NCBI GenBank assembly: GCA_021771915.1
Contig: JAETNY010000003.1
Coordinates: 1-64,000, forward strand
DNA length: 64,000 nt
Reading direction: 5' to 3'
Origin: Bacillota bacterium
Lineage (GTDB): Bacteria; Bacillota; Dehalobacteriia; UBA4068; UBA4997
A model generated the notes under the pieces. That model saw only the letters and a list, made by a program, of their open reading frames with translations, did not search any database and had not been told where the DNA came from. Numbering within the stretch: position 1 is the stretch's first letter; each line of letters begins with the position of its first letter. A program made the position numbers and the translations under genes. Positions 1 through 64,000 of the stretch are shown piece after piece.

Positions 1-383
<383 letters not shown>

Positions 384-390
<7 letters not shown>

Positions 391-929
391 TTTGGGTCAG
401 TGCAGATAAATGAGCAGGGATATTTTTCGGAATCGCACTGCATAAGGTTCGGTTTTACCCAAAATCTCGTTTTGTCGCTGCCGGAGCCGCCCACAATAAG
501 CACATTTTTATTTCTGGCCGTTTTTGGCTCCTTGGGGCGGCTGTTCATTATGAGCCGCTCCGTCTGCGTCAGAATAATATTATCCTCAAATCTGGGCGCA
601 ACATAGGGCTTGATGTCTGCCGCCCCTCCCCAGCGAGCCGAACCATATTCAACTCCTTTCCTGAACTTTTTGGCGTTCTGCGAATGAATAGCCACCGCCA
701 GTCTTAGAAACAATGCGCAAATAAGGCCAAACAACAAATCCGACCAGTAGAAGCTGGGGAATGGCGATTGAAAGGCCAGACCCAACCCCTCTGCAATGTG
801 CAGCAGTTTCTGGCTGGCATTTGCACCGGCAGTCAGCCGCCACGCCTGCCAGATTTTCCCGGCATACAGGCCGATGAAAAGATAGGGGAGATTGAGCAGC
901 AAAAGCTTTTTCACGTTTATTTCTCTCAT
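384..929 (-). pseudogene. VirD4/TraG-type coupling protein, N-terminal fragment truncated by an insertion
   Basis: About 181 residues remain of a coupling ATPase that normally has 550-700 residues and feeds DNA into a conjugation pore. Two hydrophobic stretches (about residues 8-24 and 60-83) fit the membrane anchor. The motifs KKFRKGVEYGSARWG and KNVLIVGGSGS are typical of Firmicutes ICE coupling proteins. The Walker A reads GGSGSDKTR where the family has GGSGSGKTR, a Gly-to-Asp change (GGC to GAC). The frame stops just after CTDP, where the family normally continues DPKGE. That break coincides with the end of the recombinase element. The start overlaps the PcfB stop by 4 bp. It cannot be functional as it stands. 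Confidence 0.8.
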
Positions 930-1420
930 CGCACAATCTCCTTTTGCTTTTCCTTGCCGACTACCGGCTTTTTAACCAGCTCCTTAAAAGCGGCCAGTTT
1001 TGCCAGCAGCGAGGGACGCTCCTGCCGCTCCTGTTTACGGATTTTTACCTGCGTGTATTCCTTAAAGGCGGCGGTTAAAGCGTCGGCGTCCCTCGCTTTG
1101 AAAAAGATGAGAAACTTGGGCGATTCGGCTCCTTTTTCCTGCTTAACGGCATAATCCACACCGTATTTGCGAGCTATCCGCTCAAATTCTTTGCTGGATT
1201 TATCGTTTAACTCGATATTGCTGACTCCCTGACCTTGCTCGACCAGCTGCTTAACCGTCTGTTTGCCTTTGTGCTTAACGGGGCCATCCCTGGCCTTATT
1301 TAGTTTTACCGCCTTGCAGTGTGCCAGATATTTACCGATAACCTCCTTGAGCGTTCTGCCGGTGAATTTGCTGCTGCTGACAATCAGTGTCAGCGTTTTG
1401 TTTTCTACCTCCTCCTGCAT
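926..1420 (-). CDS. pcfB: PcfB family (DUF3801) conjugation accessory protein
   Basis: This 164-residue soluble, lysine-rich protein has the PcfB/DUF3801 layout. An N-terminal segment carries FTGRTLKEVIGKYL, followed by KHKGKQTVKQL and a domain containing FERIARKYGVDYAV. In pCF10-type systems PcfB works with the coupling protein and relaxase when the relaxosome is delivered to the channel. It is translationally coupled to the virD4 fragment by an ATGA overlap. I chose the ATG at 1420 over the GTG at 1429 because GAGGTG lies 6-8 bp upstream. It belongs to the ICE remnant and is probably without function now that its partner is truncated. Confidence 0.8.
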   Translation of the reverse strand: MQEEVENKTLTLIVSSSKFTGRTLKEVIGKYLAHCKAVKLNKARDGPVKHKGKQTVKQLVEQGQGVSNIELNDKSSKEFERIARKYGVDYAVKQEKGAESPKFLIFFKARDADALTAAFKEYTQVKIRKQERQERPSLLAKLAAFKELVKKPVVGKEKQKEIVR

Positions 1421-1508
1421 ATTTTTCACCTCATCTCAAATCAAAGTCTTGTTGCTTAATTCAAAAAGCTGGTTCTGCCTGAACATTTGTCAGCCAACTT
1501 AAAAGACG

Positions 1509-2276
1509 TTACGCCCCAAGAAAGAGATTAACAAAGAACTGCTGCCCAAGACCGGTAACTTTAGGCGTTTTCATAACCTTAGTCAGTCCGCTGTTATGAA
1601 TTACCGTTGTTTCTTTAACCTCAAACAAGCCCATTTCCATAGCCTTTTGCGTGGGCAGGTTATAGCTTTCACCCCGTCGTCTGCACAGATAACCGTTAAG
1701 CCGCAGCCAGCTGAACAGCCGGTTCTGGCCAATATCCACGCCATTCTGGCAAAGGATTTTGGCCAAATCCCCAATGAGGATACTGTCGGGAGAGGTTACA
1801 ATGGCCTCGGCCAGCGCAACTTTGGGAGCGTTCGCCATAATCTGCTGCTCCAAATCCTGCCGCATATTCCGCTCAGCTTTCAATTCCAAAGCCAGCTTGA
1901 TAATAGTGTCCGGGTTAAGGATTGCCGCCTCCAGCGCCTCATCAGTCATATACACACCGATTTTACGAATGGCCGGCAAAATCTCCTTAGTTACCCAATC
2001 TGTAAATTTTTCTGCCGTCGGCAATTTGGAGCCAAAAATAAGCCGGTATAAATCCGGCTCTGGTATGAAAAGCATTTCTATTTGCTTATCTGCTGCCTGT
2101 GGGTGAGGTACTCTGCGTTTCACAGAGTACCGGCAATGTCGTTTCAAAGCATCGTGTGGCTTTGCATATCCTAATGCCTGTGCAACATCAAGCCCACAAA
2201 ACAGTACCTCGCCATTCTCGGTCAGCGTTCTGACCTGCCCAAACTCCGGGCTTTCAAACATCTGTATTTTCCGCAT
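1509..2276 (-). CDS. BRO-N/KilAC domain antirepressor-like protein of the ICE
   Basis: This 255-residue protein has an N-terminal BRO-N domain (about residues 1-110, with VLFCGLDVAQALGYA and the IPEPDLYRLIFGSKLP segment) and a C-terminal KilAC/ANT domain (about 150-225, with DLAKILCQNGVDIGQNRLFSWLR). Such proteins are phage or ICE antirepressors or DNA-binding regulators. Here it sits between the replication-initiator-like gene and pcfB, in the same direction. GGGAGGT precedes the ATG at 2276. A second antirepressor with a different N-domain is encoded by the prophage at 36001-36759. The regulatory target is unknown. Confidence 0.8.
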   Translation of the reverse strand: MRKIQMFESPEFGQVRTLTENGEVLFCGLDVAQALGYAKPHDALKRHCRYSVKRRVPHPQAADKQIEMLFIPEPDLYRLIFGSKLPTAEKFTDWVTKEILPAIRKIGVYMTDEALEAAILNPDTIIKLALELKAERNMRQDLEQQIMANAPKVALAEAIVTSPDSILIGDLAKILCQNGVDIGQNRLFSWLRLNGYLCRRRGESYNLPTQKAMEMGLFEVKETTVIHNSGLTKVMKTPKVTGLGQQFFVNLFLGA

Positions 2277-2297
2277 AAAATCTACCTCCCATATTTT

Positions 2298-3191
2298 TTA
2301 GCGTACATCTGCGGCAATATCGTGATTGACCTGCATTACATAGTGATTATCTAAAGTGGACGGAGCATTGAACAGGGCGGCCGGCAGGTAGGCTCTGGTG
2401 TTTTTAACCTGCGTGGTGTTTTCGGCAATTCCGGCCAACACCTTTTCGATGTGCATTTGCCCGATTTTAGTAAACCGCTCCTGCACATAGGCTGTTGGAT
2501 ATTCCATTTCTCGCCCCAGCTTAATCACAGGGGATTTAGTCAAAGCAACCTCCAGCATAAGTTCCACCAACTCGTCCAGCTGCTGCCGGTTGCCAGCGTT
2601 GGCTATATAGGCATAGCCAATTTGATTTTTAATATCTTCCCGGAGAGTTTGAATGTTCGTCGTTCCGTCTGTCTTTTCAGCAGCTTTGATATTTTCGCTT
2701 TGGACTGAACGACTGAATGAATGAGTATTTGATACTTCGGTATTTACTTGATTAGTATTTTCTCTCTGGGTATTCTCTTGCTTAGTATTTAATTCCGCAG
2801 GCTTTTTCGCAGACGGCTTGTCCACGTCCGGGAAATCCGTATGTGGTTCATTAAGATTTGAAAACTCCACATCTGACGGATTATCCGGCACAGTTTTATG
2901 CGGCTGCTCATAAATGGTGTATTCCGTATCGCTGATACGGCCTTTTTCGCCTCGCAGCTGTCGTCGGATAATATATCCGGCCTTTTCCAATTCCCGAACC
3001 GTACTGCCGATAGCGTCCACACCCTCCTTGCTGATAGCGGCCAACCCCCGCAGGGTATAGTTCCACTCGTCAGGCAGGGACAAAATCATCGAAAGCAAGC
3101 CCTTAGCCTTGAGGCTTAACTCCCGGTCTTTCAGATGATAATTGCTCATAACTGTGTAGTTTTTTGTACGCTCCACACGATATATAGCCAT
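2298..3191 (-). CDS. Replication-initiator/DnaD-like winged-helix protein of the ICE
   Basis: The protein has about 297 residues. The first 100 form a winged-helix domain (YHLKDRELSLKAKGLLS, then the helix around GVDAIGSTVRELEKAGY) typical of RepA-like initiators of Firmicutes ICEs and plasmids. A low-complexity, Asn/Thr/Glu-rich linker (about 120-180) connects to a C-terminal helical domain (YAYIANAGNRQQLDELVELM) like DUF6017. I chose the ATG at 3191, which gives the family-like start MAIYRVERTKNYTVMS. The role in replicating the excised element is inferred from the family and from nearby ParB. Confidence 0.7.
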   Translation of the reverse strand: MAIYRVERTKNYTVMSNYHLKDRELSLKAKGLLSMILSLPDEWNYTLRGLAAISKEGVDAIGSTVRELEKAGYIIRRQLRGEKGRISDTEYTIYEQPHKTVPDNPSDVEFSNLNEPHTDFPDVDKPSAKKPAELNTKQENTQRENTNQVNTEVSNTHSFSRSVQSENIKAAEKTDGTTNIQTLREDIKNQIGYAYIANAGNRQQLDELVELMLEVALTKSPVIKLGREMEYPTAYVQERFTKIGQMHIEKVLAGIAENTTQVKNTRAYLPAALFNAPSTLDNHYVMQVNHDIAADVR

Positions 3192-3221
3192 TGTTTTCAC
3201 TCTCCCCAATTTTTTTAATAT

Positions 3222-4022
3222 TTAATGGCACTTACACCTTACATATTTTTCGCCTTGCTCCTCGGCGGCAAAGCGCTCTGCCAACTCCGCCACACTCCAA
3301 TGCTGCTTAAACTGCCCCCAGGGGTTGGCTCCAAACTGCTCTCTGGCTCGCTTATCCATATCCAGCAGCCTGTCCCAAAGCAATGGGTGGTGCAGTCTTA
3401 ACTGCCGCAGTTCCTCTATGCGCTGAAAAGGACAACAAAAGCAGGAAGCCCGATGATAAATTTGATACAGGCCGCCAAAATCAAAGCCCCGGTCATAGCA
3501 AATCTGCAATGCCTGCGCCTCGTCAATTCCCCAATCCACCAGGGGATAGCGTTTGCCTTTATCCGCCTTGCAGCGTCTGGCTTCATCGGCGGCAATGCCG
3601 ATATACTGCACAAATTTTCGCCCCTGCGCCAAACGCTTTAACTCCTGCTCCACCAAATGCACTTTCAACTGACCGCAGCACCAGCGCACCTTAATTCCCG
3701 GCCAGCCATTGCCATAAGGCGGCAAGCCCAAACGCTCCCGTTTAGCCAAGCTGCTGGCTTTGATTTTCGGCTGTTCAAACATCAACCATTCAAAACCTTT
3801 CGGGTGTTTAAGCGTGGTGATATGCAGCCCTCGCTCCCGGTGCAGGTATTCGTCAACCTTTTGCAAATGTTCGTACATCTCCGGAAATTCCATTCCCGTA
3901 TCCGCCGTCATTACAAGGTCGATAGGCATACATTTTTCAATCATCAGAATTAAAAGGGCGGTGCTGTCCTTGCCACCGGACAGCGCAACAACATTTAGTA
4001 GTTCTGATTTGATTTCTTCTAT
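3222..4022 (-). CDS. PAPS-reductase-like PP-loop protein (DndC/CysH superfamily); apparent ATA start
   Basis: The first ATG in frame (3944) would exclude the nucleotide-binding PP-loop. Just upstream, in the same open frame, the codons read VVALSGGKDSTALLIL, the classic SGGKDS motif. An in-frame TAG at 4029-4031 closes the frame. The only start with a good ribosome-binding site (GGAGGT at 4031-4036) is ATA at 4020-4022, possibly a mutated ATG. A Cys-rich patch (ASCFCCPFQ) lies in the C-terminal half. Relatives are common in Firmicutes ICEs and phages and belong to the adenylyl/sulfur-transfer superfamily, but the role in these elements is not known. If ATA is not used the protein is inactive. 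Confidence 0.65.
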   Translation of the reverse strand: MEEIKSELLNVVALSGGKDSTALLILMIEKCMPIDLVMTADTGMEFPEMYEHLQKVDEYLHRERGLHITTLKHPKGFEWLMFEQPKIKASSLAKRERLGLPPYGNGWPGIKVRWCCGQLKVHLVEQELKRLAQGRKFVQYIGIAADEARRCKADKGKRYPLVDWGIDEAQALQICYDRGFDFGGLYQIYHRASCFCCPFQRIEELRQLRLHHPLLWDRLLDMDKRAREQFGANPWGQFKQHWSVAELAERFAAEEQGEKYVRCKCH

Positions 4023-4039
4023 ATGTATCTACCTCCCAT

Positions 4040-4636
4040 TTATTTGATATTAAAAGCATTAAGCCCATAGCGCTCAATGAGCAGGGCGTTAACAATAACG
4101 CAAAACTCCCTCAAGCCAACCGCTGATATATCCGCCAGCTTTTTAAGCAAACGGTGAGCGTTGCCGACTGCAATACTTCTGGCCGCTGCAAATAGAGCGT
4201 AATCCTCATCTGACATCTCGAAAGTGTCTGCATAACAAAACTCAATAGCCTGCCTTTCAATGCAGTTAATAGTCCGGCGGTTCAGTTCAACGCTGCCGGA
4301 AAACAGAAAGATGACCGCATAATATTTGGCTAAATCCCTGCGTTTCTTACTGTACTTAAAGCGAGCCATAAGGTTATTGAACCGCTGTTGGTGCTGCTCA
4401 TCTGCCCAAAGAGAGCCGTTAAACAGCTGCTCCGCCATTGCAAGTATGGCTTGCAGTCTTGGCTTATCCGGGAAACTGCCCATAACAGCCTCGCCATAGC
4501 CAAACACGCCGGCTTCGATCCGCTCCGCCAGCCAGGGGCAAGCTTCCGGCGCAGTGCAGCCCTTTTGCTTCTGATATTCCGTACACAGTTTGCAATCCAC
4601 CATTTCTGGCGTATATCTGAATGTATTAAGATACAA
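4040..4636 (-). CDS. Conserved ICE protein of unknown function
   Basis: This 198-residue protein has no domain I can name. The N-terminus has four spaced cysteines (CKLC, then C and C within about 20 residues), which could bind metal. The rest is predicted helical with a central Arg/Lys-rich segment. The start is a TTG at 4636 with GGAGG 7-8 bp upstream. It lies between parB and the PP-loop gene, downstream of a terminator-like hairpin at 4662-4695. The position suggests a housekeeping role of the element, but this is inference only. Confidence 0.55.
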   Translation of the reverse strand: MYLNTFRYTPEMVDCKLCTEYQKQKGCTAPEACPWLAERIEAGVFGYGEAVMGSFPDKPRLQAILAMAEQLFNGSLWADEQHQQRFNNLMARFKYSKKRRDLAKYYAVIFLFSGSVELNRRTINCIERQAIEFCYADTFEMSDEDYALFAAARSIAVGNAHRLLKKLADISAVGLREFCVIVNALLIERYGLNAFNIK

Positions 4637-4661
4637 TTTTCAACCTCCATTTTCGCATAAG

Positions 4662-4695
4662 AAAAGGGATAGAACATTAAAAATTCTATCCCTTG
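4662..4695 (-). terminator. Intrinsic terminator-like hairpin after parB
   Basis: The arms AAGGGATAGAA and TTCTATCCCTT form a perfect 11-bp stem around a short A/T loop. On the minus strand the stem is followed by TTTTCTTA. It lies between the parB stop and the next gene. Confidence 0.6.
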
Positions 4696-4712
4696 ATGTG
4701 AATATTCAGTTT

Positions 4713-5603
4713 TTAGCGCTCCTGCGCCATCTGGCGTTTCTTTTGCCAGGCCTCCAGCAGCTTGATAATGGTGTTTTCCATTTGCAGCGTCGTATAAGAA
4801 CGGGGGAAGTATTTACGCAGTCGGTCAGTAGAAAAGCTGACGCTGTTTGCATCACGCTTAACCACTTGTTCCGGCTTTTTTTCCTCCTGCATAATCGCCA
4901 GAATTTTATCCTCGTCCAACTCTCCGGCCTGGCTCATTTTCTTCATTCGCTGTGCCTGCGAGAGGGACGGGGTGGCCTGTTCGCTGTCTATGGCCTGCAA
5001 AAGCTGTTTTTGCTCCTCCGGCTGTAAATAGGATAATTCCACCGCCGGTGTAAAAGCTATTTTCTTTTCGTCAACCATCTGCTGCAACTCCGGCTCCAAC
5101 TCGGTCAGGCGTATATACCGGCGCACCTGGTCTTTGCTAATACCAGCGTCATCACCAACCTGCTCAACCGATAACTTCTGTGCAACTTGCGTAGAAGTTA
5201 AATCTGTCCTTGCGCCTTGCCGCTTGATAGCCTCCAGCTTCATTTTATACGCCTTGGCTTTCTCGCTGGGCAAGATATTTTCCCTTTGCAAATTACTGTC
5301 CACCATCATAATTGTGGCGGTATCTGCGTCCATTTCCTTAACGATAACCGGCATTTCAGCCAGCCCGGCCAATTCACAGGCTCTTTTGCGCCGATGGCCG
5401 GAAATAAGTTCATAACCGCCGCTTTCCAGCGGTCTGGCAACTGCCGGAGTTAATACGCCGTACTCTTTAATACTGGCCGCCGTTTCCTGCATACTCTCAT
5501 CGTCCCTGACCGCAAAAGGCTGATTGGGGAAAGGGTGAAGTTCCGCTAAAGGAATGTTTACCACCTCCAAATTTTTTGTTTTTTTCCGTTTAGTTTCTGC
5601 CAT
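4713..5603 (-). CDS. parB: ParB/Spo0J-family partition protein
   Basis: This 296-residue protein has the ParB N-terminal CTPase/nuclease-like fold (about residues 14-110). It includes the box PLESGGYELISGHRRKRA (the GHRR motif) and the LQRENILPSEKAKAYKMKL region. An HTH domain follows (GISKDQVRRYIRLTELEPELQQMV). It should bind parS-like sites and segregate the excised ICE together with ParA. GGAGG precedes the ATG at 5603. ParA is normally encoded directly upstream. Here the upstream DNA is instead the end of the prophage recombinase gene, so the partition pair is broken. No parS site was identified. Confidence 0.88.
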   Translation of the reverse strand: MAETKRKKTKNLEVVNIPLAELHPFPNQPFAVRDDESMQETAASIKEYGVLTPAVARPLESGGYELISGHRRKRACELAGLAEMPVIVKEMDADTATIMMVDSNLQRENILPSEKAKAYKMKLEAIKRQGARTDLTSTQVAQKLSVEQVGDDAGISKDQVRRYIRLTELEPELQQMVDEKKIAFTPAVELSYLQPEEQKQLLQAIDSEQATPSLSQAQRMKKMSQAGELDEDKILAIMQEEKKPEQVVKRDANSVSFSTDRLRKYFPRSYTTLQMENTIIKLLEAWQKKRQMAQER

Positions 5604-5640
5604 TTTTTATTCCTCCATTTCCGAATTGCAGATATACAGA

Positions 5641-5673
5641 GAGGGAACGCAGTCTTATAACTTACATTCCCTC
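5641..5673 (-). other. Hairpin between recombinase and parB
   Basis: The arms GAGGGAA (5641-5647) and TTCCCTC (5667-5673) form a 7-bp stem with a 19-nt loop. No clear U-tract follows, so a terminator role is weak. It lies in the likely prophage/ICE junction interval. Confidence 0.35.
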
Positions 5674-5689
5674 AAAACAATATTTGAAT

Positions 5690-5701
5690 GGTAAATTTAC
5701 C
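5690..5701. other. 12-bp perfect palindrome next to the recombinase stop
   Basis: GGTAAATTTACC lies immediately beyond the recombinase stop codon. Serine-recombinase att sites are imperfect inverted repeats close to the int gene, so this is a candidate core-proximal site. I found no matching copy near the other end of the prophage. Confidence 0.3.
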
Positions 5702-5703
5702 TT

Positions 5704-7248
5704 TTATGCTGCCAAACATTCTTCACAGCCGGGAGCCATCCCACCGCAAATGCGCATAAACACTGGCTTCTTTACTCTTTTATTTATTTCGTTTTTTCGT
5801 CGCAAACTGAATATGTTGTTGGATGTAAAAGCCATCAGTTTTTGCAGCTCTTTAATTCGTGTCTTGTCACCGCCAACGAAATTAACCAACTTTTCTTTTT
5901 CTGCCCGTAGCTTTTGTTCTTCCATAACAAGAGCGGCATTTTCTTTGTTGAATACAGTGGGTTCTAATACCCCTGTTGCCATTAGGTTTGTTAGAATCTG
6001 TTTTCTGTCGGTATTTCCTTCAATGCAGATATCTAATTCCTGAATACGCAGCAGTCGGTCTTTGTCATCCATCCCACGCAGTGTTCGCAGCAGCGGCTTC
6101 AATATCACTTGGTGACCGTAGGTCAGCTTATTCATCATGGTCAGAAAAGCCAGCTTGATGCTCTCATCGGAAATGTAGAGCATGGAGCATTCTTTTTTGT
6201 TTTCCAGGTGCTTTCCGCAAGTCCAGGCCACATAATTACCGCTTGGCTTATAATGCTGCCTGCGCTTAAAAGTAGTACCGCATTCACCACATTTGATTTT
6301 GCCGGAAAAACAATAACGGTTCTGATATCGATAGGTATCTGTGCCGTTGCCTTTCTCCATTGCTCTCTGGTCAAGCACCGCACGTACCTTTTCAAAATCC
6401 TCATGGCTAATAATCGGCTCATGATGGTTCTCGCAAAGGAAACGGTCACGCTCACCATAATTGATGTGGCGGTTAAAACTGCTGTCACTGTAGGTCTTTT
6501 GAAAAATCACATCACCTGTGTACTTTTCGTTGTTAAGAATGGCGTTCACAGTGCCCGCACTCCATTTACCGTTCTTTTTTGTCTTGATGCCACGGTCATT
6601 CAATTCCCTAGCTATCGCATGAGTGCCTTTACCTGCAAGGCAGGCTGCAAAAATCTCTTTTACAATCTCTGCCTGCTCCGGCACAATAACCATCGTACCG
6701 TTATCGTTTTCATATCCGTATGGTGGATATGAAATGATAAAGGTGCCGTTCTGAAAGCGTTTCTGTACCGACCATTTGTTGTTTTCGGAAATGGATACCG
6801 ATTCGCTTTCTGCCAGACTGCTCAAAATGGAAAGCATCAGTTCACTCTCCATTGAACCCGTGTTAATATTCTCCTTCTCGAAGAAAATGGAAATGCCCAG
6901 ATCTGTCAGTTTTCGTACCATCTCCAGACAATCCGTAGTGTTACGGGCAAATCGGCTGATGGACTTGGTAATAATAAATTCAATCTTACCGGCCTCACAG
7001 TCAGCAATCATGGAAAGAAGTCCGGCACGAACATCCTTTTTGGTACCCGTGATACCCTCATCATAATAAAGGCCTACATACTCCCATTCGTCATTGGCGC
7101 GGATGTGGCTTTCATAATGTGCCTTTTGTGCTTCAAGGCTGATAAGTTGTTCATCACTTGCCGTAGATACTCGGCAGTAGGCAGCAACCTTCAATTTTTT
7201 CTTCTCAGCCAGGGCTTCATTTGTCTCGATTTTTGTTATCTTTTTCAT
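5704..7248 (-). CDS. int: Large serine recombinase (prophage integrase)
   Basis: This 514-residue enzyme catalyses integration and excision. The resolvase catalytic domain (about residues 20-170) contains VAAYCRVSTASDEQ with the nucleophilic serine and ITKSISRFARN. The Recombinase domain follows (PPYGYENDNG and WSAGTVNAILNNEKYTGD). A zinc ribbon follows (CGECGTTFKRR and CGKHLENKKEC), then a coiled-coil-like segment. The ATG at 7248 is preceded by GAGGTGAG. Many relatives end in a longer tail, whereas this one finishes with an odd Cys/Gly-rich stretch (ICGGMAPGCEECLAA). That may mean the gene end is formed by flanking DNA. It is the only complete integrase in the window. Confidence 0.85.
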   Translation of the reverse strand: MKKITKIETNEALAEKKKLKVAAYCRVSTASDEQLISLEAQKAHYESHIRANDEWEYVGLYYDEGITGTKKDVRAGLLSMIADCEAGKIEFIITKSISRFARNTTDCLEMVRKLTDLGISIFFEKENINTGSMESELMLSILSSLAESESVSISENNKWSVQKRFQNGTFIISYPPYGYENDNGTMVIVPEQAEIVKEIFAACLAGKGTHAIARELNDRGIKTKKNGKWSAGTVNAILNNEKYTGDVIFQKTYSDSSFNRHINYGERDRFLCENHHEPIISHEDFEKVRAVLDQRAMEKGNGTDTYRYQNRYCFSGKIKCGECGTTFKRRQHYKPSGNYVAWTCGKHLENKKECSMLYISDESIKLAFLTMMNKLTYGHQVILKPLLRTLRGMDDKDRLLRIQELDICIEGNTDRKQILTNLMATGVLEPTVFNKENAALVMEEQKLRAEKEKLVNFVGGDKTRIKELQKLMAFTSNNIFSLRRKNEINKRVKKPVFMRICGGMAPGCEECLAA

Positions 7249-7310
7249 CAACTCACCTCGCTTCTTGGGCAGTGACATATTCCCGTACTATCGCAGAAAT
7301 AGCAAGTCAT

Positions 7311-7526
7311 TTAGCCCATAATCTCCGCCAGAAACGGTGAGAAAGTTTTGTGGTTTACAGCCGATATTTTGTGGAATTCATCCACTGAAATCATGCCGAA
7401 CATAAACATGGTTTCCAACACTTTCTGCGCTCTGTAATAGTCAAAATCTCGCTGCAACTCTTCCTGTGTAATCTCATGTACCACGGCATTCGGTATCTTA
7501 AAGTTTTCTATTCTTTGTACTTCCAT
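7311..7526 (-). CDS. Small SHOCT-like phage protein next to the recombinase
   Basis: This 71-residue protein ends in a SHOCT-like helical hairpin (RAQKVLETMFMFGMISVDEF). The start is the ATG at 7526, with GGAGGG 6-7 bp upstream, rather than the longer reading frame. Similar small proteins are often encoded just ahead of serine recombinases in Clostridia prophages, and their function is not established. A bipartite element (7562-7604) lies 35 bp upstream of the start codon. The gene forms the 5' part of a lysogeny-type unit with the recombinase. Confidence 0.65.
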   Translation of the reverse strand: MEVQRIENFKIPNAVVHEITQEELQRDFDYYRAQKVLETMFMFGMISVDEFHKISAVNHKTFSPFLAEIMG

Positions 7527-7561
7527 TTCGATCCCTCCAATCTTTAAAACAGCGGAAATGT

Positions 7562-7604
7562 TCCCTCTGCCTATATGCGAAAAGACAGGCTGAATCGAAC
7601 CCCC
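7562..7604 (-). promoter_or_regulatory. Bipartite repeated element, copy 1 of 3
   Basis: On the minus strand the block GGGGGTTCGATTC is followed by exactly 10 variable bases and then TTCGCATATAGGCAGAGGGA. The same two blocks with the same 10-base gap recur at 36801-36843 and 41336-41378. All three lie 35-42 bp ahead of a start codon. TTCGAT and CATATA are 16 bp apart, like -35 and -10 boxes. Confidence 0.6.
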
Positions 7605-7612
7605 TTGAAGGC

Positions 7613-7654
7613 AAAAAAATATGCCCACCAAGGAATCAACTCCTCGATGGGCAT
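7613..7654 (-). terminator. Intrinsic terminator after the amidase gene
   Basis: The minus strand forms a long stem with ATGCCCA and TGGGCAT as outer arms and AGGA/TCCT inside, followed by ATTTTTTT. It ends the late/lysis transcript downstream of the amidase stop. Confidence 0.8.
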
Positions 7655-7675
7655 TACTGCTATGTGGTTATTCAG

Positions 7676-8539
7676 TTATCTGAGCAGTTCATTGACACGC
7701 TTCTGCACCGCAGAATAATCATAGCCTGCCGCTGTCAGTTTCTGCTTGCGGTCTGATCCGTTGCCCCATTTGCCCTGAATCACTTCATGAGCAATGGCAT
7801 CCACAGATTTCTTTGCTGAAGCCACTGGATAGACCTGTGTGCCATTGGCACCAAAAACGGCATAACCGTTGTTATTGGCAGCACATTTCTTGGCATTATC
7901 AAGGCTTTTGAACGCACCCTTCTGCGACTTTGCATCTGCCCAGGACTTCCGCACTCGATAGAGTCCCGTTGCCGGAGCAGATGGTGCAGCAGAGCTGCCG
8001 CCAAGATTGGCTGTGACCTTTGCCGCCAGATCGCCAAGCCTTGCATAGAGCCAGTTACCCGGACAGGACTTGTTCGCAAACCATCTGTGGACAGTGATCA
8101 CCATCTCATCAGATTTCGATGCATAATTTAATGTCTTATTTTTATCAGCAAACCATAAGAGTTTCTTCTTACCGTTACGCTTACAGATATCCGTGCAGAG
8201 CTTGACGAGGGAATCATAGACAGCACTGTTCATCGCATACGGCTCGGACATATCACTGGCGCACTCGATAGTTACAGCACGTTGATCGTTAGCATTGGAA
8301 GAAGAACACCAACTGCGGTTTTTCTCTTCTACACAGAGAGAAATGCGACCATCCTTGCCGATGCCATAGTTGCAGCTTGCCTGTCTGGACGGACTGGTAA
8401 AGCATCCGCAGATGCTCTCACAGGACAGCTGACCTACCACGCAGTGCGGCGTGATGCGGTCGATGCTGTGGGTACGCTGTTCGGAATGGTTCGGACTGAG
8501 TTTGGTGTAGGCCACCAAGGAACTGTTTGTATATCCCAT
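7676..8539 (-). CDS. N-acetylmuramoyl-L-alanine amidase endolysin with CPL7 domain
   Basis: This 287-residue enzyme cleaves the bond between muramic acid and L-alanine at lysis. The amidase_2 (PGRP-type) domain (about residues 1-165) has zinc-ligand and catalytic regions RITPHCVVGQ and HRWFANKSCPG. A SPOR-like segment (YRVRKSWADAKSQKGAF) follows. A C-terminal CW_7/CPL7 repeat (HEVIQGKWGNGSDRKQKL) should bind the cell wall. The start at 8539 lies 1 bp past the holin stop and uses GAGGA in the holin end. Holin plus endolysin form the lysis cassette, closed by the terminator at 7613-7654. Confidence 0.9.
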   Translation of the reverse strand: MGYTNSSLVAYTKLSPNHSEQRTHSIDRITPHCVVGQLSCESICGCFTSPSRQASCNYGIGKDGRISLCVEEKNRSWCSSSNANDQRAVTIECASDMSEPYAMNSAVYDSLVKLCTDICKRNGKKKLLWFADKNKTLNYASKSDEMVITVHRWFANKSCPGNWLYARLGDLAAKVTANLGGSSAAPSAPATGLYRVRKSWADAKSQKGAFKSLDNAKKCAANNNGYAVFGANGTQVYPVASAKKSVDAIAHEVIQGKWGNGSDRKQKLTAAGYDYSAVQKRVNELLR

Positions 8540-8540
8540 A

Positions 8541-8954
8541 TTATTTATCCTCGCTTTCTGCTCTGTCATGGAGCTGTTCTAATACGATTTTGATTTTCTC
8601 CGGCACAGGCAAACCAAGGTGCGCTGCATTCTCCAGAAGGCTTACACCCTCATTGGAAATGTAAAAGAAAATCACTGCGGTTCTCAGCACACTGCCTGTC
8701 CCGATGACCTGCACATCCAGCACATTGGCAATGCCCACGAGCAAGAAAATCAGCACCTTGCGGCAGATGCCCTTAAAGCCCACCTCACTGGAGAGGGTTT
8801 TGTCTGCAATTGCACACATGACGCCTGTGATGTAGTCGATAACCACAAAGGCAAGCAGTGCGTAGAGCAGGCCGTCACAGCCGCCAAGGAAGTATCCAAG
8901 CCAGCCGCCGATGCCTGCAAATACAAGTTGAATACTGTTCCAGAATTCTTTCAT
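8541..8954 (-). CDS. Phage holin, phage_holin_4_1 / toxin-secretion family
   Basis: This 137-residue membrane protein has three or four hydrophobic stretches (around residues 8-25, 28-48, 66-85 and 88-105) and a charged tail (HDRAESEDK). The segment VIDYITGVMCAIADKTLSSEVGFKG is diagnostic for the family. It forms membrane lesions that release the endolysin encoded just downstream. A good ribosome-binding site (GGAGGAAC) precedes the ATG at 8954. Confidence 0.9.
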   Translation of the reverse strand: MKEFWNSIQLVFAGIGGWLGYFLGGCDGLLYALLAFVVIDYITGVMCAIADKTLSSEVGFKGICRKVLIFLLVGIANVLDVQVIGTGSVLRTAVIFFYISNEGVSLLENAAHLGLPVPEKIKIVLEQLHDRAESEDK

Positions 8955-8988
8955 AATGTTGTTCCTCCATTTCTTAAAAATTGGTATG

Positions 8989-9014
8989 AAAAAAGCACCT
9001 CCGAAGAGATGCTT
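8989..9014 (-). terminator. Intrinsic terminator between tail-fibre and lysis genes
   Basis: AAGCATCTC and GAGGTGCTT pair around a TTCG tetraloop and are followed by TTTTTT on the minus strand. Late transcription probably passes it in part to reach the lysis genes. Confidence 0.85.
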
Positions 9015-9027
9015 GATTCGAAAAGGT

Positions 9028-10434
9028 TTATTCCTCTGTAATCGTGTATGTGATCTTCATGGTCTTATCTGCAGTCTTAATAACCGGAAATCCAAGATTG
9101 TTGATGGTTGCAAGATAAGGTGTAAATAAATATAGTTCTCGGTACAAAGTATATTCGGAATATCGATACATCCATTCTCTGATAGCATAGGTCTTATATC
9201 TGCTCATTTGACTCCGTCCCCATGCCACAGAACTCGCATCCGGTGTATCTCTGACATAAAGTTTCGGCTCGCCGTCAAGGAAATACCAACCATTAATCAC
9301 GATGTCATCATCTACGATATAGGTCCAAATGCTTGACGAAGTATAGGTGATATTCGGCACCAGCTCAATGTTTGCAACGTTTGTGGTATCAATGCGATAT
9401 ACTTTATTGCCTGTATAGCACATGAGCCATTTTCCGCTCATACCAAAGCTATAGAATTCACTGATGTCACTGGGAGCAACGATTTTCTGTGTGGTGCATT
9501 TATTCCCGTCGATGGTATCCATGAACCATTCATAATTTACATGGTCATAATATTCTCTGCTGCCGCTGGAATAACTGTATTTGCGATTATCACGTCTTAC
9601 CAAACCGTACCACTTTCCATCAGCAGCATGAAACAAATAATTTCTAACATCAGCACTGGTGCTGTATGGCTCATCCGTTCCGTCCTTGCTGCCGCCTGTG
9701 TAATGGTAATAGAAAGGATAATGCCCCAGCTCGATTTTCGTTTCTTCCTCGGTTTCCAACGGGTATTCTGTAAGTGTTCGTGACAGCAGCATTGCGTGGA
9801 GACATTCGTCTTTTATCTTTCGTAGTGTTGCCTGAGTCGAATTGTAATAAGTAGTCATTTCAAGACGGTATCCTTCTTTTATATAAGATCGCATATTGTC
9901 TCTTAAAAGATATGGCTTGTAAATACTGTTCACATTCACAGACCATGAACCAATCCTGACCATATAGTTTCCGGCGTATTGCGTTCCTTTTCCTGCCAGC
10001 GTGTTGGAAAGGCAGATGGCAGAAATCGTACCGTTTGCCTGAGAAGTTGCAAAATCCCAAACAAAGCGGTATCCTCCATCCACTTCCTTGCTTTCTGTAA
10101 GGTTTCTGTTTCCTCTGCGAATATCCTCTGTATTGTTGGCATCATCCGATGCATAGCCGATTAGTGGATTATTCAGTGGAGCATAGATATTATCTGCACG
10201 CTCATCAATTTCATTTTGATACAAAAGGACTCCGCCCATAATGTTCTTCTTAATCGGCAGCATCCATGCATCACCGCTTGAGCCATTAAAAGAAGTGTTG
10301 TCATACAGCATCCCTCGAATATTTGTATTCAGCACATCTGCGACTGCTTCAGTAACCATGTTGGTATCTTCATATATTTCTTTCTGACCGGTTTTTACAT
10401 CAGTCAGCTCAATCACAGTTTTTCCTTTTAGCAT
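9028..10434 (-). CDS. Distal tail/receptor-binding-type structural protein
   Basis: About 468 residues, rich in Tyr, Trp, Asn and Ser with few charged helices, as expected for a beta-rich tail-tip or fibre protein. The C-terminal half has repeated short beta motifs reading like a six-bladed surface (KVYRIDTTNVANIEL, DDDIVINGWYFLDGE). No named domain was recognised. The ATG at 10434 has GGAGG 7 bp upstream and overlaps the previous stop. Position after the baseplate genes and before the holin supports a receptor-binding role, which is inference. Confidence 0.6.
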   Translation of the reverse strand: MLKGKTVIELTDVKTGQKEIYEDTNMVTEAVADVLNTNIRGMLYDNTSFNGSSGDAWMLPIKKNIMGGVLLYQNEIDERADNIYAPLNNPLIGYASDDANNTEDIRRGNRNLTESKEVDGGYRFVWDFATSQANGTISAICLSNTLAGKGTQYAGNYMVRIGSWSVNVNSIYKPYLLRDNMRSYIKEGYRLEMTTYYNSTQATLRKIKDECLHAMLLSRTLTEYPLETEEETKIELGHYPFYYHYTGGSKDGTDEPYSTSADVRNYLFHAADGKWYGLVRRDNRKYSYSSGSREYYDHVNYEWFMDTIDGNKCTTQKIVAPSDISEFYSFGMSGKWLMCYTGNKVYRIDTTNVANIELVPNITYTSSSIWTYIVDDDIVINGWYFLDGEPKLYVRDTPDASSVAWGRSQMSRYKTYAIREWMYRYSEYTLYRELYLFTPYLATINNLGFPVIKTADKTMKITYTITEE

Positions 10435-10436
10435 AA

Positions 10437-11546
10437 TCATTCCTCCACATTCAAATAGTCGGTTGTAACAGATCTGACAAAGCCGTCTGCGCCGCTGATG
10501 ATAAAGCGATATTTCAGCTGTCCCGTGATTGCCTTCTCTGCCCAGGAATCCACACTGATTGATTCAAGGGCCTCCTTTGACATCCCGGATTTCTCCTCGG
10601 ACAGCTTTGCCCACATGGAATCCACACAGCTCCACCAGCTTTCACCATCATCAAAAGAAACGGCGAACAGCACATTGTCATCGCAGTCGCAGATGACTTT
10701 CTCAATGCCGATGATGGTAGAATCCGACATATCGATATTCTCGGAATAGAATACCTGGGGAACAGGGACACCACTGTAGGAAACCTTAAACGGAGGAAAT
10801 CTGTTCTGTGAATCATGCCAGTACAGAATTGCAGGGTCTTTCAAAGAAAGGAACAACCCACCCACCGGAATATCCTGCACACCATATGTTTCAAAGACTT
10901 CTGCAGTCAGCTTTGTTTCTACAAGTTTGGTGAGCGCACCTTCCGCTACGGTATAAAGATTGCCCATCGCATCGGAAATCAAATATCTACGGTTATATGG
11001 ATCAAGAAATGCCGGAGCATGATCCTGATATACAAATCCCATTCCATTTTCATCCTGCGCCTTGAAGGAGATAATCTTCCCGGAGAGCGGGATGAAAGGG
11101 ATTGTACCGTTTCCTGTGATAAGATTGGATTCCGCAAGATAGCTACTATTGGTAGGAATCACATCAAAGCGTACACAGATATCCCCGGTATCAAACAAGA
11201 GGCAGTCCCAGTTCATTCTTGTTGCTTCCGTTCGGTTTCCATGAACCGAAAAGCCTTCCCAGCGAACACGCAGGAACCGATAAACGCCCCACAGAGTACC
11301 TTCCTCTCTGCGGAGCGCCATCAGATCCGTATCTCGTCTTACGATACGAAGATATTCTGTATTTTCGCCAAATCCTATCCATGAGTTGCCGCTGACATAT
11401 AATTTGCTGGCGATATTTCCTTTGTATTTGAACCAGTCTACTCCATCAACCATGTCTGTGCCATCATCCTGCAGAGAGTTATTTCGCAAAATGGTCATAT
11501 TCTCAGTCGTGCTTAGAATGTCATCGATTGTTCCGTAATCAGCCAT
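10437..11546 (-). CDS. Tail/baseplate protein, function unassigned
   Basis: This 369-residue beta-rich protein lies between the large tail-hub-like gene and the presumed receptor-binding gene, with short overlaps on both sides. Aromatic motifs such as GTLWGVYRFLRVRWEGFSVH and DDGESWWSCVDSMW are visible, but no named domain was recognised. GGAGGT precedes the ATG at 11546. Context alone supports a baseplate or tail-tip role. Confidence 0.55.
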   Translation of the reverse strand: MADYGTIDDILSTTENMTILRNNSLQDDGTDMVDGVDWFKYKGNIASKLYVSGNSWIGFGENTEYLRIVRRDTDLMALRREEGTLWGVYRFLRVRWEGFSVHGNRTEATRMNWDCLLFDTGDICVRFDVIPTNSSYLAESNLITGNGTIPFIPLSGKIISFKAQDENGMGFVYQDHAPAFLDPYNRRYLISDAMGNLYTVAEGALTKLVETKLTAEVFETYGVQDIPVGGLFLSLKDPAILYWHDSQNRFPPFKVSYSGVPVPQVFYSENIDMSDSTIIGIEKVICDCDDNVLFAVSFDDGESWWSCVDSMWAKLSEEKSGMSKEALESISVDSWAEKAITGQLKYRFIISGADGFVRSVTTDYLNVEE

Positions 11547-13788
11547 TTTTTACCTCCAATTCTTCTATGGTTTCCATGTTATCAAGACCCAACGGGAACA
11601 CAGCCAGTCTGCCCCTGTCGATCTCCATGTCCGTTCCATAGATTGTTTCTGTGAGATGATTCTTCAGTTTCACCGTTCCATCTGCAATTTCCATATAGTG
11701 CGTCAGTTCAAGATTTGCCACATAGAGGACATTCTTATTGACAAATGGCAGAGTTTCAAACGGAAGAACCCGGATTGCAGTCAGTTCCGCAAAGGCATCT
11801 GTCGGAATCACCAGCTTTGTCATGCGTCCTCTGTTAAGGTCAGATTCCACGCCGCCGGAAATCGCATAATCCTTGCGGAGCATAAAGAGATCCTCATCTA
11901 TCGCATACTGCTTGTCATAGCGCATCTTTTTGCGGTCGGCAGTTTCCACCACATCATGAACAATCGGTGTGAAAAGACGAATGCTGTCATGCAGCGTATA
12001 CATTGGCATTCCACCAAGAGCAATACTGCCTAATTGGTCGGATACTCCGCTTTCCTTTGGCGCAATGAAATGTACTGTGAGATTTTCGTGCATTGTAAAT
12101 GTCGGCATACCTGCAAAAGGAATCCTCTGCAGCGTATCATCCGCCGCGATTCGTCCATCCCAGCGTTCCTGCACACCAAGTCCCTGTCCGGTAATCGTTG
12201 CCATGATATCCTGATCATCGATATGTGCCGTACCATTCTTCATGGAAATCAGTACCTCAAAGGTATGAAGCTGATTGGCCTCCAGCTCGATGAGTGGATA
12301 ATACAAATTGAGCAGATGCGTACCGCTGTGCCAAGTTTCCTTCGGATGGAACTGTTCCACTTCATGTCCATCCAGCATATAGTAAATGGTGATCTCTGAC
12401 TTCCCATCTTCATTCCATGAGATAGGAAATGAAAGCACCTTTTTATTTTCCACTATATTGCCGTCTGCATCTTCAGCAGCACCAAGATCCACCGTAGTTT
12501 CTGCTGTGACACTTCTTTGCTCCGCATTGCTTGCAACCTGCATAATGCATTGTGCATGGAATTCCGCATTGGTTTCATCCCCGGATGCAAATTCCATATT
12601 GATGATAGACAGCTTTTCTTCTCCGGCATCCAGTGCCAGGGCATTGGTAAATGTATAGACACTCTGTCTTGTTTCGCTGATGGAATTGATAAGACCCGTG
12701 ATGTTCTTATCGTTCTTACTTTTTGCTTCGGCAAGTTTTGGGTTCTTGCCGACACATTTGATTATCTGCTTTCCGTTGATTTTTGTGGTAATGGCGGTGA
12801 TGGCAGAACGCTTTGTTTCGTCTGCCTGTCCACCCGTAAACTGAAGTATATCCCCAAGGTCAAGAGCTGGATCACCGATAGTGTCTGAATCGAAAGGCAC
12901 ATATTCCACTACGCAGATGGCATCCAGTACACCGTTTAAGATTCTCTTCCTGGTTTCTTCTAAACCAAACTGCAAAAGCGGATTGATGCCAAGATTCATA
13001 GTCAGTCCATCATCCGGATCATTCGCATAATACTCTGCTTTTTCCGTTTTCTTGTTGGTGGAACTGATAGCCGTGTATCTTGTCACGAAATCCGAAAAGC
13101 TGCTGGTAAAACGATGCCTGCTGTCCACCACCTTAGTCGGTGTGTTCTGGTACGGAACAAGCATCAGCTTTCCAAATCGATCGATGGTTGCGAAACAGCC
13201 AAGTGCCTGTGCCAGGTAATATAAAAAATCTCGCCAGCTTTCGATATCGTTCTCTTGGTAGATACCAAAGAATTCTGTACCATTGGTAAGACTCTGAATT
13301 TCTTCTTCGCTCTGTGCCAGTTCCACCTTGCAGGCTTTTGACAAATGGGAAAGAAATTCATAAGGATAGGCACTGGATAATCCCTTATTGAAGTTCTTGT
13401 CCAGGTTCAGCATGGCATCATATGCTTTCAGTTCCAAAGTCTTGATATGACGGTTTGCCTCCGCAATAAAAAAGGTACCCATCGGCACCGTTTCAACGCT
13501 ACCATCTGAAAGCGCCAAATGAAAATCCAATATAATCTTCGCCCCATCCAGGGTATAGCGGTCGATATCCGAAAACAGAGAAATGCCAAGTTCTGCGGCA
13601 TATACCGTACCCAGTTCTATTTCGGAAGAGCCGGAACACTGCCTTGTGATATACCCTGAGCCTTTGACAATATCCTTATTCTCGAACGGATACTCTCTTT
13701 CGTCTTTTGTCACAATTTTTCCGGACCAGTAATAGTTACGGGAAGGTTCTGTTATCATCTGTTTGTATAATTCTGAAACCGGATACAT
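11539..13788 (-). CDS. Tail hub / tail-associated (Tal-like) baseplate protein
   Basis: This is a 749-residue protein. The first 370 residues resemble phage hub proteins of the gp27/gp44 class (GTFFIAEANRHIKTLELKAYDAMLNLDKNF and DIGDPALDLGDIL-type segments). The C-terminal half looks like a beta-sandwich appendage. It follows the tape measure and a small tail protein, the standard position for the hub in siphoviruses. Most of the sequence is clean, without stops or shifts. The hub role is family- and position-based. Confidence 0.7.
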   Translation of the reverse strand: MYPVSELYKQMITEPSRNYYWSGKIVTKDEREYPFENKDIVKGSGYITRQCSGSSEIELGTVYAAELGISLFSDIDRYTLDGAKIILDFHLALSDGSVETVPMGTFFIAEANRHIKTLELKAYDAMLNLDKNFNKGLSSAYPYEFLSHLSKACKVELAQSEEEIQSLTNGTEFFGIYQENDIESWRDFLYYLAQALGCFATIDRFGKLMLVPYQNTPTKVVDSRHRFTSSFSDFVTRYTAISSTNKKTEKAEYYANDPDDGLTMNLGINPLLQFGLEETRKRILNGVLDAICVVEYVPFDSDTIGDPALDLGDILQFTGGQADETKRSAITAITTKINGKQIIKCVGKNPKLAEAKSKNDKNITGLINSISETRQSVYTFTNALALDAGEEKLSIINMEFASGDETNAEFHAQCIMQVASNAEQRSVTAETTVDLGAAEDADGNIVENKKVLSFPISWNEDGKSEITIYYMLDGHEVEQFHPKETWHSGTHLLNLYYPLIELEANQLHTFEVLISMKNGTAHIDDQDIMATITGQGLGVQERWDGRIAADDTLQRIPFAGMPTFTMHENLTVHFIAPKESGVSDQLGSIALGGMPMYTLHDSIRLFTPIVHDVVETADRKKMRYDKQYAIDEDLFMLRKDYAISGGVESDLNRGRMTKLVIPTDAFAELTAIRVLPFETLPFVNKNVLYVANLELTHYMEIADGTVKLKNHLTETIYGTDMEIDRGRLAVFPLGLDNMETIEELEVKNG

Positions 13789-13800
13789 GAAATCCCTCCC

Positions 13801-14163
13801 TTAGTATTCAATCAGATTAAAGGAAACGCTCCATAAGCTTTTATAGGAAGTGTCCTTTTCCAGGGAACTCTTAAAGCCCTCGATATACATCTGCGTTTCC
13901 CTATATCCGAGTGTTTCGCTGTCAAAATATCGTACTGTCATAATCGGCAGTTTTCTGAATGCGGACAGCTTCTGCAGCCATGCTGCACTCATCTGAAAGC
14001 TGACCTGGATATTTACCACTCCGCTTCGTATCACATCACGCTGCATAGTACCTGCCTCTGTTTCTCCCGAGGAATCTGCCTGCACATCCTTTAGGTCAAA
14101 GGAGTAAGAGGTAGGGAGCGGCAAGTCTTCTCCATTGATTCTTAAATACTGAATAAAAGCCAC
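13801..14163 (-). CDS. DUF6711-like small tail protein
   Basis: About 120 residues, starting at a GTG (14163) with GGAGG 8 bp upstream. It lies 1 bp after the tape-measure stop. Motifs such as LRINGEDLPLPTSYSFDLKDVQ and FRKLPIMTVRYFDS match a small protein commonly found between tape measure and hub in Clostridia phages. It is likely a distal-tail or baseplate connector. Its exact role is not established. Confidence 0.6.
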   Translation of the reverse strand: MAFIQYLRINGEDLPLPTSYSFDLKDVQADSSGETEAGTMQRDVIRSGVVNIQVSFQMSAAWLQKLSAFRKLPIMTVRYFDSETLGYRETQMYIEGFKSSLEKDTSYKSLWSVSFNLIEY

Positions 14164-14164
14164 A

Positions 14165-16960
14165 TTATCTACCTCCACTTCGTAAGTTTGCCCGCTGCTG
14201 TGCGGTGATTATGATCTCATCCAGCATCGTACCGCCGATATATACCGGGATAACCGTATCTCCGTTATTCACATTGATTCCTGCAAACGCCTCACGGATT
14301 GCCCCAACAATGTTTGCATTGTTCTGGTAGGAAACATTCGATGCTCCTTCCATTGCAAAAGAAGATGCTCGCACATTCGGACTGATGACCATATCCCTGG
14401 ATACGCCTTCCACCGCTTTTGCAACCACACCTTTGCTTTTCTCGATGCCCTTTGCAAGACCGTTCATGAAGTCCGGCATCCAAGACTCGAAGTCTGTCAA
14501 AGGGCCTTCATCCGGCACAGAGAAGTGCAGGAAGGAACGAATCTTGTTTGCTACGGAACTTACGGCATCACCGATAGCACCGATGCAGGACTTGATGCCT
14601 TTAACAATACCCATGATGATGTCCTTACCTCAGTTGAATGCGGCAGATGCCAGTCCCTTGATATAACCGACTGCCTTATCGAATCCACCCTTGATTGTGT
14701 TGTAAATACCGCTGATGGTAGATTTGATACCGTTCCACATAGCATTGAATGCGGAACTTACGGCAGAGTTGATGGCATCTACCACGCTCGTTACTGTGGA
14801 CTTGATACTATTCCATACGGAAGTGATCGTAGATTTGATACCGTTTACCACAGTTGTAATGACCGTCTTGATGGCATTCCAGATGGTTGTGAATGTGGTC
14901 TTGATGGCATCGAGGACTGTAGAAATCACAGTCTTAATCGTATCCCATGCCGTTGTAAGGAAGGTCTGAATTCCCGTTACGATGGTGGAAATGGCTGTGC
15001 TGATGGCAGTCCATGTCGTTTCTGCTACTGTCTTGATTCCATTCCATGCTGTTTCCAGGAAAGTGGAAATGGCAGTAACCACGGTTGTAAATACAGTCTG
15101 GATGCCTTCCCAAAGGCCCGAGAAGAATTCCTTAATGGCATTCCAAATTGTCTGTGCTGTGTTAGAAATAGCCGTCCATGCCGTTGTAAAGAACTCCTTG
15201 AGTCCTTCCCAAATAGCAACCGCCACCGCTTTGATATTCTCCCACAAATCTATCCAGAACTGACGGAAATCTTCACAGTTGTTCCAAAGATAAATGAATG
15301 CCGCCACAAGGGCTGCGATAGCTGCAATGATCAGCACGATTGGGTTTGCAAGCATCGTAGCATTGAGTGCTGTGAATGCACCCTGGACAATCTTTATGGC
15401 GGATGCAATCTTCGGAACGATGGTCATAATCGTACCCACCGCAGAGATGACCTTACCGACTACAATCAGTACCGGTCCTAAGGCAGCCGCAAGCAGAGCA
15501 ACCACCATGATGACCTTCTTTGTACCTTCACCCATACTGTTTAGCCAATCCACGAACTGCTGAATCCAACCTACAATTGCTCGAATCGCAGGCATCAGAA
15601 GTTCACCAAAGGATATGGCAAGTTCCTCGAGCTGGGACTTAAGAATCTGAAGCTGACCTGCAAGGTTATCCTGCATGGTCGCAGCCATCTCCGCTGATTT
15701 GCCGTCACAGTTTGCAATTGCCCCGGACAGCTTATTGATATCCGCTTCTCCGGCATTCATTAGAGCAAGGAAACCACTCATGGCATTCTTGCCAACAAGC
15801 GTTTCTGCTGCCGCGGCTTTTTCAGATTCGGATAGTCCACTGAAAGCTGTACGACAATCTGCCAGAATATCAGAAAGGCCACGCATCGAACCATCCGCAT
15901 TGGTGGTTGCAATGGTGACCTTTCCAATAGAAGAACCGCATATTTTAACTTCACCCGTCAGGTTATTCATGATGGTACGAAGGGATGTACCTGCCTAGGA
16001 GGATTTGATTCTGGCATTTGCCATCAGACCGATAGTTTCTGCCGTATCCTCAACAGAAAAACCCAACGCGCCTGCGATAGGCGCACAATATTTGAACGTT
16101 TCACCCATCATGGAAACATTGGTGTTAGCGTTTGAAGATGCCGCAGCAAGGACATCTGCAAAATGCCCAGAATCATCTGCCGACAAGCCAAATGCTGTCA
16201 AAGCGTCCGTTACGATGTCCGATGTAGTAGCCAGATCTTCCCCGGATGCGGCAGCAAGGTTCATAACACCTTCGATACCGCCAAGCATATCTGTTGTCTT
16301 CCAGCCCTCCATTGCCATGTAGTTCATGGCTTCTGCCGCCTCGGATGCCGAGAACTTTGTCTTGGAACCCATCTCACGGGCTTTGTTCCTTAAGGCCTCC
16401 AAATCACTCCCGGTTGCCCCGGAGACTGCCGCCACCTGGCTCATGGCAGAATCAAAGTCAGATGCTGTTTTAACTGCTGCCGTGCCAAGAGCAGTAACAG
16501 CCCCTGTGACCGGGAGCAGCTTCTTTCCGGCAGACTCAATGTTGGAGCCAACCGTCTGCAGCTTTCCACCAGTAGCAGAGATCTTCTGCAAAGCGGTGGC
16601 AGACTGGTTTGCCTGTTCCTCCAAGCGTTTGAGTTCCTGTTCCGTTTCTATGATTTCACGCTGAAAGGCATCGTACTGTTCCTGTGAAATTGTCCCATTC
16701 CTTAAGGCTTCGTTTGCTTGCTCCTGTGCGGTCTTTAACGTCTGCAGTTTCTGTTTGGTTTCATCCACTGCCTGTCCGAGCAGCTTATGCTTCTGTGCAA
16801 GTAGGTCGGTATTGCCGGGATCCAGCTTCAATAGTTTTTCTACATCCTTGAGCTGACTCTGTGTATTCTTGATTTCTGAATTGACACCTTTTAGTGCCTG
16901 CTGAAGTTTCGTGGTATCGCCGCCGATTTCGACAGTGATACCCTTAATCCTATTGGCCAT
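14165..16960 (-). pseudogene. Tail tape measure protein, interrupted by two in-frame stops
   Basis: One continuous frame of 932 codons encodes the tape measure, which sets tail length. The N-terminal part is coiled coil (KGVNSEIKNTQSQLKDVEKLLKL), followed by the TP901 core (MGSKTKFSASEAAEAMNYMA and SVEDTAETIGLMANA). Next come hydrophobic segments and a long run of degenerate 11-residue repeats (WNGIKTVAETTWTAIST). A TAG at 15995-15997 interrupts RIKSS(stop)AGTSLRT, where a Gln codon is expected. A TGA at 14630-14632 interrupts AAFN(stop)GKDIIMG, where Trp is expected. No frameshift is present, so each lesion is a single-base change. Without readthrough no full-length protein is made. Confidence 0.85.
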
Positions 16961-16975
16961 GCGATACCTCCTTCA

Positions 16976-17517
16976 TTAGAATCTGTCCATATCTTCCTGA
17001 GTAGCGAGAGTCGCATAACCCTTGTACTCATCATTTCCGCTCTCTGCGTACATATCGTTGACCATGCCTATCGTTACAAGATCAAGATCACGCAGGGATA
17101 ATCCTAACTGTACACAGCGAAGCAGAAACAACGGAGTTGTCATTTCACGGTCAATTGGGCGAAGTTTTTTTTAGAATCTACCTGGGTCTGTACATTCAAT
17201 CCCCATAATTCGATGAGTTTAGGAAGAACCTGGTAGATACTGAAAGTGTTGAACTCATCCAACCATTCCTCTGGGGTGTCAGGGATAGAAGGGTCTGCGT
17301 GTTTTGCCATGACATAGGCAATATTTTCGAACATCTCAAGGGAGAAAACATCCAGGTTGGAGTTTTCCTCTGTACCATCACCGATGCTCTTTTCCAAAGC
17401 ACGAAGATCCTTGTAGATATCACGATGGAACTTCATGCGGTAAATACGTGGAATCGCAGCAGATGCCTTAAAAGACACCTGCTTGCCGTCAATCTCAATA
17501 TTCTGTTTCATGCTCAT
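16976..17517 (-). CDS. Tail assembly chaperone, GT-type fusion made by -1 frameshifting
   Basis: Reading the shorter chaperone frame and slipping back one base at 17164-17170 continues in frame for about 63 more codons, ending at 16976. The extension contains RCVQLGLSLRDLDLVTIGMVNDMYAE. In lambda and many other siphoviruses the G and GT products prevent aggregation of the tape measure and recruit tail-tube subunits. Position between the tail-tube and tape-measure genes matches exactly. The extension also has an ATG of its own overlapping the G stop, so separate initiation is an alternative. Confidence 0.75.
17140..17517 (-). CDS. Tail assembly chaperone, G-type (non-shifted product)
   Basis: This 125-residue protein with MSMKQNIEIDGKQVSFKASA and PRIYRMKFHRDIYKDL resembles Gram-positive phage tail chaperones (gp13-like). 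It lies directly after the major tail protein and before the tape measure. It ends shortly after an A-rich slippery sequence, as expected for the G product of a G/GT pair. Confidence 0.8.
   Translation of the reverse strand: MSMKQNIEIDGKQVSFKASAAIPRIYRMKFHRDIYKDLRALEKSIGDGTEENSNLDVFSLEMFENIAYVMAKHADPSIPDTPEEWLDEFNTFSIYQVLPKLIELWGLNVQTQVDSKKNFAQLTVK
17164..17170 (-). promoter_or_regulatory. Slippery heptamer A AAA AAC for -1 ribosomal frameshifting
   Basis: The zero-frame codons are TCT AAA AAA AAC TTC. The heptamer A_AAA_AAC is one of the strongest bacterial -1 slip sites. The -1 frame stays open to 16976. An eight-A run surrounds it. Confidence 0.75.
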
Positions 17518-17529
17518 AATGAAACCTCC

Positions 17530-18156
17530 TTACTTTGTAGTTGTGGTAGTGGTAGTTGTAGACTTAAGCGTTTCTGCTGCCGCTGCTACCGCCTCGGAAG
17601 GCATATACACGGACTTGTACCAGTTCTGATATACGGAATCCGTAGTATCATCTCCTGTCTTTGCCTTAACATAGCCATTGGCAAGAGGAGTTGCTTTGAT
17701 GGTGAGGTTTTCGGTTTTAACCTCGATTTCCTCTTCCTTGGTAGCGGACTCGATAGTAGGTCTTGTTGCACTACATTTGTATAGAACATGGCGGATTTTC
17801 TTCACGTCGCCATCAAACTCAAACAGAAGTGCAAAATTGGCAGCCTCCACATTTGCGTTCTCCACAAGGACCTTATTGGCATCTAGCTGTTCCTTCAGCA
17901 CATCGGTACGGAAGGATTCAGGAACCATTGCAAGCTCCAGATCACCGTCATACCCCATGTTGTTGGAGATGGTGTAATAGGCATAGCCGTCTGCATAAAA
18001 GTTGCTCGGCTCACCGTTAGGGTCAAGGGACAAGGAAACCGCACCAGGCATTGCAACAGGAGTGCCGAATGTAATCTCACCAGCCTCATCAATGTTCAAA
18101 AGCGCATAATGAACATTGCAGATATTGAATTTTACCTTGTTGTTCTTCTTAGGCAT
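17530..18156 (-). CDS. Major tail (tube) protein, phi13-type
   Basis: This 208-residue protein has the tail-tube features NVHYALLNIDEAGEITFGTPVAMPGAVSL and SNFYADGYAYYTISNNMGYDGDLE. A C-terminal threonine run (STTTTTTTTK) is unusual and could be a flexible tail. It sits between the tail-terminator-like gene and the chaperone. The upstream gene overlaps by 8 bp. Confidence 0.85.
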   Translation of the reverse strand: MPKKNNKVKFNICNVHYALLNIDEAGEITFGTPVAMPGAVSLSLDPNGEPSNFYADGYAYYTISNNMGYDGDLELAMVPESFRTDVLKEQLDANKVLVENANVEAANFALLFEFDGDVKKIRHVLYKCSATRPTIESATKEEEIEVKTENLTIKATPLANGYVKAKTGDDTTDSVYQNWYKSVYMPSEAVAAAAETLKSTTTTTTTTK

Positions 18157-18478
18157 TTTCGTTTACCTCCATTTCAAATTGATAAAGGACCTCATACAGC
18201 TTCTCGGATTCGATCCACACTTCGGTCTTGTCATAAAAGATGTCGTTTGCATCCAGTACCGACTCAATCTTCTGCTCCACCGATGGATCCTTAGTATCGG
18301 TGTACAGTTCGATGTTTACAATATTGATCTTGTAATACGCTCTGCCGTCTGCAGCGAAGTTGTCACTGCCCGGTGTGAGGTAACAGATAAGCGGAGGCGC
18401 AGGAGATTCGCCCTCCGCAAAATGGTCATAGGCGAAAGGAAGTCCCATGCTTTTAATCAGTTCTGCAATCCTTTTCAT
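18149..18478 (-). CDS. Tail completion/terminator-like protein
   Basis: The 109-residue protein starts MKRIAELIKSMGLPFAYDHFAEGE and contains FAADGRAYYKINIVNIELYTDTKDPSVEQKIE, typical of tail-terminator (gpU/gp17-like) proteins of Gram-positive siphoviruses. It is translationally coupled to its neighbours by short overlaps. The assignment rests on pattern and synteny. Confidence 0.65.
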   Translation of the reverse strand: MKRIAELIKSMGLPFAYDHFAEGESPAPPLICYLTPGSDNFAADGRAYYKINIVNIELYTDTKDPSVEQKIESVLDANDIFYDKTEVWIESEKLYEVLYQFEMEVNENA

Positions 18479-18855
18479 TTCAGACTCCTTTCGATTTCTT
18501 GCTCCAGTTTTTTAATGCCCGCCTCTTCTGCAGCTGCGATATGCGGTCTTGCCGAAACTCTGCCGCCGCCACGCTTGGCATGGCCATGTTCCAGAAGATG
18601 CGCCAGCTGATAGCGGTTTCTGGAATGAACGGTAACCTCCAGCGCATTGGATGTTTCCTTCGTGGTCTTTACCGTCCAGGACTTGGCGTACTTGCCGGAC
18701 TTCTGCGGCGCGGTTTCCGATATCTGTTTTTTAACTTCCGTGCCAGCCTTCTTTACCGCTTTTTTCACATCATCTGTGGCAAGGTCTGCATACTCTTTAA
18801 GCCCCTCCATAATTGCAGCAGCCATAGAGTCAATCTTCACTCTGTTTGATGCCAT
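18475..18855 (-). CDS. HK97 gp10-family neck/tail protein
   Basis: About 126 residues, with the family motif of a lysine-rich helix (DDVKKAVKKAGTEVKKQISETAP) followed by SGKYAKSWTVK and the conserved YQLAHLLEHGHAKRGGGRV. Such proteins complete the head-tail junction. I chose the ATG at 18855, right after the previous stop at 18858, because GAGGCGG lies 7 bp upstream. Confidence 0.85.
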   Translation of the reverse strand: MASNRVKIDSMAAAIMEGLKEYADLATDDVKKAVKKAGTEVKKQISETAPQKSGKYAKSWTVKTTKETSNALEVTVHSRNRYQLAHLLEHGHAKRGGGRVSARPHIAAAEEAGIKKLEQEIERSLK

Positions 18856-18857
18856 AC

Positions 18858-19190
18858 CTACCGCCTCACTTTCCTGCACTTCAGCTTGATGGATTTCTTC
18901 TTGTAGTTCATATGGTCAACGCCCTCTATGTTGTAGAGTTCACCATTAAACTCCACTCGGTATTCTGTGGTATTGATAGATTTTGCCTTTTCACAATATC
19001 GGATGGTAAAGTCCACCGAAGAATCATCCACCACCATGCCCGCCTGGGTCATCTCTTTTCCGGCTTCTGAAGAAACCGTGGCATAGCAGGAATAATATGG
19101 TTTCCAGTCATTCTTATGGTTACCGATATCATCTGTGACCACTTCGCTTCTGGAAATGAAAATACGGACATTCAGTAAATCGATCTTCAT
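18858..19190 (-). CDS. Head closure / head-tail joining protein
   Basis: This 110-residue beta-rich protein (RIFISRSEVVTDDIGNHK, YSCYATVSSEAGKE, RVEFNGELYNIEGVDHM) matches the phage head-tail joining family (gp16/SPP1-like stoppers). It starts in the stop region of the connector gene. Synteny between gp6-like connector and gp10-like protein is standard. Confidence 0.75.
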   Translation of the reverse strand: MKIDLLNVRIFISRSEVVTDDIGNHKNDWKPYYSCYATVSSEAGKEMTQAGMVVDDSSVDFTIRYCEKAKSINTTEYRVEFNGELYNIEGVDHMNYKKKSIKLKCRKVRR

Positions 19191-19462
19191 CAGAACACCT
19201 CCTTGCGGTCACCAAAGAGCATGGCGCGAAGTGAAAGCATCAGCGCATGATAGTCAGCCTCCTCACGGTGTTCGTACTGATATGCAGCAGCATAAAGGAC
19301 AGCTGCCCTAGCATCAGGATTTTCCAATGCCGCAGGGTCATCGGTTCTTAATATATCCATGCACATCTTTTGCCCGGAACGGATCAGTCCTTCAATCAGC
19401 CTGTCATCATCCTCGAAGTCTACCCGGAGGTAGTTCTTCATTTCTTCTAATGTAATTGTCAT
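19190..19462 (-). CDS. Head-tail connector, gp6-like (DNA packaging)
   Basis: This 90-residue helical protein (TLEEMKNYLRVDFEDDDRLIEGLI, followed by an Ala/Tyr-rich helix) has the YqbG/gp6-like connector pattern. It forms the ring under the portal in HK97-type phages. It is the first gene after the capsid gene. Confidence 0.8.
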   Translation of the reverse strand: MTITLEEMKNYLRVDFEDDDRLIEGLIRSGQKMCMDILRTDDPAALENPDARAAVLYAAAYQYEHREEADYHALMLSLRAMLFGDRKEVF

Positions 19463-19484
19463 AGAAATATCTACCTCCCATAAA

Positions 19485-19516
19485 ATCAGGAGTCACCCTC
19501 CGAAGAGAATGACCCC
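19485..19516 (-). terminator. Hairpin between capsid and connector genes
   Basis: Minus-strand GGGTCATTCTC and GAGGGTGACTCC pair around TTCG, followed by only a short T-run (TGATTTTA). It is probably a partial terminator or mRNA-stabilising hairpin after the highly expressed capsid gene. Confidence 0.55.
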
Positions 19517-19529
19517 ATGATGAATTTGA

Positions 19530-20705
19530 TTACTCGCTCTTAAGTTTCAGAATCTGGACAGCTTCAGGGAGGATAAGCTTGCCGTCCACACGTTCCTTGG
19601 CAACATAGCCGATCATACCGTTTCCGGCGAAAAGTTCAGTCAGCTGCTTGAAGGAACGGGTGCCACGGTCACCGATGTTGTAATACTTGTAATCACCGAA
19701 TGCGATGGCATCTTCCGGTGCATATGCAGAAGTATGAACAGGATAACCAAAGAGACTGTCAGGCTCACCGGCCTGTGCGGAAGGCTGCCAGATATAGGCA
19801 CCGTTGTTGTCCTTCAGCTTACGGATAGCTGCAATGTTCTTGTCATTCATAATGAAAGAAGCATTCTTGCGGTAAGGACGCTTAAGGGCATATACCAGGT
19901 TGATGATGTCATCTGCCTTGATGGCCGCAGTAAGAGTCTCTGCAATCTGACCACCGCCGGATGCAGCGAACAGACCGAGAGGCTTGCCCACACCGTCACC
20001 GTTTAAGAAGGCATCCTCTTCGGCATTGGCAAGTGCCTTACCGAACTTGGTGATGATGTAATTCTCCAAGCCGAAAGCATTGTCATACAGAAGCTCCTCA
20101 GTCACCTTAATGGCAACATGGAGCTTGTGGGCATCCATAAGGATCTGGTCAAAAGTGGCATCACCGAAAGACAATGCACCGCCTTCCTCAATCCAGGATG
20201 CGGCAGGCTTGGTAGCTGCGATGTTGATCTTGTGTTCGCCGGAAGTGGTAATGTGGGTGCCCAACTTACGCATGATGTTCTCTTCATCCAAAACATCTAT
20301 GAGTCTGTTGTCGTACTCTTCGGGAACAAGGTAACCACCATCGGTGTCTACACCTTACTGCAGAACATTGCTCACACGCTTAAAGCCAGAACGAAGTGCA
20401 TCCAGCATGGCCGCCTTATAGGCATCCGCTGCACGGCCTTTCTTTTCGGGCATCTGCTTATCGGATACAGGCTTGGTCACGATAGGAGTATTTACGGGAC
20501 GGTTCATTTCCGCCTCCATAGCCTCCATCTGCTCCATACGCTCAATCTCCGCAGCATATGCCTGCACCTTCTTTTCCATCTCAGCGTAGGTCTTTGCATC
20601 CTCCTCGGAAAGCAGACCGTCCTTGTCATGCTTGGTTTCTACGAAGGCCTTTGCAGCCTCCCATGCCTTTTTGCGATTCTCACGCATTTCTAAAATCTTG
20701 CTCAT
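19530..20705 (-). pseudogene. HK97-type major capsid protein, interrupted by one in-frame stop
   Basis: The frame starts at 20705 with a charged coiled-coil delta domain (MSKILEMRENRKKAWEAAKA to about residue 100). It continues after a TAA at 20355-20357 into the mature capsid fold (GVDTDGGYLVPEEYDNRLID, LFGYPVHTSAYAPEDAIAFGDYK). There is no frameshift. The stop is at codon 117, at the junction between scaffold-like delta domain and mature coat. An ancestral CAA or GAA codon is likely. No good start codon lies near the mature N-terminus, so the coat is probably not made without readthrough. Confidence 0.85.
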
Positions 20706-20711
20706 TGTAAT

Positions 20712-21458
20712 TTACCTCCAGTTTTTCATCAGATTTAACCGTTCCATCAGGGAGTCGGCAGATACTTTGTTTGTGGGTTCGGACTTTGGCTGAATGCGGC
20801 ATTTTGCAGACAGCTTGTCCATAAGGGAATTAGTTACGACAGCCTGGGAGAATACCATGCTGACCTTTGGGACTTCGATGCTGTCAAAAACATTTGTCTG
20901 CATGATTTCATCAGCGAATCCCATCTCAACTGCGGAATTGGCATCCATCCAGGTTTCGGCATCCATGAGGTGAGACAGCTTGGCACGGCTAAGTCCCGTC
21001 TTGATCTCATAGGCATTGATGATGGACTCCTTCACCTCATCAAGCATTGCGATAGCTTTCTGCATATCCGCAGAATCACCGCAGGCCACCGTTGCCGGGT
21101 TATGGATCATCATCATGGAAACCGGAGACATGATGACCTTTGTGCCTGCCATTGCGATAACACTTGCGGCACTGGCTGCGATGCCATCGATTTTGATAGT
21201 CACATTGCCTTTGTAGTTCATCAGCATATTGTAGATTTGGGCAGCTGCTACGCAGTCACCGCCCGGACTGTTGATCCATACCGTGATGTCTCCACTCCCG
21301 GCATTTAACTCATCACGAAAAAGCTGTGGTGTGACATCGTCATCAAACCAGCTCTCTTCTGCGATGGTGCCGTTTAGGAACAGTCTTCTCTCCACCGTCT
21401 GTTCCTTCGTTTCCTGATTCGTCACGGTCTGACTCTTCCAGTTCCAAAACTTCTTCAT
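20712..21458 (-). CDS. Head maturation protease, ClpP-like
   Basis: About 248 residues. The ClpP-type fold shows ITVWINSPGGDCVAAAQIYNML, the nucleophile segment GIAASAASVIAMAG, and the histidine segment MMMIHNPATVACGDS. It cleaves the capsid delta domain during prohead maturation. I chose the ATG at 21458 because GAGGAGG lies upstream. The gene overlaps the portal end by over 100 bp in another frame, which is common in this family. Confidence 0.85.
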   Translation of the reverse strand: MKKFWNWKSQTVTNQETKEQTVERRLFLNGTIAEESWFDDDVTPQLFRDELNAGSGDITVWINSPGGDCVAAAQIYNMLMNYKGNVTIKIDGIAASAASVIAMAGTKVIMSPVSMMMIHNPATVACGDSADMQKAIAMLDEVKESIINAYEIKTGLSRAKLSHLMDAETWMDANSAVEMGFADEIMQTNVFDSIEVPKVSMVFSQAVVTNSLMDKLSAKCRIQPKSEPTNKVSADSLMERLNLMKNWR

Positions 21459-22716
21459 CGGATTTTTCCTCCTCTCCGTCAGATTTCTTATTTGCAAACA
21501 GACCTGCATCTTCCAGCTTTGTCATATTGCCGTTGATGAGGTACAGATCTCCGCCAAGTTCAGCGGGGATGCGGTCAAGGTTCTCAAGTTCACGGATATC
21601 GTTGGCGCTCATCCAGCCGTTCTGTCTTGCAGTGGCATAGCCGGACATACGGCTTGCATAGTCACCGCGCAGAAGTCCATCCACATTGAACTTGATAAAA
21701 AAAGCAGTCTTCTCTTCCTGTGTGAATAAGGCTCTTGCCATAGCCTGTTCCCAGCGCATAAGCCAGGGTTCAAGCGTGTATTTCACAAATTCGAGTGACT
21801 GCTGCTCAATATTAGAAAAACTCGATTTTTCAAGGTCACCGACCATATGCGGCGGCACTCTGAAAATTCGGGCAATTTCATTAATCTGGAATTTCCTTGT
21901 CTCCAAGAACTGTGCTTCGTTCGGAGAGATGGAAATCGGTGTGTATTTCATGCCTTCCTCAAGGACGGCAATCTTGTGGGAGTTGTTCTGAGAAAAACCT
22001 TTCTCCCACGACTCTCTTACGGCATCCGGGTTCTTGACTGTTCCGGGATATTCCAAAAGACCACCCGGTGTTGCTCCGTTTGCAAAGAACTTGGCACCGT
22101 ATTCTTCCGTTGCGATGGCAAGTCCTATGGCATTTTTCGCCATTGCGATTGGTGAATATCCAACCAGTCCGTCAAAGCCAAGACCGGGAATATGCAGCAC
22201 ATCGGAAGGCTTGAGCCTTACCGTGCCGTCCTTCATAGTCGGTGCATCGGAATCGGATACTCGATACTCATAGTAGAGCCTTCCTTTGTCATCACGATCT
22301 ACGGTCATTCTGTCGGGCATCAGAGGGTAAAGTGCTACCACTTCGCCTTTGCCGTTTCGGATGATCTGTGCGTATCCGTTTCCCCAAAGCAAGAGATGCG
22401 TCATAAGGGTTTCCCGGAACACAAAGGATATCATTTCCGGGTTCGGCTCATCATGCAACAAGAAGTACAGAGGATGGTCGATAGCTTTTTCCTTACCGCC
22501 ATCCTTGTTGTACCGATACAGATGAAGCGGAAGTCCCACTACCGCCTCGGACAGAATCCTTACGCAGGAATACACTGCCGTCATCTGCATGGCCGACCGT
22601 TCATTGACCCACTTGCCTGAGGTACTGCCGCCGAACAGGAATCGGTATCCGCTGCCGTTTATGCTGTCGGTCACAGGCTTATCCCTTGACCGAAATAGAA
22701 CATCAAATAGTCCCAT
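21343..22716 (-). CDS. Portal protein, HK97 family
   Basis: About 457 residues, forming the dodecameric DNA channel. Signature segments include SAVYSCVRILSEAVVGLPLHLYR, LPLMPDRMTV-like text around residue 130, and the ARIFRVPPHMVGDLEKSSFSNIEQQ box. The acidic C-terminus (EEEKSDEEVLELEESDRDE) overlaps the protease gene. The start could be the ATG at 22716 or a GTG at 22725. It follows terminase directly, as usual. Confidence 0.9.
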   Translation of the reverse strand: MGLFDVLFRSRDKPVTDSINGSGYRFLFGGSTSGKWVNERSAMQMTAVYSCVRILSEAVVGLPLHLYRYNKDGGKEKAIDHPLYFLLHDEPNPEMISFVFRETLMTHLLLWGNGYAQIIRNGKGEVVALYPLMPDRMTVDRDDKGRLYYEYRVSDSDAPTMKDGTVRLKPSDVLHIPGLGFDGLVGYSPIAMAKNAIGLAIATEEYGAKFFANGATPGGLLEYPGTVKNPDAVRESWEKGFSQNNSHKIAVLEEGMKYTPISISPNEAQFLETRKFQINEIARIFRVPPHMVGDLEKSSFSNIEQQSLEFVKYTLEPWLMRWEQAMARALFTQEEKTAFFIKFNVDGLLRGDYASRMSGYATARQNGWMSANDIRELENLDRIPAELGGDLYLINGNMTKLEDAGLFANKKSDGEEEKSDEEVLELEESDRDESGNEGTDGGEKTVPKRHHRRRELV

Positions 22717-22733
22717 ATGCTTCACCAGCCTTT

Positions 22734-24335
22734 CTAAATAAACAAAATGCCACGGTGGTCATAGGCGCTTTCCGTGACTTGGTTACCGCAGCGGATGGCT
22801 CTGTCAAGTGCCATGATAGTGGCTACCGCTCCGTCTATCTTTTCTGTAGATTTCTCTTTGTCCACCTTGATGTTTCCGGCTGGGTCTGTTCGGATGTAGA
22901 TGTTGTCCATCATCCAACGAAGAACCGGGTGTCCGCCGTGGGCAAGTTTCTGTTCCAAGGTCAGTTTCATCAGTTCCTTGGTAGGCGGTGACATATCCTT
23001 AAAGCCCTGTCCGAAAGGTACTACCGTAAATCCCATGCCTTCCAGGTTCTGTACCATCTGAACAGCACCCCAGCGGTCGAATGCAATCTCACGGATATTG
23101 AAACGCTCACCGAGTTTTTCAATGAACTGCTCAATATATCCATAATGGACTACATTGCCCTCCGTAGTCTGCAGATACCCCTGCCATTTCCAAACATCGT
23201 AGGGAACATGATCCCTTCGGACTCGCAGTTCCAGGGTTTCTTCCGGTATCCAGAAGTATGGAAGGATGCAGAACTTGTCCTATTCATCCAGTGGTGGGAA
23301 TACCAGAACGAATGCCGTGATATCTGTTGTACTGGAAAGGTCAAGTCCGCCGTAGCATACACGGCCTTCCAGGTCATCTTCACTCACTGCAAAAGAGCAT
23401 TTATCCCATTTCTCCATCGGCATCCAGCGAACTGCCTGTTTCACCCACTGATTAAGTCTCAGCTGTCTGAAGGAATTCTCCTCGCCGGGATTCTGCTTGG
23501 CAGAATCACAGGCTGCCTTTACCTTGTCAATGCCAACCGTAATGCCCAGGGATGGATTTGCTTTCTTCCATACCTTTGGATCAGTCCAGTCATCACTCTC
23601 ATCCGCTCCGTAGATAACGGGGTAAAAGGTAGGGTCGATCTTTCTTCCTTCCAGAATGTCCTTGGCTTTCTGATGTGTTTCATAGCAGATGGAATTGGTA
23701 TCCGTTCCTGCTGTTGTGATTAAGAAGTACAACGGCTGCATACGGGCATCACCCGAACCCTTGGTCATGACATCAAACAGCTTTCGGTTCGGCTGCGTAT
23801 GCAGCTCATCGAACACAACGCCGTGGATGTTAAAGCCGTGCTTACTGTAGGCTTCTGCGGAAAGTACCTGGTAGAAGCTGTTGGTCGGCATATAGATGAT
23901 TCGTTTCTGCGAGGCAAGAATCTTGACTCGCTTGGATAGTGCCGGACACATTCTAACCATGTCGGCGGCAACCTCAAACACGATGGATGCCTGCTGTCGG
24001 TCGGCCGCACAGCCATATACTTCCGCTCGTTCCTCTCCGTCACCGCAGGTAAGCAGAAGTGCCACCGCAGCCGCAAGTTCTGACTTGCCCTGTTTCTTTG
24101 GTATCTCGATATAGGCGGTATTGAATTGCCTGTATCCGTTTGGCTTGAGCGTTCCAAAAATGTCCCGTATGATCTGCTCCTGCCAGTCAATGAGTTCAAA
24201 TGGCTTTCCCGCCCAGGTGCCTTTGGTATGGCAAAGGCTCTCAATGAATGCCACAGCAAAGTCTGCGGCATCCGCATCATAGTGGGAATCCTTCGCTATG
24301 AACTTCGTAGATTTGTACTTTTTCAGTTTCCGCAA
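22734..24335 (-). pseudogene. terL: Terminase large subunit, interrupted by one in-frame stop
   Basis: The frame (TTG start at 24335, AGGAG upstream) encodes the packaging motor. The ATPase domain has YIEIPKKQGKSELAAAVALLL (Walker A variant) and FNIHGVVFDELHTQ (Walker B). The nuclease domain starts at CYGGLDLSSTTDITAFV. A TAG at 23280-23282 stops translation after residue 351. The same frame then continues DKFCILPYFWIPEE and AFDRWGAVQMVQNL to the real end at 22734. The truncated form would keep the ATPase but lose most of the nuclease. No frameshift is seen. Confidence 0.85.
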
Positions 24336-24445
24336 GTGCCGTCACTCCTTTCTTTGGCATAAAAATAGCCGCATCACTGCGACTGCCGTATACGAGGAAC
24401 AGCCCCTCACGGGGACCGTCCTGCTGAATCTTCAGTTCATAAAAA

Positions 24446-24688
24446 TTAGTTGTATTTGTTTAATAGGATGCAATAAGCCATCTGTGTCGGTAAGTCTTCA
24501 TCCGGCTTGATGTCCCATCCTCTGTCATAATTAGCGGTAACTACACCGTTTATCTTAATCATCAGCTTGGAAATCCTGCCGCCGTTGATGCCAAACTCAC
24601 TCGGCTCTTCATAGTGCTTGACCCAATAGTGAGCAGCCGTGTAGCCTCCGTCCTTATTTGGGATTCCTATCGTCCCTTCACTCCACAT
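24446..24688 (-). CDS. Small phage protein, DUF7678-like
   Basis: About 80 residues starting MWSEGTIG at 24688, inside the end of the preceding gene. Motifs ISKLMIKINGVVTANYDRGWD recur in small Clostridia phage proteins next to terminase. No function is known. Confidence 0.55.
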   Translation of the reverse strand: MWSEGTIGIPNKDGGYTAAHYWVKHYEEPSEFGINGGRISKLMIKINGVVTANYDRGWDIKPDEDLPTQMAYCILLNKYN

Positions 24689-24866
24689 CGAGAACACCGT
24701 CCTTTCCGTAAATCACGAACTCAACATATTCTTTCTTGTGTTCTTCCAAGAAGATGACCAGTTCGTAGAACCCCATCTCGTTTGCAATGACCTGCACCGC
24801 CCTGGTATCGAACATATTGGTAAGCCCAGTGTCCCGGACTGCGAGGATTTGCTCTTTAATCTTCAT
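24678..24866 (-). CDS. Small phage protein, DUF5049-like
   Basis: About 62 residues beginning MKIKEQILAVRDTGLTNMFD, the DUF5049 pattern. GGAGGG precedes the ATG at 24866. It overlaps the genes on both sides. Function is unknown. Confidence 0.7.
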   Translation of the reverse strand: MKIKEQILAVRDTGLTNMFDTRAVQVIANEMGFYELVIFLEEHKKEYVEFVIYGKDGVLDVE

Positions 24867-25086
24867 GGCTGACCCTCCTGCAGCTATCTTCACCGTACAC
24901 CACACCAAGATGGCAGCCGTTGTCCCAGTCTACATGAATCGTTCCGGTATCATCCACACAACTGACTGTACCTTTAAGTCCAATCGGCATCGTTCTGTAT
25001 GGGTCATCCATGTGAATGAGTTCCACACGGCAGCCTTTCGGGTACTCTTTTTTGATTCGCTCTACGATTGCTCTTGCAGGGAACAT
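24856..25086 (-). CDS. Small phage protein, DUF4314-like
   Basis: About 76 residues with PKGCRVELIHMDDPYRTMPIGLKG and HVDWDNGCHLGVVYGED, a small beta-barrel pattern described as DUF4314. It is coupled by TGATG to the gene upstream. The role is unknown. It forms a block of accessory genes between the methyltransferases and terminase. Confidence 0.7.
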   Translation of the reverse strand: MFPARAIVERIKKEYPKGCRVELIHMDDPYRTMPIGLKGTVSCVDDTGTIHVDWDNGCHLGVVYGEDSCRRVSHED

Positions 25087-25790
25087 CATGCCTCCTCACC
25101 ACCTTTCTTTGCACCGCTTTTGAATGCGGAAGACCCGGAAAGGTTCTGAAGCAGAATCTTGCGGTCGGTTTTGTATTCCGCACCGATAAATCCGAGTCTC
25201 AAAAGGAAACAGCGGAATGCATACTTTTCATTTTCCACTTCCTTTTCGCTGGCGGTGATTCGTTTCTGCTCCTTGCTCATTTTGCAAAGGGCTGCAATGA
25301 AGTTGGTGTAGGCTCTTGCGGTATCTGAATCCGGCAATTTGGAAAACCAGGAGAAGGAAATGGCATCCTCACCGACCTCAATCGGCAGTTCGCTGATGTC
25401 AAGCGCCTTCTTGATCAGCTGACCCTTGACCTCCAGAAGTCTTGTGAGGTTTCCGACCATCACCTTATCCAGGGGAAGGGAAACCGTAAGACCTGTGCTT
25501 TCGCTCTCAGCAGGTTCGGCAATTTCTGCCGTTTCTTCCTGCTCTGTGTTTTTCTCCCATTCGGAAGGTGTGATTCCCGTTGCCATCACGCAGGCATCGA
25601 TGATTTTGGAACGTTCCTCGATGTTTTCGTTCTCGAGAATCAAGGTTCCGTCTTTTTCGATGCGGTAATCTCCGACCTGGTAAGCGCAGCTTGGAACACC
25701 CAGGTATTTCGCCTTGATTCCAAGTTCATTGCTGATAGCTTTGACCATTGCTTTTCTGCTTTCCTTTGTAGCGTTAAAATGTAATTCCAT
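25086..25790 (-). CDS. Phage accessory protein of unknown function
   Basis: This 234-residue protein has an N-terminal segment (ESRKAMVKAISNELGIKAKYLGVPSCAYQVG) of a type often labelled virulence-related in Clostridia phages. A Glu-rich linker follows, then a helical C-terminus. No catalytic motif is visible. GGAGG lies upstream of the ATG at 25790. It is the first gene after a 93-bp gap that may hold a promoter. Confidence 0.5.
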   Translation of the reverse strand: MELHFNATKESRKAMVKAISNELGIKAKYLGVPSCAYQVGDYRIEKDGTLILENENIEERSKIIDACVMATGITPSEWEKNTEQEETAEIAEPAESESTGLTVSLPLDKVMVGNLTRLLEVKGQLIKKALDISELPIEVGEDAISFSWFSKLPDSDTARAYTNFIAALCKMSKEQKRITASEKEVENEKYAFRCFLLRLGFIGAEYKTDRKILLQNLSGSSAFKSGAKKGGEEA

Positions 25791-25799
25791 TGAATGTAC

Positions 25800-25850
25800 C
25801 TCCTTTAATTTGGTACTACATATATCACTCTGAATGGCTGTAATAGCAAG
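25800..25850 (-). promoter_or_regulatory. Possible internal promoter ahead of the 25086-25790 gene
   Basis: The minus strand has TTGCTA and, 17 bp later, GATATA, upstream of the ribosome-binding site. This is a weak match and the only candidate in the gap. Confidence 0.25.
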
Positions 25851-25883
25851 TATAATCTCAGCGATTCTGTAGAGATAATTGCC

Positions 25884-27734
25884 TTAATTTTCAGGAGGAT
25901 TCTGGGTATAGTACACAATGCCGGAAAGCACAAAGCAGACATTGGGAAGGGCTACGCCGTTGCCCCACATCTTATATTCCGCAGAATCGGAATGCGGGCT
26001 CTGCAGCCATTTGAAGACCTGCTTTTTCGTCTTCTGCTTGGAGGACTTGCCCTCAATCAGACGCCAGGTTTCAAAGATGTCCATCCACTTTGTAAGTTCC
26101 TCTTCGGACGGTACTTTTGTGCCAAGACCATCACACCACCAGTCAGGAAATCCCTGCAACCTTGCACACTCGGTCGGAGTAAGGCGGCGGACGATATACT
26201 CAAGGTCTGCGTCCATGTCGTTGACCACGGGAGGGTCTTTCCAGTCTGTTGCCACCAAGGTGTTTGCCAGTTCTTCCTCTGCAGATGTGAAGAAGGATGC
26301 CTTGCTGCTGGAAAAAGTCGGTGCTGCTACTGCACCGGAGCCTTTTGCCACCATCGTAGGCTGCGTTTCTTCCTTCACAGCAAATCCGTACTGTGCGTTT
26401 TTGCCCTGATTGAAGGCTGCCCTGTCGATGCCATAGGCAACGGCATGGCGGTCGATGGTATTTAAGGTAAAACTGACATCTTCATTGATCCCATCGCCCT
26501 GGGGACCGTTCTCGTCCTTTCTTCCAATCATGGAACCCTGCACGGAAACAACAGCAATGCCGCCCTGGTTGCAGTTTGGATTGCCACCGTTCTGGTCAAG
26601 ACATCTTGAAGTATCCGCCTCATAGAATCCGCTCCTGGGATTGTCTGAACGCATGGAGTTGCTGTCCTTGGCACAGATGCCATAGGCAACAGGAACGAAA
26701 ACAGTCTGGTCATTGTTGCAGGAAAGCGTAGCGGAAAGGTTCTCCTGGATGAGTGCGCCTTTCCCACCGCCTTCACAGCCGGAACGGATCTTCAGCGTTT
26801 TCGGTGTCTGCACCACAAAGGGCTGATTATTGCCGCCGGTTCCAAATGTAGAAAGCACAGTTTGTGCCACATCAAGGGGGCCTGTGTATCGGCTGTCCTG
26901 TGAGTGGTTCTCAAACACAAGCGGAGGATGATGGCTCTCGGCACGAAGGGTACATGTTACATCTTCCGTCACATCCATGCGATTGCCGCCCTGGTCATTT
27001 AAGCAGATTGTGCTGCCTGTCTCTCCAAGGCTCTCTTCAAAAGTTCCGGCAGTTCCTTTCCACGGGCAGAAGCCCTGCGGAGGATACCCCGACAAGCCTT
27101 CTGACTCAAATAGTATTTTTCCGGCGCATCCGCCACTAAAATCTGCGACAAGATAGATACGTCTTCTTCTCTGGGGTACTCCCCAATACTGAGCATCGAC
27201 TGTTCGCCAGGCAATATCGAATCCGTCTGCCACATCAATGTGTCCTGCTCCTGTCCATTTTCCTTTCGGAGGGACAGGGATAGAAACGGAATCGGCTTTG
27301 ACTGAACATACGGACTCAAGAACCGCTTTGAAGTCTGCACCCTTGTTTGAGGAGAAGGCACCGGGGACATTTTCCCAAACGATAAATCTTGGATATTTTC
27401 CATTGGTTGCGCACCTCATTTCCTTTACGATTCGGATGGCTTCATAGAAAAGATTGGAACGGCTACCATCCAAACCCGCTCGCTTGCCGGCCACAGACAT
27501 ATCCTGGCACGGACTTCCGAAAGTGATGATATCAACAGGAGGAAGGCTTGCTCCGTCCAGCTTACTTACATCACCCGTGTGTTTCATATTGGGAAAGCGC
27601 TTTGTGGTCACCCTGATTGGAAACGGCTCGACCTCCGATGCAAACACAGGCTCGATACCGCAAAGCACTCCGCCCAATGGAAAACCCCCGGAGCCGTCAA
27701 ACAGGCTGCCGAGGGTCAATCTGTCCTTATTCAT
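25884..27734 (-). CDS. DNA (cytosine-5) methyltransferase
   Basis: This 616-residue enzyme has the C5-methyltransferase motifs in order. They are GSLFDGSGGFPLGG (motif I), TFGSPCQDMSVAGKRAGLDG (motif IV with the catalytic Cys), WENVPGAFSSNKG (motif VI), VPQRRRRIYLVADF (motif VIII) and RRLTPTECARLQGFPDWW (motif IX/X). The segment between motifs VIII and IX is very long (about 300 residues, rich in Gly/Asn) and is the likely target-recognition region. It transfers a methyl group from SAM to cytosine in DNA. Together with the adenine-type methyltransferase and MetK next door it probably protects phage DNA from host restriction. Confidence 0.9.
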   Translation of the reverse strand: MNKDRLTLGSLFDGSGGFPLGGVLCGIEPVFASEVEPFPIRVTTKRFPNMKHTGDVSKLDGASLPPVDIITFGSPCQDMSVAGKRAGLDGSRSNLFYEAIRIVKEMRCATNGKYPRFIVWENVPGAFSSNKGADFKAVLESVCSVKADSVSIPVPPKGKWTGAGHIDVADGFDIAWRTVDAQYWGVPQRRRRIYLVADFSGGCAGKILFESEGLSGYPPQGFCPWKGTAGTFEESLGETGSTICLNDQGGNRMDVTEDVTCTLRAESHHPPLVFENHSQDSRYTGPLDVAQTVLSTFGTGGNNQPFVVQTPKTLKIRSGCEGGGKGALIQENLSATLSCNNDQTVFVPVAYGICAKDSNSMRSDNPRSGFYEADTSRCLDQNGGNPNCNQGGIAVVSVQGSMIGRKDENGPQGDGINEDVSFTLNTIDRHAVAYGIDRAAFNQGKNAQYGFAVKEETQPTMVAKGSGAVAAPTFSSSKASFFTSAEEELANTLVATDWKDPPVVNDMDADLEYIVRRLTPTECARLQGFPDWWCDGLGTKVPSEEELTKWMDIFETWRLIEGKSSKQKTKKQVFKWLQSPHSDSAEYKMWGNGVALPNVCFVLSGIVYYTQNPPEN

Positions 27735-28995
27735 CTTTGACCTCCACCTCTTTTACAAGGTCGGAGTACATAAATTTCTCTCCGTTTCGGATCACATATA
27801 CGCTGTCAGGGTCACCGCCATCTTCCACGAATCTGCGTAAGATAACAGATGCATACTTCTCATCCAGTTCCATCGTGTGGCAGATGCGGTTGGTCTGCTC
27901 ACATGCCATCAGGGTAGAACCGCTGCCGCCAAAGGTATCAATGACGATGGCATTTTCCTGACTGGAATTGCCAATGGGATATGCCAGAAGGTCAAGGGGC
28001 TTTGAAGTCGGATGATTCTTGTTTTTCTTCGGCTTGTCAAAATTCCAGATGGTAGTCTGGTTTCTTCCTGCGTTCTTGCTCCAGTAATGCTTGCCGTTCT
28101 GAAGGAAACCGTACAAGACGGGTTCATGCTGCCATTGGTAATCGGATCGTCCAAGCACCAGACTGTTTTTCACCCAGATGCAGCATCCGGCAAGATGGAA
28201 ACCTGCATCCACAAATGCCTTGCGGAAATTGAGTCCTTCCGTATCGGCATGGAACACATAAGCTGCACCGCCTTTTTCCAGGTTCGCCGCCATGTTCTGA
28301 AATGCCGAAAGCAGAAATTCATAAAACTTGTCATTTGCCATCTTATCGTTCTTGATGGAAAGTCCATCGGAACTTTCAAAGGCCACATTGTAAGGCGGGT
28401 CTGTTACAATGAGGTTGGCTTTCTTACCATCCATAAGAGCGGCTACATCTTCAGCGGATGCGGCATCACCGCACATAAGACGGTGCCTGCCGACCGTCCA
28501 GATATCCCCACGCTGTACAAAGGACGCCTTCTCAAGGGCGGCGGACAAATCGAAATCATCGTCTTCTGCCTCAGACTTATCATCTCCTGCGAAAAGGTCA
28601 GCAATCTCATCATCGTTAAAGCCTGTCAGCCCCACATCGAAGTCCATGCCCTGCAAGGCTTCAATCTCGATTCTCAAGAGTTCCTCATCCCATCCTGCAT
28701 CCTGGGCAAATCGGTTGTCCGCAATGATGTAGGCTTTCTTCTGTGCTTCGGTAAGGTAATCCACAAACACGCAAGGAACTTCCTCAATGCCTTCTTCCTT
28801 GGCAGCCATCACTCTGCCGTGTCCGGCAATGATGCCATAGTCACGGTCGATGATAACGGGATTTACAAAGCCGAACTCACGCAGGGAGGAACGCAGCTTT
28901 GTAATCTGTTCCGGGGAGTGGGTTCTCGCATTATTGATATATGGTACTAATTTGGAGAGCGGAACAAGCTGCATCTCCGTAGTTGTTTTTGCCAT
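27727..28995 (-). CDS. ParB-N/DNA N6-adenine or N4-cytosine methyltransferase fusion
   Basis: About 422 residues. The N-terminal 110 residues form a ParB-like nuclease/CTPase-fold domain (YGIIAGHGRVMAAKEEGIEEVP). A beta-class methyltransferase follows, with LIVTDPPYNVAF (DPPY) before IDTFGGSGSTLMACEQ (SAM-binding FGGSGST). The fusion is common in Firmicutes phages. The start at 28995 shares a TGATG with the end of metK, and the stop overlaps the cytosine methyltransferase start, so all three form one translational unit. DPPY favours adenine as target. Confidence 0.9.
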   Translation of the reverse strand: MAKTTTEMQLVPLSKLVPYINNARTHSPEQITKLRSSLREFGFVNPVIIDRDYGIIAGHGRVMAAKEEGIEEVPCVFVDYLTEAQKKAYIIADNRFAQDAGWDEELLRIEIEALQGMDFDVGLTGFNDDEIADLFAGDDKSEAEDDDFDLSAALEKASFVQRGDIWTVGRHRLMCGDAASAEDVAALMDGKKANLIVTDPPYNVAFESSDGLSIKNDKMANDKFYEFLLSAFQNMAANLEKGGAAYVFHADTEGLNFRKAFVDAGFHLAGCCIWVKNSLVLGRSDYQWQHEPVLYGFLQNGKHYWSKNAGRNQTTIWNFDKPKKNKNHPTSKPLDLLAYPIGNSSQENAIVIDTFGGSGSTLMACEQTNRICHTMELDEKYASVILRRFVEDGGDPDSVYVIRNGEKFMYSDLVKEVEVKDE

Positions 28996-29777
28996 CAGAA
29001 CAACCCCCATTCCGCAAATTTCTCAAATCCACCCAGGGAGTTGATGTACTCTCTTGCTTCTTCCACGATTTCAGAATAAGGCATGCCATCCACAGTATCA
29101 TCACCGATGGCACAGGAAAGCACCACAGGCTGGCCTGTTTTCTGCGCCTTCAAAAATGCGTGGATGTTTACGGATACATCCGCCTTGGATTGGTCTTTGC
29201 CATGCAGACCGCCGCCCGTGACGGACTGTGCCATATCAGAACCAAGCTTTCTGTTGGTTGCGCCGGTATCAACATCCGTGCCGCCAGTCCAGTCACCGAT
29301 AGGATTGATATCTGCCCCCGGGTACTTCTTTCGAAGTTCTTTCGTCTTTGCATTACTCTGGCAGATGATGAGTCTCTCGCCATCCATAATGTACTTGCCA
29401 TCACAGGGATAAGCTTTGTAGATATCCCTTGCAATTGCAGAGAGTTTCTTCTCCTCATCCGTCAAAGGCACACCTTTGAAGATGCCGTTATCTCCGCAGC
29501 GGAAACCATCCGCCTGATTATCCGCCAGATGTTTATCCTGGGGTTTGATGTCAGAAATAACAGCCATCTGTCCGGCAATGCGGTGGACGATTCTCTTAAT
29601 CTGTTCTGCAAAAATGTCTGCACTTGTTTCTACGATTACATAGCAGACACCGTGTCCGATGAGTACCTCAACGGCAATCTTCGGATCTTTTTCTGTTTTA
29701 TACACCAGGTCAACGATTGCACCTGCGATTCTGTCTGCCACTTTATCAGGGTGGCATGGATTTACTTTTTCAATCAT
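28995..29777 (-). CDS. metK: Phage S-adenosylmethionine synthetase, short form
   Basis: This 260-residue protein retains MetK hallmarks: EKVNPCHPDKVADRIAGAIVD (the HPDK box), VDTGATNRKLGSDMAQ, and TGGGLHGKDQSKADVSV (the phosphate-binding GGG and GKD loops). Bacterial MetK has about 390 residues, so one region is condensed. It makes SAM from methionine and ATP. The ORF is translationally linked to two SAM-dependent DNA methyltransferases, which suggests local supply of the methyl donor during infection. That link is inference; the gene order is seen. Confidence 0.85.
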   Translation of the reverse strand: MIEKVNPCHPDKVADRIAGAIVDLVYKTEKDPKIAVEVLIGHGVCYVIVETSADIFAEQIKRIVHRIAGQMAVISDIKPQDKHLADNQADGFRCGDNGIFKGVPLTDEEKKLSAIARDIYKAYPCDGKYIMDGERLIICQSNAKTKELRKKYPGADINPIGDWTGGTDVDTGATNRKLGSDMAQSVTGGGLHGKDQSKADVSVNIHAFLKAQKTGQPVVLSCAIGDDTVDGMPYSEIVEEAREYINSLGGFEKFAEWGLF

Positions 29778-29779
29778 AG

Positions 29780-30319
29780 TCAGTGTCCTTTCCGGGCGCG
29801 CAGCAAGCGCTCCATTACATCATCCTGCGGAGTTGCTCCCGTATACTCAATGGAGCAGTTCTCCTTTACAATCTGGTAAATCTGATACCAGGACTGGTTT
29901 GCCTGTTTTGTGAACTGCTGAAGCATGGATACATACGGACTCTGGCAAGCCGCCCCGGTCGTTGGGTGCTTTGCCAGGAAACCATATTCCGAAATTGCCT
30001 GCTCGCATTGAATCTGTCTTGCAACGCTCATGGCATACTGATTGATCAGCAGCGTATTCACATATTCGGTGCATCCGACCTTCTTGAGCCAGTTCCATGT
30101 TTCCTGGAAGATTTCTTCCGCACACAGATCTGTCCCACTTTTCTGCTTTGCTTTCATGTAGTCCTTCACAGGGGGCATATCCACACCCGTGAGTTCGGAC
30201 GCATCTGGCAGGTCGATGACGGTAGCAGTCTTGCCCACAGAGATTTTCTCTGTCAGAGCCTTGCGTTTTGGCCCGCTACCGGGTCTTGCACCGCCTCTCA
30301 TCGTTCCGTCTTTTGCCAC
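29780..30319 (-). CDS. terS: Terminase small subunit, P27 family
   Basis: This 179-residue protein starts MAKDGTMRGGARPGSGPKRKALTEK, the basic Gly/Arg-rich N-terminus of P27-type small terminases. It continues with a helical core (FQETWNWLKKVGCTEYVNTLLINQYA). It recognises the packaging site and recruits the large subunit. Unusually, metK, the methyltransferases and small genes separate it from terL by about 5.4 kb. Confidence 0.85.
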   Translation of the reverse strand: MAKDGTMRGGARPGSGPKRKALTEKISVGKTATVIDLPDASELTGVDMPPVKDYMKAKQKSGTDLCAEEIFQETWNWLKKVGCTEYVNTLLINQYAMSVARQIQCEQAISEYGFLAKHPTTGAACQSPYVSMLQQFTKQANQSWYQIYQIVKENCSIEYTGATPQDDVMERLLRARKGH

Positions 30320-30376
30320 TCGATTTTCACCTCCTCACGGGACCTTTCCTTATAGGCCCTTTGAATAGCAATTTTT

Positions 30377-30395
30377 GCGCGTGTGACCCTCGCGC
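30377..30395. other. G/C-rich inverted repeat in the HNH-terS gap (possible cos region)
   Basis: GCGCG and CGCGC are separated by 9 bp in the 122-bp gap between the HNH and terS genes. HNH-containing HK97-type phages usually cut cos near this position. No cos overhang can be read from sequence alone. Confidence 0.25.
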
Positions 30396-30441
30396 CGTTC
30401 CCCGGGATCTTAATGCGTAGAGATTTCTACCGCCCCTGGGG

Positions 30442-30810
30442 TCATGCATTGTGCCATCTGTCACCGCTCTTGGCGTGGATTCTTGCATGACAGGACTTGC
30501 AAAGTGCAATGAGATTCTCTCTGTCATGAGTGCCGCCTTGAGATAACGGCAGCTTGTGGTGGATCTCTTCGGTCGGTACATAGATACCATTCTTCAAGCA
30601 CTCCTCACACATCGGATGGCTTGCAGCATAGCTGTCCCTGATTCTTTTCCATGCTCGTCCATACCTGCGTTTGATGGCGAGGTCACGGTCATAGCGTTCG
30701 TATCGTTTGTTCTCTTCCTTCTGGTGTTCCTCGCAGAACCTGCCATCAGTCAGGTTGGGACAGCCGGGATGTGAACATGGTCGTTTCGGCCTTCTCGGCA
30801 CTGTCCTCAC
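30442..30810 (-). CDS. HNH endonuclease (packaging-associated)
   Basis: This 122-residue protein has a His-Cys zinc-type HNH domain: CEECLKNGIYVP, then EEIHHKLPLSQGGTHDRENLIALC and KSCHARIH. A second Cys/His set at the N-terminus (CSHPGCPNLTDGRFCEEH) may bind zinc. In cos-packaging HK97-type phages an HNH nuclease encoded next to terminase is needed for specific end cleavage. It is the first gene of the late transcript. Confidence 0.9.
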   Translation of the reverse strand: MRTVPRRPKRPCSHPGCPNLTDGRFCEEHQKEENKRYERYDRDLAIKRRYGRAWKRIRDSYAASHPMCEECLKNGIYVPTEEIHHKLPLSQGGTHDRENLIALCKSCHARIHAKSGDRWHNA

Positions 30811-30820
30811 TTCCTTCCGG

Positions 30821-30860
30821 GTAAAACAAAAGCCCCAGGGGATTTCTCCCTTGAGGCTTC
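30821..30860 (-). terminator. Intrinsic terminator at the head of the late operon
   Basis: Minus-strand AAGCCTCAAGGG and CCCCTGGGGCTT form a 12-bp stem with one mismatch, followed by TTTGTTTT. It lies about 20-30 nt downstream of the presumed late transcription start (-10 at 30888-30893) and upstream of the HNH start. Confidence 0.8.
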
Positions 30861-30887
30861 GTTCATCATACAGTTTTCTATACTACC

Positions 30888-30931
30888 ATTATACCTATAA
30901 GGACTGTGCCATTCTCTGCCAAAGTGTGCCA
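30888..30931 (-). promoter_or_regulatory. Late promoter with three 10-bp-phased TGGCA repeats
   Basis: A perfect -10 box TATAAT occupies 30893-30888 on the minus strand, but there is no -35 box (GAGAAT at the expected place). Three TGGCA repeats start at 30931, 30921 and 30911, with exactly 10-bp spacing. A further GGCACAG in the opposite orientation lies at 30943-30949. The layout suggests an activator- or antiterminator-dependent promoter. Confidence 0.6.
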
Positions 30932-30935
30932 ACTT

Positions 30936-31349
30936 TCAGTCCGGCACAGAAAAGTTCTGCAGTGCAGAAGAATGGGTACAATGCACGGTGCGTACAGACG
31001 CATTTAACAGCACACCGATTTCTTCCCACGAATGGTTATCCAGGTATCTATAACGGAGAAGAAGACGTTCATCCACATTGGACAGTTTCTCGATAGCATC
31101 TTCCATCTCTGCCTTGAGGTCAACAAGGGGGTCAATCTCATGATTGATTTTCTCCTGGTAGTCCATAATCTTAAACAGCACCTTTGTGAAAGGAGCATCC
31201 GTTGGTCTGTTGGGAGAAGGAATATGTTATCCGTAGCTGACTCCCTGGATGCGGGTGGAAAGGTCACGCAGGTTTTCCAGTTCCTCGATATGGGAGTTAA
31301 TTCTCTCGTTCAGGCGGTAGGCCTGTCTTAAATATTCCTTTGCGGTCAT
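30936..31349 (-). pseudogene. DUF1492-type late regulator, interrupted by one in-frame stop
   Basis: The frame from the ATG at 31349 encodes EYLRQAYRLNERINSHIEELENL, then a TAA (31227-31229, codon 41). It continues in the same frame through RPTDAPFTKVLFKIMDYQEK to a sigma-region-4-like HTH (YRYLDNHSWEEIGVLLNASVRTVH). DUF1492 proteins are encoded just before late genes in Firmicutes phages and resemble ArpU-type late activators. The second half could start at an internal codon and keep the HTH. Its end abuts the repeat-bearing late promoter, the likely target (inference). Confidence 0.75.
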
Positions 31350-31570
31350 TTTTTCAAAGCCTCCTCTCTCAGTCTTCGTATAAGGAATTCACTATCCATG
31401 ATTGTAAGTGCCGCATACCAGGAGGAACGAAAGAAACGCTCACACTCAGTCACGGTACTTTTGGCATTTACATTTGCGGGTGATTTTTTCAGTATCTTTA
31501 ACGCTGCCATATAGTCCTTGGCAGCTGTTGTAATAATGGCATTTGCAAGGCTTTCATAAGGGTCAGCCAT
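31346..31570 (-). CDS. Small phage protein of unknown function
   Basis: About 74 residues (MADPYESLANAIITTAAKDYMAALK), all-helical and Lys/Ala-rich. The ATG at 31570 has GGAGG 7 bp upstream, and the stop overlaps the next start (ATGA). It is often found between the helicase and the DUF1492 gene in related phages. Role unknown. Confidence 0.6.
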   Translation of the reverse strand: MADPYESLANAIITTAAKDYMAALKILKKSPANVNAKSTVTECERFFRSSWYAALTIMDSEFLIRRLREEALKK

Positions 31571-31575
31571 AAGCA

Positions 31576-32922
31576 TCACCTCCGAAGCCTTGCTTTGACA
31601 GCATCGATAAGGTCGGACTGTGTTTTCTCTTTTCTACGAAGTGCTTTCATCACATCTTTATCGATGGTGTCCTTTGCAATGATGTGGTGTATGACCACTG
31701 TTTCCGTCTGACCCTGGCGGTGGAGTCTGGCATTGGTCTGCTGATACAGTTCCAAAGACCAGGTAAGTCCAAACCACACAAGGGTGCTGCCACCGCTTTG
31801 CAGGTTCAGTCCATGTCCGGCACTCGCAGGATGTATCATGGCAACAGGTATCTCGCCTTTATTCCAGTCCTTGATATCCTGGGAGGTCTTTATCTCACGG
31901 ACCTTAAACCGTTCCTTGATTCTATGCAAATCGTGGTTATACCAGTAGGCAATCAGAACGGGTTTGCCGTTTGCACCTTCGATGAGGTCTTCCAAAGCAT
32001 CCAGTTTGCGGTCGTGGATCTTCACGATTTCCTTATCTTCGGTATAGACAGCACCGTTTGCCATCTGCAGAAGTTTCCCGGAAAGAGCCGCTGCATTTAC
32101 CGCATCGATTTCTTCCTCTTCCAGGGAAATGACCATCTCATCACGCATTTCCTCATAAAGACTTCTTTCTTTTTCAGAAAGCACCACCGGAACTTCGTTT
32201 ATCACACATTCAGGCATTTTCAGAAAATCTGCCGAATTCATGGAAATCGTAATATCCGAAATCAGCTGGTAGATAAGTTTCTCCGCTCCCGGCTTTGGCT
32301 TATAGGAAAAAATCATCTGCTGATTCCGCTTATCCGGCACAAAGAACATAATTCGATAGTTCGTTATGTACCGACCGAGCCTTTGCCCCATATCCAGGAT
32401 TCGAAATTCTGCCCACAGATCCATCAGCCCGTTACTGGATGGCGTCCCCGTAAGTCCCACCATCCTTTTTATCCTTGGTCTAACTTTCAGCAGGCTCTTG
32501 AATCGTTTGGCTGAGTAGGATTTGAATGAGGAAAGTTCATCAATGACCACCATATCGAAATCAAAGGGAATGCCGCTCTTTGAAATGAGCCAGTCCACAT
32601 TTTCTCTGTTAATGAGGTAGATGTGGGTGGGTCTGTTTAAGGCAGCTATCCTTTCAGCCTCTGTTCCGATGACCACCGAATAAGTAAGACCTTTTAAGTG
32701 ATCCCATTTTTCAATCTCCGCAGGCCATGTATCCCTTGCTACCCGAAGAGGTGCAATGACCAGAACGCTTTCCACTTCAAAACGGTTCAGCATCAGTTCA
32801 TAGATGGCAGTCAGGGTGCAGACACTTTTTCCAAGTCCCATTTCTAAAAGCACTGCCGCCACCGGATGTTCCAATATGAAGTTGGTCGCATAGGTCTGAT
32901 AATCATGGGGATGATATTGCAT
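31576..32922 (-). CDS. SNF2-type DEAD/DEAH-box helicase
   Basis: About 448 residues with helicase motifs in order: VAAVLLEMGLGKSVCTLTAI (motif I), FDMVVIDELSSFKS (motif II, DELS), GLTGTPSSNGLMDLW (motif III), HPASAGHGLNLQSGG and ARLHRQGQTETV (motif VI). It is an ATP-driven DNA translocase used in phage replication or recombination. ATG at 32922 has GGAGG upstream. The C-terminus overlaps the next gene's ribosome-binding site. Confidence 0.9.
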   Translation of the reverse strand: MQYHPHDYQTYATNFILEHPVAAVLLEMGLGKSVCTLTAIYELMLNRFEVESVLVIAPLRVARDTWPAEIEKWDHLKGLTYSVVIGTEAERIAALNRPTHIYLINRENVDWLISKSGIPFDFDMVVIDELSSFKSYSAKRFKSLLKVRPRIKRMVGLTGTPSSNGLMDLWAEFRILDMGQRLGRYITNYRIMFFVPDKRNQQMIFSYKPKPGAEKLIYQLISDITISMNSADFLKMPECVINEVPVVLSEKERSLYEEMRDEMVISLEEEEIDAVNAAALSGKLLQMANGAVYTEDKEIVKIHDRKLDALEDLIEGANGKPVLIAYWYNHDLHRIKERFKVREIKTSQDIKDWNKGEIPVAMIHPASAGHGLNLQSGGSTLVWFGLTWSLELYQQTNARLHRQGQTETVVIHHIIAKDTIDKDVMKALRRKEKTQSDLIDAVKARLRR

Positions 32923-33184
32923 CAATTACACCTCCTATCTGCTCTTTGGCATCAATCACATAGCAGGGAATACCAAGAGCGGTAATCTGTTTCATTCTTC
33001 GTATCTGTAATGGCCTCGGCTTTTTACCGGGAGCCTTTAATTCCACAAAGGCACACTTCCCAAAAGGTAGAAGCACCAGTCTGTCCGGCACACCGTCCAT
33101 GCCCGGACAAGTAAACTTCATGCAAAGCCCACCCACTTTCCTGACGGAGCGGACAAGGGCCTGCTCGACTTCTTTTTCACGCAT
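32903..33184 (-). CDS. VRR-NUC domain nuclease
   Basis: This 93-residue stand-alone VRR-NUC protein has the PD-(D/E)XK core GMDGVPDRLVLLPFGKCAFVELKAPGKKP, then RRMKQITALGIPCYVI. It is a small structure-specific nuclease, probably for branched DNA in replication or packaging. The ATG at 33184 has GGAGG 7 bp upstream. The gene overlaps the helicase start by 20 bp. Confidence 0.9.
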   Translation of the reverse strand: MREKEVEQALVRSVRKVGGLCMKFTCPGMDGVPDRLVLLPFGKCAFVELKAPGKKPRPLQIRRMKQITALGIPCYVIDAKEQIGGVIDAISSP

Positions 33185-33215
33185 ATTCCGCACCTCCATC
33201 ACGGCTTAATATTGG

Positions 33216-33318
33216 GTGGTGACACACATAGACGGGTATTTTCCATACTTTTCTATAGACTTGTTTTTTTAGGCTATATAGAAAAGTTAGGTAATATCTT
33301 GTCATAGTGTGTCACCAC
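33216..33318. repeat. Nested inverted repeats between primase and VRR-NUC genes
   Basis: The outer arms GTGGTGACACAC (33216-33227) and GTGTGTCACCAC (33307-33318) are perfect complements. The inner arms ACTTTTCTATAG (33247-33258) and CTATATAGAAAAGT (33274-33287) pair with a TA bulge. An A/T-rich centre with seven T's lies between. This 103-bp cruciform-capable, A/T-rich site next to the primase gene is a candidate replication origin. A structured mRNA segment is the alternative. Confidence 0.55.
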
Positions 33319-33332
33319 GGGGTTCAGGACTC

Positions 33333-35579
33333 CTAGTCAAATTCTGTCTTCAGTCTTACACCTTTGACATATCTGCCTTTTCTGTCCCTGTACCGTTCAA
33401 AGCCGAAGGATTCCAGCGCAGTATAGAAATCTGCGGAACTGCGAACGAACTCACCCACCTGCAGGCAGAAGGAACGGTACTCGTTGTAAAACTCCCCGGA
33501 TTTGGCAACATAGGACTTATCGATCTCGCAGCGTTCATTTAAAAACGCACTCATCCAGTCATTGTTTTCCTTATAGGCATCGATAGCCTCCTGGACTTTC
33601 TGCGGGGCGGTGATATGGAAGTCATCGGCAATGACCTTCTTTGCGCCCTCAATCACCCAGGACAAAATCGCACCGCCGGCCTTCTCAAACAGATAGTCTG
33701 CATAGTTCTTGATATCCGAACTGCCCTCGATCTTGGCACCGAAGGGAATCACAATGAGTCTTCGCCAGGTACCCTTATCGATTGCACCGACCTTTGGCAG
33801 GTGATTGGTATAAAGCACCAGCGTATGGGTAGGAACATAGGAGAATGGATCTTTGTATTTCTTCTCTGCATAGATTTCATCCGTGGAGCAAAGCTGCTTA
33901 ATATTGGATGTGTTGAGTCTCATGCCTTCTTCCAGCTCGGCAGCAATGAGCAGTCTTTTCCCCTTTGCCTCGGCAAGTTCCGGCTTTACATTTCTGCGAC
34001 ATCCTACCGTCAGCATATCGGCAGAGATATTGCCACTATAGGTGCCAAGGACTCTCGACACCACATTCCAGAAGGTAGACTTGCCGTTTCTGCCTTCGCC
34101 ATAGGCAATGATAAGTGCCTCCACATAGACCTTGCCCACTGCGGAAAGGCCTACGATTTTCTGCACATAGTCGATAAGGGCAGCATCGTTCTGGAAGAAA
34201 GTGTTCAGAGCATCCTGCCAGATATCCGCTCCGTCTTTTCCGGGGTCAACAGCGGTCTGCTTGGTAATGAAGTCTTCCGGGTCATGGTCACGCAGACTGC
34301 GGATGCCCTTGCGAAGGTCTATCGTACCGGACGGGCAGTTCAGCAGAAATTCATCCGCATCCAGAAACTTTTGCTCAATCTCAAGCATCGGTCTTGCCTC
34401 TTTTAAAGCAGATGCGATGTATTTGGAGTCACGACGCTTGATAGCATACTTCTTATAAGTCAGTGCATTCTCATACATTTCGAAGGAATGTGCCTGCTGA
34501 CGGTTGAAGGCATTTGCCGCCTTCTTCGGTCCCATTGCTACAAGAATCTCCATTGCACCGTTCTTGTTCATCTCATCCATTGCTTTCTTGATCTCTGCTT
34601 CAGCCTCTTCCAGCTGACGCTCCGTCAGTTCCTGGGATATACCCTGGGACTTCGGTGCGGTTTCTTCCCAAAAGCTGCCGTTATAAACCATGTAATCCGT
34701 AGCAGGCGAAAAGCGAAGTTTCCCTTTGTACTCTCTTGCCAGTACCGTAGCCTGTCCCACATCCGAGAAGTCCTCCGGCTTTAACACGCAGTCGGAGTTA
34801 TAGACCTTCGGGTCGATATAGCCATCCTGCCCGGATACCTTGGTGCCGAACTTGGTGGCGGAGTGCCAGATCTTGTCCAGTTCGGAATCAGCCAGAGGCG
34901 GATTGCACTTTTCCGCTGTTTTCATGAACAGGGCATGGGCCTCATCTGTTGCCCCATATCTCTTGATGAGTTTTCCTGCGATATGGCTCATAGTACTGTT
35001 TCTGCTGCCTTCGCTGATTTCTTCCGTACCGGCGTCAAAGTCTGCGAACTCATCGCGGTCAATGAAGTCAGCCACATTACTTGCCCCGTCATATACTTCA
35101 ATGTCCGGTGAATCGGTGCCGTATAGGAAACGAGCCTCACCCAGGGCATCCGCATCAAAATGCGGGAAGAACTCCTGGATGCGTTTCTTCAGTTCCGCAT
35201 AGGATTTTCCATCTGTCATGGTCGGGATAGGGAAATACACATGGAACTTTGGTCTTGCCGCCTTGCCGTTTTTGACCTTCATGTTGTTGCGACTATAGCT
35301 GACAAGTAAGGAGACATCCGGGAATGCCATCACCACATCCAGGGGATAGATCCAGTCTTTCGAATCATCGGAGTGGTCATTGTCACAGTCCATCGGAAGG
35401 ACATCCGTTTCGAGGAAATTGTCATTGCTGCGGTAGTTGTTCTTATATGCGGCACACACATGATCCCGCTTGATGGCAGCCACGAAAGATGCCGAATCCG
35501 TAATATGAGCCTTATTGGGATATACGCAGTTGGAACTGTCACCGCAGCAGTTTGCGGTATAAAGGGTAAAATCAATCAT
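33333..35579 (-). CDS. Phage/plasmid primase, P4 family (primase-helicase)
   Basis: This 748-residue protein has an archaeo-eukaryotic-type primase N-half (LETDVLPMDCDNDHSDDSKDWI, with a DxD-like catalytic set), a D5-N linker domain, and a superfamily 3 helicase (IIAYGEGRNGKSTFWNVV Walker A, KGKRLLIAAELEEGMRLN, YTNHLPKVGAIDKGTWRR). It primes and unwinds at the phage origin. I chose the ATG at 35579, with AAGGAGG upstream, overlapping the previous stop by 8 bp. Confidence 0.9.
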   Translation of the reverse strand: MIDFTLYTANCCGDSSNCVYPNKAHITDSASFVAAIKRDHVCAAYKNNYRSNDNFLETDVLPMDCDNDHSDDSKDWIYPLDVVMAFPDVSLLVSYSRNNMKVKNGKAARPKFHVYFPIPTMTDGKSYAELKKRIQEFFPHFDADALGEARFLYGTDSPDIEVYDGASNVADFIDRDEFADFDAGTEEISEGSRNSTMSHIAGKLIKRYGATDEAHALFMKTAEKCNPPLADSELDKIWHSATKFGTKVSGQDGYIDPKVYNSDCVLKPEDFSDVGQATVLAREYKGKLRFSPATDYMVYNGSFWEETAPKSQGISQELTERQLEEAEAEIKKAMDEMNKNGAMEILVAMGPKKAANAFNRQQAHSFEMYENALTYKKYAIKRRDSKYIASALKEARPMLEIEQKFLDADEFLLNCPSGTIDLRKGIRSLRDHDPEDFITKQTAVDPGKDGADIWQDALNTFFQNDAALIDYVQKIVGLSAVGKVYVEALIIAYGEGRNGKSTFWNVVSRVLGTYSGNISADMLTVGCRRNVKPELAEAKGKRLLIAAELEEGMRLNTSNIKQLCSTDEIYAEKKYKDPFSYVPTHTLVLYTNHLPKVGAIDKGTWRRLIVIPFGAKIEGSSDIKNYADYLFEKAGGAILSWVIEGAKKVIADDFHITAPQKVQEAIDAYKENNDWMSAFLNERCEIDKSYVAKSGEFYNEYRSFCLQVGEFVRSSADFYTALESFGFERYRDRKGRYVKGVRLKTEFD

Positions 35580-35997
35580 GGGTAACCTCCTTGCAGTTTC
35601 TGTCAAACCATCTGATGGTCTGCTGTCTCTTTTTTGCAATACCGATTTCATGTTCCATGCCCTTGGATATCACATCACCGAACACCCACAGTTCATTGCA
35701 CTTGCCAAGCAGCACATAGTTGAACTGCATGGCATCGGCACGTTCCTTTTGGTTCTCGTCATTCATGAACTGCGGATACAAAAGGTGCGGTGTCACCGGA
35801 ATCGTGTTCTGCTCATAGGCAAAACGGCTGTACTTTCTTGCCTGTTCACTGTTTCTTTCCGTATCACCGGAAAACGGAGAACAGATATAAACGAGTGGGC
35901 GAAAAGCGGACTGCTTGTCCGCCTTTGCCACATTGGTCATAGCCTCATAACTTGTCGGGTCAAAGTAACCTTCTGAATTGAACTTATCGATGTTCAC
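35572..35997 (-). CDS. DUF4406-like (nucleoside deoxyribosyltransferase fold) protein
   Basis: This 141-residue protein contains RPLVYICSPFSGDTERNSEQARKYSRFA and a C-terminal NELWVFGDVISKGMEHEIGIAKK, the two conserved boxes of the DUF4406/N-deoxyribosyltransferase-like fold. A role in nucleotide metabolism or sensing is suggested by the fold, but the substrate is unknown. It is coupled to the primase gene. Confidence 0.75.
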   Translation of the reverse strand: MNIDKFNSEGYFDPTSYEAMTNVAKADKQSAFRPLVYICSPFSGDTERNSEQARKYSRFAYEQNTIPVTPHLLYPQFMNDENQKERADAMQFNYVLLGKCNELWVFGDVISKGMEHEIGIAKKRQQTIRWFDRNCKEVTHD

Positions 35998-36000
35998 GGC

Positions 36001-36759
36001 TTACACCTCCATTTCGATCAGAGGCATATAACCGTCTGATTTCATCAGTTCGTAGATTAAGAGTCTTCCTTTCTGCGTCCAGTAGGTATGCACCTTCGTA
36101 TGAGTCTCACCATTCGTACCTGGATAGGTATGAGTCTTGGTGCTGGTATAACCCTCCCGGGCATAACGCTGATATAAAAGCCAGAGGTCACCCTGCTTGA
36201 ACTGCACACCCTTTTCGTGGAGATATCGGTTCATCCAGATGGCAGACTTGCCGTAATCCTTGGCAATGGCAGAAGTGGAAATAAGGTCTTTGCAGTTCAG
36301 CACCACATCGTAGTAGCTGACCTTCGGTTTCATCTCCGTAATCTGCTGATTCTGAATAGCCACGGTTTCTGTAAGCGCCAGGTTCTGCTGCGATAAAAGT
36401 GCCAGCTGCTGATTGGCAAACTGGAGTGCCCTTGCCATAATGGCCTCCGGGGAGTTCCATGCCTCTTCCACCTGAATGAAGTACTGACGGAACTTTCTGC
36501 CGATATCGGTACGCTGAATCATGCATAGCTGCTTTGCCATGTCGATGGTAAGCAAATGGTCGGTCAATCTTTTCCCCGGAAGTCCGTCAGACCTATTTCT
36601 CAAAATTGAGCAATAGTCCTGTCCTTCCGAAAATCCGTATTCACACATTCTCGGAAACCAGTCTGCATACTTGGTGTTGATGCCAAGTGCATCGTGCAAA
36701 TCACGTCCGTTCACAGTAGGGCGCTCACTGTCGTAATTGATTCTGATTAATTCGTCCAT
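36001..36759 (-). CDS. Phage antirepressor, AntA/AntB plus KilAC
   Basis: This 252-residue protein has an AntA/AntB N-domain (VNGRDLHDALGINTKYADWFPRM and SDGLPGKRLTDHLLTIDMAKQL) and a coiled-coil linker. The KilAC C-domain follows (STSAIAKDYGKSAIWMNRYLHEKGVQFK). It likely opposes a repressor to trigger lytic growth. A copy of the bipartite element (36801-36843) and a strong 5'-UTR hairpin (36785-36813) sit directly upstream, implying dedicated control. Confidence 0.9.
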   Translation of the reverse strand: MDELIRINYDSERPTVNGRDLHDALGINTKYADWFPRMCEYGFSEGQDYCSILRNRSDGLPGKRLTDHLLTIDMAKQLCMIQRTDIGRKFRQYFIQVEEAWNSPEAIMARALQFANQQLALLSQQNLALTETVAIQNQQITEMKPKVSYYDVVLNCKDLISTSAIAKDYGKSAIWMNRYLHEKGVQFKQGDLWLLYQRYAREGYTSTKTHTYPGTNGETHTKVHTYWTQKGRLLIYELMKSDGYMPLIEMEV

Positions 36760-36784
36760 AGCGAATCCTCCTTAAAAAATGAAA

Positions 36785-36813
36785 TAGACAGAAGGACAAT
36801 TCCTTCTGCCTAT
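36785..36813 (-). other. 5'-UTR hairpin ahead of the antirepressor gene
   Basis: ATAGGCAGAAGGA and TCCTTCTGTCTAT pair with one mismatch around a short loop. It starts inside block 2 of the bipartite element. Weaker hairpins start at the same point in the other two copies. Confidence 0.5.
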
Positions 36814-36843
36814 ATGCGAAGAATCCGAATGAATCGAACCCCC
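36801..36843 (-). promoter_or_regulatory. Bipartite repeated element, copy 2 of 3
   Basis: The minus strand has GGGGGTTCGATTC, a 10-base gap, then TTCGCATATAGGCAGAAGGA. It lies between the polymerase stop and the antirepressor start, 42 bp before the latter. It matches copy 1 in all but one base of the two blocks. Confidence 0.6.
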
Positions 36844-36848
36844 TAAAA

Positions 36849-38777
36849 TCAGTCTTTTTTATAAAAATCACATTCGTATCCGTCAGCACGAAGAAGCAGT
36901 CCCTTCGCCCAGGGCGGTGTTCTGCCCATCTGCTCACAGACTGCACTAAGACTCATGCGCCTGTCCGCTTCGATGATCAGTTCGTCATGTACATGTGCAA
37001 CAATACTGCAGTTGCGGAGTGTCTGCATGGCATACATGAGAATATCCCTTGCGATTGCCTGGATAGCATTCTCACAAAACTTCGGGCCATAGCTTTCAAG
37101 ACGCTCCCACTTTTTCGTAGCACCCACGCCTTCATAGGTCACCGATTCACTGCCAAACTGATTAATTCCCATGCGTGGTTTCACATAGGCAAGCCGTCTG
37201 TCGGAAGGAAGTCTCATGAAAAGGAATCCACTCTCATAGGTAAACTTAAGTCCTGCCACTTCAGTCGGAATATGTTCTCGCACCGTAGTCTTCACCGCTC
37301 TGTCGATATCCCACCACAGAGCCGTAATCATTGGATTTGCATTTCTCCATGCGTTCACCAGTGGCTGAAGTTCCTCTTCGGTAATTCCCATCTCCAGAGC
37401 GCCCATACTTTTGAGCGCACCGACCGAACCGCCGTAACCGAGAGCTAGTTCCGCAATCTTGCCCTTCTAGCGGAGATGACCGTTGATTCCATGCTTTTCT
37501 ACCGGAACACCAAACATCTGCGATGCCGAACTGCAGTAAATGTCCTTGCCATCGGCGAATACCTGCATTCTCCATTTCTCACCTGCAAGCCAGGCAAGGA
37601 CTCTCGCTTCGATTGCAGAGAAGTCTGCTACGATAAATTTCCTGCCATCCTGGGGAACGAATGCTGTACGGATCAGTTGCGACAGCGTATCCGGGATATC
37701 GTCATACAGAAGTTCCAGGGCATCGTAGTTTCCGCTTCGGACAAGTGCCCTGGCATCTGCAAGGTCTGACATATGGTTCTGCGGAAGATTCTGCAGCTGG
37801 ATGATGCGTCCGGCAAATCGGCCGGTTCGGTTGGCACCGTAATACTGGAACATTCCTCTTGCTCTGGAATCCTTGCACACCGCTGTCTGCATAGCGGTGT
37901 ATTTCTTCACACTGCTCTTGGCAAGCTGCTGACGGAGTGAAAGAACATCCGCCAGATGCTTTGGTGCAGTCTTGAGTGTTTCTGCCACAGCCTTCTTGCC
38001 GAGAGTATCCATTTCCAGTCCGTTATCCGAAAGCCACCCTTTCATCTGTGCTACGGAGTTGGGATTGTCAAGGTCGGTCAGATTTTGAATCTGCTGCGTG
38101 AGGTTTTTGCAGCTGATGCTGTCGATAGCAATAGCCTGCTCCACAAGCGTCATATCCAATCCGATGCCGCGGTCATTGATTTCCTGATCAAGATGGTATT
38201 CATCCCAAATGAAATCAGGAACAGGGAAACGGGACAGCTTCTTCTGGATGCTCATCTCGGTTTCCACATCACGCAGGTTATATGCCTTGAACTGCTCCCA
38301 CTTTTCCATATCGTGCTGCGGAAGATTCCTGGTTCTGCCTCCATTGGTCTTGGTAGGGGCGCAGGGAACACAGAAGTATTTGATGAGATTTTTTCCCTCG
38401 GTCAGTTTCTGCTTCTCCAGTCCCAAAACTGCACCCACTCCTTCCAGGGACAATGGCAAACCGAGTGTTGCCGACCACACCATCGTGCAGTGCCAGCTGT
38501 CAGGAGAAAGCGAGGTATCAAGATAATTCGACAGGCACACCCGTTCAAACTGTGCGTTGAATGCCCACTTGATTACGGATTCATCCGACAAGGCATCTAC
38601 AATCTCCGCAGGAATCTTCTCGGCGCAGGCAAGATCTATGACCTGAACTGCTCCGCCATCCACACTGTAACCAAACAGAAGGATATCGAAGTCAGGACTC
38701 TCGGCATATTTATAAACTCCGGCTTTCTGCAGATTCACGCTGGAGTATGTTTCGATATCAATGCTTAAATACTGCAT
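36849..38777 (-). pseudogene. Phage DNA polymerase A, interrupted by one in-frame stop
   Basis: A 643-codon frame encodes a family A polymerase with a 3'-5' exonuclease domain (LSIDIETYSSVNLQKAGVYKY) and a palm/fingers domain. Motif A is KFIVADFSAIEARVLAWLAGE. Motif B is KGKIAELALGYGGSVGALK, and motif C is IVAHVHDELIIEAD. A TAG at 37467-37469 (codon 437) sits immediately before the motif B lysine, where relatives have Gln. The truncated product would lack motifs B and C and be inactive. The rest of the frame is intact, so this is a single substitution. Confidence 0.9.
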
Positions 38778-38834
38778 AGCTGCTCCTTTCTATGACAAAG
38801 GCGGCAGAAGAATATCCTCCGCCGCCCGTCATCT

Positions 38835-39026
38835 TTACTCCGTTACATCATCCTCATGTGCAGCCTTTTTCTCTTTGTGTTTTGTAATAAAAGCTTTTGC
38901 CTTCTTGACCACAAATCTGAAAAATTCGCACACTGCCCACACGATACCATTGATGGCAAGACCGTAGATCAGGCAGAAAAGGACTATCACATCGACTTGT
39001 TTCATAAATTCATATACTTCGTTCAT
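38835..39026 (-). CDS. Small single-span membrane protein
   Basis: About 63 residues. One hydrophobic helix (VIVLFCLIYGLAINGIVWAV) is followed by a basic, then acidic tail (FITKHKEKKAAHEDDVTE). GAGGTG precedes the ATG at 39026. It lies between polymerase A and DUF2815. Function unknown; superinfection exclusion or membrane association of replication are guesses. Confidence 0.55.
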   Translation of the reverse strand: MNEVYEFMKQVDVIVLFCLIYGLAINGIVWAVCEFFRFVVKKAKAFITKHKEKKAAHEDDVTE

Positions 39027-39092
39027 TACGTTCACCTCGTTATTCAATGTGGGCAGACGGTGGCAGCACCACCGCCCACCGGGTTTATATGT

Positions 39093-39639
39093 TTAGGAAA
39101 GGAAATCGTCATCAGCCACAGTGCTGAAATCGTCAGTTGCAGAACTTCTGCCGCCAAGGCTCTCACCGTCACGGATCTTCTGGATGTTGCCCAGTCCGCA
39201 GGCCACGCCCTTGTTGCCGTTACTGTTGAACGCATAGAAGTTCAGAGACACACGGGCATAGCAGCCGGAGTATACTTCGTTGCGATCAAGGATAGGCTTC
39301 ACATACTTGTCCACGATCTGAGGCGGAGTTGTGCTGTTGGCGTTGATGAAGTAGTGACCCTTATAGGCCTCATCATCACGCTCGGTATCTCCGTCACGCA
39401 AAGGAAGCTTGATTGCGGCCTTGTTAGGCTTCTTGCCGCCGAACTTGGCAACCCCCCTCTTCGATTGCGGCATCGATAGCCTCATTGATAGCCTTCACCG
39501 TTTCGGTGTCAGACTTAGGGATAAGTACGGAAACGGAGTATCTCTTAGGTCCGTTGTTGATGCTGGTAGGCTCCCAGCCGTGGAAATAAGAGAGACGAGT
39601 GTTTACACCTGTGATAACTTTTGTCTTAGAAATAGCCAT
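39093..39639 (-). pseudogene. DUF2815 (ssDNA-binding-like) protein with a frameshift
   Basis: The first frame (from 39639: ITGVNTRLSYFHGWEPTS, SVSVLIPKSDTETVKAINEAIDAAIEEG) and the second (VAKFGGKKPNKAAIKLPLRDGD to the end DDFSTVADDDFLS) join if one base is removed from a six-C run at 39452-39457. DUF2815 proteins act like single-strand binding proteins in phage replication. The homopolymer makes a sequencing or replication slip equally possible. Confidence 0.75.
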
Positions 39640-39643
39640 GATA

Positions 39644-40774
39644 TTAATCCTCCTGTTTAAATTCGTTATTGGCGTTTGTTACGTTCATTGCCGGACGCTT
39701 GTCCGTTATCGGAACCAAGGTCGGCCTGCCCTGGGGCTTCACAATGAGATCCCCCAGGATCTGTTCAAATTGTTTCTTGCCCATCAGCTTCTGCATCTCC
39801 GTCATGGTGATAAGGCTCTGACGGTAGATATCGGTATAGCCGTGGTCTTTGGCTGCCTGTGCGACCAGTTCTTCATCCTTGTACTTGCGGACAGATCTGC
39901 CTTTGACAACCTTGAAGCCACTCCATTACTTGCCGTGGTTGACTGCTGCATCGGTGGCATAAGCCAGGATGCCGTCTGCCCACTTAGTAAGGTCGGGAAG
40001 GATGGTCAGCACTTCTTCGATTTCAGAATCTGTAAGAAGTGGTGGCATTTTGAACTCCTGCTGTGCAAGACGAAGTTTTTCTTCAGCCCTTGCTCTGCAG
40101 CGGACTGCTGCCTTACAGAACTGACACCATTCGCCGGGGTGATATTCACCCTTGCCGTTTAAGGCCATCTGTGCCTTCGGCTTCAGTTCGTTCTCTGCCC
40201 ATGCTTTCAGTTCATCTACCGGGATAGTCCAGTTCTGGACATTCTCCCTGCGAGGCTGAAAGATGTGCATCGTAACTTCCTTGATGTCATACAGGCTATC
40301 AAAGAGGTTCAGCGCACCGATGGAATAACACATCAGCTGCGTATTCTGTTCGGCATCCACCAGGACTCCCAGTCCGTACTTAAAATCAATAATTTGCAGA
40401 GTATCATCCGATACGATGATGCAGTCTGCCGTGCCATAGCCGTCCGGAACATATTCCGAAAAGTCTACTTTCTGCTCAATCAACACCATCGAATCTTTAC
40501 AGGTCTGCTTTGCGACTTCAAGCTGCTCCAACACATAATCCACATAACTATCGGTGTACTCCTGCATCTCGTCACTATCGTAATCGGAGACAGGTCTTTT
40601 GCTTCTTCTGCGGAGTGCTTTCTTTAACTTGTGTTCGCAAAAGGCGTGGGCTGCGGTTCCTTCTTCGGCGGCTGAACTGCTGCCACCCGGAAACTCGGAT
40701 TCGAGCATCGCACTTGGTGTACAGTTCAGCCAGCGGTGTGAACCGGAAGGAGAAAGGAAAGCGTGTTTACTCAT
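39644..40774 (-). pseudogene. DUF2800 (Cas4/RecB-like nuclease) protein with one in-frame stop
   Basis: The frame from the ATG at 40774 (GGAGGT upstream) encodes HAFLSPSGSHRWLNCTPSA, YGTADCIIVSDDTLQIIDFKYG (PD-(D/E)XK core) and HPGEWCQFCKAAVRCRARAEE (Cys-rich, Fe-S-like). A TAA at 39926-39928 (codon 283) interrupts VNHGK(stop)WSGFKVVKGRSVRKY. The frame continues to a stop at 39644, just before the DUF2815 start. A Gln or Glu codon is expected there. The nuclease core is retained upstream of the stop, so partial function is possible. Confidence 0.85.
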
Positions 40775-41105
40775 TTCCAAGCACCTCCGCTTCTGCGAGA
40801 AGTGCCTTATACTGTTCCGGGTCAATATCTGACAGTCTGGTGCCGCCGTATTTTCTGATGAGTTCTCTCACCTCGGCAGTCATACCAGCCTGGCTCTTCT
40901 GACCCAGAACGGCACGGACATCTTCCAGGGTTACTTCCTTCTCAGCGGGGAGTTCCTTTACTTCCTGTGCTTCAATGACCTTAGCATCGGTTTCTACTAC
41001 AGTTGCATCTCTGTAGGTATCTGCGATTGCCTCGAATACATCAGCCAGGGAGCGGGTGATTCTCACCGCATCAAGAAATAAGTTGTACTTCTGATTGTTA
41101 GTCAC
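40767..41105 (-). CDS. Phage early protein of unknown function
   Basis: A 112-residue protein starting at GTG 41105 with AAGGAGGT upstream. The C-terminus (DVRAVLGQKSQAGMTAEVRELIRKYGGTRLSDID) is a small helical domain seen in phage operons ahead of DUF2800, sometimes called rRNA-biogenesis rrp5-like. It overlaps the DUF2800 start. Function unknown. Confidence 0.6.
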   Translation of the reverse strand: MTNNQKYNLFLDAVRITRSLADVFEAIADTYRDATVVETDAKVIEAQEVKELPAEKEVTLEDVRAVLGQKSQAGMTAEVRELIRKYGGTRLSDIDPEQYKALLAEAEVLGNE

Positions 41106-41301
41106 GGTCCTTACCTCCTTCCTTAAGTTCTCGGATCTCGACAGTCTGCACCGAGTCGCCGGGGGACAGGACAAGGACATTGACCTGCTGCCCAAAGAGG
41201 AAGTCGAGCAGACGCTTTCGAATCTGCACCGTACCGCTTCTTACTACCGGGGTCGGTGTACCGCCGGGGTTTGCAACGTTGATACATACTTTGTGTTTCA
41301 T
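41098..41301 (-). CDS. Small phage early protein
   Basis: 67 residues (MKHKVCINVANPGGTPTPVV, then LLDFLFGQQVNVLVLSPGDSV) with a predicted beta-rich fold. The ATG at 41301 has AAGGAG upstream. It lies directly downstream of a bipartite element (35 bp before the start) and is coupled to the next gene. Function unknown. Confidence 0.65.
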   Translation of the reverse strand: MKHKVCINVANPGGTPTPVVRSGTVQIRKRLLDFLFGQQVNVLVLSPGDSVQTVEIRELKEGGKDRD

Positions 41302-41335
41302 TGCATTGGCTCCTTTCCGAGGGTCTTTTGTTGTA

Positions 41336-41378
41336 TCCCTCTGTCCATATGCGAAAGAAGCGGGGGAATCGAACCCCC
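41336..41378 (-). promoter_or_regulatory. Bipartite repeated element, copy 3 of 3
   Basis: The minus strand has GGGGGTTCGATTC, a 10-base gap, then TTCGCATATGGACAGAGGGA. Here the gap makes block 1 a perfect GGGGG/CCCCC hairpin, which copies 1 and 2 do not share, so conservation is of sequence and spacing rather than of that stem. Confidence 0.6.
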
Positions 41379-41383
41379 ATCTC

Positions 41384-41872
41384 TTAGATTTTTTTCGCAA
41401 GGTTTGCGAAAATCTTTTTCAGGCGGTTACGGATAGCCGCCTCAGACACGCCTTCTTCCGCTGCAATATCCACGTTGGACATGTTGCGGTAGAATTTCTT
41501 GTAAACGGTGTTCTTCTGAAGGTCGGTCAAAGTTGTGAGTGCTACCTTGAGCTTGTCCACCTTCTCCGAATGCTCCTGCTCATTGATAGAGGCAAGCATC
41601 TGCTCCAATGGGTCTGCAGCTGTGTCGCATAAGTAAGGGTTGCGGTCATCCGCATCATCGCCATCCCCATCGTGATAGCCGTCCAAGTGAACCGGACAGT
41701 GATATGCTTCTCTACGCTGTGCATCCAGTTCGTCATCGTCCATGCCGTGAAGCTGTGAGATTATGGTTGCGTTTTCTCCGTTTTCGCCGGGAGTGATGGT
41801 GTAGCTTGTACCATCGTTGAAGTAATAGATGTAATTTGTACGGTTGTCTCTCGCTGTTTTGAATTTCCTCAT
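41384..41872 (-). CDS. Sigma-70 region 4-like phage regulator
   Basis: 162 residues. The N-terminal half is beta-like with a DxD-rich stretch (GYHDGDGDDADDRNPY). The C-terminal 65 residues form a sigma region 4/HTH domain (LTDLQKNTVYKKFYRNMSNVDIAAEEGVSEAAIRNRLKKI). It is the first gene of the early operon. The ATG at 41872 has a GGCAGGG ribosome-binding site that can be masked by a leader hairpin. It is the best candidate in the phage for recognising the bipartite elements, but this is inference. Confidence 0.75.
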   Translation of the reverse strand: MRKFKTARDNRTNYIYYFNDGTSYTITPGENGENATIISQLHGMDDDELDAQRREAYHCPVHLDGYHDGDGDDADDRNPYLCDTAADPLEQMLASINEQEHSEKVDKLKVALTTLTDLQKNTVYKKFYRNMSNVDIAAEEGVSEAAIRNRLKKIFANLAKKI

Positions 41873-41879
41873 TTGAAAT

Positions 41880-41918
41880 CCCTGCCTTTCTTTTCCGCCC
41901 GAAAGGCTGGCGGCAGGG
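41880..41918 (-). promoter_or_regulatory. Leader hairpin that can mask the ribosome-binding site
   Basis: CCCTGCC upstream in the minus-strand RNA (from 41918-41912) pairs with GGCAGGG (from 41886-41880), the Shine-Dalgarno of the 41384-41872 gene. A competing inner stem CCGCC/GGCGG overlaps it. Confidence 0.5.
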
Positions 41919-41921
41919 ACA

Positions 41922-41956
41922 CAAAAAGAGCCGATGTGATGGTACACACCGACTCT
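41922..41956 (-). terminator. Intrinsic terminator inside the early leader (attenuator)
   Basis: AGAGTCGGTGTG and CACATCGGCTCT form a 12-bp stem with G-T pairs around TACCAT, followed by TTTTTGTG. It lies between the early promoter and the first early gene. Confidence 0.75.
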
Positions 41957-42113
41957 GATACCGAAAATGGGCACGGCAAAGCACGGTGGGTACATCATTG
42001 GTCAGTCCACGGCTATACCGTGAATAGACTCTTGATGTATCCCGCCGCCTTAAGGTCGACCACTTCGGGCATTGGAATAATTTCTCTGACAATCTCCTGT
42101 TTTCGATTGTCAT
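41957..42113 (-). ncRNA. Structured 5' leader of the early operon, no gene seen
   Basis: This 384-bp gene-free stretch (with the two preceding elements) contains a CACGG-TATAG-CCGTG hairpin near 42012-42026 and other short inverted repeats. A reading frame crosses it but overlaps the regulator in another frame and looks spurious. The region probably acts as regulatory RNA. Confidence 0.4.
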
Positions 42114-42117
42114 CGTT

Positions 42118-42163
42118 ATTATAAATCTAAAATTTTTTTCGTGACCAACTCACCAAGTTGGTC
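42118..42163 (-). promoter_or_regulatory. Early promoter with overlapping palindromic operator
   Basis: TATAAT lies at 42123-42118 on the minus strand. A palindrome GACCAACT-5 bp-AGTTGGTC occupies 42143-42163 and covers the -35 region (TTGGTC at a 19-bp spacing), as expected for a repressor site. A related half-palindrome AACTCA-G-TGAGTT is found at 42236-42248. Confidence 0.5.
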
Positions 42164-42202
42164 GAAAAATGCCCACAATATCAGCGTTTTCTAATTTTGA
42201 GC

Positions 42203-42230
42203 ATAAAAAAGGGACCCCTTTCGGGGTCCA
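42203..42230 (-). terminator. Intrinsic terminator after the ImmA/IrrE gene
   Basis: GGACCCC-GAAA-GGGGTCC is followed by CTTTTTT on the minus strand. It separates the defence-type operon from the phage early region. Confidence 0.9.
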
Positions 42231-42256
42231 AAACCAACTCAGTGAGTTATCAAAAT

Positions 42257-43849
42257 TTATTCATTTTCTTTTATGGTGCTACCTAATTCGCTAACACCTG
42301 CTCTCTTACAGATGCTGTTGAAATCCTGCACTGAAATTCCCGGCATATTCTCCATGATACGAATATAGGTTTTATCCGGGTCATGATAGTAATCCAACTT
42401 GTTCTTTGACTTTTCAAAAATCTTTTCAGTTATACGAAGGCTCAACTTCAAGCCTACACAAATTGCCATAAGAACATCCGTACCCATATTGTTATATTTG
42501 TCGTTTTTTATCTTCCCATGATAATTTTTGTGAAGTCCTGTTTTATCGTTGAAGGCTTCTGGATAATTCCATTTTCTATTTTCCATCAAATACCACAGGC
42601 ATTGGCATAACGTACTTGTAGGGTCACCTAATTTTTTCATAAGTTCTATTTCTTCTGCTTCGTCATAAACGGAAATGTACTCATGAAATGCATCGTAAAC
42701 TTCATCGGGTTCGTATGCAAAATTGGCCTGATATTTTGGATGAAATGTCAATATACGCTGGTCAATACCTTCCACACGATGCAACACAGAAAAACCAAGC
42801 AAATCCTTCGATATATTTCTGTATGCTGTGTACTTATGCTCACGGATATTGATTGCGCATTGAGCCAGTTTCTTTTTTGCCTTTGCTGTTAAATGAAGCT
42901 CGCCTTCATCTATCAAAACATATTGCTGCTCTGCAAGAACAAAATAACCATCTGCGTACACAAACTTTCCACCATAAACCCATTCCCTCAAGGATGAGTT
43001 TTCAGCCAAAAGCTGATATGCTTCAAGCGGAGTTAATGCCACCAGTTCTTTGCTTTCGGTTATTTCAGCAAACACCGCATCAAAATCATTGAAATCACGA
43101 AGTTTGTCAAGCAGTCCGACCTCAATCAAACGATACTTAACTGAAACACGTGATACAATAAAAAAACTGCTTAAATCCTCAATCAATGTATCGCAAGAAG
43201 GCACTACATCATTTTGGGGATTATGATAACCAGATATCAATTCAAGCGTTTTTTTCTTGAACATTTCAAACGGCATCAACACCCTCGGTGCCAATCTATG
43301 CGCCTGCCACTCCAGCCATTTTACTTCATTTTCCTTTGTCTTTTTTCCTTCCGGAGGCTCAAAAAAAGTTTCAGACTGTCGGCACATGATGGGATATAAT
43401 TTTTCTGATGCAGCAGCATTTTTCAATGCCAAAATTTCAAAATACATCTTATCCTTTTCCCAGTGAAGTGCCTCGTGAATGAGAGTATTTCGCTTTGCAC
43501 CTTCTCCGTAAACCGCCTCAGAAGTGGGGTCAATCAGTATCGTTCCTGCCGGAAAACTTACAGAACGAGACGTACCGTTGTCGGCATCATATACATCAAC
43601 TTCTCCATCCAAAAGCAAACAACAGCCAAATATATCGAGATTTCTCGAAAGAGACACCTCCTTGACTGTTAGTTTGGCTTCTTCAAGAATCTTCTCAACG
43701 GGAAGTGGCATCGGAGTCATAAGAGCCTCTTTGCAATGCTTAGTCAAATATTTAGTTGCATAATCATCCAGACGATTTTTGCCAAGAATCAAGGCTCCTG
43801 TTTTTCTGTTGATATCATAGATATCGCTCGATGTCAGCTTCTTCGTCAT
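42257..43849 (-). CDS. ImmA/IrrE-family zinc metallopeptidase with C-terminal helical domain
   Basis: This 530-residue protein has the gluzincin motif NTLIHEALHWEKDKMY (HExxH) at about residues 124-139 and a third ligand region in LEWQAHRLAPRVLMP. The C-terminal 130 residues (PEAFNDKTGLHKNYHGKIKND to ISVQDFNSICKRAGVSELGS) resemble an HTH-like bundle seen in this family. ImmA-type proteases cut repressors or regulators, in phages and ICEs or in defence. The start lies 35 bp inside the end of the YgjP-like gene, so it is probably cotranscribed with the restriction operon. The substrate is unknown. Confidence 0.8.
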   Translation of the reverse strand: MTKKLTSSDIYDINRKTGALILGKNRLDDYATKYLTKHCKEALMTPMPLPVEKILEEAKLTVKEVSLSRNLDIFGCCLLLDGEVDVYDADNGTSRSVSFPAGTILIDPTSEAVYGEGAKRNTLIHEALHWEKDKMYFEILALKNAAASEKLYPIMCRQSETFFEPPEGKKTKENEVKWLEWQAHRLAPRVLMPFEMFKKKTLELISGYHNPQNDVVPSCDTLIEDLSSFFIVSRVSVKYRLIEVGLLDKLRDFNDFDAVFAEITESKELVALTPLEAYQLLAENSSLREWVYGGKFVYADGYFVLAEQQYVLIDEGELHLTAKAKKKLAQCAINIREHKYTAYRNISKDLLGFSVLHRVEGIDQRILTFHPKYQANFAYEPDEVYDAFHEYISVYDEAEEIELMKKLGDPTSTLCQCLWYLMENRKWNYPEAFNDKTGLHKNYHGKIKNDKYNNMGTDVLMAICVGLKLSLRITEKIFEKSKNKLDYYHDPDKTYIRIMENMPGISVQDFNSICKRAGVSELGSTIKENE

Positions 43850-44579
43850 CTATATCCGATTCTCCTTTTTCCATGTAATCGAGTGGCATGGTTGTTAACA
43901 ACTTCTTTGCTTCACGCCATGTTGGGTAATACTGCTCTACCAAAGCATGAAATCTGTGCGTGTGGTTTTTCTCCAACAAATGCACCAATTCGTGAACAAC
44001 CACATACTCAAGGCATTCCATGGGTTTCTTTGCAAGTTGCAAATTAATCCAGATCCTTCGCTTGTCAACATTACAGGTTCCCCAGCGAGTCCTCATATTT
44101 TTGATACGAATTTCATTCGCATGAATATCCATTTTCTTTTCGCAACTTGCTACAACAGTATCCAAAACACGGCTCAATTCTTGCCTATACCACTCGATAA
44201 ATAATTTTTCTTTTACCTCCGTGGATGTCCCCTCTGGTACCGTCATCACAAGTTTAGTAGGTGTTTTTACAATCTTCTGCTGCTTACCCTCATAAATAAC
44301 CTGCAAACGGTATGGTCTGCCCCATAGATAATGAGACTCCCCGGATACATACTCTCTTTTACTTTGACGCTCTTGCGCCACCATTCTGTCTCGAACCTTC
44401 GTTATCTCCGGTAGTTTTTTGAGGACAAATAATCGTATATCCTCATTATTCAGTTCTATCGGAGAGCTGACGGTTACATCGCCTTCCGGTGGGTTGACTC
44501 TGATATACAGATTTTTGAGGTTACTCTTTCTGATAATTTCAATTGTCAACCCGCCGATTTCCATTTCTTCTTTACGCAT
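43815..44579 (-). CDS. YgjP-like metallopeptidase encoded with the type I RM operon
   Basis: About 254 residues. The YgjP/WLM-type zinc site is VVVHELVHLLEKNHTHRFH (HExxH with a downstream H), with NMRTRWGTCNVDKRRIWIN ahead of it. The start ATG (44579) overlaps the hsdR stop. Such peptidases are frequent downstream of hsdR in Firmicutes. A role in turning over the restriction subunit is plausible but unproven. Confidence 0.85.
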   Translation of the reverse strand: MRKEEMEIGGLTIEIIRKSNLKNLYIRVNPPEGDVTVSSPIELNNEDIRLFVLKKLPEITKVRDRMVAQERQSKREYVSGESHYLWGRPYRLQVIYEGKQQKIVKTPTKLVMTVPEGTSTEVKEKLFIEWYRQELSRVLDTVVASCEKKMDIHANEIRIKNMRTRWGTCNVDKRRIWINLQLAKKPMECLEYVVVHELVHLLEKNHTHRFHALVEQYYPTWREAKKLLTTMPLDYMEKGESDIDDEEADIERYL

Positions 44580-47500
44580 CGTATTCTTCCTGCCTTTGTG
44601 CAATATCGAAGACATTATTGGTTTCTTCGGTTGCCCTGTCTTCGCTATAGCTATGAAGCAATAATTTCTGATAAATAGCAAGTCTTATACGCTGCTGTTT
44701 CTGGAAATTTCTTTTCCATTCAGGTCGAATCGATACTCGGATTGCTCCATCAACATCAATCGTTAATTCAACATTCTGCTCAAAATAATCATACAAGGCT
44801 CGTCTTGCTGCACTATCCTTAATCTCATCCGGATAACTGCCACTGGTTTCAGGGTGCAAAATAGCCTCTGCCAATTCAACAACCTGTCGGAGATATTCCT
44901 CGTAGCTCATGGCTTCTATCTTACGCTGCATGATGATTTTCTTCAGCATTTCGGACAGTTTTCCATAATATACGCTATTGGAACTCATCTTCTTAACAAT
45001 TTCGTGCTGCAGGTTGTTATCGATAGTTTCAGCTTTCGCCTCATTGTTACCAGGCAGGTCTTTCACCAAATCAGCAGGAGTCGTTGTTTTTCCCTGGAGA
45101 AGCAACTCCACAAGGGACATATTGCCGAGTTCACTCACTACTTTGGTATCTTCCGCACGGATATATGTGTCCAAGATGTAACGCATATCTGCCTCATACG
45201 GTTTGAGGTCGATATAGTCACAGCTTGCCAGCTTAATCATTTCTTTGATTTTGTTATAGCCGGAGATTTCTCCACGCAGATGATTTACATCATCCTCGGT
45301 ATAGTTATAATCAGAAACCAATCTGTCGCAGCAATTAGCAAAGGAACGGGAAAGAGCCGCTGTTAATGCATACAGAGTATCTCTTCTTGCAGTCTTTTCA
45401 TCACTTTCACTATCATCACCACAGAAATATTCAATAAAATCAGTATCAGCCTGTGGCATAGGAACATTCTCAATCAATGCTTCAAGAGAAGTGAGCGTTC
45501 CTTCCAGTTCAGACTTTGCTTCATCATAGCGATTTTTAATTAGACCTTCGACATCTTCCTTATCGTAGCCATCAAAAGCCTCTGTCGTGTAATCTGCAAC
45601 GGCAAGCTGCACATTACGGAACAAGTCCATATAATCCACAATATATCCGTAATCCTTGTCTTCGCCATCCGGTCTGTTAACACGGCAGATAGCCTGGAAG
45701 AGGTCATGGTCTCGCATGGACTTATCAATATAAAGATAGGTTGCACTCGGAGCATCAAAGCCAGTCAGCAGTTTATCAACCACAATAAGCAGTTTCATCT
45801 GCACCGGCTCATGTTTGAATCGTTCCTTTGCTTCCTTCTCGAATTCTGCGAGTTTCTTTCCGCCGAGCATACGCTCATAAATAGCCTTCTTATATTCATC
45901 TTCGCTTGCCTGGTTAGGGTCAGTTGTTGCCGTTCTTACACTCTGAGTTGTAGGTTCATAAGAAGTTACCACCGCACACTTGGTAAATCCCATACTCATG
46001 AAGATTTCCCAATAACGGCAGGCTTCATAAATACTATTTGCAACAAGCATGGCCGTACCACGGTCTTCTTTGAGTCTCGGTTTAAGACTCATATCGAAAA
46101 CAATATCAGATGCAATTTTCTCCAGACGTTGCTTGGAACTATACAGTTTATTGATGGATGTCCAACTTTGCTTCAGCTGCTGTTTTGCACGTTCGGTCAA
46201 TCCGTGCGTTTTATTCTCAAACCACAAATCCACCTTATCCTGGCTGGACAAATCCTGATCAACGTCTCTTGCCTCATAACGAAGGTCAAGAACAACGCCA
46301 TCCTCTACACCTTCATCGAATTTGTAGGTGTGGATATATGTACCGAAAGTTTCCAGGCTCGTCTGCTTGTCAGTTTTCAGCAGGGGAGTACCAGTAAAAC
46401 CAATTAAGACAGCATTCGGCATCAGCACTTTTACAGCCTCGTGCAACTTTCCGGAATTTGTACGATGGCACTCATCAATGAATGCCACAATGTTGCCCTT
46501 TGCACTGAAGTCCTTTGGCAAATCTTTCAGCAGTTCTTTTCTGTACTGGTCAATATCGGATTGATTTCCGGCGTTATGTCCGTATTTGTGAATCAGCGAA
46601 CATACGATAGCATCTTCGTTTTTATCCAAAATGGAACGCAGGTCAGCACAGCTTTTGGCTCTGCGAACCTTTTCGTCTACATCAATAAACAAGCTCTCAA
46701 TCTGGTCATCCAATTCATCACGGTCTGTGATGATTACAACACGGCTGTCATTGACGTTTTCGATAATCCACTTCGTAAGCCACACCATAATGAGAGACTT
46801 GCCGGAACCCTGGGTGTTCCAGATGATACCTCCCTCATTTTCAAGAATACGCTTTCTTGCAGCGATATTTGCAAAATACTGATTGTGTCTGCATACCTTT
46901 TTGATGCCTGCATCATAAATTACAAAATCGTGGATAAGAGACAAAAAGCGTTCCTTATGGCAAATGGAAAGCACACCGTCTCTTAAACGATTGACTTCCT
47001 TGACCTGCAGGAGTTTTACATCAGCAGACAGTTTATCAGTTGCTTTCTTATCTTCCTTCCATTTCAGATAATACTTTTCGGGCGTATCGGTTGTTCCATA
47101 GAAAAGACCTTCTGCCTCATTACCTGCGAACAGGAACTGCGCCGTACTGAAGAAATTTAGAATGTTTTCACGCTTCTGATTCTGCAGCATCTGACGGATG
47201 CCTTTTCCGGCACTGACATAAGAACTCTTCAGTTCAAACACACCGAAGGCGATACCATTGATGTATAGCACCACATCGGGACGTTTTCTTGTCACCTTAT
47301 CGAAACGCAGGACAGATACTTCCTCTGCAACATAAAAATCATTGCTGTCGATATCGTCCCAATTGATATAATGTACCGTCTGGCGACGCCCATTTGCATC
47401 TTTTGCTCCTTGGCGACCATAACGGAGCAGTGAATACACACTGCGGTTGATTTGATAAAGAGTATCAACCTGGTTATTAACCTTACTCAAAAGTTCGCTG

Positions 47501-47682
47501 ATAGCAGTTTTAATCTGGTCATCACTGTACCCACGCTTTTTCAGATTAGCTTTCAGCAAATCTTCCTTGACAGGAGTATTATCGATATCCTCCAGGTTGC
47601 CAAGGTAAGTATAGCCGAGGTCATCCACCAACCAGTGCAGAACTCTTTTCTGTAATTTTTTCTCTGCATCTACAGTTGCCAT
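44572..47682 (-). CDS. hsdR: Type I restriction enzyme R subunit
   Basis: This 1036-residue protein has an N-terminal PD-(D/E)XK nuclease (KRPDVVLYINGIAFGVFELKSS). The SF2 motor has WNTQGSGKSLIMVWLTKW (Walker A), NIVAFIDECHRTNSGK (DECH), AVLIGFTGTPLL and LFQAICRVNRPDGEDKDYG. It translocates and cleaves unmodified DNA as part of HsdR2M2S. Length and motif order are normal and there are no stops. It lies 11 bp after hsdS. Confidence 0.95.
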   Translation of the reverse strand: MATVDAEKKLQKRVLHWLVDDLGYTYLGNLEDIDNTPVKEDLLKANLKKRGYSDDQIKTAISELLSKVNNQVDTLYQINRSVYSLLRYGRQGAKDANGRRQTVHYINWDDIDSNDFYVAEEVSVLRFDKVTRKRPDVVLYINGIAFGVFELKSSYVSAGKGIRQMLQNQKRENILNFFSTAQFLFAGNEAEGLFYGTTDTPEKYYLKWKEDKKATDKLSADVKLLQVKEVNRLRDGVLSICHKERFLSLIHDFVIYDAGIKKVCRHNQYFANIAARKRILENEGGIIWNTQGSGKSLIMVWLTKWIIENVNDSRVVIITDRDELDDQIESLFIDVDEKVRRAKSCADLRSILDKNEDAIVCSLIHKYGHNAGNQSDIDQYRKELLKDLPKDFSAKGNIVAFIDECHRTNSGKLHEAVKVLMPNAVLIGFTGTPLLKTDKQTSLETFGTYIHTYKFDEGVEDGVVLDLRYEARDVDQDLSSQDKVDLWFENKTHGLTERAKQQLKQSWTSINKLYSSKQRLEKIASDIVFDMSLKPRLKEDRGTAMLVANSIYEACRYWEIFMSMGFTKCAVVTSYEPTTQSVRTATTDPNQASEDEYKKAIYERMLGGKKLAEFEKEAKERFKHEPVQMKLLIVVDKLLTGFDAPSATYLYIDKSMRDHDLFQAICRVNRPDGEDKDYGYIVDYMDLFRNVQLAVADYTTEAFDGYDKEDVEGLIKNRYDEAKSELEGTLTSLEALIENVPMPQADTDFIEYFCGDDSESDEKTARRDTLYALTAALSRSFANCCDRLVSDYNYTEDDVNHLRGEISGYNKIKEMIKLASCDYIDLKPYEADMRYILDTYIRAEDTKVVSELGNMSLVELLLQGKTTTPADLVKDLPGNNEAKAETIDNNLQHEIVKKMSSNSVYYGKLSEMLKKIIMQRKIEAMSYEEYLRQVVELAEAILHPETSGSYPDEIKDSAARRALYDYFEQNVELTIDVDGAIRVSIRPEWKRNFQKQQRIRLAIYQKLLLHSYSEDRATEETNNVFDIAQRQEEYDA

Positions 47683-47693
47683 CTTGTGCCTCC

Positions 47694-48893
47694 TTACTTA
47701 GTCAAACGGACGCGACCTGTCAGCAGGTCATCCATTGCGCCCTCTCTGATTTGTATAATTTTATCTCGCTCTGTTTCCAAATCTCGTATTTCTTCATCCA
47801 TTGCTAACAATGTATTCGCAATTGCCTCTTGCTCATCTACATCAACGGGAATTGTAACAAGAACTCCTTTAATAAGTTTTTTGTTTAACCCACCGCGACC
47901 ACCATCACCAGATGATAATTCTCGAAGAGATGAATACATACTTTCAATCAAATAATACAAGAATTCGGAATTGCATTTTTCATTCGTAACTAACGCAGCT
48001 AAAGACTGGTTCAATGCCATTGGCTTAGTTAAATATGCCGCAGTTCCACGAGTTTTGCCCTGTCCCGCCAATGCAATCAGCACCGATTTCTCGGGTGCAA
48101 TTTTTGCAGAGGAATTTTGCAGTCCTAATTCCGTAATATATGTTGTCGGCTTTGTTATACGTTTTTGATGAATCTCCGCCGAAGCAAGCCACGGAATATT
48201 TCCACCATAATACTCTCGCCGTGACGTCGATGGTGTTCCTCCCGTTATTACTTCACGAGTAATGTCGTTAATTGAAAAATCCTTACGCTCACCACTGAAT
48301 CCTACTATCCTTGTCTTTCCAGAAATCAAGTCTTCCAACGCACCTTCACGGATGCCCTTTTTCTTCTCAATCAGTTCAGCAAGGTCATCAATGTAGGTGT
48401 CAAACTGAGAAAGAGTGCGAGCAATTTCTTCTTGCTCTGGCTTATCAGGCACGATAACCTGTATGCTCTGAAAGTCATTCTTCGTAATCTGATTGATTGT
48501 AGCATTACTACGTCCTCTGACTTGTTCTTGTACAATATTAGACTCAAAAAGCTTTGCAAAATAACCTGTTGTATCACCGCGCAAAACTGACATAAACGCT
48601 CCAAAGGTGGTATATTTAAGTTCAGGCAGAACACAACTTTTTCCAATCAGAGCAGAACTTCCGTTTCTCACACAAACAAGAATATCTCCCTGTGCAACCA
48701 TTTTTTCTTCTGGCACATAAGCGTTCACATAAACATTATCGTTAAGTGACAGTCTTCCATTTTGAATATTGGATGACCTTAAAACTAATGTCCCAGTAGG
48801 TTTTACATTCTCCGGTGTATATGTTAGTCCTTGAACAAGAGATACATGGTCGAGAAGTTTCGATTCGTCCCAATCTTTCGGATAAGTTACCAT
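47694..48893 (-). CDS. hsdS: Type I restriction-modification specificity subunit
   Basis: 399 residues with two target-recognition domains, each followed by a conserved helix. The first is EEIARTLSQFDTYIDDLAELIEKKKGIREGALEDLISGKTR around residue 180, and the second is QEAIANTLLAMDEEIRDLETERDKII at the C-terminus. The near repeat IREGA(L/M)(E/D)DL marks the two halves. The recognition sequence cannot be predicted from sequence alone. No shufflon or recombinase is nearby. The start overlaps the hsdM stop. Confidence 0.92.
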   Translation of the reverse strand: MVTYPKDWDESKLLDHVSLVQGLTYTPENVKPTGTLVLRSSNIQNGRLSLNDNVYVNAYVPEEKMVAQGDILVCVRNGSSALIGKSCVLPELKYTTFGAFMSVLRGDTTGYFAKLFESNIVQEQVRGRSNATINQITKNDFQSIQVIVPDKPEQEEIARTLSQFDTYIDDLAELIEKKKGIREGALEDLISGKTRIVGFSGERKDFSINDITREVITGGTPSTSRREYYGGNIPWLASAEIHQKRITKPTTYITELGLQNSSAKIAPEKSVLIALAGQGKTRGTAAYLTKPMALNQSLAALVTNEKCNSEFLYYLIESMYSSLRELSSGDGGRGGLNKKLIKGVLVTIPVDVDEQEAIANTLLAMDEEIRDLETERDKIIQIREGAMDDLLTGRVRLTK

Positions 48894-51577
48894 TTGTACC
48901 CCATCCTTTCCAGAGCCGATACTACTGCTGCTCTTGATTTCGCAGTTCTGTCCTCAATCTCACCAAGAGTGTGTTCATAACGCTTTGCAATCAACAACAC
49001 CTTGGAAGAAAGTGCATTCAGAACCTGCTCAATTTCATCGCATACATCCGCCGACAGTTTTGCCATCCACTTCATATCGAAAATAAGATGCTTGATTTCC
49101 TCATCGGTCAGTTCCGCATATTTTGCTACCAGCTTTTCATCAAGTGCTTTACGGGCGGCTTTATATGACTTATCCACGGCATCCATCTCAGCGCACTTCT
49201 GTGCATAAAGTATCAACGCTGCATATTCGTCTGCGTAGATTTCAGGCACAACAGCAGTCTCAACAGCAACCTTCAGTGCCGCTTTCAGCTTTGCTTTACC
49301 AAAAGTACCATTCTTATTGCGAATATCAAACTCACCCAATTCAGGTACTTTTCGGATAAGAGCCTCCTTCTCAGAAATCTTGCTTTCGTCAAACAGAGCC
49401 ACAAGTTGTACCATAGCATCCATAATGACAGAAGTCTTCTTGGCATCCAGTTCCTTGATGCGCTTGTTCAGATTGGCCTTTGGAATACCATCGCCCTTTT
49501 CGTTCAGCACATCTTTCAAAAGGCCGTCATCTCCGGACTCTTCTTCACGCATTTCATCCAGTTCGGCATCAAGAGCAGTGGACTGTTCCATCAACGCTGT
49601 CAATTCAGCAAGTTCATCCGCAAAGTAAACAGCCTCCATGATTTCTTTCGGAATCAAAGCGCCTTCAAAGGATTTTACCTTGGAAGTATCATCAACTTCC
49701 ACAGTTTCTCCACTTTCATCCTTCTGCTTTTTCTTTGCATATTCGTAATCAATTTCCCTTGCAACCTCATAACCGCCTGCCTTGATAGCATATACATCAT
49801 CCTGTAACTTTGCGTTCCAGTAGTTCAGCAGACAGTCATAAACATCATAATTGTCGAGCAATCGTGCCTGCTCATATGCCACACGAAGCATTGCTGCAAT
49901 CGCACGGATGAGTTCTTTAGGATTAGTGTCAACATCAATACTGAGCAGAATATTTTTAACATCTGCTTTCCATTGTTCAAAAATCGCTTCACTTTCTTTT
50001 TGTTTTTCAGCAAGAATACTTTCGTCCTGACTAATAACACCTTCGATTTCATCGGACGCAATGGCAAGAGTATAGATGTTATGCACCTCATCAACACAAG
50101 TAAAAATCTCCTGTTTAAGCGCAGGTGCAATTGACCATAGTTTCTTGAGAGAATCAACATCTGTTCCAGGAATACCGCCCTTCAAATGTGCAGCGATATT
50201 CTGCGGAAGCGTATCATCAATTTTCTGGATGTATCTCGGAATGTTCAGATTGCCTCCGTTTTCATCCAGCACATCACTGTATTTCACAAAACGAGAGTAT
50301 CCCGGAACAATGTCTTGATTGATGAAGGTCTGAACAATTTTCTCAATATCCTGTTCGCGAAGTCTATTCTTGCTACCATCCTTCTTAAAGCCACGGCTGG
50401 CATCAATCAGGAAAATACCTTCTCTTGTTTCAGCATCTTCCTTATCGATGATGATAATGCAAGCGGGAATTCCTGTACCATAAAACAAGTTTGGCGGCAG
50501 ACTTACAACGCCCTTGATATATCTTTTCTTCAAGATTTCAATACGGATTGTTTCCTCGGCATTGCCTCTGAATAAAACGCCATGAGGCATAACAATACCT
50601 GCTTTACCTTTGGTGTCCAACGATTTCAAAACGTGCAAGAACCAGGCATAGTCGCCATTCTTTTCAGGCGGAATACTATACCCATCAAATCTCTTATATT
50701 TATCCTCACTCGGCTTAATTCCGTCCGTCCAAGATTTATCGGAGAAAGGCGGATTCATTACGATGAAGTCAAATTTTTTCAGTTCATCAAACTCATCTTT
50801 GTACTGCGGCGTGGACAGCGTATTGCCGCTCTTGATTTCGCCAGTACCCTTGTTGTGCAAGATGAAGTTCATCTTTGCCAAACCTGCGGTATCAGGATAC
50901 TTTTCCTGTCCGAAGATAGTCACAATGGAATCACCGTTTGCGTCCACAGGTGCCTCGTCAGCAGACCTAATAAGAAGGCTACCACTGCCTGCGGCTGGGT
51001 CATACAATGTCCATTTCTTTGTCGGCATCTCCTTAATATTACCGATTCCAATCAAACGAGCAATAATACGGGACACCTCACTCGGTGTATAGAACTGTCC
51101 CTTGCTCTTACCGGATTCCTGTGCAAATTTCATCATGAAATACTCATAGGCATCGCCGATAATATCATCGCCACTTGCACGGTTATTTTTAAAGTCAATC
51201 GCAGGATTCTGGAATACGGCAATCAAGCCGGAAACCTTATCTACGAGTTCTTTACCGGAACCTAATTCCTCCGGGTTATTAAAGCTGACATCAGGAAGGG
51301 AACCCTGCAGACGGTTGTCCTCAAGGAACTTCTGGATAATCTTATCCACACGCTCGCCTACATCACTCTTGCCTTTTGCAGCAATCAAATCTTCAAAGGA
51401 TGCACCCTTGCTGATAGTAAATTCAGCAAAAGGCTGTCCCTTATATCTGTCAGATACATATTTGAAAAACAGCAGAACCAACACGTAATCCTTATAACGT
51501 GACGGCTCCACACCGCCCCTCAGCTTATTACAAGCCTCCCAGAGCATTGAATACAATTCAGATTTCTTCACAGCCAT
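48887..51577 (-). CDS. hsdM: Type I restriction-modification methyltransferase subunit, long form
   Basis: This 896-residue enzyme has the HsdM N-domain (LRGGVEPSRYKDYVLVLLFFKYVSD) and FYTPSEVSRIIARLI. SAM motif I is TLYDPAAGSGSLLIRS, and the catalytic motif is FIVMNPPFSDKSW (NPPF). The extra 350-400 C-terminal residues are helical and Glu/Lys-rich (coiled coil), beyond the usual 500-550 residue size. This long form is known in Clostridia. It methylates adenine at sites chosen by HsdS. Confidence 0.93.
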   Translation of the reverse strand: MAVKKSELYSMLWEACNKLRGGVEPSRYKDYVLVLLFFKYVSDRYKGQPFAEFTISKGASFEDLIAAKGKSDVGERVDKIIQKFLEDNRLQGSLPDVSFNNPEELGSGKELVDKVSGLIAVFQNPAIDFKNNRASGDDIIGDAYEYFMMKFAQESGKSKGQFYTPSEVSRIIARLIGIGNIKEMPTKKWTLYDPAAGSGSLLIRSADEAPVDANGDSIVTIFGQEKYPDTAGLAKMNFILHNKGTGEIKSGNTLSTPQYKDEFDELKKFDFIVMNPPFSDKSWTDGIKPSEDKYKRFDGYSIPPEKNGDYAWFLHVLKSLDTKGKAGIVMPHGVLFRGNAEETIRIEILKKRYIKGVVSLPPNLFYGTGIPACIIIIDKEDAETREGIFLIDASRGFKKDGSKNRLREQDIEKIVQTFINQDIVPGYSRFVKYSDVLDENGGNLNIPRYIQKIDDTLPQNIAAHLKGGIPGTDVDSLKKLWSIAPALKQEIFTCVDEVHNIYTLAIASDEIEGVISQDESILAEKQKESEAIFEQWKADVKNILLSIDVDTNPKELIRAIAAMLRVAYEQARLLDNYDVYDCLLNYWNAKLQDDVYAIKAGGYEVAREIDYEYAKKKQKDESGETVEVDDTSKVKSFEGALIPKEIMEAVYFADELAELTALMEQSTALDAELDEMREEESGDDGLLKDVLNEKGDGIPKANLNKRIKELDAKKTSVIMDAMVQLVALFDESKISEKEALIRKVPELGEFDIRNKNGTFGKAKLKAALKVAVETAVVPEIYADEYAALILYAQKCAEMDAVDKSYKAARKALDEKLVAKYAELTDEEIKHLIFDMKWMAKLSADVCDEIEQVLNALSSKVLLIAKRYEHTLGEIEDRTAKSRAAVVSALERMGYKW

Positions 51578-51625
51578 AGCCCTCTTTTATCTCCATTCTA
51601 ATAAGTTATTTTTTAACATACTCTA

Positions 51626-51820
51626 TCATTCGATAGCACTCTTTCCGCTTTTTACCCATGCATCTAATTCAGAGGATTTAAACTTCCACTTCTTTCCAAT
51701 TTTATGGGCAGGAATACCTGTGTCTTTTTTTATCCAGTCTCTAACTGTAATAGGCTTAACACCTAAATATTCTGCGGCTTCTTCAATGCCTATCCATTTG
51801 TCATTCATCATTTCATTCAC
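51626..51820 (-). CDS. Small HTH (excisionase/MerR-like) protein ahead of hsdM
   Basis: About 64 residues with one winged HTH (KWIGIEEAAEYLGVKPITVRDWIKKD, then IPAHKIGKKWKFKSSELDAWV), the excisionase/MerR-like helix pattern. The start is taken as GTG 51820 with GAGGTG upstream; an ATG at 51811 is the alternative. It is the first gene of the restriction operon, directly under the promoter at 51867-51895, so it could act as a controller protein for the RM genes (inference). Confidence 0.7.
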   Translation of the reverse strand: MNEMMNDKWIGIEEAAEYLGVKPITVRDWIKKDTGIPAHKIGKKWKFKSSELDAWVKSGKSAIE

Positions 51821-51866
51821 TATTTTCACCTCGTCAAATGTTGATGGTTACAAAACTCCTTTTTAT

Positions 51867-51895
51867 ATTATATCAATATTTTCGACTGTTTTCAA
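51867..51895 (-). promoter_or_regulatory. Promoter of the type I RM operon
   Basis: Minus-strand TTGAAA and TATAAT are separated by 17 bp. Two AACATCA direct repeats, 11 bp apart, lie just upstream (about 51903-51922) and could bind the HTH protein. Confidence 0.8.
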
Positions 51896-51951
51896 TATGT
51901 TATATGATGTTTCTTGATGTTTTGTGATATTTCAGACAAAGAAACTATAAT

Positions 51952-51989
51952 AAAAAATCCGAGAGCCGGAAACACCTCCAACCCTCGGG
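51952..51989 (-). terminator. Intrinsic terminator after the DUF4268 gene (hairpin copy 1)
   Basis: CCGAGGG-TTGGA and TCCGG-CTCTCGG form a long stem with G-T pairs, followed by ATTTTTT on the minus strand. It is related in sequence to the hairpin at 53098-53148. Confidence 0.8.
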
Positions 51990-52005
51990 ACGTTTTGCTT
52001 TCAAG
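51958..52005 (-). repeat. Hairpin repeat flanking the DUF4268 gene, left copy
   Basis: About 48 bp that align with 53098-53148 over the whole length: CTTGAAAGCAAAACG, then the CCGAGGGTTGGAGG arm, loop and TCCGGCTCTCGG arm. Differences include paired changes in the stem. Confidence 0.6.
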
Positions 52006-52025
52006 CTACCTCAGTATTCAGTTGC

Positions 52026-52952
52026 TTATAAATATTTCTTGAACGCTTTCTTCATTTTGATGGCCATATCCATCATCCAATCAAACTGTTCAGACCATGT
52101 ATCCTTATTATCGAAATCAACCGTCTTATGCACCAGGATACGGCTTGCTTTTTTCTCTGGAAGTTCATTCCACTCAAGCTGCACACCCATCTCCTGTTCA
52201 ATAGCAGCCTTGTTGGAATAGAACTTATGATACAGTTCCTTGTCATCGGAAATATACCATTCCACAAGAGCGTGGTTGTACTTTCTTATTTGCGACATAC
52301 TGATGTGGCAAGCAGAGGAGCCGACACTGAACGTCATCCAATGGTCGGTACTTGCTTTCCTTTTATTGAACTGCATTGCAAATGCGTTGTTTTGGAATGC
52401 ATAGTCATTAAAGGCAACCCAATAATCGTATCTTGCCTGCAGTGTAGGGGAATTGCTGGTGTTACGCTTGATTTCCTTTGTCCAGTCATTCGGCTTTTCT
52501 ACAACCTCGAACTTAACGGCAATATCAGAACTGCCGATTTGATACAACTTGATTTCTACAAGGAAGAATGCAATATTCTCATCAGTGTGATTATTCAACC
52601 ATTCGATAGCCGAGCGATGTTCCTCTCTTGCTCTATTTACAACCCAAATTATAATATCGGCAGATTTGCCGGATGCATATGTAATCAACTTACCAAGGTG
52701 GTCATGGTTGGTATCTTCAAGCTGATTCTCGATGATGATTTTTCTGTCCGTTCCGGTTTCAGTTGCATAAATGTCAACATTGAAATCTCCAACGCTGGAC
52801 TCCGTCTCATCAACGGTTATCTCCAATCCAACGGCATCTGCCAACAGGGTAAGATTATCCTCTTCCGCAAGCCAAGGAGTAAAGTCCAATGCTTCATGCG
52901 GCCAGACCTTTCGTAAATCTTTTATCTCTTTTAATTTCCCTAAATTTATCAT
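52026..52952 (-). CDS. DUF4268 protein with N-terminal nuclease-like domain
   Basis: This 308-residue protein has an N-terminal restriction-endonuclease-like core (SSVGDFNVDIYATE, RKIIIENQLEDTNHDHLGKLITYA, IIWVVNRAREEHRSAIEW) with D and E-x-Q residues at the expected places. A C-terminal DUF4268 domain follows (QARYDYWVAFNDYAFQNN, LEWNELPEKKASRILVHK). Proteins of this type are common near defence genes. The target is unknown. The gene has its own ribosome-binding site (AAGGAGG) and terminator, with hairpin repeats on both sides. Confidence 0.75.
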   Translation of the reverse strand: MINLGKLKEIKDLRKVWPHEALDFTPWLAEEDNLTLLADAVGLEITVDETESSVGDFNVDIYATETGTDRKIIIENQLEDTNHDHLGKLITYASGKSADIIIWVVNRAREEHRSAIEWLNNHTDENIAFFLVEIKLYQIGSSDIAVKFEVVEKPNDWTKEIKRNTSNSPTLQARYDYWVAFNDYAFQNNAFAMQFNKRKASTDHWMTFSVGSSACHISMSQIRKYNHALVEWYISDDKELYHKFYSNKAAIEQEMGVQLEWNELPEKKASRILVHKTVDFDNKDTWSEQFDWMMDMAIKMKKAFKKYL

Positions 52953-52988
52953 GGTACTGTTCCTCCTTGTCGCAAGATAATCGTCTTA

Positions 52989-53057
52989 TCAACTCGACCT
53001 ATTACAAAATCATCTTGTCAACTCGACCTTGACCATTTTCATCCTGTCAACTCAACC
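52989..53057 (-). repeat. Three 29-bp-spaced repeats upstream of DUF4268
   Basis: GGTCGAGTTGA (last copy GGTTGAGTTGA) occurs at 52989-52999, 53018-53028 and 53047-53057, spaced exactly 29 bp. Each is followed by (C/T)A(A/G)GA(T/C)GA. The TTGACA inside them resembles -35 boxes. Confidence 0.6.
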
Positions 53058-53097
53058 CCTTGATTTTCATTGAAAACAAAGGGTATAAGCAAGTATT

Positions 53098-53148
53098 CCC
53101 GAAAGCCGGAAGAATGCCTCCAACTCTCGGAAATGCTTTGTTTTCAAG
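53098..53148 (-). repeat. Hairpin repeat flanking the DUF4268 gene, right copy
   Basis: GCTTGAAAACAAAGC, then CCGAGAGTTGGAGG, a loop and TCCGGCTTTCGGG. It lies just after the rlmD stop and can act as its terminator, though no U-tract follows. Confidence 0.6.
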
Positions 53149-53161
53149 CCTTTTTCGGTAT

Positions 53162-54538
53162 TTACTTCTGTACTTTTGACATCAAGACTACGCACTCCAC
53201 ATGATGCGTTCGGGGAAACATATCTACCGGCTGTACCAGTGACAAAGTATATTTTTCGGCACAAAGCAGCTGTAAATCGCGCGCAAGAGTAGATGGATTA
53301 CAGGAAACATAAACCAGCTGTTTCGGCCGTAACTGCAAAAGACCATGCAAAAGCTGCTTATGACAGCCGCGGCGCGGTGGGTCAATAATTACTGCGTCTA
53401 TGCAATGATTTTGCTTAAGAATTTTATCAAACTCATTTTCAGCCTTACCCTGCCAAAATTTAGCATTAGCCAGCTGATTTAATTCCGCATTTTGACGCGC
53501 ATTTTCCACCGCACCGGCATTTAGCTCAATACCCCAAAGACGCCGTAAACCAGGTAAATGTCTGGCCAGATAAATACCAAGCGTGCCAATACCACAGTAA
53601 GCATCTAACAAAAACTCGGTTTTTGCAGACAACGCCGTCTGCAACACCGAAAGCAAACGCATAGTTTGGGCATTATTGACCTGAAAAAAAGCCTCTGGCG
53701 CAATTTGATAATGCACATCACCCAAGGTATCAGTTAAAAAACCAACCGGAGAAAACGTCTGCCAGCCTTTTGGAGTCTGCACGCCCCAAACCAGTAAATC
53801 GGCAAACTCCGCGCTGATTTGCTGCAAAAAAATACGCGCCACTGCCAGCTGCTCTGCACTGGCTTCTGAGAAACGCAAAAAGAGCATTAACCTCTGATAA
53901 GCAAAGCTATATCGCAACATAACGTCACTAACGCCATTCGGCAAATCACCCTGCCGCAAACGTGCAATTAGTTGGTTTACTTTTTCCGGAAACAACAGCT
54001 GACACGCCGCAGCAACCGGGCTGTGCGTTTCTTCGTTCCAAAAACTTAAGCTGTAACCGGCAGCATCACGACTGACGTGAAAAATACCCTTGTTGCGATA
54101 ATGATAAAGCTGCTTCGGGGCAGCCGCAATAATTGGCCGCATAACAGACAGTTCGGCCGCAGAAAAACCGCCCAAACGCTGTAAGGCAGACACAACCTGT
54201 TCCTGCTTAAAATACAACTCCTCCGCATAAGTCATATGCTGAAGCTGACAGCCGCCGCAGCCGTCATAAACCTGGCAAAGCGGAGACTGTCGTCTGTTTT
54301 CCGGCGCTGACTGCACAATTTGCAGCAAACGCGCATAAAAAACACCACGCCGTTGACTGCTGATTTCAGCCTGCACCAACTCGCCGCGCAGAGCCCCCTG
54401 TATAAAAATTACGCGCTGACCGAGCCGAGCCACACCCCAGCCGTCATGCGTATAACCGCTGATTTCCGCCGTAAAAACGTCCCCGGGCCGCAGCCCGGCC
54501 ATTTCTGTATGGTTATTTCTTTTTTTATCTGATGACAC
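53162..54538 (-). CDS. rlmD: 23S rRNA (uracil-5-)-methyltransferase, RlmD/RumA type
   Basis: About 458 residues. A TRAM domain (GDVFTAEISGYTHDGWGVARLGQ) comes first. Fe-S-type cysteines follow in CQVYDGCGGCQLQHM, then the methyltransferase core with LLDAYCGIGTLGIYLA, AVIIDPPRRGC and VYVSCNPSTLARDLQLL (catalytic Cys). It methylates U in 23S rRNA using SAM. I favour the GTG at 54538 because TTGGAG lies about 10 bp upstream; a TTG at 54547 is possible. The 3' end (RTHHVECVVLMS) is the border with the mobile block. The rum/rlmD 3' end is a known integration hot spot for ICEs and phages. Confidence 0.9.
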   Translation of the reverse strand: MSSDKKRNNHTEMAGLRPGDVFTAEISGYTHDGWGVARLGQRVIFIQGALRGELVQAEISSQRRGVFYARLLQIVQSAPENRRQSPLCQVYDGCGGCQLQHMTYAEELYFKQEQVVSALQRLGGFSAAELSVMRPIIAAAPKQLYHYRNKGIFHVSRDAAGYSLSFWNEETHSPVAAACQLLFPEKVNQLIARLRQGDLPNGVSDVMLRYSFAYQRLMLFLRFSEASAEQLAVARIFLQQISAEFADLLVWGVQTPKGWQTFSPVGFLTDTLGDVHYQIAPEAFFQVNNAQTMRLLSVLQTALSAKTEFLLDAYCGIGTLGIYLARHLPGLRRLWGIELNAGAVENARQNAELNQLANAKFWQGKAENEFDKILKQNHCIDAVIIDPPRRGCHKQLLHGLLQLRPKQLVYVSCNPSTLARDLQLLCAEKYTLSLVQPVDMFPRTHHVECVVLMSKVQK

Positions 54539-54540
54539 TG

Positions 54541-54568
54541 TTGACAATCTCCAAAAGAATATTATAAT
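54541..54568 (+). promoter_or_regulatory. Promoter of the ybaK-like gene
   Basis: TTGACA and TATAAT are separated by 16 bp. It overlaps the start region of the divergent rlmD. Confidence 0.85.
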
Positions 54569-54605
54569 ATATGTTGTTCTATTAAATTAAAAACGAGGTG
54601 TACCA

Positions 54606-55091
54606 ATGTCTAAAAATGCTAAAGTAACCAAAACCAACGCCATGCGCGCGCTGGACGCACAAAATATCGCCTACACCCACACCGCCTATCCCTGCAACGG
54701 CTTTATGGACGGCCTGAGCGTGGCGCAGGCTGTGAGCAAAAATCCGGAAACCGTTTTCAAAACACTGGTAACAGTAGCCGCCAGCCGCCAGAATTACGTT
54801 TTTGTCATTCCCGTGGCCGCCGAACTTGATTTGAAAAAAGCCGCTGCCAGTGTTGGTGAAAAATCTATCGCCATGCTACCCGCCAAAGATATTACCGCCA
54901 CAACCGGTTATGTAAAAGGCGGCTGTTCGCCTGTCGGTATGAAAAAGCAATTCCCCACAGTTATAAACACCAGCGCGCAGTCTTTAAGCGAAATAACCGT
55001 AAGCGCTGGCAAACTGGGACTGCAAATCACCCTTGCGCCCCAGGATTTGGCGCAAATTTGCGCCGCAAAATTTGCCCTGCTCACGGTCTAA
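54606..55091 (+). CDS. ybaK: Cys-tRNA(Pro)/Cys-tRNA(Cys) deacylase, YbaK/EbsC type
   Basis: This 161-residue protein has the YbaK fold: ALDAQNIAYTHTAYPCNGFMDGLSVA, NPETVFKTLVTV and the end of the pocket KGGCSPVGMKKQFPTVI (the GGxSPxG motif). It removes cysteine wrongly loaded on tRNA(Pro). It is the only clear plus-strand gene in the window and has its own strong promoter. GAGGTG lies 6 bp before the ATG. Confidence 0.92.
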   Translation: MSKNAKVTKTNAMRALDAQNIAYTHTAYPCNGFMDGLSVAQAVSKNPETVFKTLVTVAASRQNYVFVIPVAAELDLKKAAASVGEKSIAMLPAKDITATTGYVKGGCSPVGMKKQFPTVINTSAQSLSEITVSAGKLGLQITLAPQDLAQICAAKFALLTV

Positions 55092-55099
55092 TCGCCTGT

Positions 55100-55771
55100 T
55101 TATTTATTTTTGTTTAATTGGTCTGCCGGCGGCAGGCCAAATTTTTTGCGGAAATAGCCCTCGCCTTTAAAATAACCCTCCGCACCATAAAGCGCCGCAC
55201 AAGGATTATGTCCCAACACACGGTCTTTCACTACCAAAACAGTAAAAGGCGTTTCCGTATATTTGAAGAACAGAGTATCATGTCCCACACAAAGACCAAT
55301 CACCACATTAAAATCCGTACCAGCCGCCGCCAGCAGCTTGGCCTGACCCACAGGATTGCAGGCCGCTTCATAACCACAGCCTTTTAACTTGTTTTCATCG
55401 GCAATGCCAAAATCATTTTTATCAAAGCCGCCGTTTTTGCAGATAAGAGAACAGGTCTTTATGCCATGCGCGCGCAGCAAACGGTCAAAAACCGCAGCCT
55501 CACGCTGCAAACCCACGCAAAAAGCGATACCTACCAGCTTATACTCCATACGTTTGATAAACTCAATCGTTTCATAAACACGGTTCCACTGGCAATAGCC
55601 ATCATGCTCAATCTGTGCCGATTCCTGAAAAATACGCAGATTCTCCTCCTCATGATAAACCTCCGGCAAGCCGACATACAACTCTGGCTCACGCATGGGA
55701 CAATTTTGCGGCATCTTATCCTTAGTATTGTTGTAACAGGCTTTTACCGCACAATGTGCACAGGTATACAT
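55100..55771 (-). CDS. DUF1847 metal-binding-type protein
   Basis: 223 residues starting MYTCAHCAVKACYNN with clustered cysteines. It includes KLVGIAFCVGLQREAAVFDRLL, KGCGYEAACNPVGQAKLLAAAGTDFNVVIGLC and VLVVKDRVLGHNPCAALY. These match DUF1847, found in anaerobes. The Cys-rich plan suggests metal or Fe-S binding, but no function is established. It converges with ybaK. Confidence 0.8.
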   Translation of the reverse strand: MYTCAHCAVKACYNNTKDKMPQNCPMREPELYVGLPEVYHEEENLRIFQESAQIEHDGYCQWNRVYETIEFIKRMEYKLVGIAFCVGLQREAAVFDRLLRAHGIKTCSLICKNGGFDKNDFGIADENKLKGCGYEAACNPVGQAKLLAAAGTDFNVVIGLCVGHDTLFFKYTETPFTVLVVKDRVLGHNPCAALYGAEGYFKGEGYFRKKFGLPPADQLNKNK

Positions 55772-55846
55772 AATATCAACGTCCTTTCATTTATAAAATA
55801 TTTTCAGTCAACTATATACCGTTTATTTACGCTCACACAGATTGCC

Positions 55847-56881
55847 TCAACGGCTTAAAAGACAAATCTGGATAATTGCCGTTTCAATAGCGTCCATAAT
55901 ATCACTTATGCCGCTCTTAAACTTTTTATCAGCCGTCAGCAGCGTTTCCAAAGCCTTCTGCAACTTTTTTTCCGTATACTTAGCCGCCTGCCGCCCGGCC
56001 TTCTCAATTACAAAAGGGTGCGCCTTGCCACTGGCCGCCATAATCTCCTTAACCGTATAGCCATGTTGCTGCATACCCTTGACAATATATAGCGTCTGAA
56101 AGTGGTCAGCCAAGCGCGGCAATACGCTCTCTGGCGCTTCATTTAACACAACCTGCTCCAGTGCATGCAAAGACTGCGCCAGATTGCCGGTCGCCACAAA
56201 ATCAATCAGATTAAAAATACTGGCCTGTACATTACTGCTAACCACCGCCTCCACATCGGCCTTGGTGATTTCCGGCTGCCCGGCCGCATAAACGCTCAAC
56301 TTCTCCAGTTCATTATTAATCAGCGTACAATCATAATCACAATACAACAACAGCTGTTGCTTGGCCGCCGCCTGCATGTTGCAGCCCTTTTGCCGCAGCA
56401 AACCGTCCAGCCACAACACAGCGTTATTGCCCTTAAGCGCCGCAAATTCCTGCACCACGCCGCATTTGGCCGCCGCCTTACACAGCTTCTTTACCTTATT
56501 TATACTCTCGCCGGCCAGAAAAACCAACACCGTAGTTTCCGCCGGGTTCTGCAAATAAGTCAACAACTCCTGCAAATCTGGCTCCGCATTTTCCGTTTCC
56601 TCGGTTTCCGAAGCTTTTTTACGGTTAGCAAACCAGGGGCAATTATCCACAATTATCAGCTTACGTTCCGTGAAAAAAGGCAATGTATTGGCATGCCCCA
56701 ATAATTCCGTCAGGCTGGCGGTTTCCGCATTCAAGCGCGTTAAATTAAAAGGATTATCGCCCGGCGCAACGGCCGCCGTAACCTGCTCCAGTGCTTTATG
56801 CATCAAAAAACGCTCTGCTCCATAAAACAAATATACCGGTTTAACCTGACCAGCAGCCAACTCCTTTTGCCAATCCTGCAT
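55847..56881 (-). CDS. holA: DNA polymerase III delta subunit
   Basis: 344 residues with the clamp-loader delta pattern: VKPVYLFYGAERFLMHKALEQ, NLTRLNAETASLTELLGHANTLPFFTERKLIIV and the central lid helix region LINNELEKLSVYAAGQPEITKADVEAVV. The C-terminal collar carries MQQHGYTVKEIMAASGKAHPFVIEKAGRQA. It opens the sliding clamp at replication forks. The gene stands alone between intergenic repeats. Confidence 0.92.
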   Translation of the reverse strand: MQDWQKELAAGQVKPVYLFYGAERFLMHKALEQVTAAVAPGDNPFNLTRLNAETASLTELLGHANTLPFFTERKLIIVDNCPWFANRKKASETEETENAEPDLQELLTYLQNPAETTVLVFLAGESINKVKKLCKAAAKCGVVQEFAALKGNNAVLWLDGLLRQKGCNMQAAAKQQLLLYCDYDCTLINNELEKLSVYAAGQPEITKADVEAVVSSNVQASIFNLIDFVATGNLAQSLHALEQVVLNEAPESVLPRLADHFQTLYIVKGMQQHGYTVKEIMAASGKAHPFVIEKAGRQAAKYTEKKLQKALETLLTADKKFKSGISDIMDAIETAIIQICLLSR

Positions 56882-56910
56882 ATCCTACCCCTCTCATTTA
56901 TGCTAACAAT

Positions 56911-57081
56911 TTTCCAGCCGTCCAAATTCGGCTGGATTAATTCACACTAAACTCTGCCTGCGTCCTATGGACTTGGCAATCGTTAAGTGTTCGCATATGT
57001 TTCCAGCCGTCTAAATTCGACTGGATTAATTCACACTAAACTCTGCCTGCGTCCTGTGGACTTGGCAATCGTTAAGTGTTC
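56911..57081 (-). repeat. Tandem duplication of an 82-bp intergenic unit
   Basis: Two copies (56911-56992 and 57000-57081), 89 bp apart, differ at only three or four positions. Each starts with a CCAGCCG hairpin; a change in copy 2 keeps a G-U pair in the minus-strand RNA. The second copy ends 2 bp before the YwqG-like stop codon. Confidence 0.85.
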
Positions 57082-57082
57082 A

Positions 57083-57817
57083 TTAACAGCATTGCCAATC
57101 ATATTCCACTTCAGAAAAATCACAGTTTTTCAATGCCTCTCGTGAAATAAAGAAATTACAGTTGCCGGCGTCACCAAACATCATACCGCAAACCTCGTCT
57201 GTATCCAACTGTAAAAGCAGCACATCACAATCACCATCTTCATAATAAAGCGGCGCCGATTGCACAAACAGCGGATAACCGCCCACACGGCTGCCCTCGG
57301 CATAACAAATATCATAAAGCGCGTCATTCTGCTCCGCGCTCAAATCTTCCTCAAACGCATCTTGAAAAGCCCCACATTCCGTAGTTATCGGCATTTGGCG
57401 CAGTTCAAAATGCATTGCTCCGTCATGATAAAAAGGCTCCCTCTCCCGAAATTCCTCACGAAATGGATTTTCTGTCAGCAGTCGGCTCTCGTCAGTATGA
57501 AAATCCGGAATATAGCGCACCACACATGGCGCGTCCAACCCCAGCATATCATTATCAGTAACATAAAACTGTAACAGACCCTGCCGCGGAAAATCCGGCA
57601 AAGGCGGCACTTCCGCCATATTCAGCTGCGCAAAAAACATCATCGGCCGCCCCTCGTCGTCGCAAGGATAATCTTCAGCACTTTCCAGATACGGGCAACC
57701 GCCCAGCTTGCTCTCCCAGGGTTTGGTTGCGCGACGCTCAAATGTTATCTCCGCACTCGGCTGCAAAGAACTTTCCAAAAATTCGCGCTGGTCCGCCAAA
57801 ATATCCGGCAATTCCAT
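57083..57817 (-). CDS. YwqG-like DUF1963 protein
   Basis: This 244-residue acidic protein contains SKLGGCPYLESAEDYPCDDEGRPMMFFAQLN and RQGLLQFYVTDND, then LLLQLDTDEVCGMMFGDAGNCNFFISREAL, the two conserved boxes of the YwqG/DUF1963 family. No biochemical function is established. It is a single-gene unit with the 89-bp-spaced tandem repeats downstream. Confidence 0.85.
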   Translation of the reverse strand: MELPDILADQREFLESSLQPSAEITFERRATKPWESKLGGCPYLESAEDYPCDDEGRPMMFFAQLNMAEVPPLPDFPRQGLLQFYVTDNDMLGLDAPCVVRYIPDFHTDESRLLTENPFREEFREREPFYHDGAMHFELRQMPITTECGAFQDAFEEDLSAEQNDALYDICYAEGSRVGGYPLFVQSAPLYYEDGDCDVLLLQLDTDEVCGMMFGDAGNCNFFISREALKNCDFSEVEYDWQCC

Positions 57818-57915
57818 GTCAATCTTCCCCCTTTACCAACTTACAGTATTTATTAAGGATATTTTCGACACGTGGCCGGCAATTCCTGCCTGTGCCAAAA
57901 GCTTATTCAGACATG

Positions 57916-57959
57916 AAAAACCGGCCGAGAAAGCAATGCTCAAAAACTCCGCCGGTTTT
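57916..57959 (-). terminator. Intrinsic terminator after the SLH protein gene
   Basis: AAAACCGGC and GCCGGTTTTT pair on the minus strand with a long loop. The loop/stem holds 21 bases identical to part of azlD (61942-61962). Confidence 0.7.
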
Positions 57960-57965
57960 CATTTG

Positions 57966-60900
57966 CTATTCTTCAATAAGCGCCAGATAACGAACCAACA
58001 TCTGCGCCGCCTCGGCTCGCGTGGCCATATTCTGCGGCGCAAACGCACCGGCACTATCGCCGATTACAATGCCCTCGGCCGCCGCCCAACACAAAGCGGC
58101 TTTGGCCCAACTGCCAACCTGTTCTTTATCCGTAAAGCTTAATTCAATCTCCGCCTGCGGCTGACCGGCATAGCGCCAAAGCATTACCACCAGCTGCTCC
58201 CGAGTTATCCCCTCATCGGGCGCAAAACGCTCCGCAGTATAGCCCAAAACCAGGCCGTTTGACTGCGCCCAGCCGATAGCCGGCGCATACCAGCTATCGG
58301 CCGCCACATCAGCAAATTTGCTGCCATATCCGGCTGGCCGGCCGCTGTTATTATAAAGCAGCTGCACAAACATGGCGCGCGATATGTTATCATTCGGCGC
58401 AAAAGTGCCGTTGACATTACCCTGCATAATGCCCCGACGATAAAGTTTCGTTATCGCTTCAATATACCAGGCGTTCGGCTGCAAATCCGCAAAAATCTCA
58501 CTAACCGGCCGCTGGTCGTCGCCGGGCGGATTAGGTTTGGTTGGCTCCGTCGGCGTGGTCGGCTGCTGTGGTCTGCTCGGCCGATGACTGCTGCCACCGC
58601 CGCCGCTGGGTTTTTCTGGCTTTTTATCCTCCTGCCAAATCGCGTAAACTGTAGTATCCGCCGTAAATGTATAGGCCGAGTTGGCTGCCGCCGTATTATC
58701 GTTGTCCGCGCCAATCTGCCAATGCTGCAATTTATAACCCACTCTGATTGCACCCGGCAGAGTATAAGGCAGACCTTTCTTTACCTTAACCGGAGTTTGA
58801 GTTGCAGGGTTCAGCGTGCCGCCGTTCAGGGCAAAAGTAATCGTCCAATATTCCTCAATAACCGGCGGCGTTGGTTCTTCCGGCTTATCCTGCCAGGTAG
58901 CTGTCAGCGTAATATCAACCGCCAATTTCTCAATTAACGCCCCGGCCTGATATATCTGCCCCAAATATGCCCAGCCGGCAAACTCCTTGCCCTCCGGCGC
59001 AGTAAAGCCGCAGGCCGGCAGTGTATATTGGCCGCCCCTTTCAACCTCCACAGGGCGCATCTGGCCGCTGCCCTCGCCGCCGGCAAAAGTAATCGTTACT
59101 ATTTCGGCTGGCCGCTCAACAATATTAAATTCCAGCACCACCGGCTCGCCATAAAGCTGGCCGTCCTCGCAGGCTAAAATCGTCAGCGTAGCCCTGCCAA
59201 TCTCTGTGTTATCAGTATAAGTTATGGTGTAGTCTACATCTTTAACAAAAGTTACAGCACCCTCGCCGGAACTCAAAATGATTTCCGGACAGATTGGCTG
59301 ACCGGTATAATACTCGTCCGCAAGCGAGTTCGGCGTTATGCTAACGCTCGCCAGGTCATAAAGCATTTTAACCTGCGTACCCTCGCCAACGGCGCTTTGC
59401 AGCTTTTCCAAAGTAGACTTGTCATAACAAATAACCAGCTGTACCCCGGCAAAAGCGTCATTTGCCAAATTCTGCAAATTATTGTCCAAAACAACTGTTA
59501 AACGCTCAATATCACATTCGGCAAAAGCGTTTTGACCAATCGTGGTTATGCTGGCCGGCAGTTCCAGAACACCGCCGCCCAGACCGGCGCAACAGTAAAA
59601 GGCATACCTGTCCAACTCCACCAAACCCTCCGGCAGGGTGAAGTTTTGCAGGTTCTGACAATTACTGAACGCCTGCATATCAATTTTTTTAATGCTGGCC
59701 GGCAAAACAAAATCTGCCAGATTTATACAGCCGGAAAAGGTATATTGCGGCAGTTCCACCAGTTGCAGTTCTGTGGGAAATTCAACCTTTACCAACTGAT
59801 TGCAGTTATAAAAAACCTCATTGCCCATGCTGATTAAATTGGCCGGCAGATTAGCCTCCTGCAAGCCAGAACACTCTTTAAATGCGCCAGAGCCAATATC
59901 CGTCAGGCAATCCGGCAGCACCACCTTCTGCAGCGCAGAGATATGAAAAGCACACTCCCCAATTTTCTTTAGCTGCGTATTCGCAAGATTGGCTTCAGTT
60001 ATGCCGCACTTATAAAAAGCCCAATCGCCAATGCTGCTTAAGTTAGCGGAAAAGACCATTTCAGTCAAATTCTCACATTCATAAAATGCCTGCGCGCCAA
60101 TGACTTCCAGACTATCCGGCAGGCTTAAAGCAGTTAAACCCACACAGCCTTTAAAAGCACTATCGCCAATTTTAAGCAGGGTATCCGGCAGATTAACAGC
60201 TGTTAACTCCGTTCTGCCGGCAAAAACACTATTGCCGATTTCAGTTACGTTGTATTCCTGATTTAAATCTGCACAGGTTGCTCTGGCCGGCAAATTCAGG
60301 GTGCCGGTCAGGTTCACGCCATTCTTTATGCCCATCAGCTGAACCTGCATATTTTCTTCATCTATAATAATATACTTAAAATCACCATCTTCAAAAACCA
60401 CATCAGCAAGAGAACCGGCAAAATTTAAGGTAAACTGCTGATTGGTGCTGGCCTTATAGTTTTCCAGCGCAGCATAAAGCGGAATTTCGGAAACATTAAT
60501 TGTACCGGCGCAGCCGTTAAACGCCCTTGGGTCAAATTCAGCAATACCGGCCGGCACCGTAACAGTTTGCAGACCAGTACAATCCTCAAAAGCGTTTGAG
60601 GCAACCTTGGCCAGTTTATCATTCCAGTTTATTGTTTCCAAATCCAGACAAGCACAAAAAGCGCCATTCCAAATAGTTTGCAAATTGGGCGGCAGCGTAA
60701 TTTCCGTCAGTCCAGAATAACTAAAAGCCGTATAACCCAATACTTCCACGCTATCCGGCAGAGTTATCGTTTTTAAGGATTTGCAATAAGCAAAAATACC
60801 ACTGCCGTAAAGACCTGTTTCTCCAATTTGTTTTAAACCCTCATTAAGCGTAACACTTTGTAATTTAAAACAATCACAAAAAACACCATTTTCAAGCGCT

Positions 60901-61559
60901 TTAAGGCTGCCCGGTATTTCAATGGTTTCCAGATTGGCGCAGGCCCTAAATACATTATTGCCCATTGTTTGCAAATTATCAGGCAAATGAACACTGGTGA
61001 TATAGTTGCTGATAAGCCCAGGTTGACAATAGCCATCATTCACTTTGCCAGGGTCCCGGTTTTCCTGCCCGTCAGGCGTTAAACTTAGCTGATGTTCTTC
61101 CTTGTTAACAAAAGACTGAAACGCGCCAAAACCGATACTTTCAATACTATCAGGCAAAATCAGAGCATTTTCTGACTGGCCGGCGCTACCCTCCAGATTT
61201 ATACAGCCATTAAAAGCGTTATAACCAATACCAGTAAGCGTATTCGGCAAATCCAACCTTTTTATGGATAATGCTTTATCTGATAAAGAATTGGACTGCA
61301 GCATAAAAGCTTTATTGCCAATCTCGGTTATAGTATAAGTAGCGCCGTTATACTCCACCATTTCCGGAATTGTTAAAACCCCGTTCGCATCCAGCGCTTT
61401 AAGCAAACCCGTTACCTCAGCTTCATTATCAGAAGTCAGCTTATAACAAAGCGTACCGTCATCAAACGTGTCACCAACGGCTGCCCAGGCCGTCCCCGGC
61501 AGCAGCACCAGCGTCAAAGCCAGAACAGCCAACAGATAAAACTTTTTCTTCAAAATCAT
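57966..61559 (-). CDS. Surface protein: BspA-like leucine-rich repeats, Flg_new-type repeats and three SLH domains
   Basis: This 1197-residue exported protein has a signal peptide (MILKKKFYLLAVLALTLVLL, cleaved near AWA-A). About 17 LRR_5/BspA-type repeats follow (for example LTEMVFSANLSSIGDWAFYKC, LPDSLEVIGAQAFYECENL). Two Listeria-Bacteroides/InlB-B-like repeats (around residues 820-960) come next, with TITFALNGGTLNPAT. A Pro/Thr-rich linker (RPSRPQQPTTPTEPTKPNPP) leads to three C-terminal SLH domains (ISRAMFVQLLYNNSGRP, ITREQLVVMLWRYAGQP, ATRAEAAQMLVRYLALIEE). The SLH domains anchor it to the cell-wall polymer. An adhesin role is likely but inferred. It is monocistronic with a strong promoter and terminator. 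Confidence 0.93.
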   Translation of the reverse strand: MILKKKFYLLAVLALTLVLLPGTAWAAVGDTFDDGTLCYKLTSDNEAEVTGLLKALDANGVLTIPEMVEYNGATYTITEIGNKAFMLQSNSLSDKALSIKRLDLPNTLTGIGYNAFNGCINLEGSAGQSENALILPDSIESIGFGAFQSFVNKEEHQLSLTPDGQENRDPGKVNDGYCQPGLISNYITSVHLPDNLQTMGNNVFRACANLETIEIPGSLKALENGVFCDCFKLQSVTLNEGLKQIGETGLYGSGIFAYCKSLKTITLPDSVEVLGYTAFSYSGLTEITLPPNLQTIWNGAFCACLDLETINWNDKLAKVASNAFEDCTGLQTVTVPAGIAEFDPRAFNGCAGTINVSEIPLYAALENYKASTNQQFTLNFAGSLADVVFEDGDFKYIIIDEENMQVQLMGIKNGVNLTGTLNLPARATCADLNQEYNVTEIGNSVFAGRTELTAVNLPDTLLKIGDSAFKGCVGLTALSLPDSLEVIGAQAFYECENLTEMVFSANLSSIGDWAFYKCGITEANLANTQLKKIGECAFHISALQKVVLPDCLTDIGSGAFKECSGLQEANLPANLISMGNEVFYNCNQLVKVEFPTELQLVELPQYTFSGCINLADFVLPASIKKIDMQAFSNCQNLQNFTLPEGLVELDRYAFYCCAGLGGGVLELPASITTIGQNAFAECDIERLTVVLDNNLQNLANDAFAGVQLVICYDKSTLEKLQSAVGEGTQVKMLYDLASVSITPNSLADEYYTGQPICPEIILSSGEGAVTFVKDVDYTITYTDNTEIGRATLTILACEDGQLYGEPVVLEFNIVERPAEIVTITFAGGEGSGQMRPVEVERGGQYTLPACGFTAPEGKEFAGWAYLGQIYQAGALIEKLAVDITLTATWQDKPEEPTPPVIEEYWTITFALNGGTLNPATQTPVKVKKGLPYTLPGAIRVGYKLQHWQIGADNDNTAAANSAYTFTADTTVYAIWQEDKKPEKPSGGGGSSHRPSRPQQPTTPTEPTKPNPPGDDQRPVSEIFADLQPNAWYIEAITKLYRRGIMQGNVNGTFAPNDNISRAMFVQLLYNNSGRPAGYGSKFADVAADSWYAPAIGWAQSNGLVLGYTAERFAPDEGITREQLVVMLWRYAGQPQAEIELSFTDKEQVGSWAKAALCWAAAEGIVIGDSAGAFAPQNMATRAEAAQMLVRYLALIEE

Positions 61560-61583
61560 AACCCCCTGTATACAATACTTATT

Positions 61584-61667
61584 ATTCTATACCCTTTAGG
61601 GTATAGAATAAGGTGTTAACACCTTATTCTATACCCTTTAGGGTATAGAATAAGGTGTTAACACCTT
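61584..61667. repeat. Two tandem 42-bp palindromic units in the SLH gene leader
   Basis: Each unit is a 26-bp palindrome (ATTCTATACCCT-TT-AGGGTATAGAAT) followed by a 16-bp perfect palindrome (AAGGTGTTAACACCTT). The two units are identical. They lie between the promoter (61689-61717) and the start codon at 61559. Confidence 0.9.
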
Positions 61668-61688
61668 GCGAATTTCTTCTTATCTTAG

Positions 61689-61717
61689 ATTATAGTATAA
61701 CGAAATGTTTTTGTAAA
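61689..61717 (-). promoter_or_regulatory. Promoter of the SLH surface protein gene
   Basis: Minus-strand TTTACA and TATAAT are 17 bp apart. Transcription would start near 61680, so the palindromic units form the first part of the 5' leader. Confidence 0.85.
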
Positions 61718-61784
61718 TAGCTGAAAGTATGATTGCAAGGTCGTCTTCAGCAGTTCTGGCAAAAAAAATCAAACAATTTACGAC

Positions 61785-61820
61785 AAAGAGGAGGTTCCTC
61801 CCTTGAAGAACCTCCTCTTT
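61785..61820. terminator. Hairpin terminator after azlD
   Basis: AAAGAGGAGGTTC and GAACCTCCTCTTT form a 13-bp stem around a short loop. It is flanked by A and T runs and lies 21 bp after the azlD stop. Confidence 0.75.
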
Positions 61821-61841
61821 AAATCATAATCTTAAATAATT

Positions 61842-62177
61842 TCAAACTAAAATATACTGTACCAACAGCATATAAAAAATGGTACCGCCGGCAATGGAAA
61901 GCAGCATTTGCCGCCGCCAGAAATGCAGGCCAACCGTAAGCGCAATGCTCAAAAACTCCGCCAGACCGTGGCTGCCGCTCAGCAGGCTAACATCTTTCAG
62001 GCAATATATAACCAGCATGCCGAACATAGCCAGCGGCAGAACCTGCCCCAGATACTGTATGTATTTTGGCGTTGGTCTGCCAACAGGAAAGAATAAAAAC
62101 GGCAAAAAACGCGTCAGCATTGTACCCAAAATCACCATACCCACCATAATAAACTGCTCGGTCAGGCTCATAGTCAT
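61842..62177 (-). CDS. azlD: Branched-chain amino acid exporter, small subunit
   Basis: 111 residues, four hydrophobic segments and the AzlD pattern [38 protein letters not shown]. It pairs with AzlC to export branched-chain amino acids. The ATG overlaps the azlC stop. Part of the coding region (61942-61962) is identical over 21 bp to the terminator loop near 57940. Confidence 0.9.
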
Positions 62178-62890
62178 AGCGCCGACCCCCTTTTCCGTGG
62201 CTTATAAAACAATGTCAGCGCAATCAAAATAAGCAGCATCGTCGGGATAATGAACTTGTCCGCGCCAAAAATCAGCAGACACAGCACTGCCGCGCCCAAA
62301 CCAATCAGCGCGCTGCGGTGTTGGCGGCTTTGCAGCCATTGCTCCAGAAAAATCACCACAAACATCGCCGTCATCACAAAATCCAGCCCCGTAGTGTCAA
62401 ATTGAAGCAGCGCGCCAAAAAGACCGCCCAGCGTGGCGCCGGAAAACCAATAAAGATGATTAAGCAGCGTAACAAAAAACATGAACCAGCCCCTGTCCAC
62501 TCCCGGCGGAACCTGTGCAGTATAATTGATAGAAAAACTTTCATCACACATACCAAAAATCAGGTATAAATCTTTCCAGCCGTTGCCGCGATACTTGTCC
62601 AGCATGGAAATGCCATAAAACAAATGGCGTGCGTTAATCATCAGTGTCATAGCCAGCGCCTGTAAAGGATTAAATGCTCCCAACAGCATCTGCGCCGCCA
62701 CAAACTCCGCCGAGCCGGCAAAAATCAGCAGGCTCATCAGCATGGGATACCAAAAGCTGAAACCGCATACATGCATAAAAATGCCATAGGTCAGGCCCAG
62801 GAACCAGAAGCTGGCAAAAATCGGTATAGTGTAAGGAAACGCCGCCTGAAGCGCCTTTTGCAATTGCCGGCTTTTTATCACAGCTTCCAA
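62174..62890 (-). CDS. azlC: Branched-chain amino acid exporter, large subunit
   Basis: 238 residues, about six to seven membrane segments and the AzlC signatures [41 protein letters not shown] and [17 protein letters not shown]. It forms the exporter with AzlD and is translationally coupled to it. Confidence 0.93.
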
Positions 62891-62916
62891 TTATACATCA
62901 TCTCCCAGAAAAAAAA

Positions 62917-64000
62917 CTACATGGAAATCCAACCCAAAACGCTGGCCATCGAACTTAACAGAATAATAATGATAAAGATTGGCGCCAGATATTTTATCAT
63001 AAAAGCATAAATCTGTTTTTGCTTAAACCGGGAAGATAGTTCAACCTCCTCGGTGATTTTTTTCAAACCTACCACCCTGGTCACCAACAGACATGTTGAA
63101 AGCGCGGCCACCGGCATCATCAACGAGTTAGTCAGAAAATCGAAGAAGTCCAGAAGGGACATACCCAGCGGCGCCACAAAATCCAGTACGCCAAAGCCCA
63201 GAGCCGAGGCAGAACCCAAAATTATGATAATCGCACCCATCAGCAGCGTACAGGCCTTACGGCTCCAACCCAACTGGTCCTCAAAGGTGGAAACGCCGCT
63301 TTCCGCCAGAGATATAGCGCTGGTCAGCGCAGCCATAAACACCAGCAAAAAGAACATCAGACCAGCGCCTGTACCAAAGCCCATGCTAGCAAAAACCTTG
63401 GGAATGGTAATAAACATCAAGGACGGACCGGCTTTCAGCGCGTCCGGGTCGCCACCGGAAAAAGCAAAAACCGCCGGGATAACCATTAAACCGGCCAGCA
63501 TGGCAATACCAGTATCAAAAGCCTCCACCTGAAAGGTAGATTTTTCAATATCAACGTCTTTTTTCATATAAGAACCATAGGTGTATAAAATACCCATAGC
63601 GATTGAAAGCGAAAAGAACATTTGTCCCATGGCCGCCACAACTGTCATCCAGGAGAAATTGGCAAAATTGGGAATTAAGAAATATTTCACTCCCTCCAAA
63701 GCGCCCGGCCGTGTCATGGCATAACCGGCCACAAAAATAGCCAAAATTACCAGCAGCGGCATCATCACCTTGGACACACGCTCCACGCCATGCTTAACGC
63801 CAGCCAGCAATACCAAAACCACAGCCACGCTAAAGAGCAGGAACCAGAACTCTGCGCCGAAGCTTTCCGCAATAAAGCCGTGAAAATAATTGTCGTCCGC
63901 CAGCATTATTGTACTGCCGCGCAGATACTCAAATAAATATTTTGTCACCCAGCCGCCAATTACACAATAATAAGGCACAATCAACATTGGAATTATCGCG
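62917..64000 (-). CDS. Sodium-dependent transporter of the NSS (SNF) family, C-terminal part
   Basis: About 361 residues are in the window and the frame stays open to the right edge, so the N-terminal 80-110 residues are missing. Typical NSS segments include VPYYCVIGGWVTKYLFEYL, AAMGQMFFSLSIAMGILYTYGSYMKKD (TM6 region) and MFITIPKVFASMGFGTGAGLMFFLLVFMAALTSAISLAESG. It imports amino acids or related solutes with sodium; the substrate is not predictable here. The gene lies upstream of azlC in the same direction. Confidence 0.92.
   Translation of the reverse strand, partial: AIIPMLIVPYYCVIGGWVTKYLFEYLRGSTIMLADDNYFHGFIAESFGAEFWFLLFSVAVVLVLLAGVKHGVERVSKVMMPLLVILAIFVAGYAMTRPGALEGVKYFLIPNFANFSWMTVVAAMGQMFFSLSIAMGILYTYGSYMKKDVDIEKSTFQVEAFDTGIAMLAGLMVIPAVFAFSGGDPDALKAGPSLMFITIPKVFASMGFGTGAGLMFFLLVFMAALTSAISLAESGVSTFEDQLGWSRKACTLLMGAIIIILGSASALGFGVLDFVAPLGMSLLDFFDFLTNSLMMPVAALSTCLLVTRVVGLKKITEEVELSSRFKQKQIYAFMIKYLAPIFIIIILLSSMASVLGWISM

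Follow-up and report, generated by a model that had tools for sequence, protein, structure and literature searches.

In the window (i.e., the whole stretch of 64,000 nucleotides that was analyzed), the minus-strand site flanked by genes for DUF1492 and an HNH endonuclease is a late promoter of the type belonging to late transcriptional regulators (Ltr) of the DUF1492 (LtrB) family, and it marks the early/late boundary of a prophage. Promoter and operator are of a known kind: DUF1492 corresponds to the LtrB family of late activators, which bind repeats upstream of terS (PMC5601072; PMC13123087), Ltr proteins reportedly recognize direct repeats located 5' of their promoters (PMC13123087), and direct repeats are present upstream of the late promoter as in the Ltr superfamily. 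As in the lambda Q switch, a terminator additionally separates the late promoter from the first late gene, both here and in most relatives. On balance, we regard it as more likely than not that the site is an LtrB-type late promoter at which LtrB activates via the phased sites and probably antiterminates past the leader terminator. The elements of the site and of the surrounding prophage are the following.

30927-30931, minus strand: operator repeat 1, TGGCA (TTGGCACA), at about -50
30917-30921, minus strand: operator repeat 2, TGGCA (TTGGCAGA), at about -40
30907-30911, minus strand: operator repeat 3, TGGCA (ATGGCACA), at about -30, the place otherwise expected for sigma4/-35 contacts
30888-30893, minus strand: -10 element TATAAT without -35, from the sequence
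30881, minus strand: inferred transcription start (+1), 7 nt 3' of the -10 element
30865-30870, minus strand: -10-like element TATGAT, candidate sigma-dependent pause element, leader positions +12 to +17
30823-30860, minus strand: intrinsic terminator, hairpin GAAGCCTCAAGGGAGAAATCCCCTGGGGCTTT plus U-tract, from folding, relatives and covariation
30936-31349, minus strand: interrupted gene of a DUF1492/LtrB-type late regulator (PHROG_36), with DUF1492 at 25.3 bits, over the cut-off, and Sigma70_r4
30442-30810, minus strand: HNH endonuclease, first late gene (PF01844, 1.2e-13)
29780-30319, minus strand: terminase small subunit (Terminase_4), from a Pfam family match
22752-24338, minus strand: reading frame of the terminase large subunit, with one in-frame TAG
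36855-38906, minus strand: DNA polymerase region with four in-frame stops (TGA, two TAG, TAA)
5704-7278: integrase, also matching DNA invertases

The sequence-only reading had described a TATAAT without a -35 box, three TGGCA repeats starting exactly 10 bp apart, and a strong terminator some 20-30 nt into the transcript with the late operon from HNH and terminase onward behind it, and all of these held up. The hexamer at 17-bp spacing from the TATAAT (30893-30888) is GAGAAT, which matches the -35 consensus in two of six positions, and a consensus scan finds no sigma-70 promoter at the site; in most relatives, the -10 is of the extended type TGnTATnnT. The TGGCA triple (30931-30927, 30921-30917, and 30911-30907) with its 10-bp spacing is unique within the window and absent from 100 dinucleotide shuffles, and its 26-base version is found a single time in the 2.3-Mb genome. 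The hairpin (30860-30829) is GC-rich and followed by a U-tract, both lying within a 71-nt fold of -24.8 kcal/mol (z = -3.8), and its stem begins at +22, given the inferred +1 at 30881, so that a terminated RNA from this promoter would be about 56-58 nt long; no known RNA family was found between 28000 and 34000 at E <= 1. The HNH and Terminase_4 matches to Pfam confirm the nature of the genes behind the terminator. An inverted GGCACAG at 30943, which had been counted with the repeats, is indeed present (plus strand, 30943-30949), but its role as an operator half was rejected: it is probably coding sequence, because the conserved '...VPD' end of DUF1492 is encoded there and the bases of the motif vary among relatives (e.g., GTTCCGGATTAA in L003).

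The regulator itself was assigned to DUF1492 and to PHROG_36, a family common to DUF1492 and RinA. In a sequence search against solved structures, sigma region 4 is among the best matches of its C-terminal domain, and the AlphaFold model predicted for an intact relative, with a pLDDT of 89, consists of two long helices followed by a helix-turn-helix (HTH). Among the matches listed in a fold search are sigma-4 domains, other HTH proteins and generic coiled coils, while the AlpA/Q21 fold is absent from them. The families matched (DUF1492, sigma region 4, PHROG_36, and PHROG 248) agree with the earlier statement that DUF1492 is not a Q homologue. The DUF1492 product and a 'sigma-like' protein, which had been put forward as separate candidates, turned out to be one and the same protein, since the DUF1492 C-terminus is sigma-region-4-like.

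Relatives were gathered by means of the HNH protein, DUF1492 alignments and the repeat pattern, yielding several hundred loci that collapsed to 239, and the loci fetched by the repeat pattern (L326-L402) were excluded from unbiased statistics. With a triplet defined as at least 5/6 identical bases in three copies, period-10 triplets appear in 106 of the 239 loci, while every other period gives 0-2 and shuffling 0-1; among the 117 non-redundant loci, the corresponding values are 60, with about 3 expected from shuffles, and 0-6 at other periods. The aligned relatives keep both the phasing and the terminator, so that the sequence-only reading passes its own check of whether the phasing is kept in relatives. 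Gut and dairy phages share this layout. Five loci (L045, L059, L066, L070, and L076) carry a second type of regulator with the helix SAYRRKNRAL or SAYKKKNRAL, that of L045 still belonging to PHROG_36, and show the same leader terminator together with another layout containing TGTCC and an inverted GGAC.

The repeated word itself varies from phage to phage (TTGGCAC, TTGGCAGT, ATGTCC, ATAAGCAC, TTTGCAACA, ATGAGAGT, AAGACAC, TTACAGT, TGTCACT, and TGATACC), and an alignment of the regulators shows that it tracks 11 residues of the recognition helix, examples out of a larger set being RTVHRIH with TTGGCAC, RTVRRWH with ATGTCC, and QHIHRMH with ATGAGAGT. Regulators with less than 35% N-terminal identity share 7.1 of 10 word letters if 9-11 of the 11 helix residues match (8 pairs), as opposed to 3.7 of 10 if their helices differ, and those with more than 60% N-terminal identity and 0-3 helix matches share 4.2 of 10. 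A partial Mantel test of word against helix with the N-terminus held constant gave 0.19, the largest value of 300 permutations being 0.086. By comparison of these proteins, the C-terminus appears to set the repeat specificity, and the operator, its putative reader and the predicted terminator are well supported by the same kind of comparison. We offer more tentatively, as a possibility still open to doubt, the generalization that Ltr regulators load at a late promoter with a terminator in its leader and that their specificity is legible via a simple helix-to-6-mer code. The helix-to-word table comprises dozens of natural regulator/operator pairs and would allow using the regulator of an uncultured phage to predict its late promoter as well as building orthogonal promoter pairs for use in laboratory strains.

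When a strict terminator finder was applied within 170 nt to the 111 non-redundant loci in which the triple is clear, it detected a terminator in 81 of them versus 4 of 111 after shuffling, and by eye it is seen in nearly all aligned loci. Terminators follow the regulator genes at their 3' side in 133 of 211 cases, as compared to 33 of 617 for other ORFs of the same loci. The stem starts at +21 (IQR 19-22) from the inferred start, compensatory changes keep the pairing in six of nine consensus pairs, and the U-tract next to the stem is nearly invariant in the aligned relatives. Outside the DUF1492 phages of Clostridia, late promoter and first late gene are likewise separated by a terminator in phi11 (RinA) and phages related to it, in phages of the Sfi21 type and in many TP901-1-like phages, although it is weaker or farther downstream in the latter and was missed in many of them by the finder. 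In phi13 (Ltr), a terminator is visible before the next gene after the late promoter. In studied phages of these other Ltr families, the intrinsic terminator located behind the late promoter and ahead of the next gene has the following positions.

phi11 (locus L410), about 1340-1527
phi13 (locus L588), about 1028-1143
Sfi21 (locus L408), about 2988-3085

In four loci (L283, L293, L301, and L311), a further small hairpin (e.g., GCTGCACGCGCAGC) separates promoter and terminator and places the latter about 20 nt further downstream.

The leaders contain yet another element. A TATAAT-like hexamer with A2 and T6 kept, located between start and hairpin, is present in 73 of 94 leaders versus 28 in shuffles, and in 13 of the 16 leaders differing by more than 40%, with 6.6 +/- 1.7 expected; in this 16-leader set, TATAAT ranks first among its 20 permutations. 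This remains a modest test, because the leaders are related by descent, as seen from the collapse of 94 to 16.

Published Ltr work describes activators only (PMC13123087), whereas the conserved leader terminator suggests that Ltr proteins may both activate and antiterminate, like Q or AlpA. According to the proposed mechanism, with the repeats spaced by one turn of the DNA, DUF1492 monomers would align on one face of it via their sigma-region-4-like HTH, stand in for the -35 contact that is missing here, and thereby recruit RNA polymerase. Transcription from the late promoter, or leaking from the early operon, would end as an RNA of about 57 nt as long as the regulator is missing, while in its presence the polymerase probably would pause at the -10-like element, take up the regulator and read through. 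We infer recruitment and read-through from three things: the terminator keeps a fixed position, the leader contains a -10-like element, and AlpA and GafYZ provide precedents. Since the terminator is conserved at a fixed place in several regulator families, antitermination becomes a testable proposition.

The principal alternative, which we consider plausible but less likely, regards LtrB as an activator of initiation only, with the terminator closing the early operon, which ends in the regulator gene, and with strong late initiation leaking through it. This would agree with the description of Ltr proteins as activators binding repeats upstream of the start (PMC13123087), with the location of the terminator at the early/late boundary, and with its weak or distant counterparts in the TP901-1-like phages. 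However, an insulator would be better placed upstream of the late promoter than downstream at the near-constant distance observed, most leaders contain the -10-like element between start and hairpin, and a hairpin as strong as the one found here, with its U-tract, would cost late expression unless overcome. Note that the reporter used by others for the phi13 Ltr promoter extended from 200 bp upstream of the start to 50 bp downstream of it; this experiment may not separate activation from antitermination, because its 3' cut, by our count, falls near the end of the hairpin. In Firmicutes, 5' stem-loops are known to stabilize mRNAs, and the hairpin might accordingly be viewed as a 5' stabilizer or processing signal of the late mRNA instead of a terminator, for which L318 (Streptococcus gallinaceus), with its very long, near-perfect leader hairpin devoid of a U-tract, may be quoted; but a stabilizer requires no U-tract, and the near invariance of this element beside the stem renders the explanation improbable. 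It is very improbable that repeats and hairpin form part of a DNA packaging (cos) site, as might be thought from the adjoining HNH/TerS packaging genes and from the dyad symmetry and repeats of the annotated Sfi21 cos, and the hairpin was rejected as cos: the Sfi21 cos lies 3' of HNH and just 5' of terS, outside the regulator-HNH interval, the repeat word tracks the regulator HTH, and phi11 has the same layout but no HNH gene at this place.

Compared to the known systems, the antiterminating LtrB promoter proposed here is closest to the late promoters of the Ltr superfamily (Quiles-Puchalt 2013, as represented in PMC5601072 and PMC13123087), with which it shares the protein family (LtrB, joined with RinA in PHROG_36). 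It differs in its three 6-bp words at exactly 10 bp that track the helix, as opposed to the four imperfect repeats reported for TP901-1 Alt and the 18-bp repeats reported for phi13, in its conserved leader terminator, and in the broken local regulator. In the literature searched, from which the founding Ltr and RinA papers were absent, neither the leader terminator nor a helix-word table was found mentioned, and nothing was found on Ltr proteins acting as antiterminators; phages do not occur in the main text of a survey of premature terminators. The lambdoid Q systems (pR'/QBE/tR') follow a similar logic, having a site for the protein in the promoter, a -10-like leader element and a terminator before the late genes; in contrast, the site described here involves no Q homologue but a sigma-4-like protein, and its operator is located farther upstream (-50 to -25), where it seems to replace the -35. 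AlpA of Pseudomonas aeruginosa, which acts as antiterminator rather than activator (PMC7969949), has a 6-bp promoter site with a terminator lying downstream of it, and it needs a -10-like element for the sigma-dependent pause at which it loads (PMC9371919). It resembles the DUF1492 case in reading a 6-bp promoter word by a C-terminal HTH in front of an intrinsic terminator, but has one site at about -25 to -20 in a promoter with a -35. The contacts of AlpA on GGGACG include K138-S139-T140 and H142 (PMC9371919), and DUF1492 helices of the type KS-(T/A/G)-(V/T)-H occur with GGGAC in the promoter region, a likeness noticed post hoc and in small numbers. The three regulators concerned (L280, L318, and L165) have GGGAC there in 3/3 cases versus 14 of the 239 loci overall, and for two of them it occurs in two or three phased repeats. 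GafYZ of the Caulobacter gene transfer agent combines activation with antitermination at a late-type cluster (PMC11150451), but unlike the DUF1492 site employs two proteins plus IHF and a terminator after the first gene.

The site is embedded in a prophage with HNH, TerS, TerL, portal, head and tail genes downstream and helicase, polymerase, primase-type and antirepressor genes upstream. While the cis site of this copy is intact, the DUF1492 gene is interrupted by an in-frame TAA at 31229-31227; read through the stop (with X in its place), it still matches PHROG_36 at 1.9e-23. The C-terminal HTH of the window's regulator contains the helix NASVRTVHCTH, i.e., RTVHCTH as compared to RTVHRIH in the TTGGCAC-type relatives, in which intact copies of the regulator are present. 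No other DUF1492 protein over the cut-off was found in this genome; a second DUF1492-like protein below the cut-off is encoded elsewhere in the genome (L582; G000 C23 41591-41842). Recoding of the TAA was rejected in favor of decay, the stops being TAG in TerL and TGA, TAG and TAA in the DNA polymerase region, and the prophage is probably decaying. Because the local DUF1492 gene is broken, the copy in the window is probably a relic and not a working switch, which bears on the function of this copy but not on the identity of the site. The proposal of a -35-less late switch under a DUF1492 regulator is partly supported: it has gained the conserved phasing and terminator, but probably does not hold as a working switch for the local copy, and its activator half is not new, since DUF1492 proteins are known as LtrB late activators that bind repeats. 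Three minus-strand genes between terS and terL (28995-29777, 27727-29010, and 25884-27734) encode a protein containing the S-adenosylmethionine synthetase N-terminal domain and two DNA methyltransferases.
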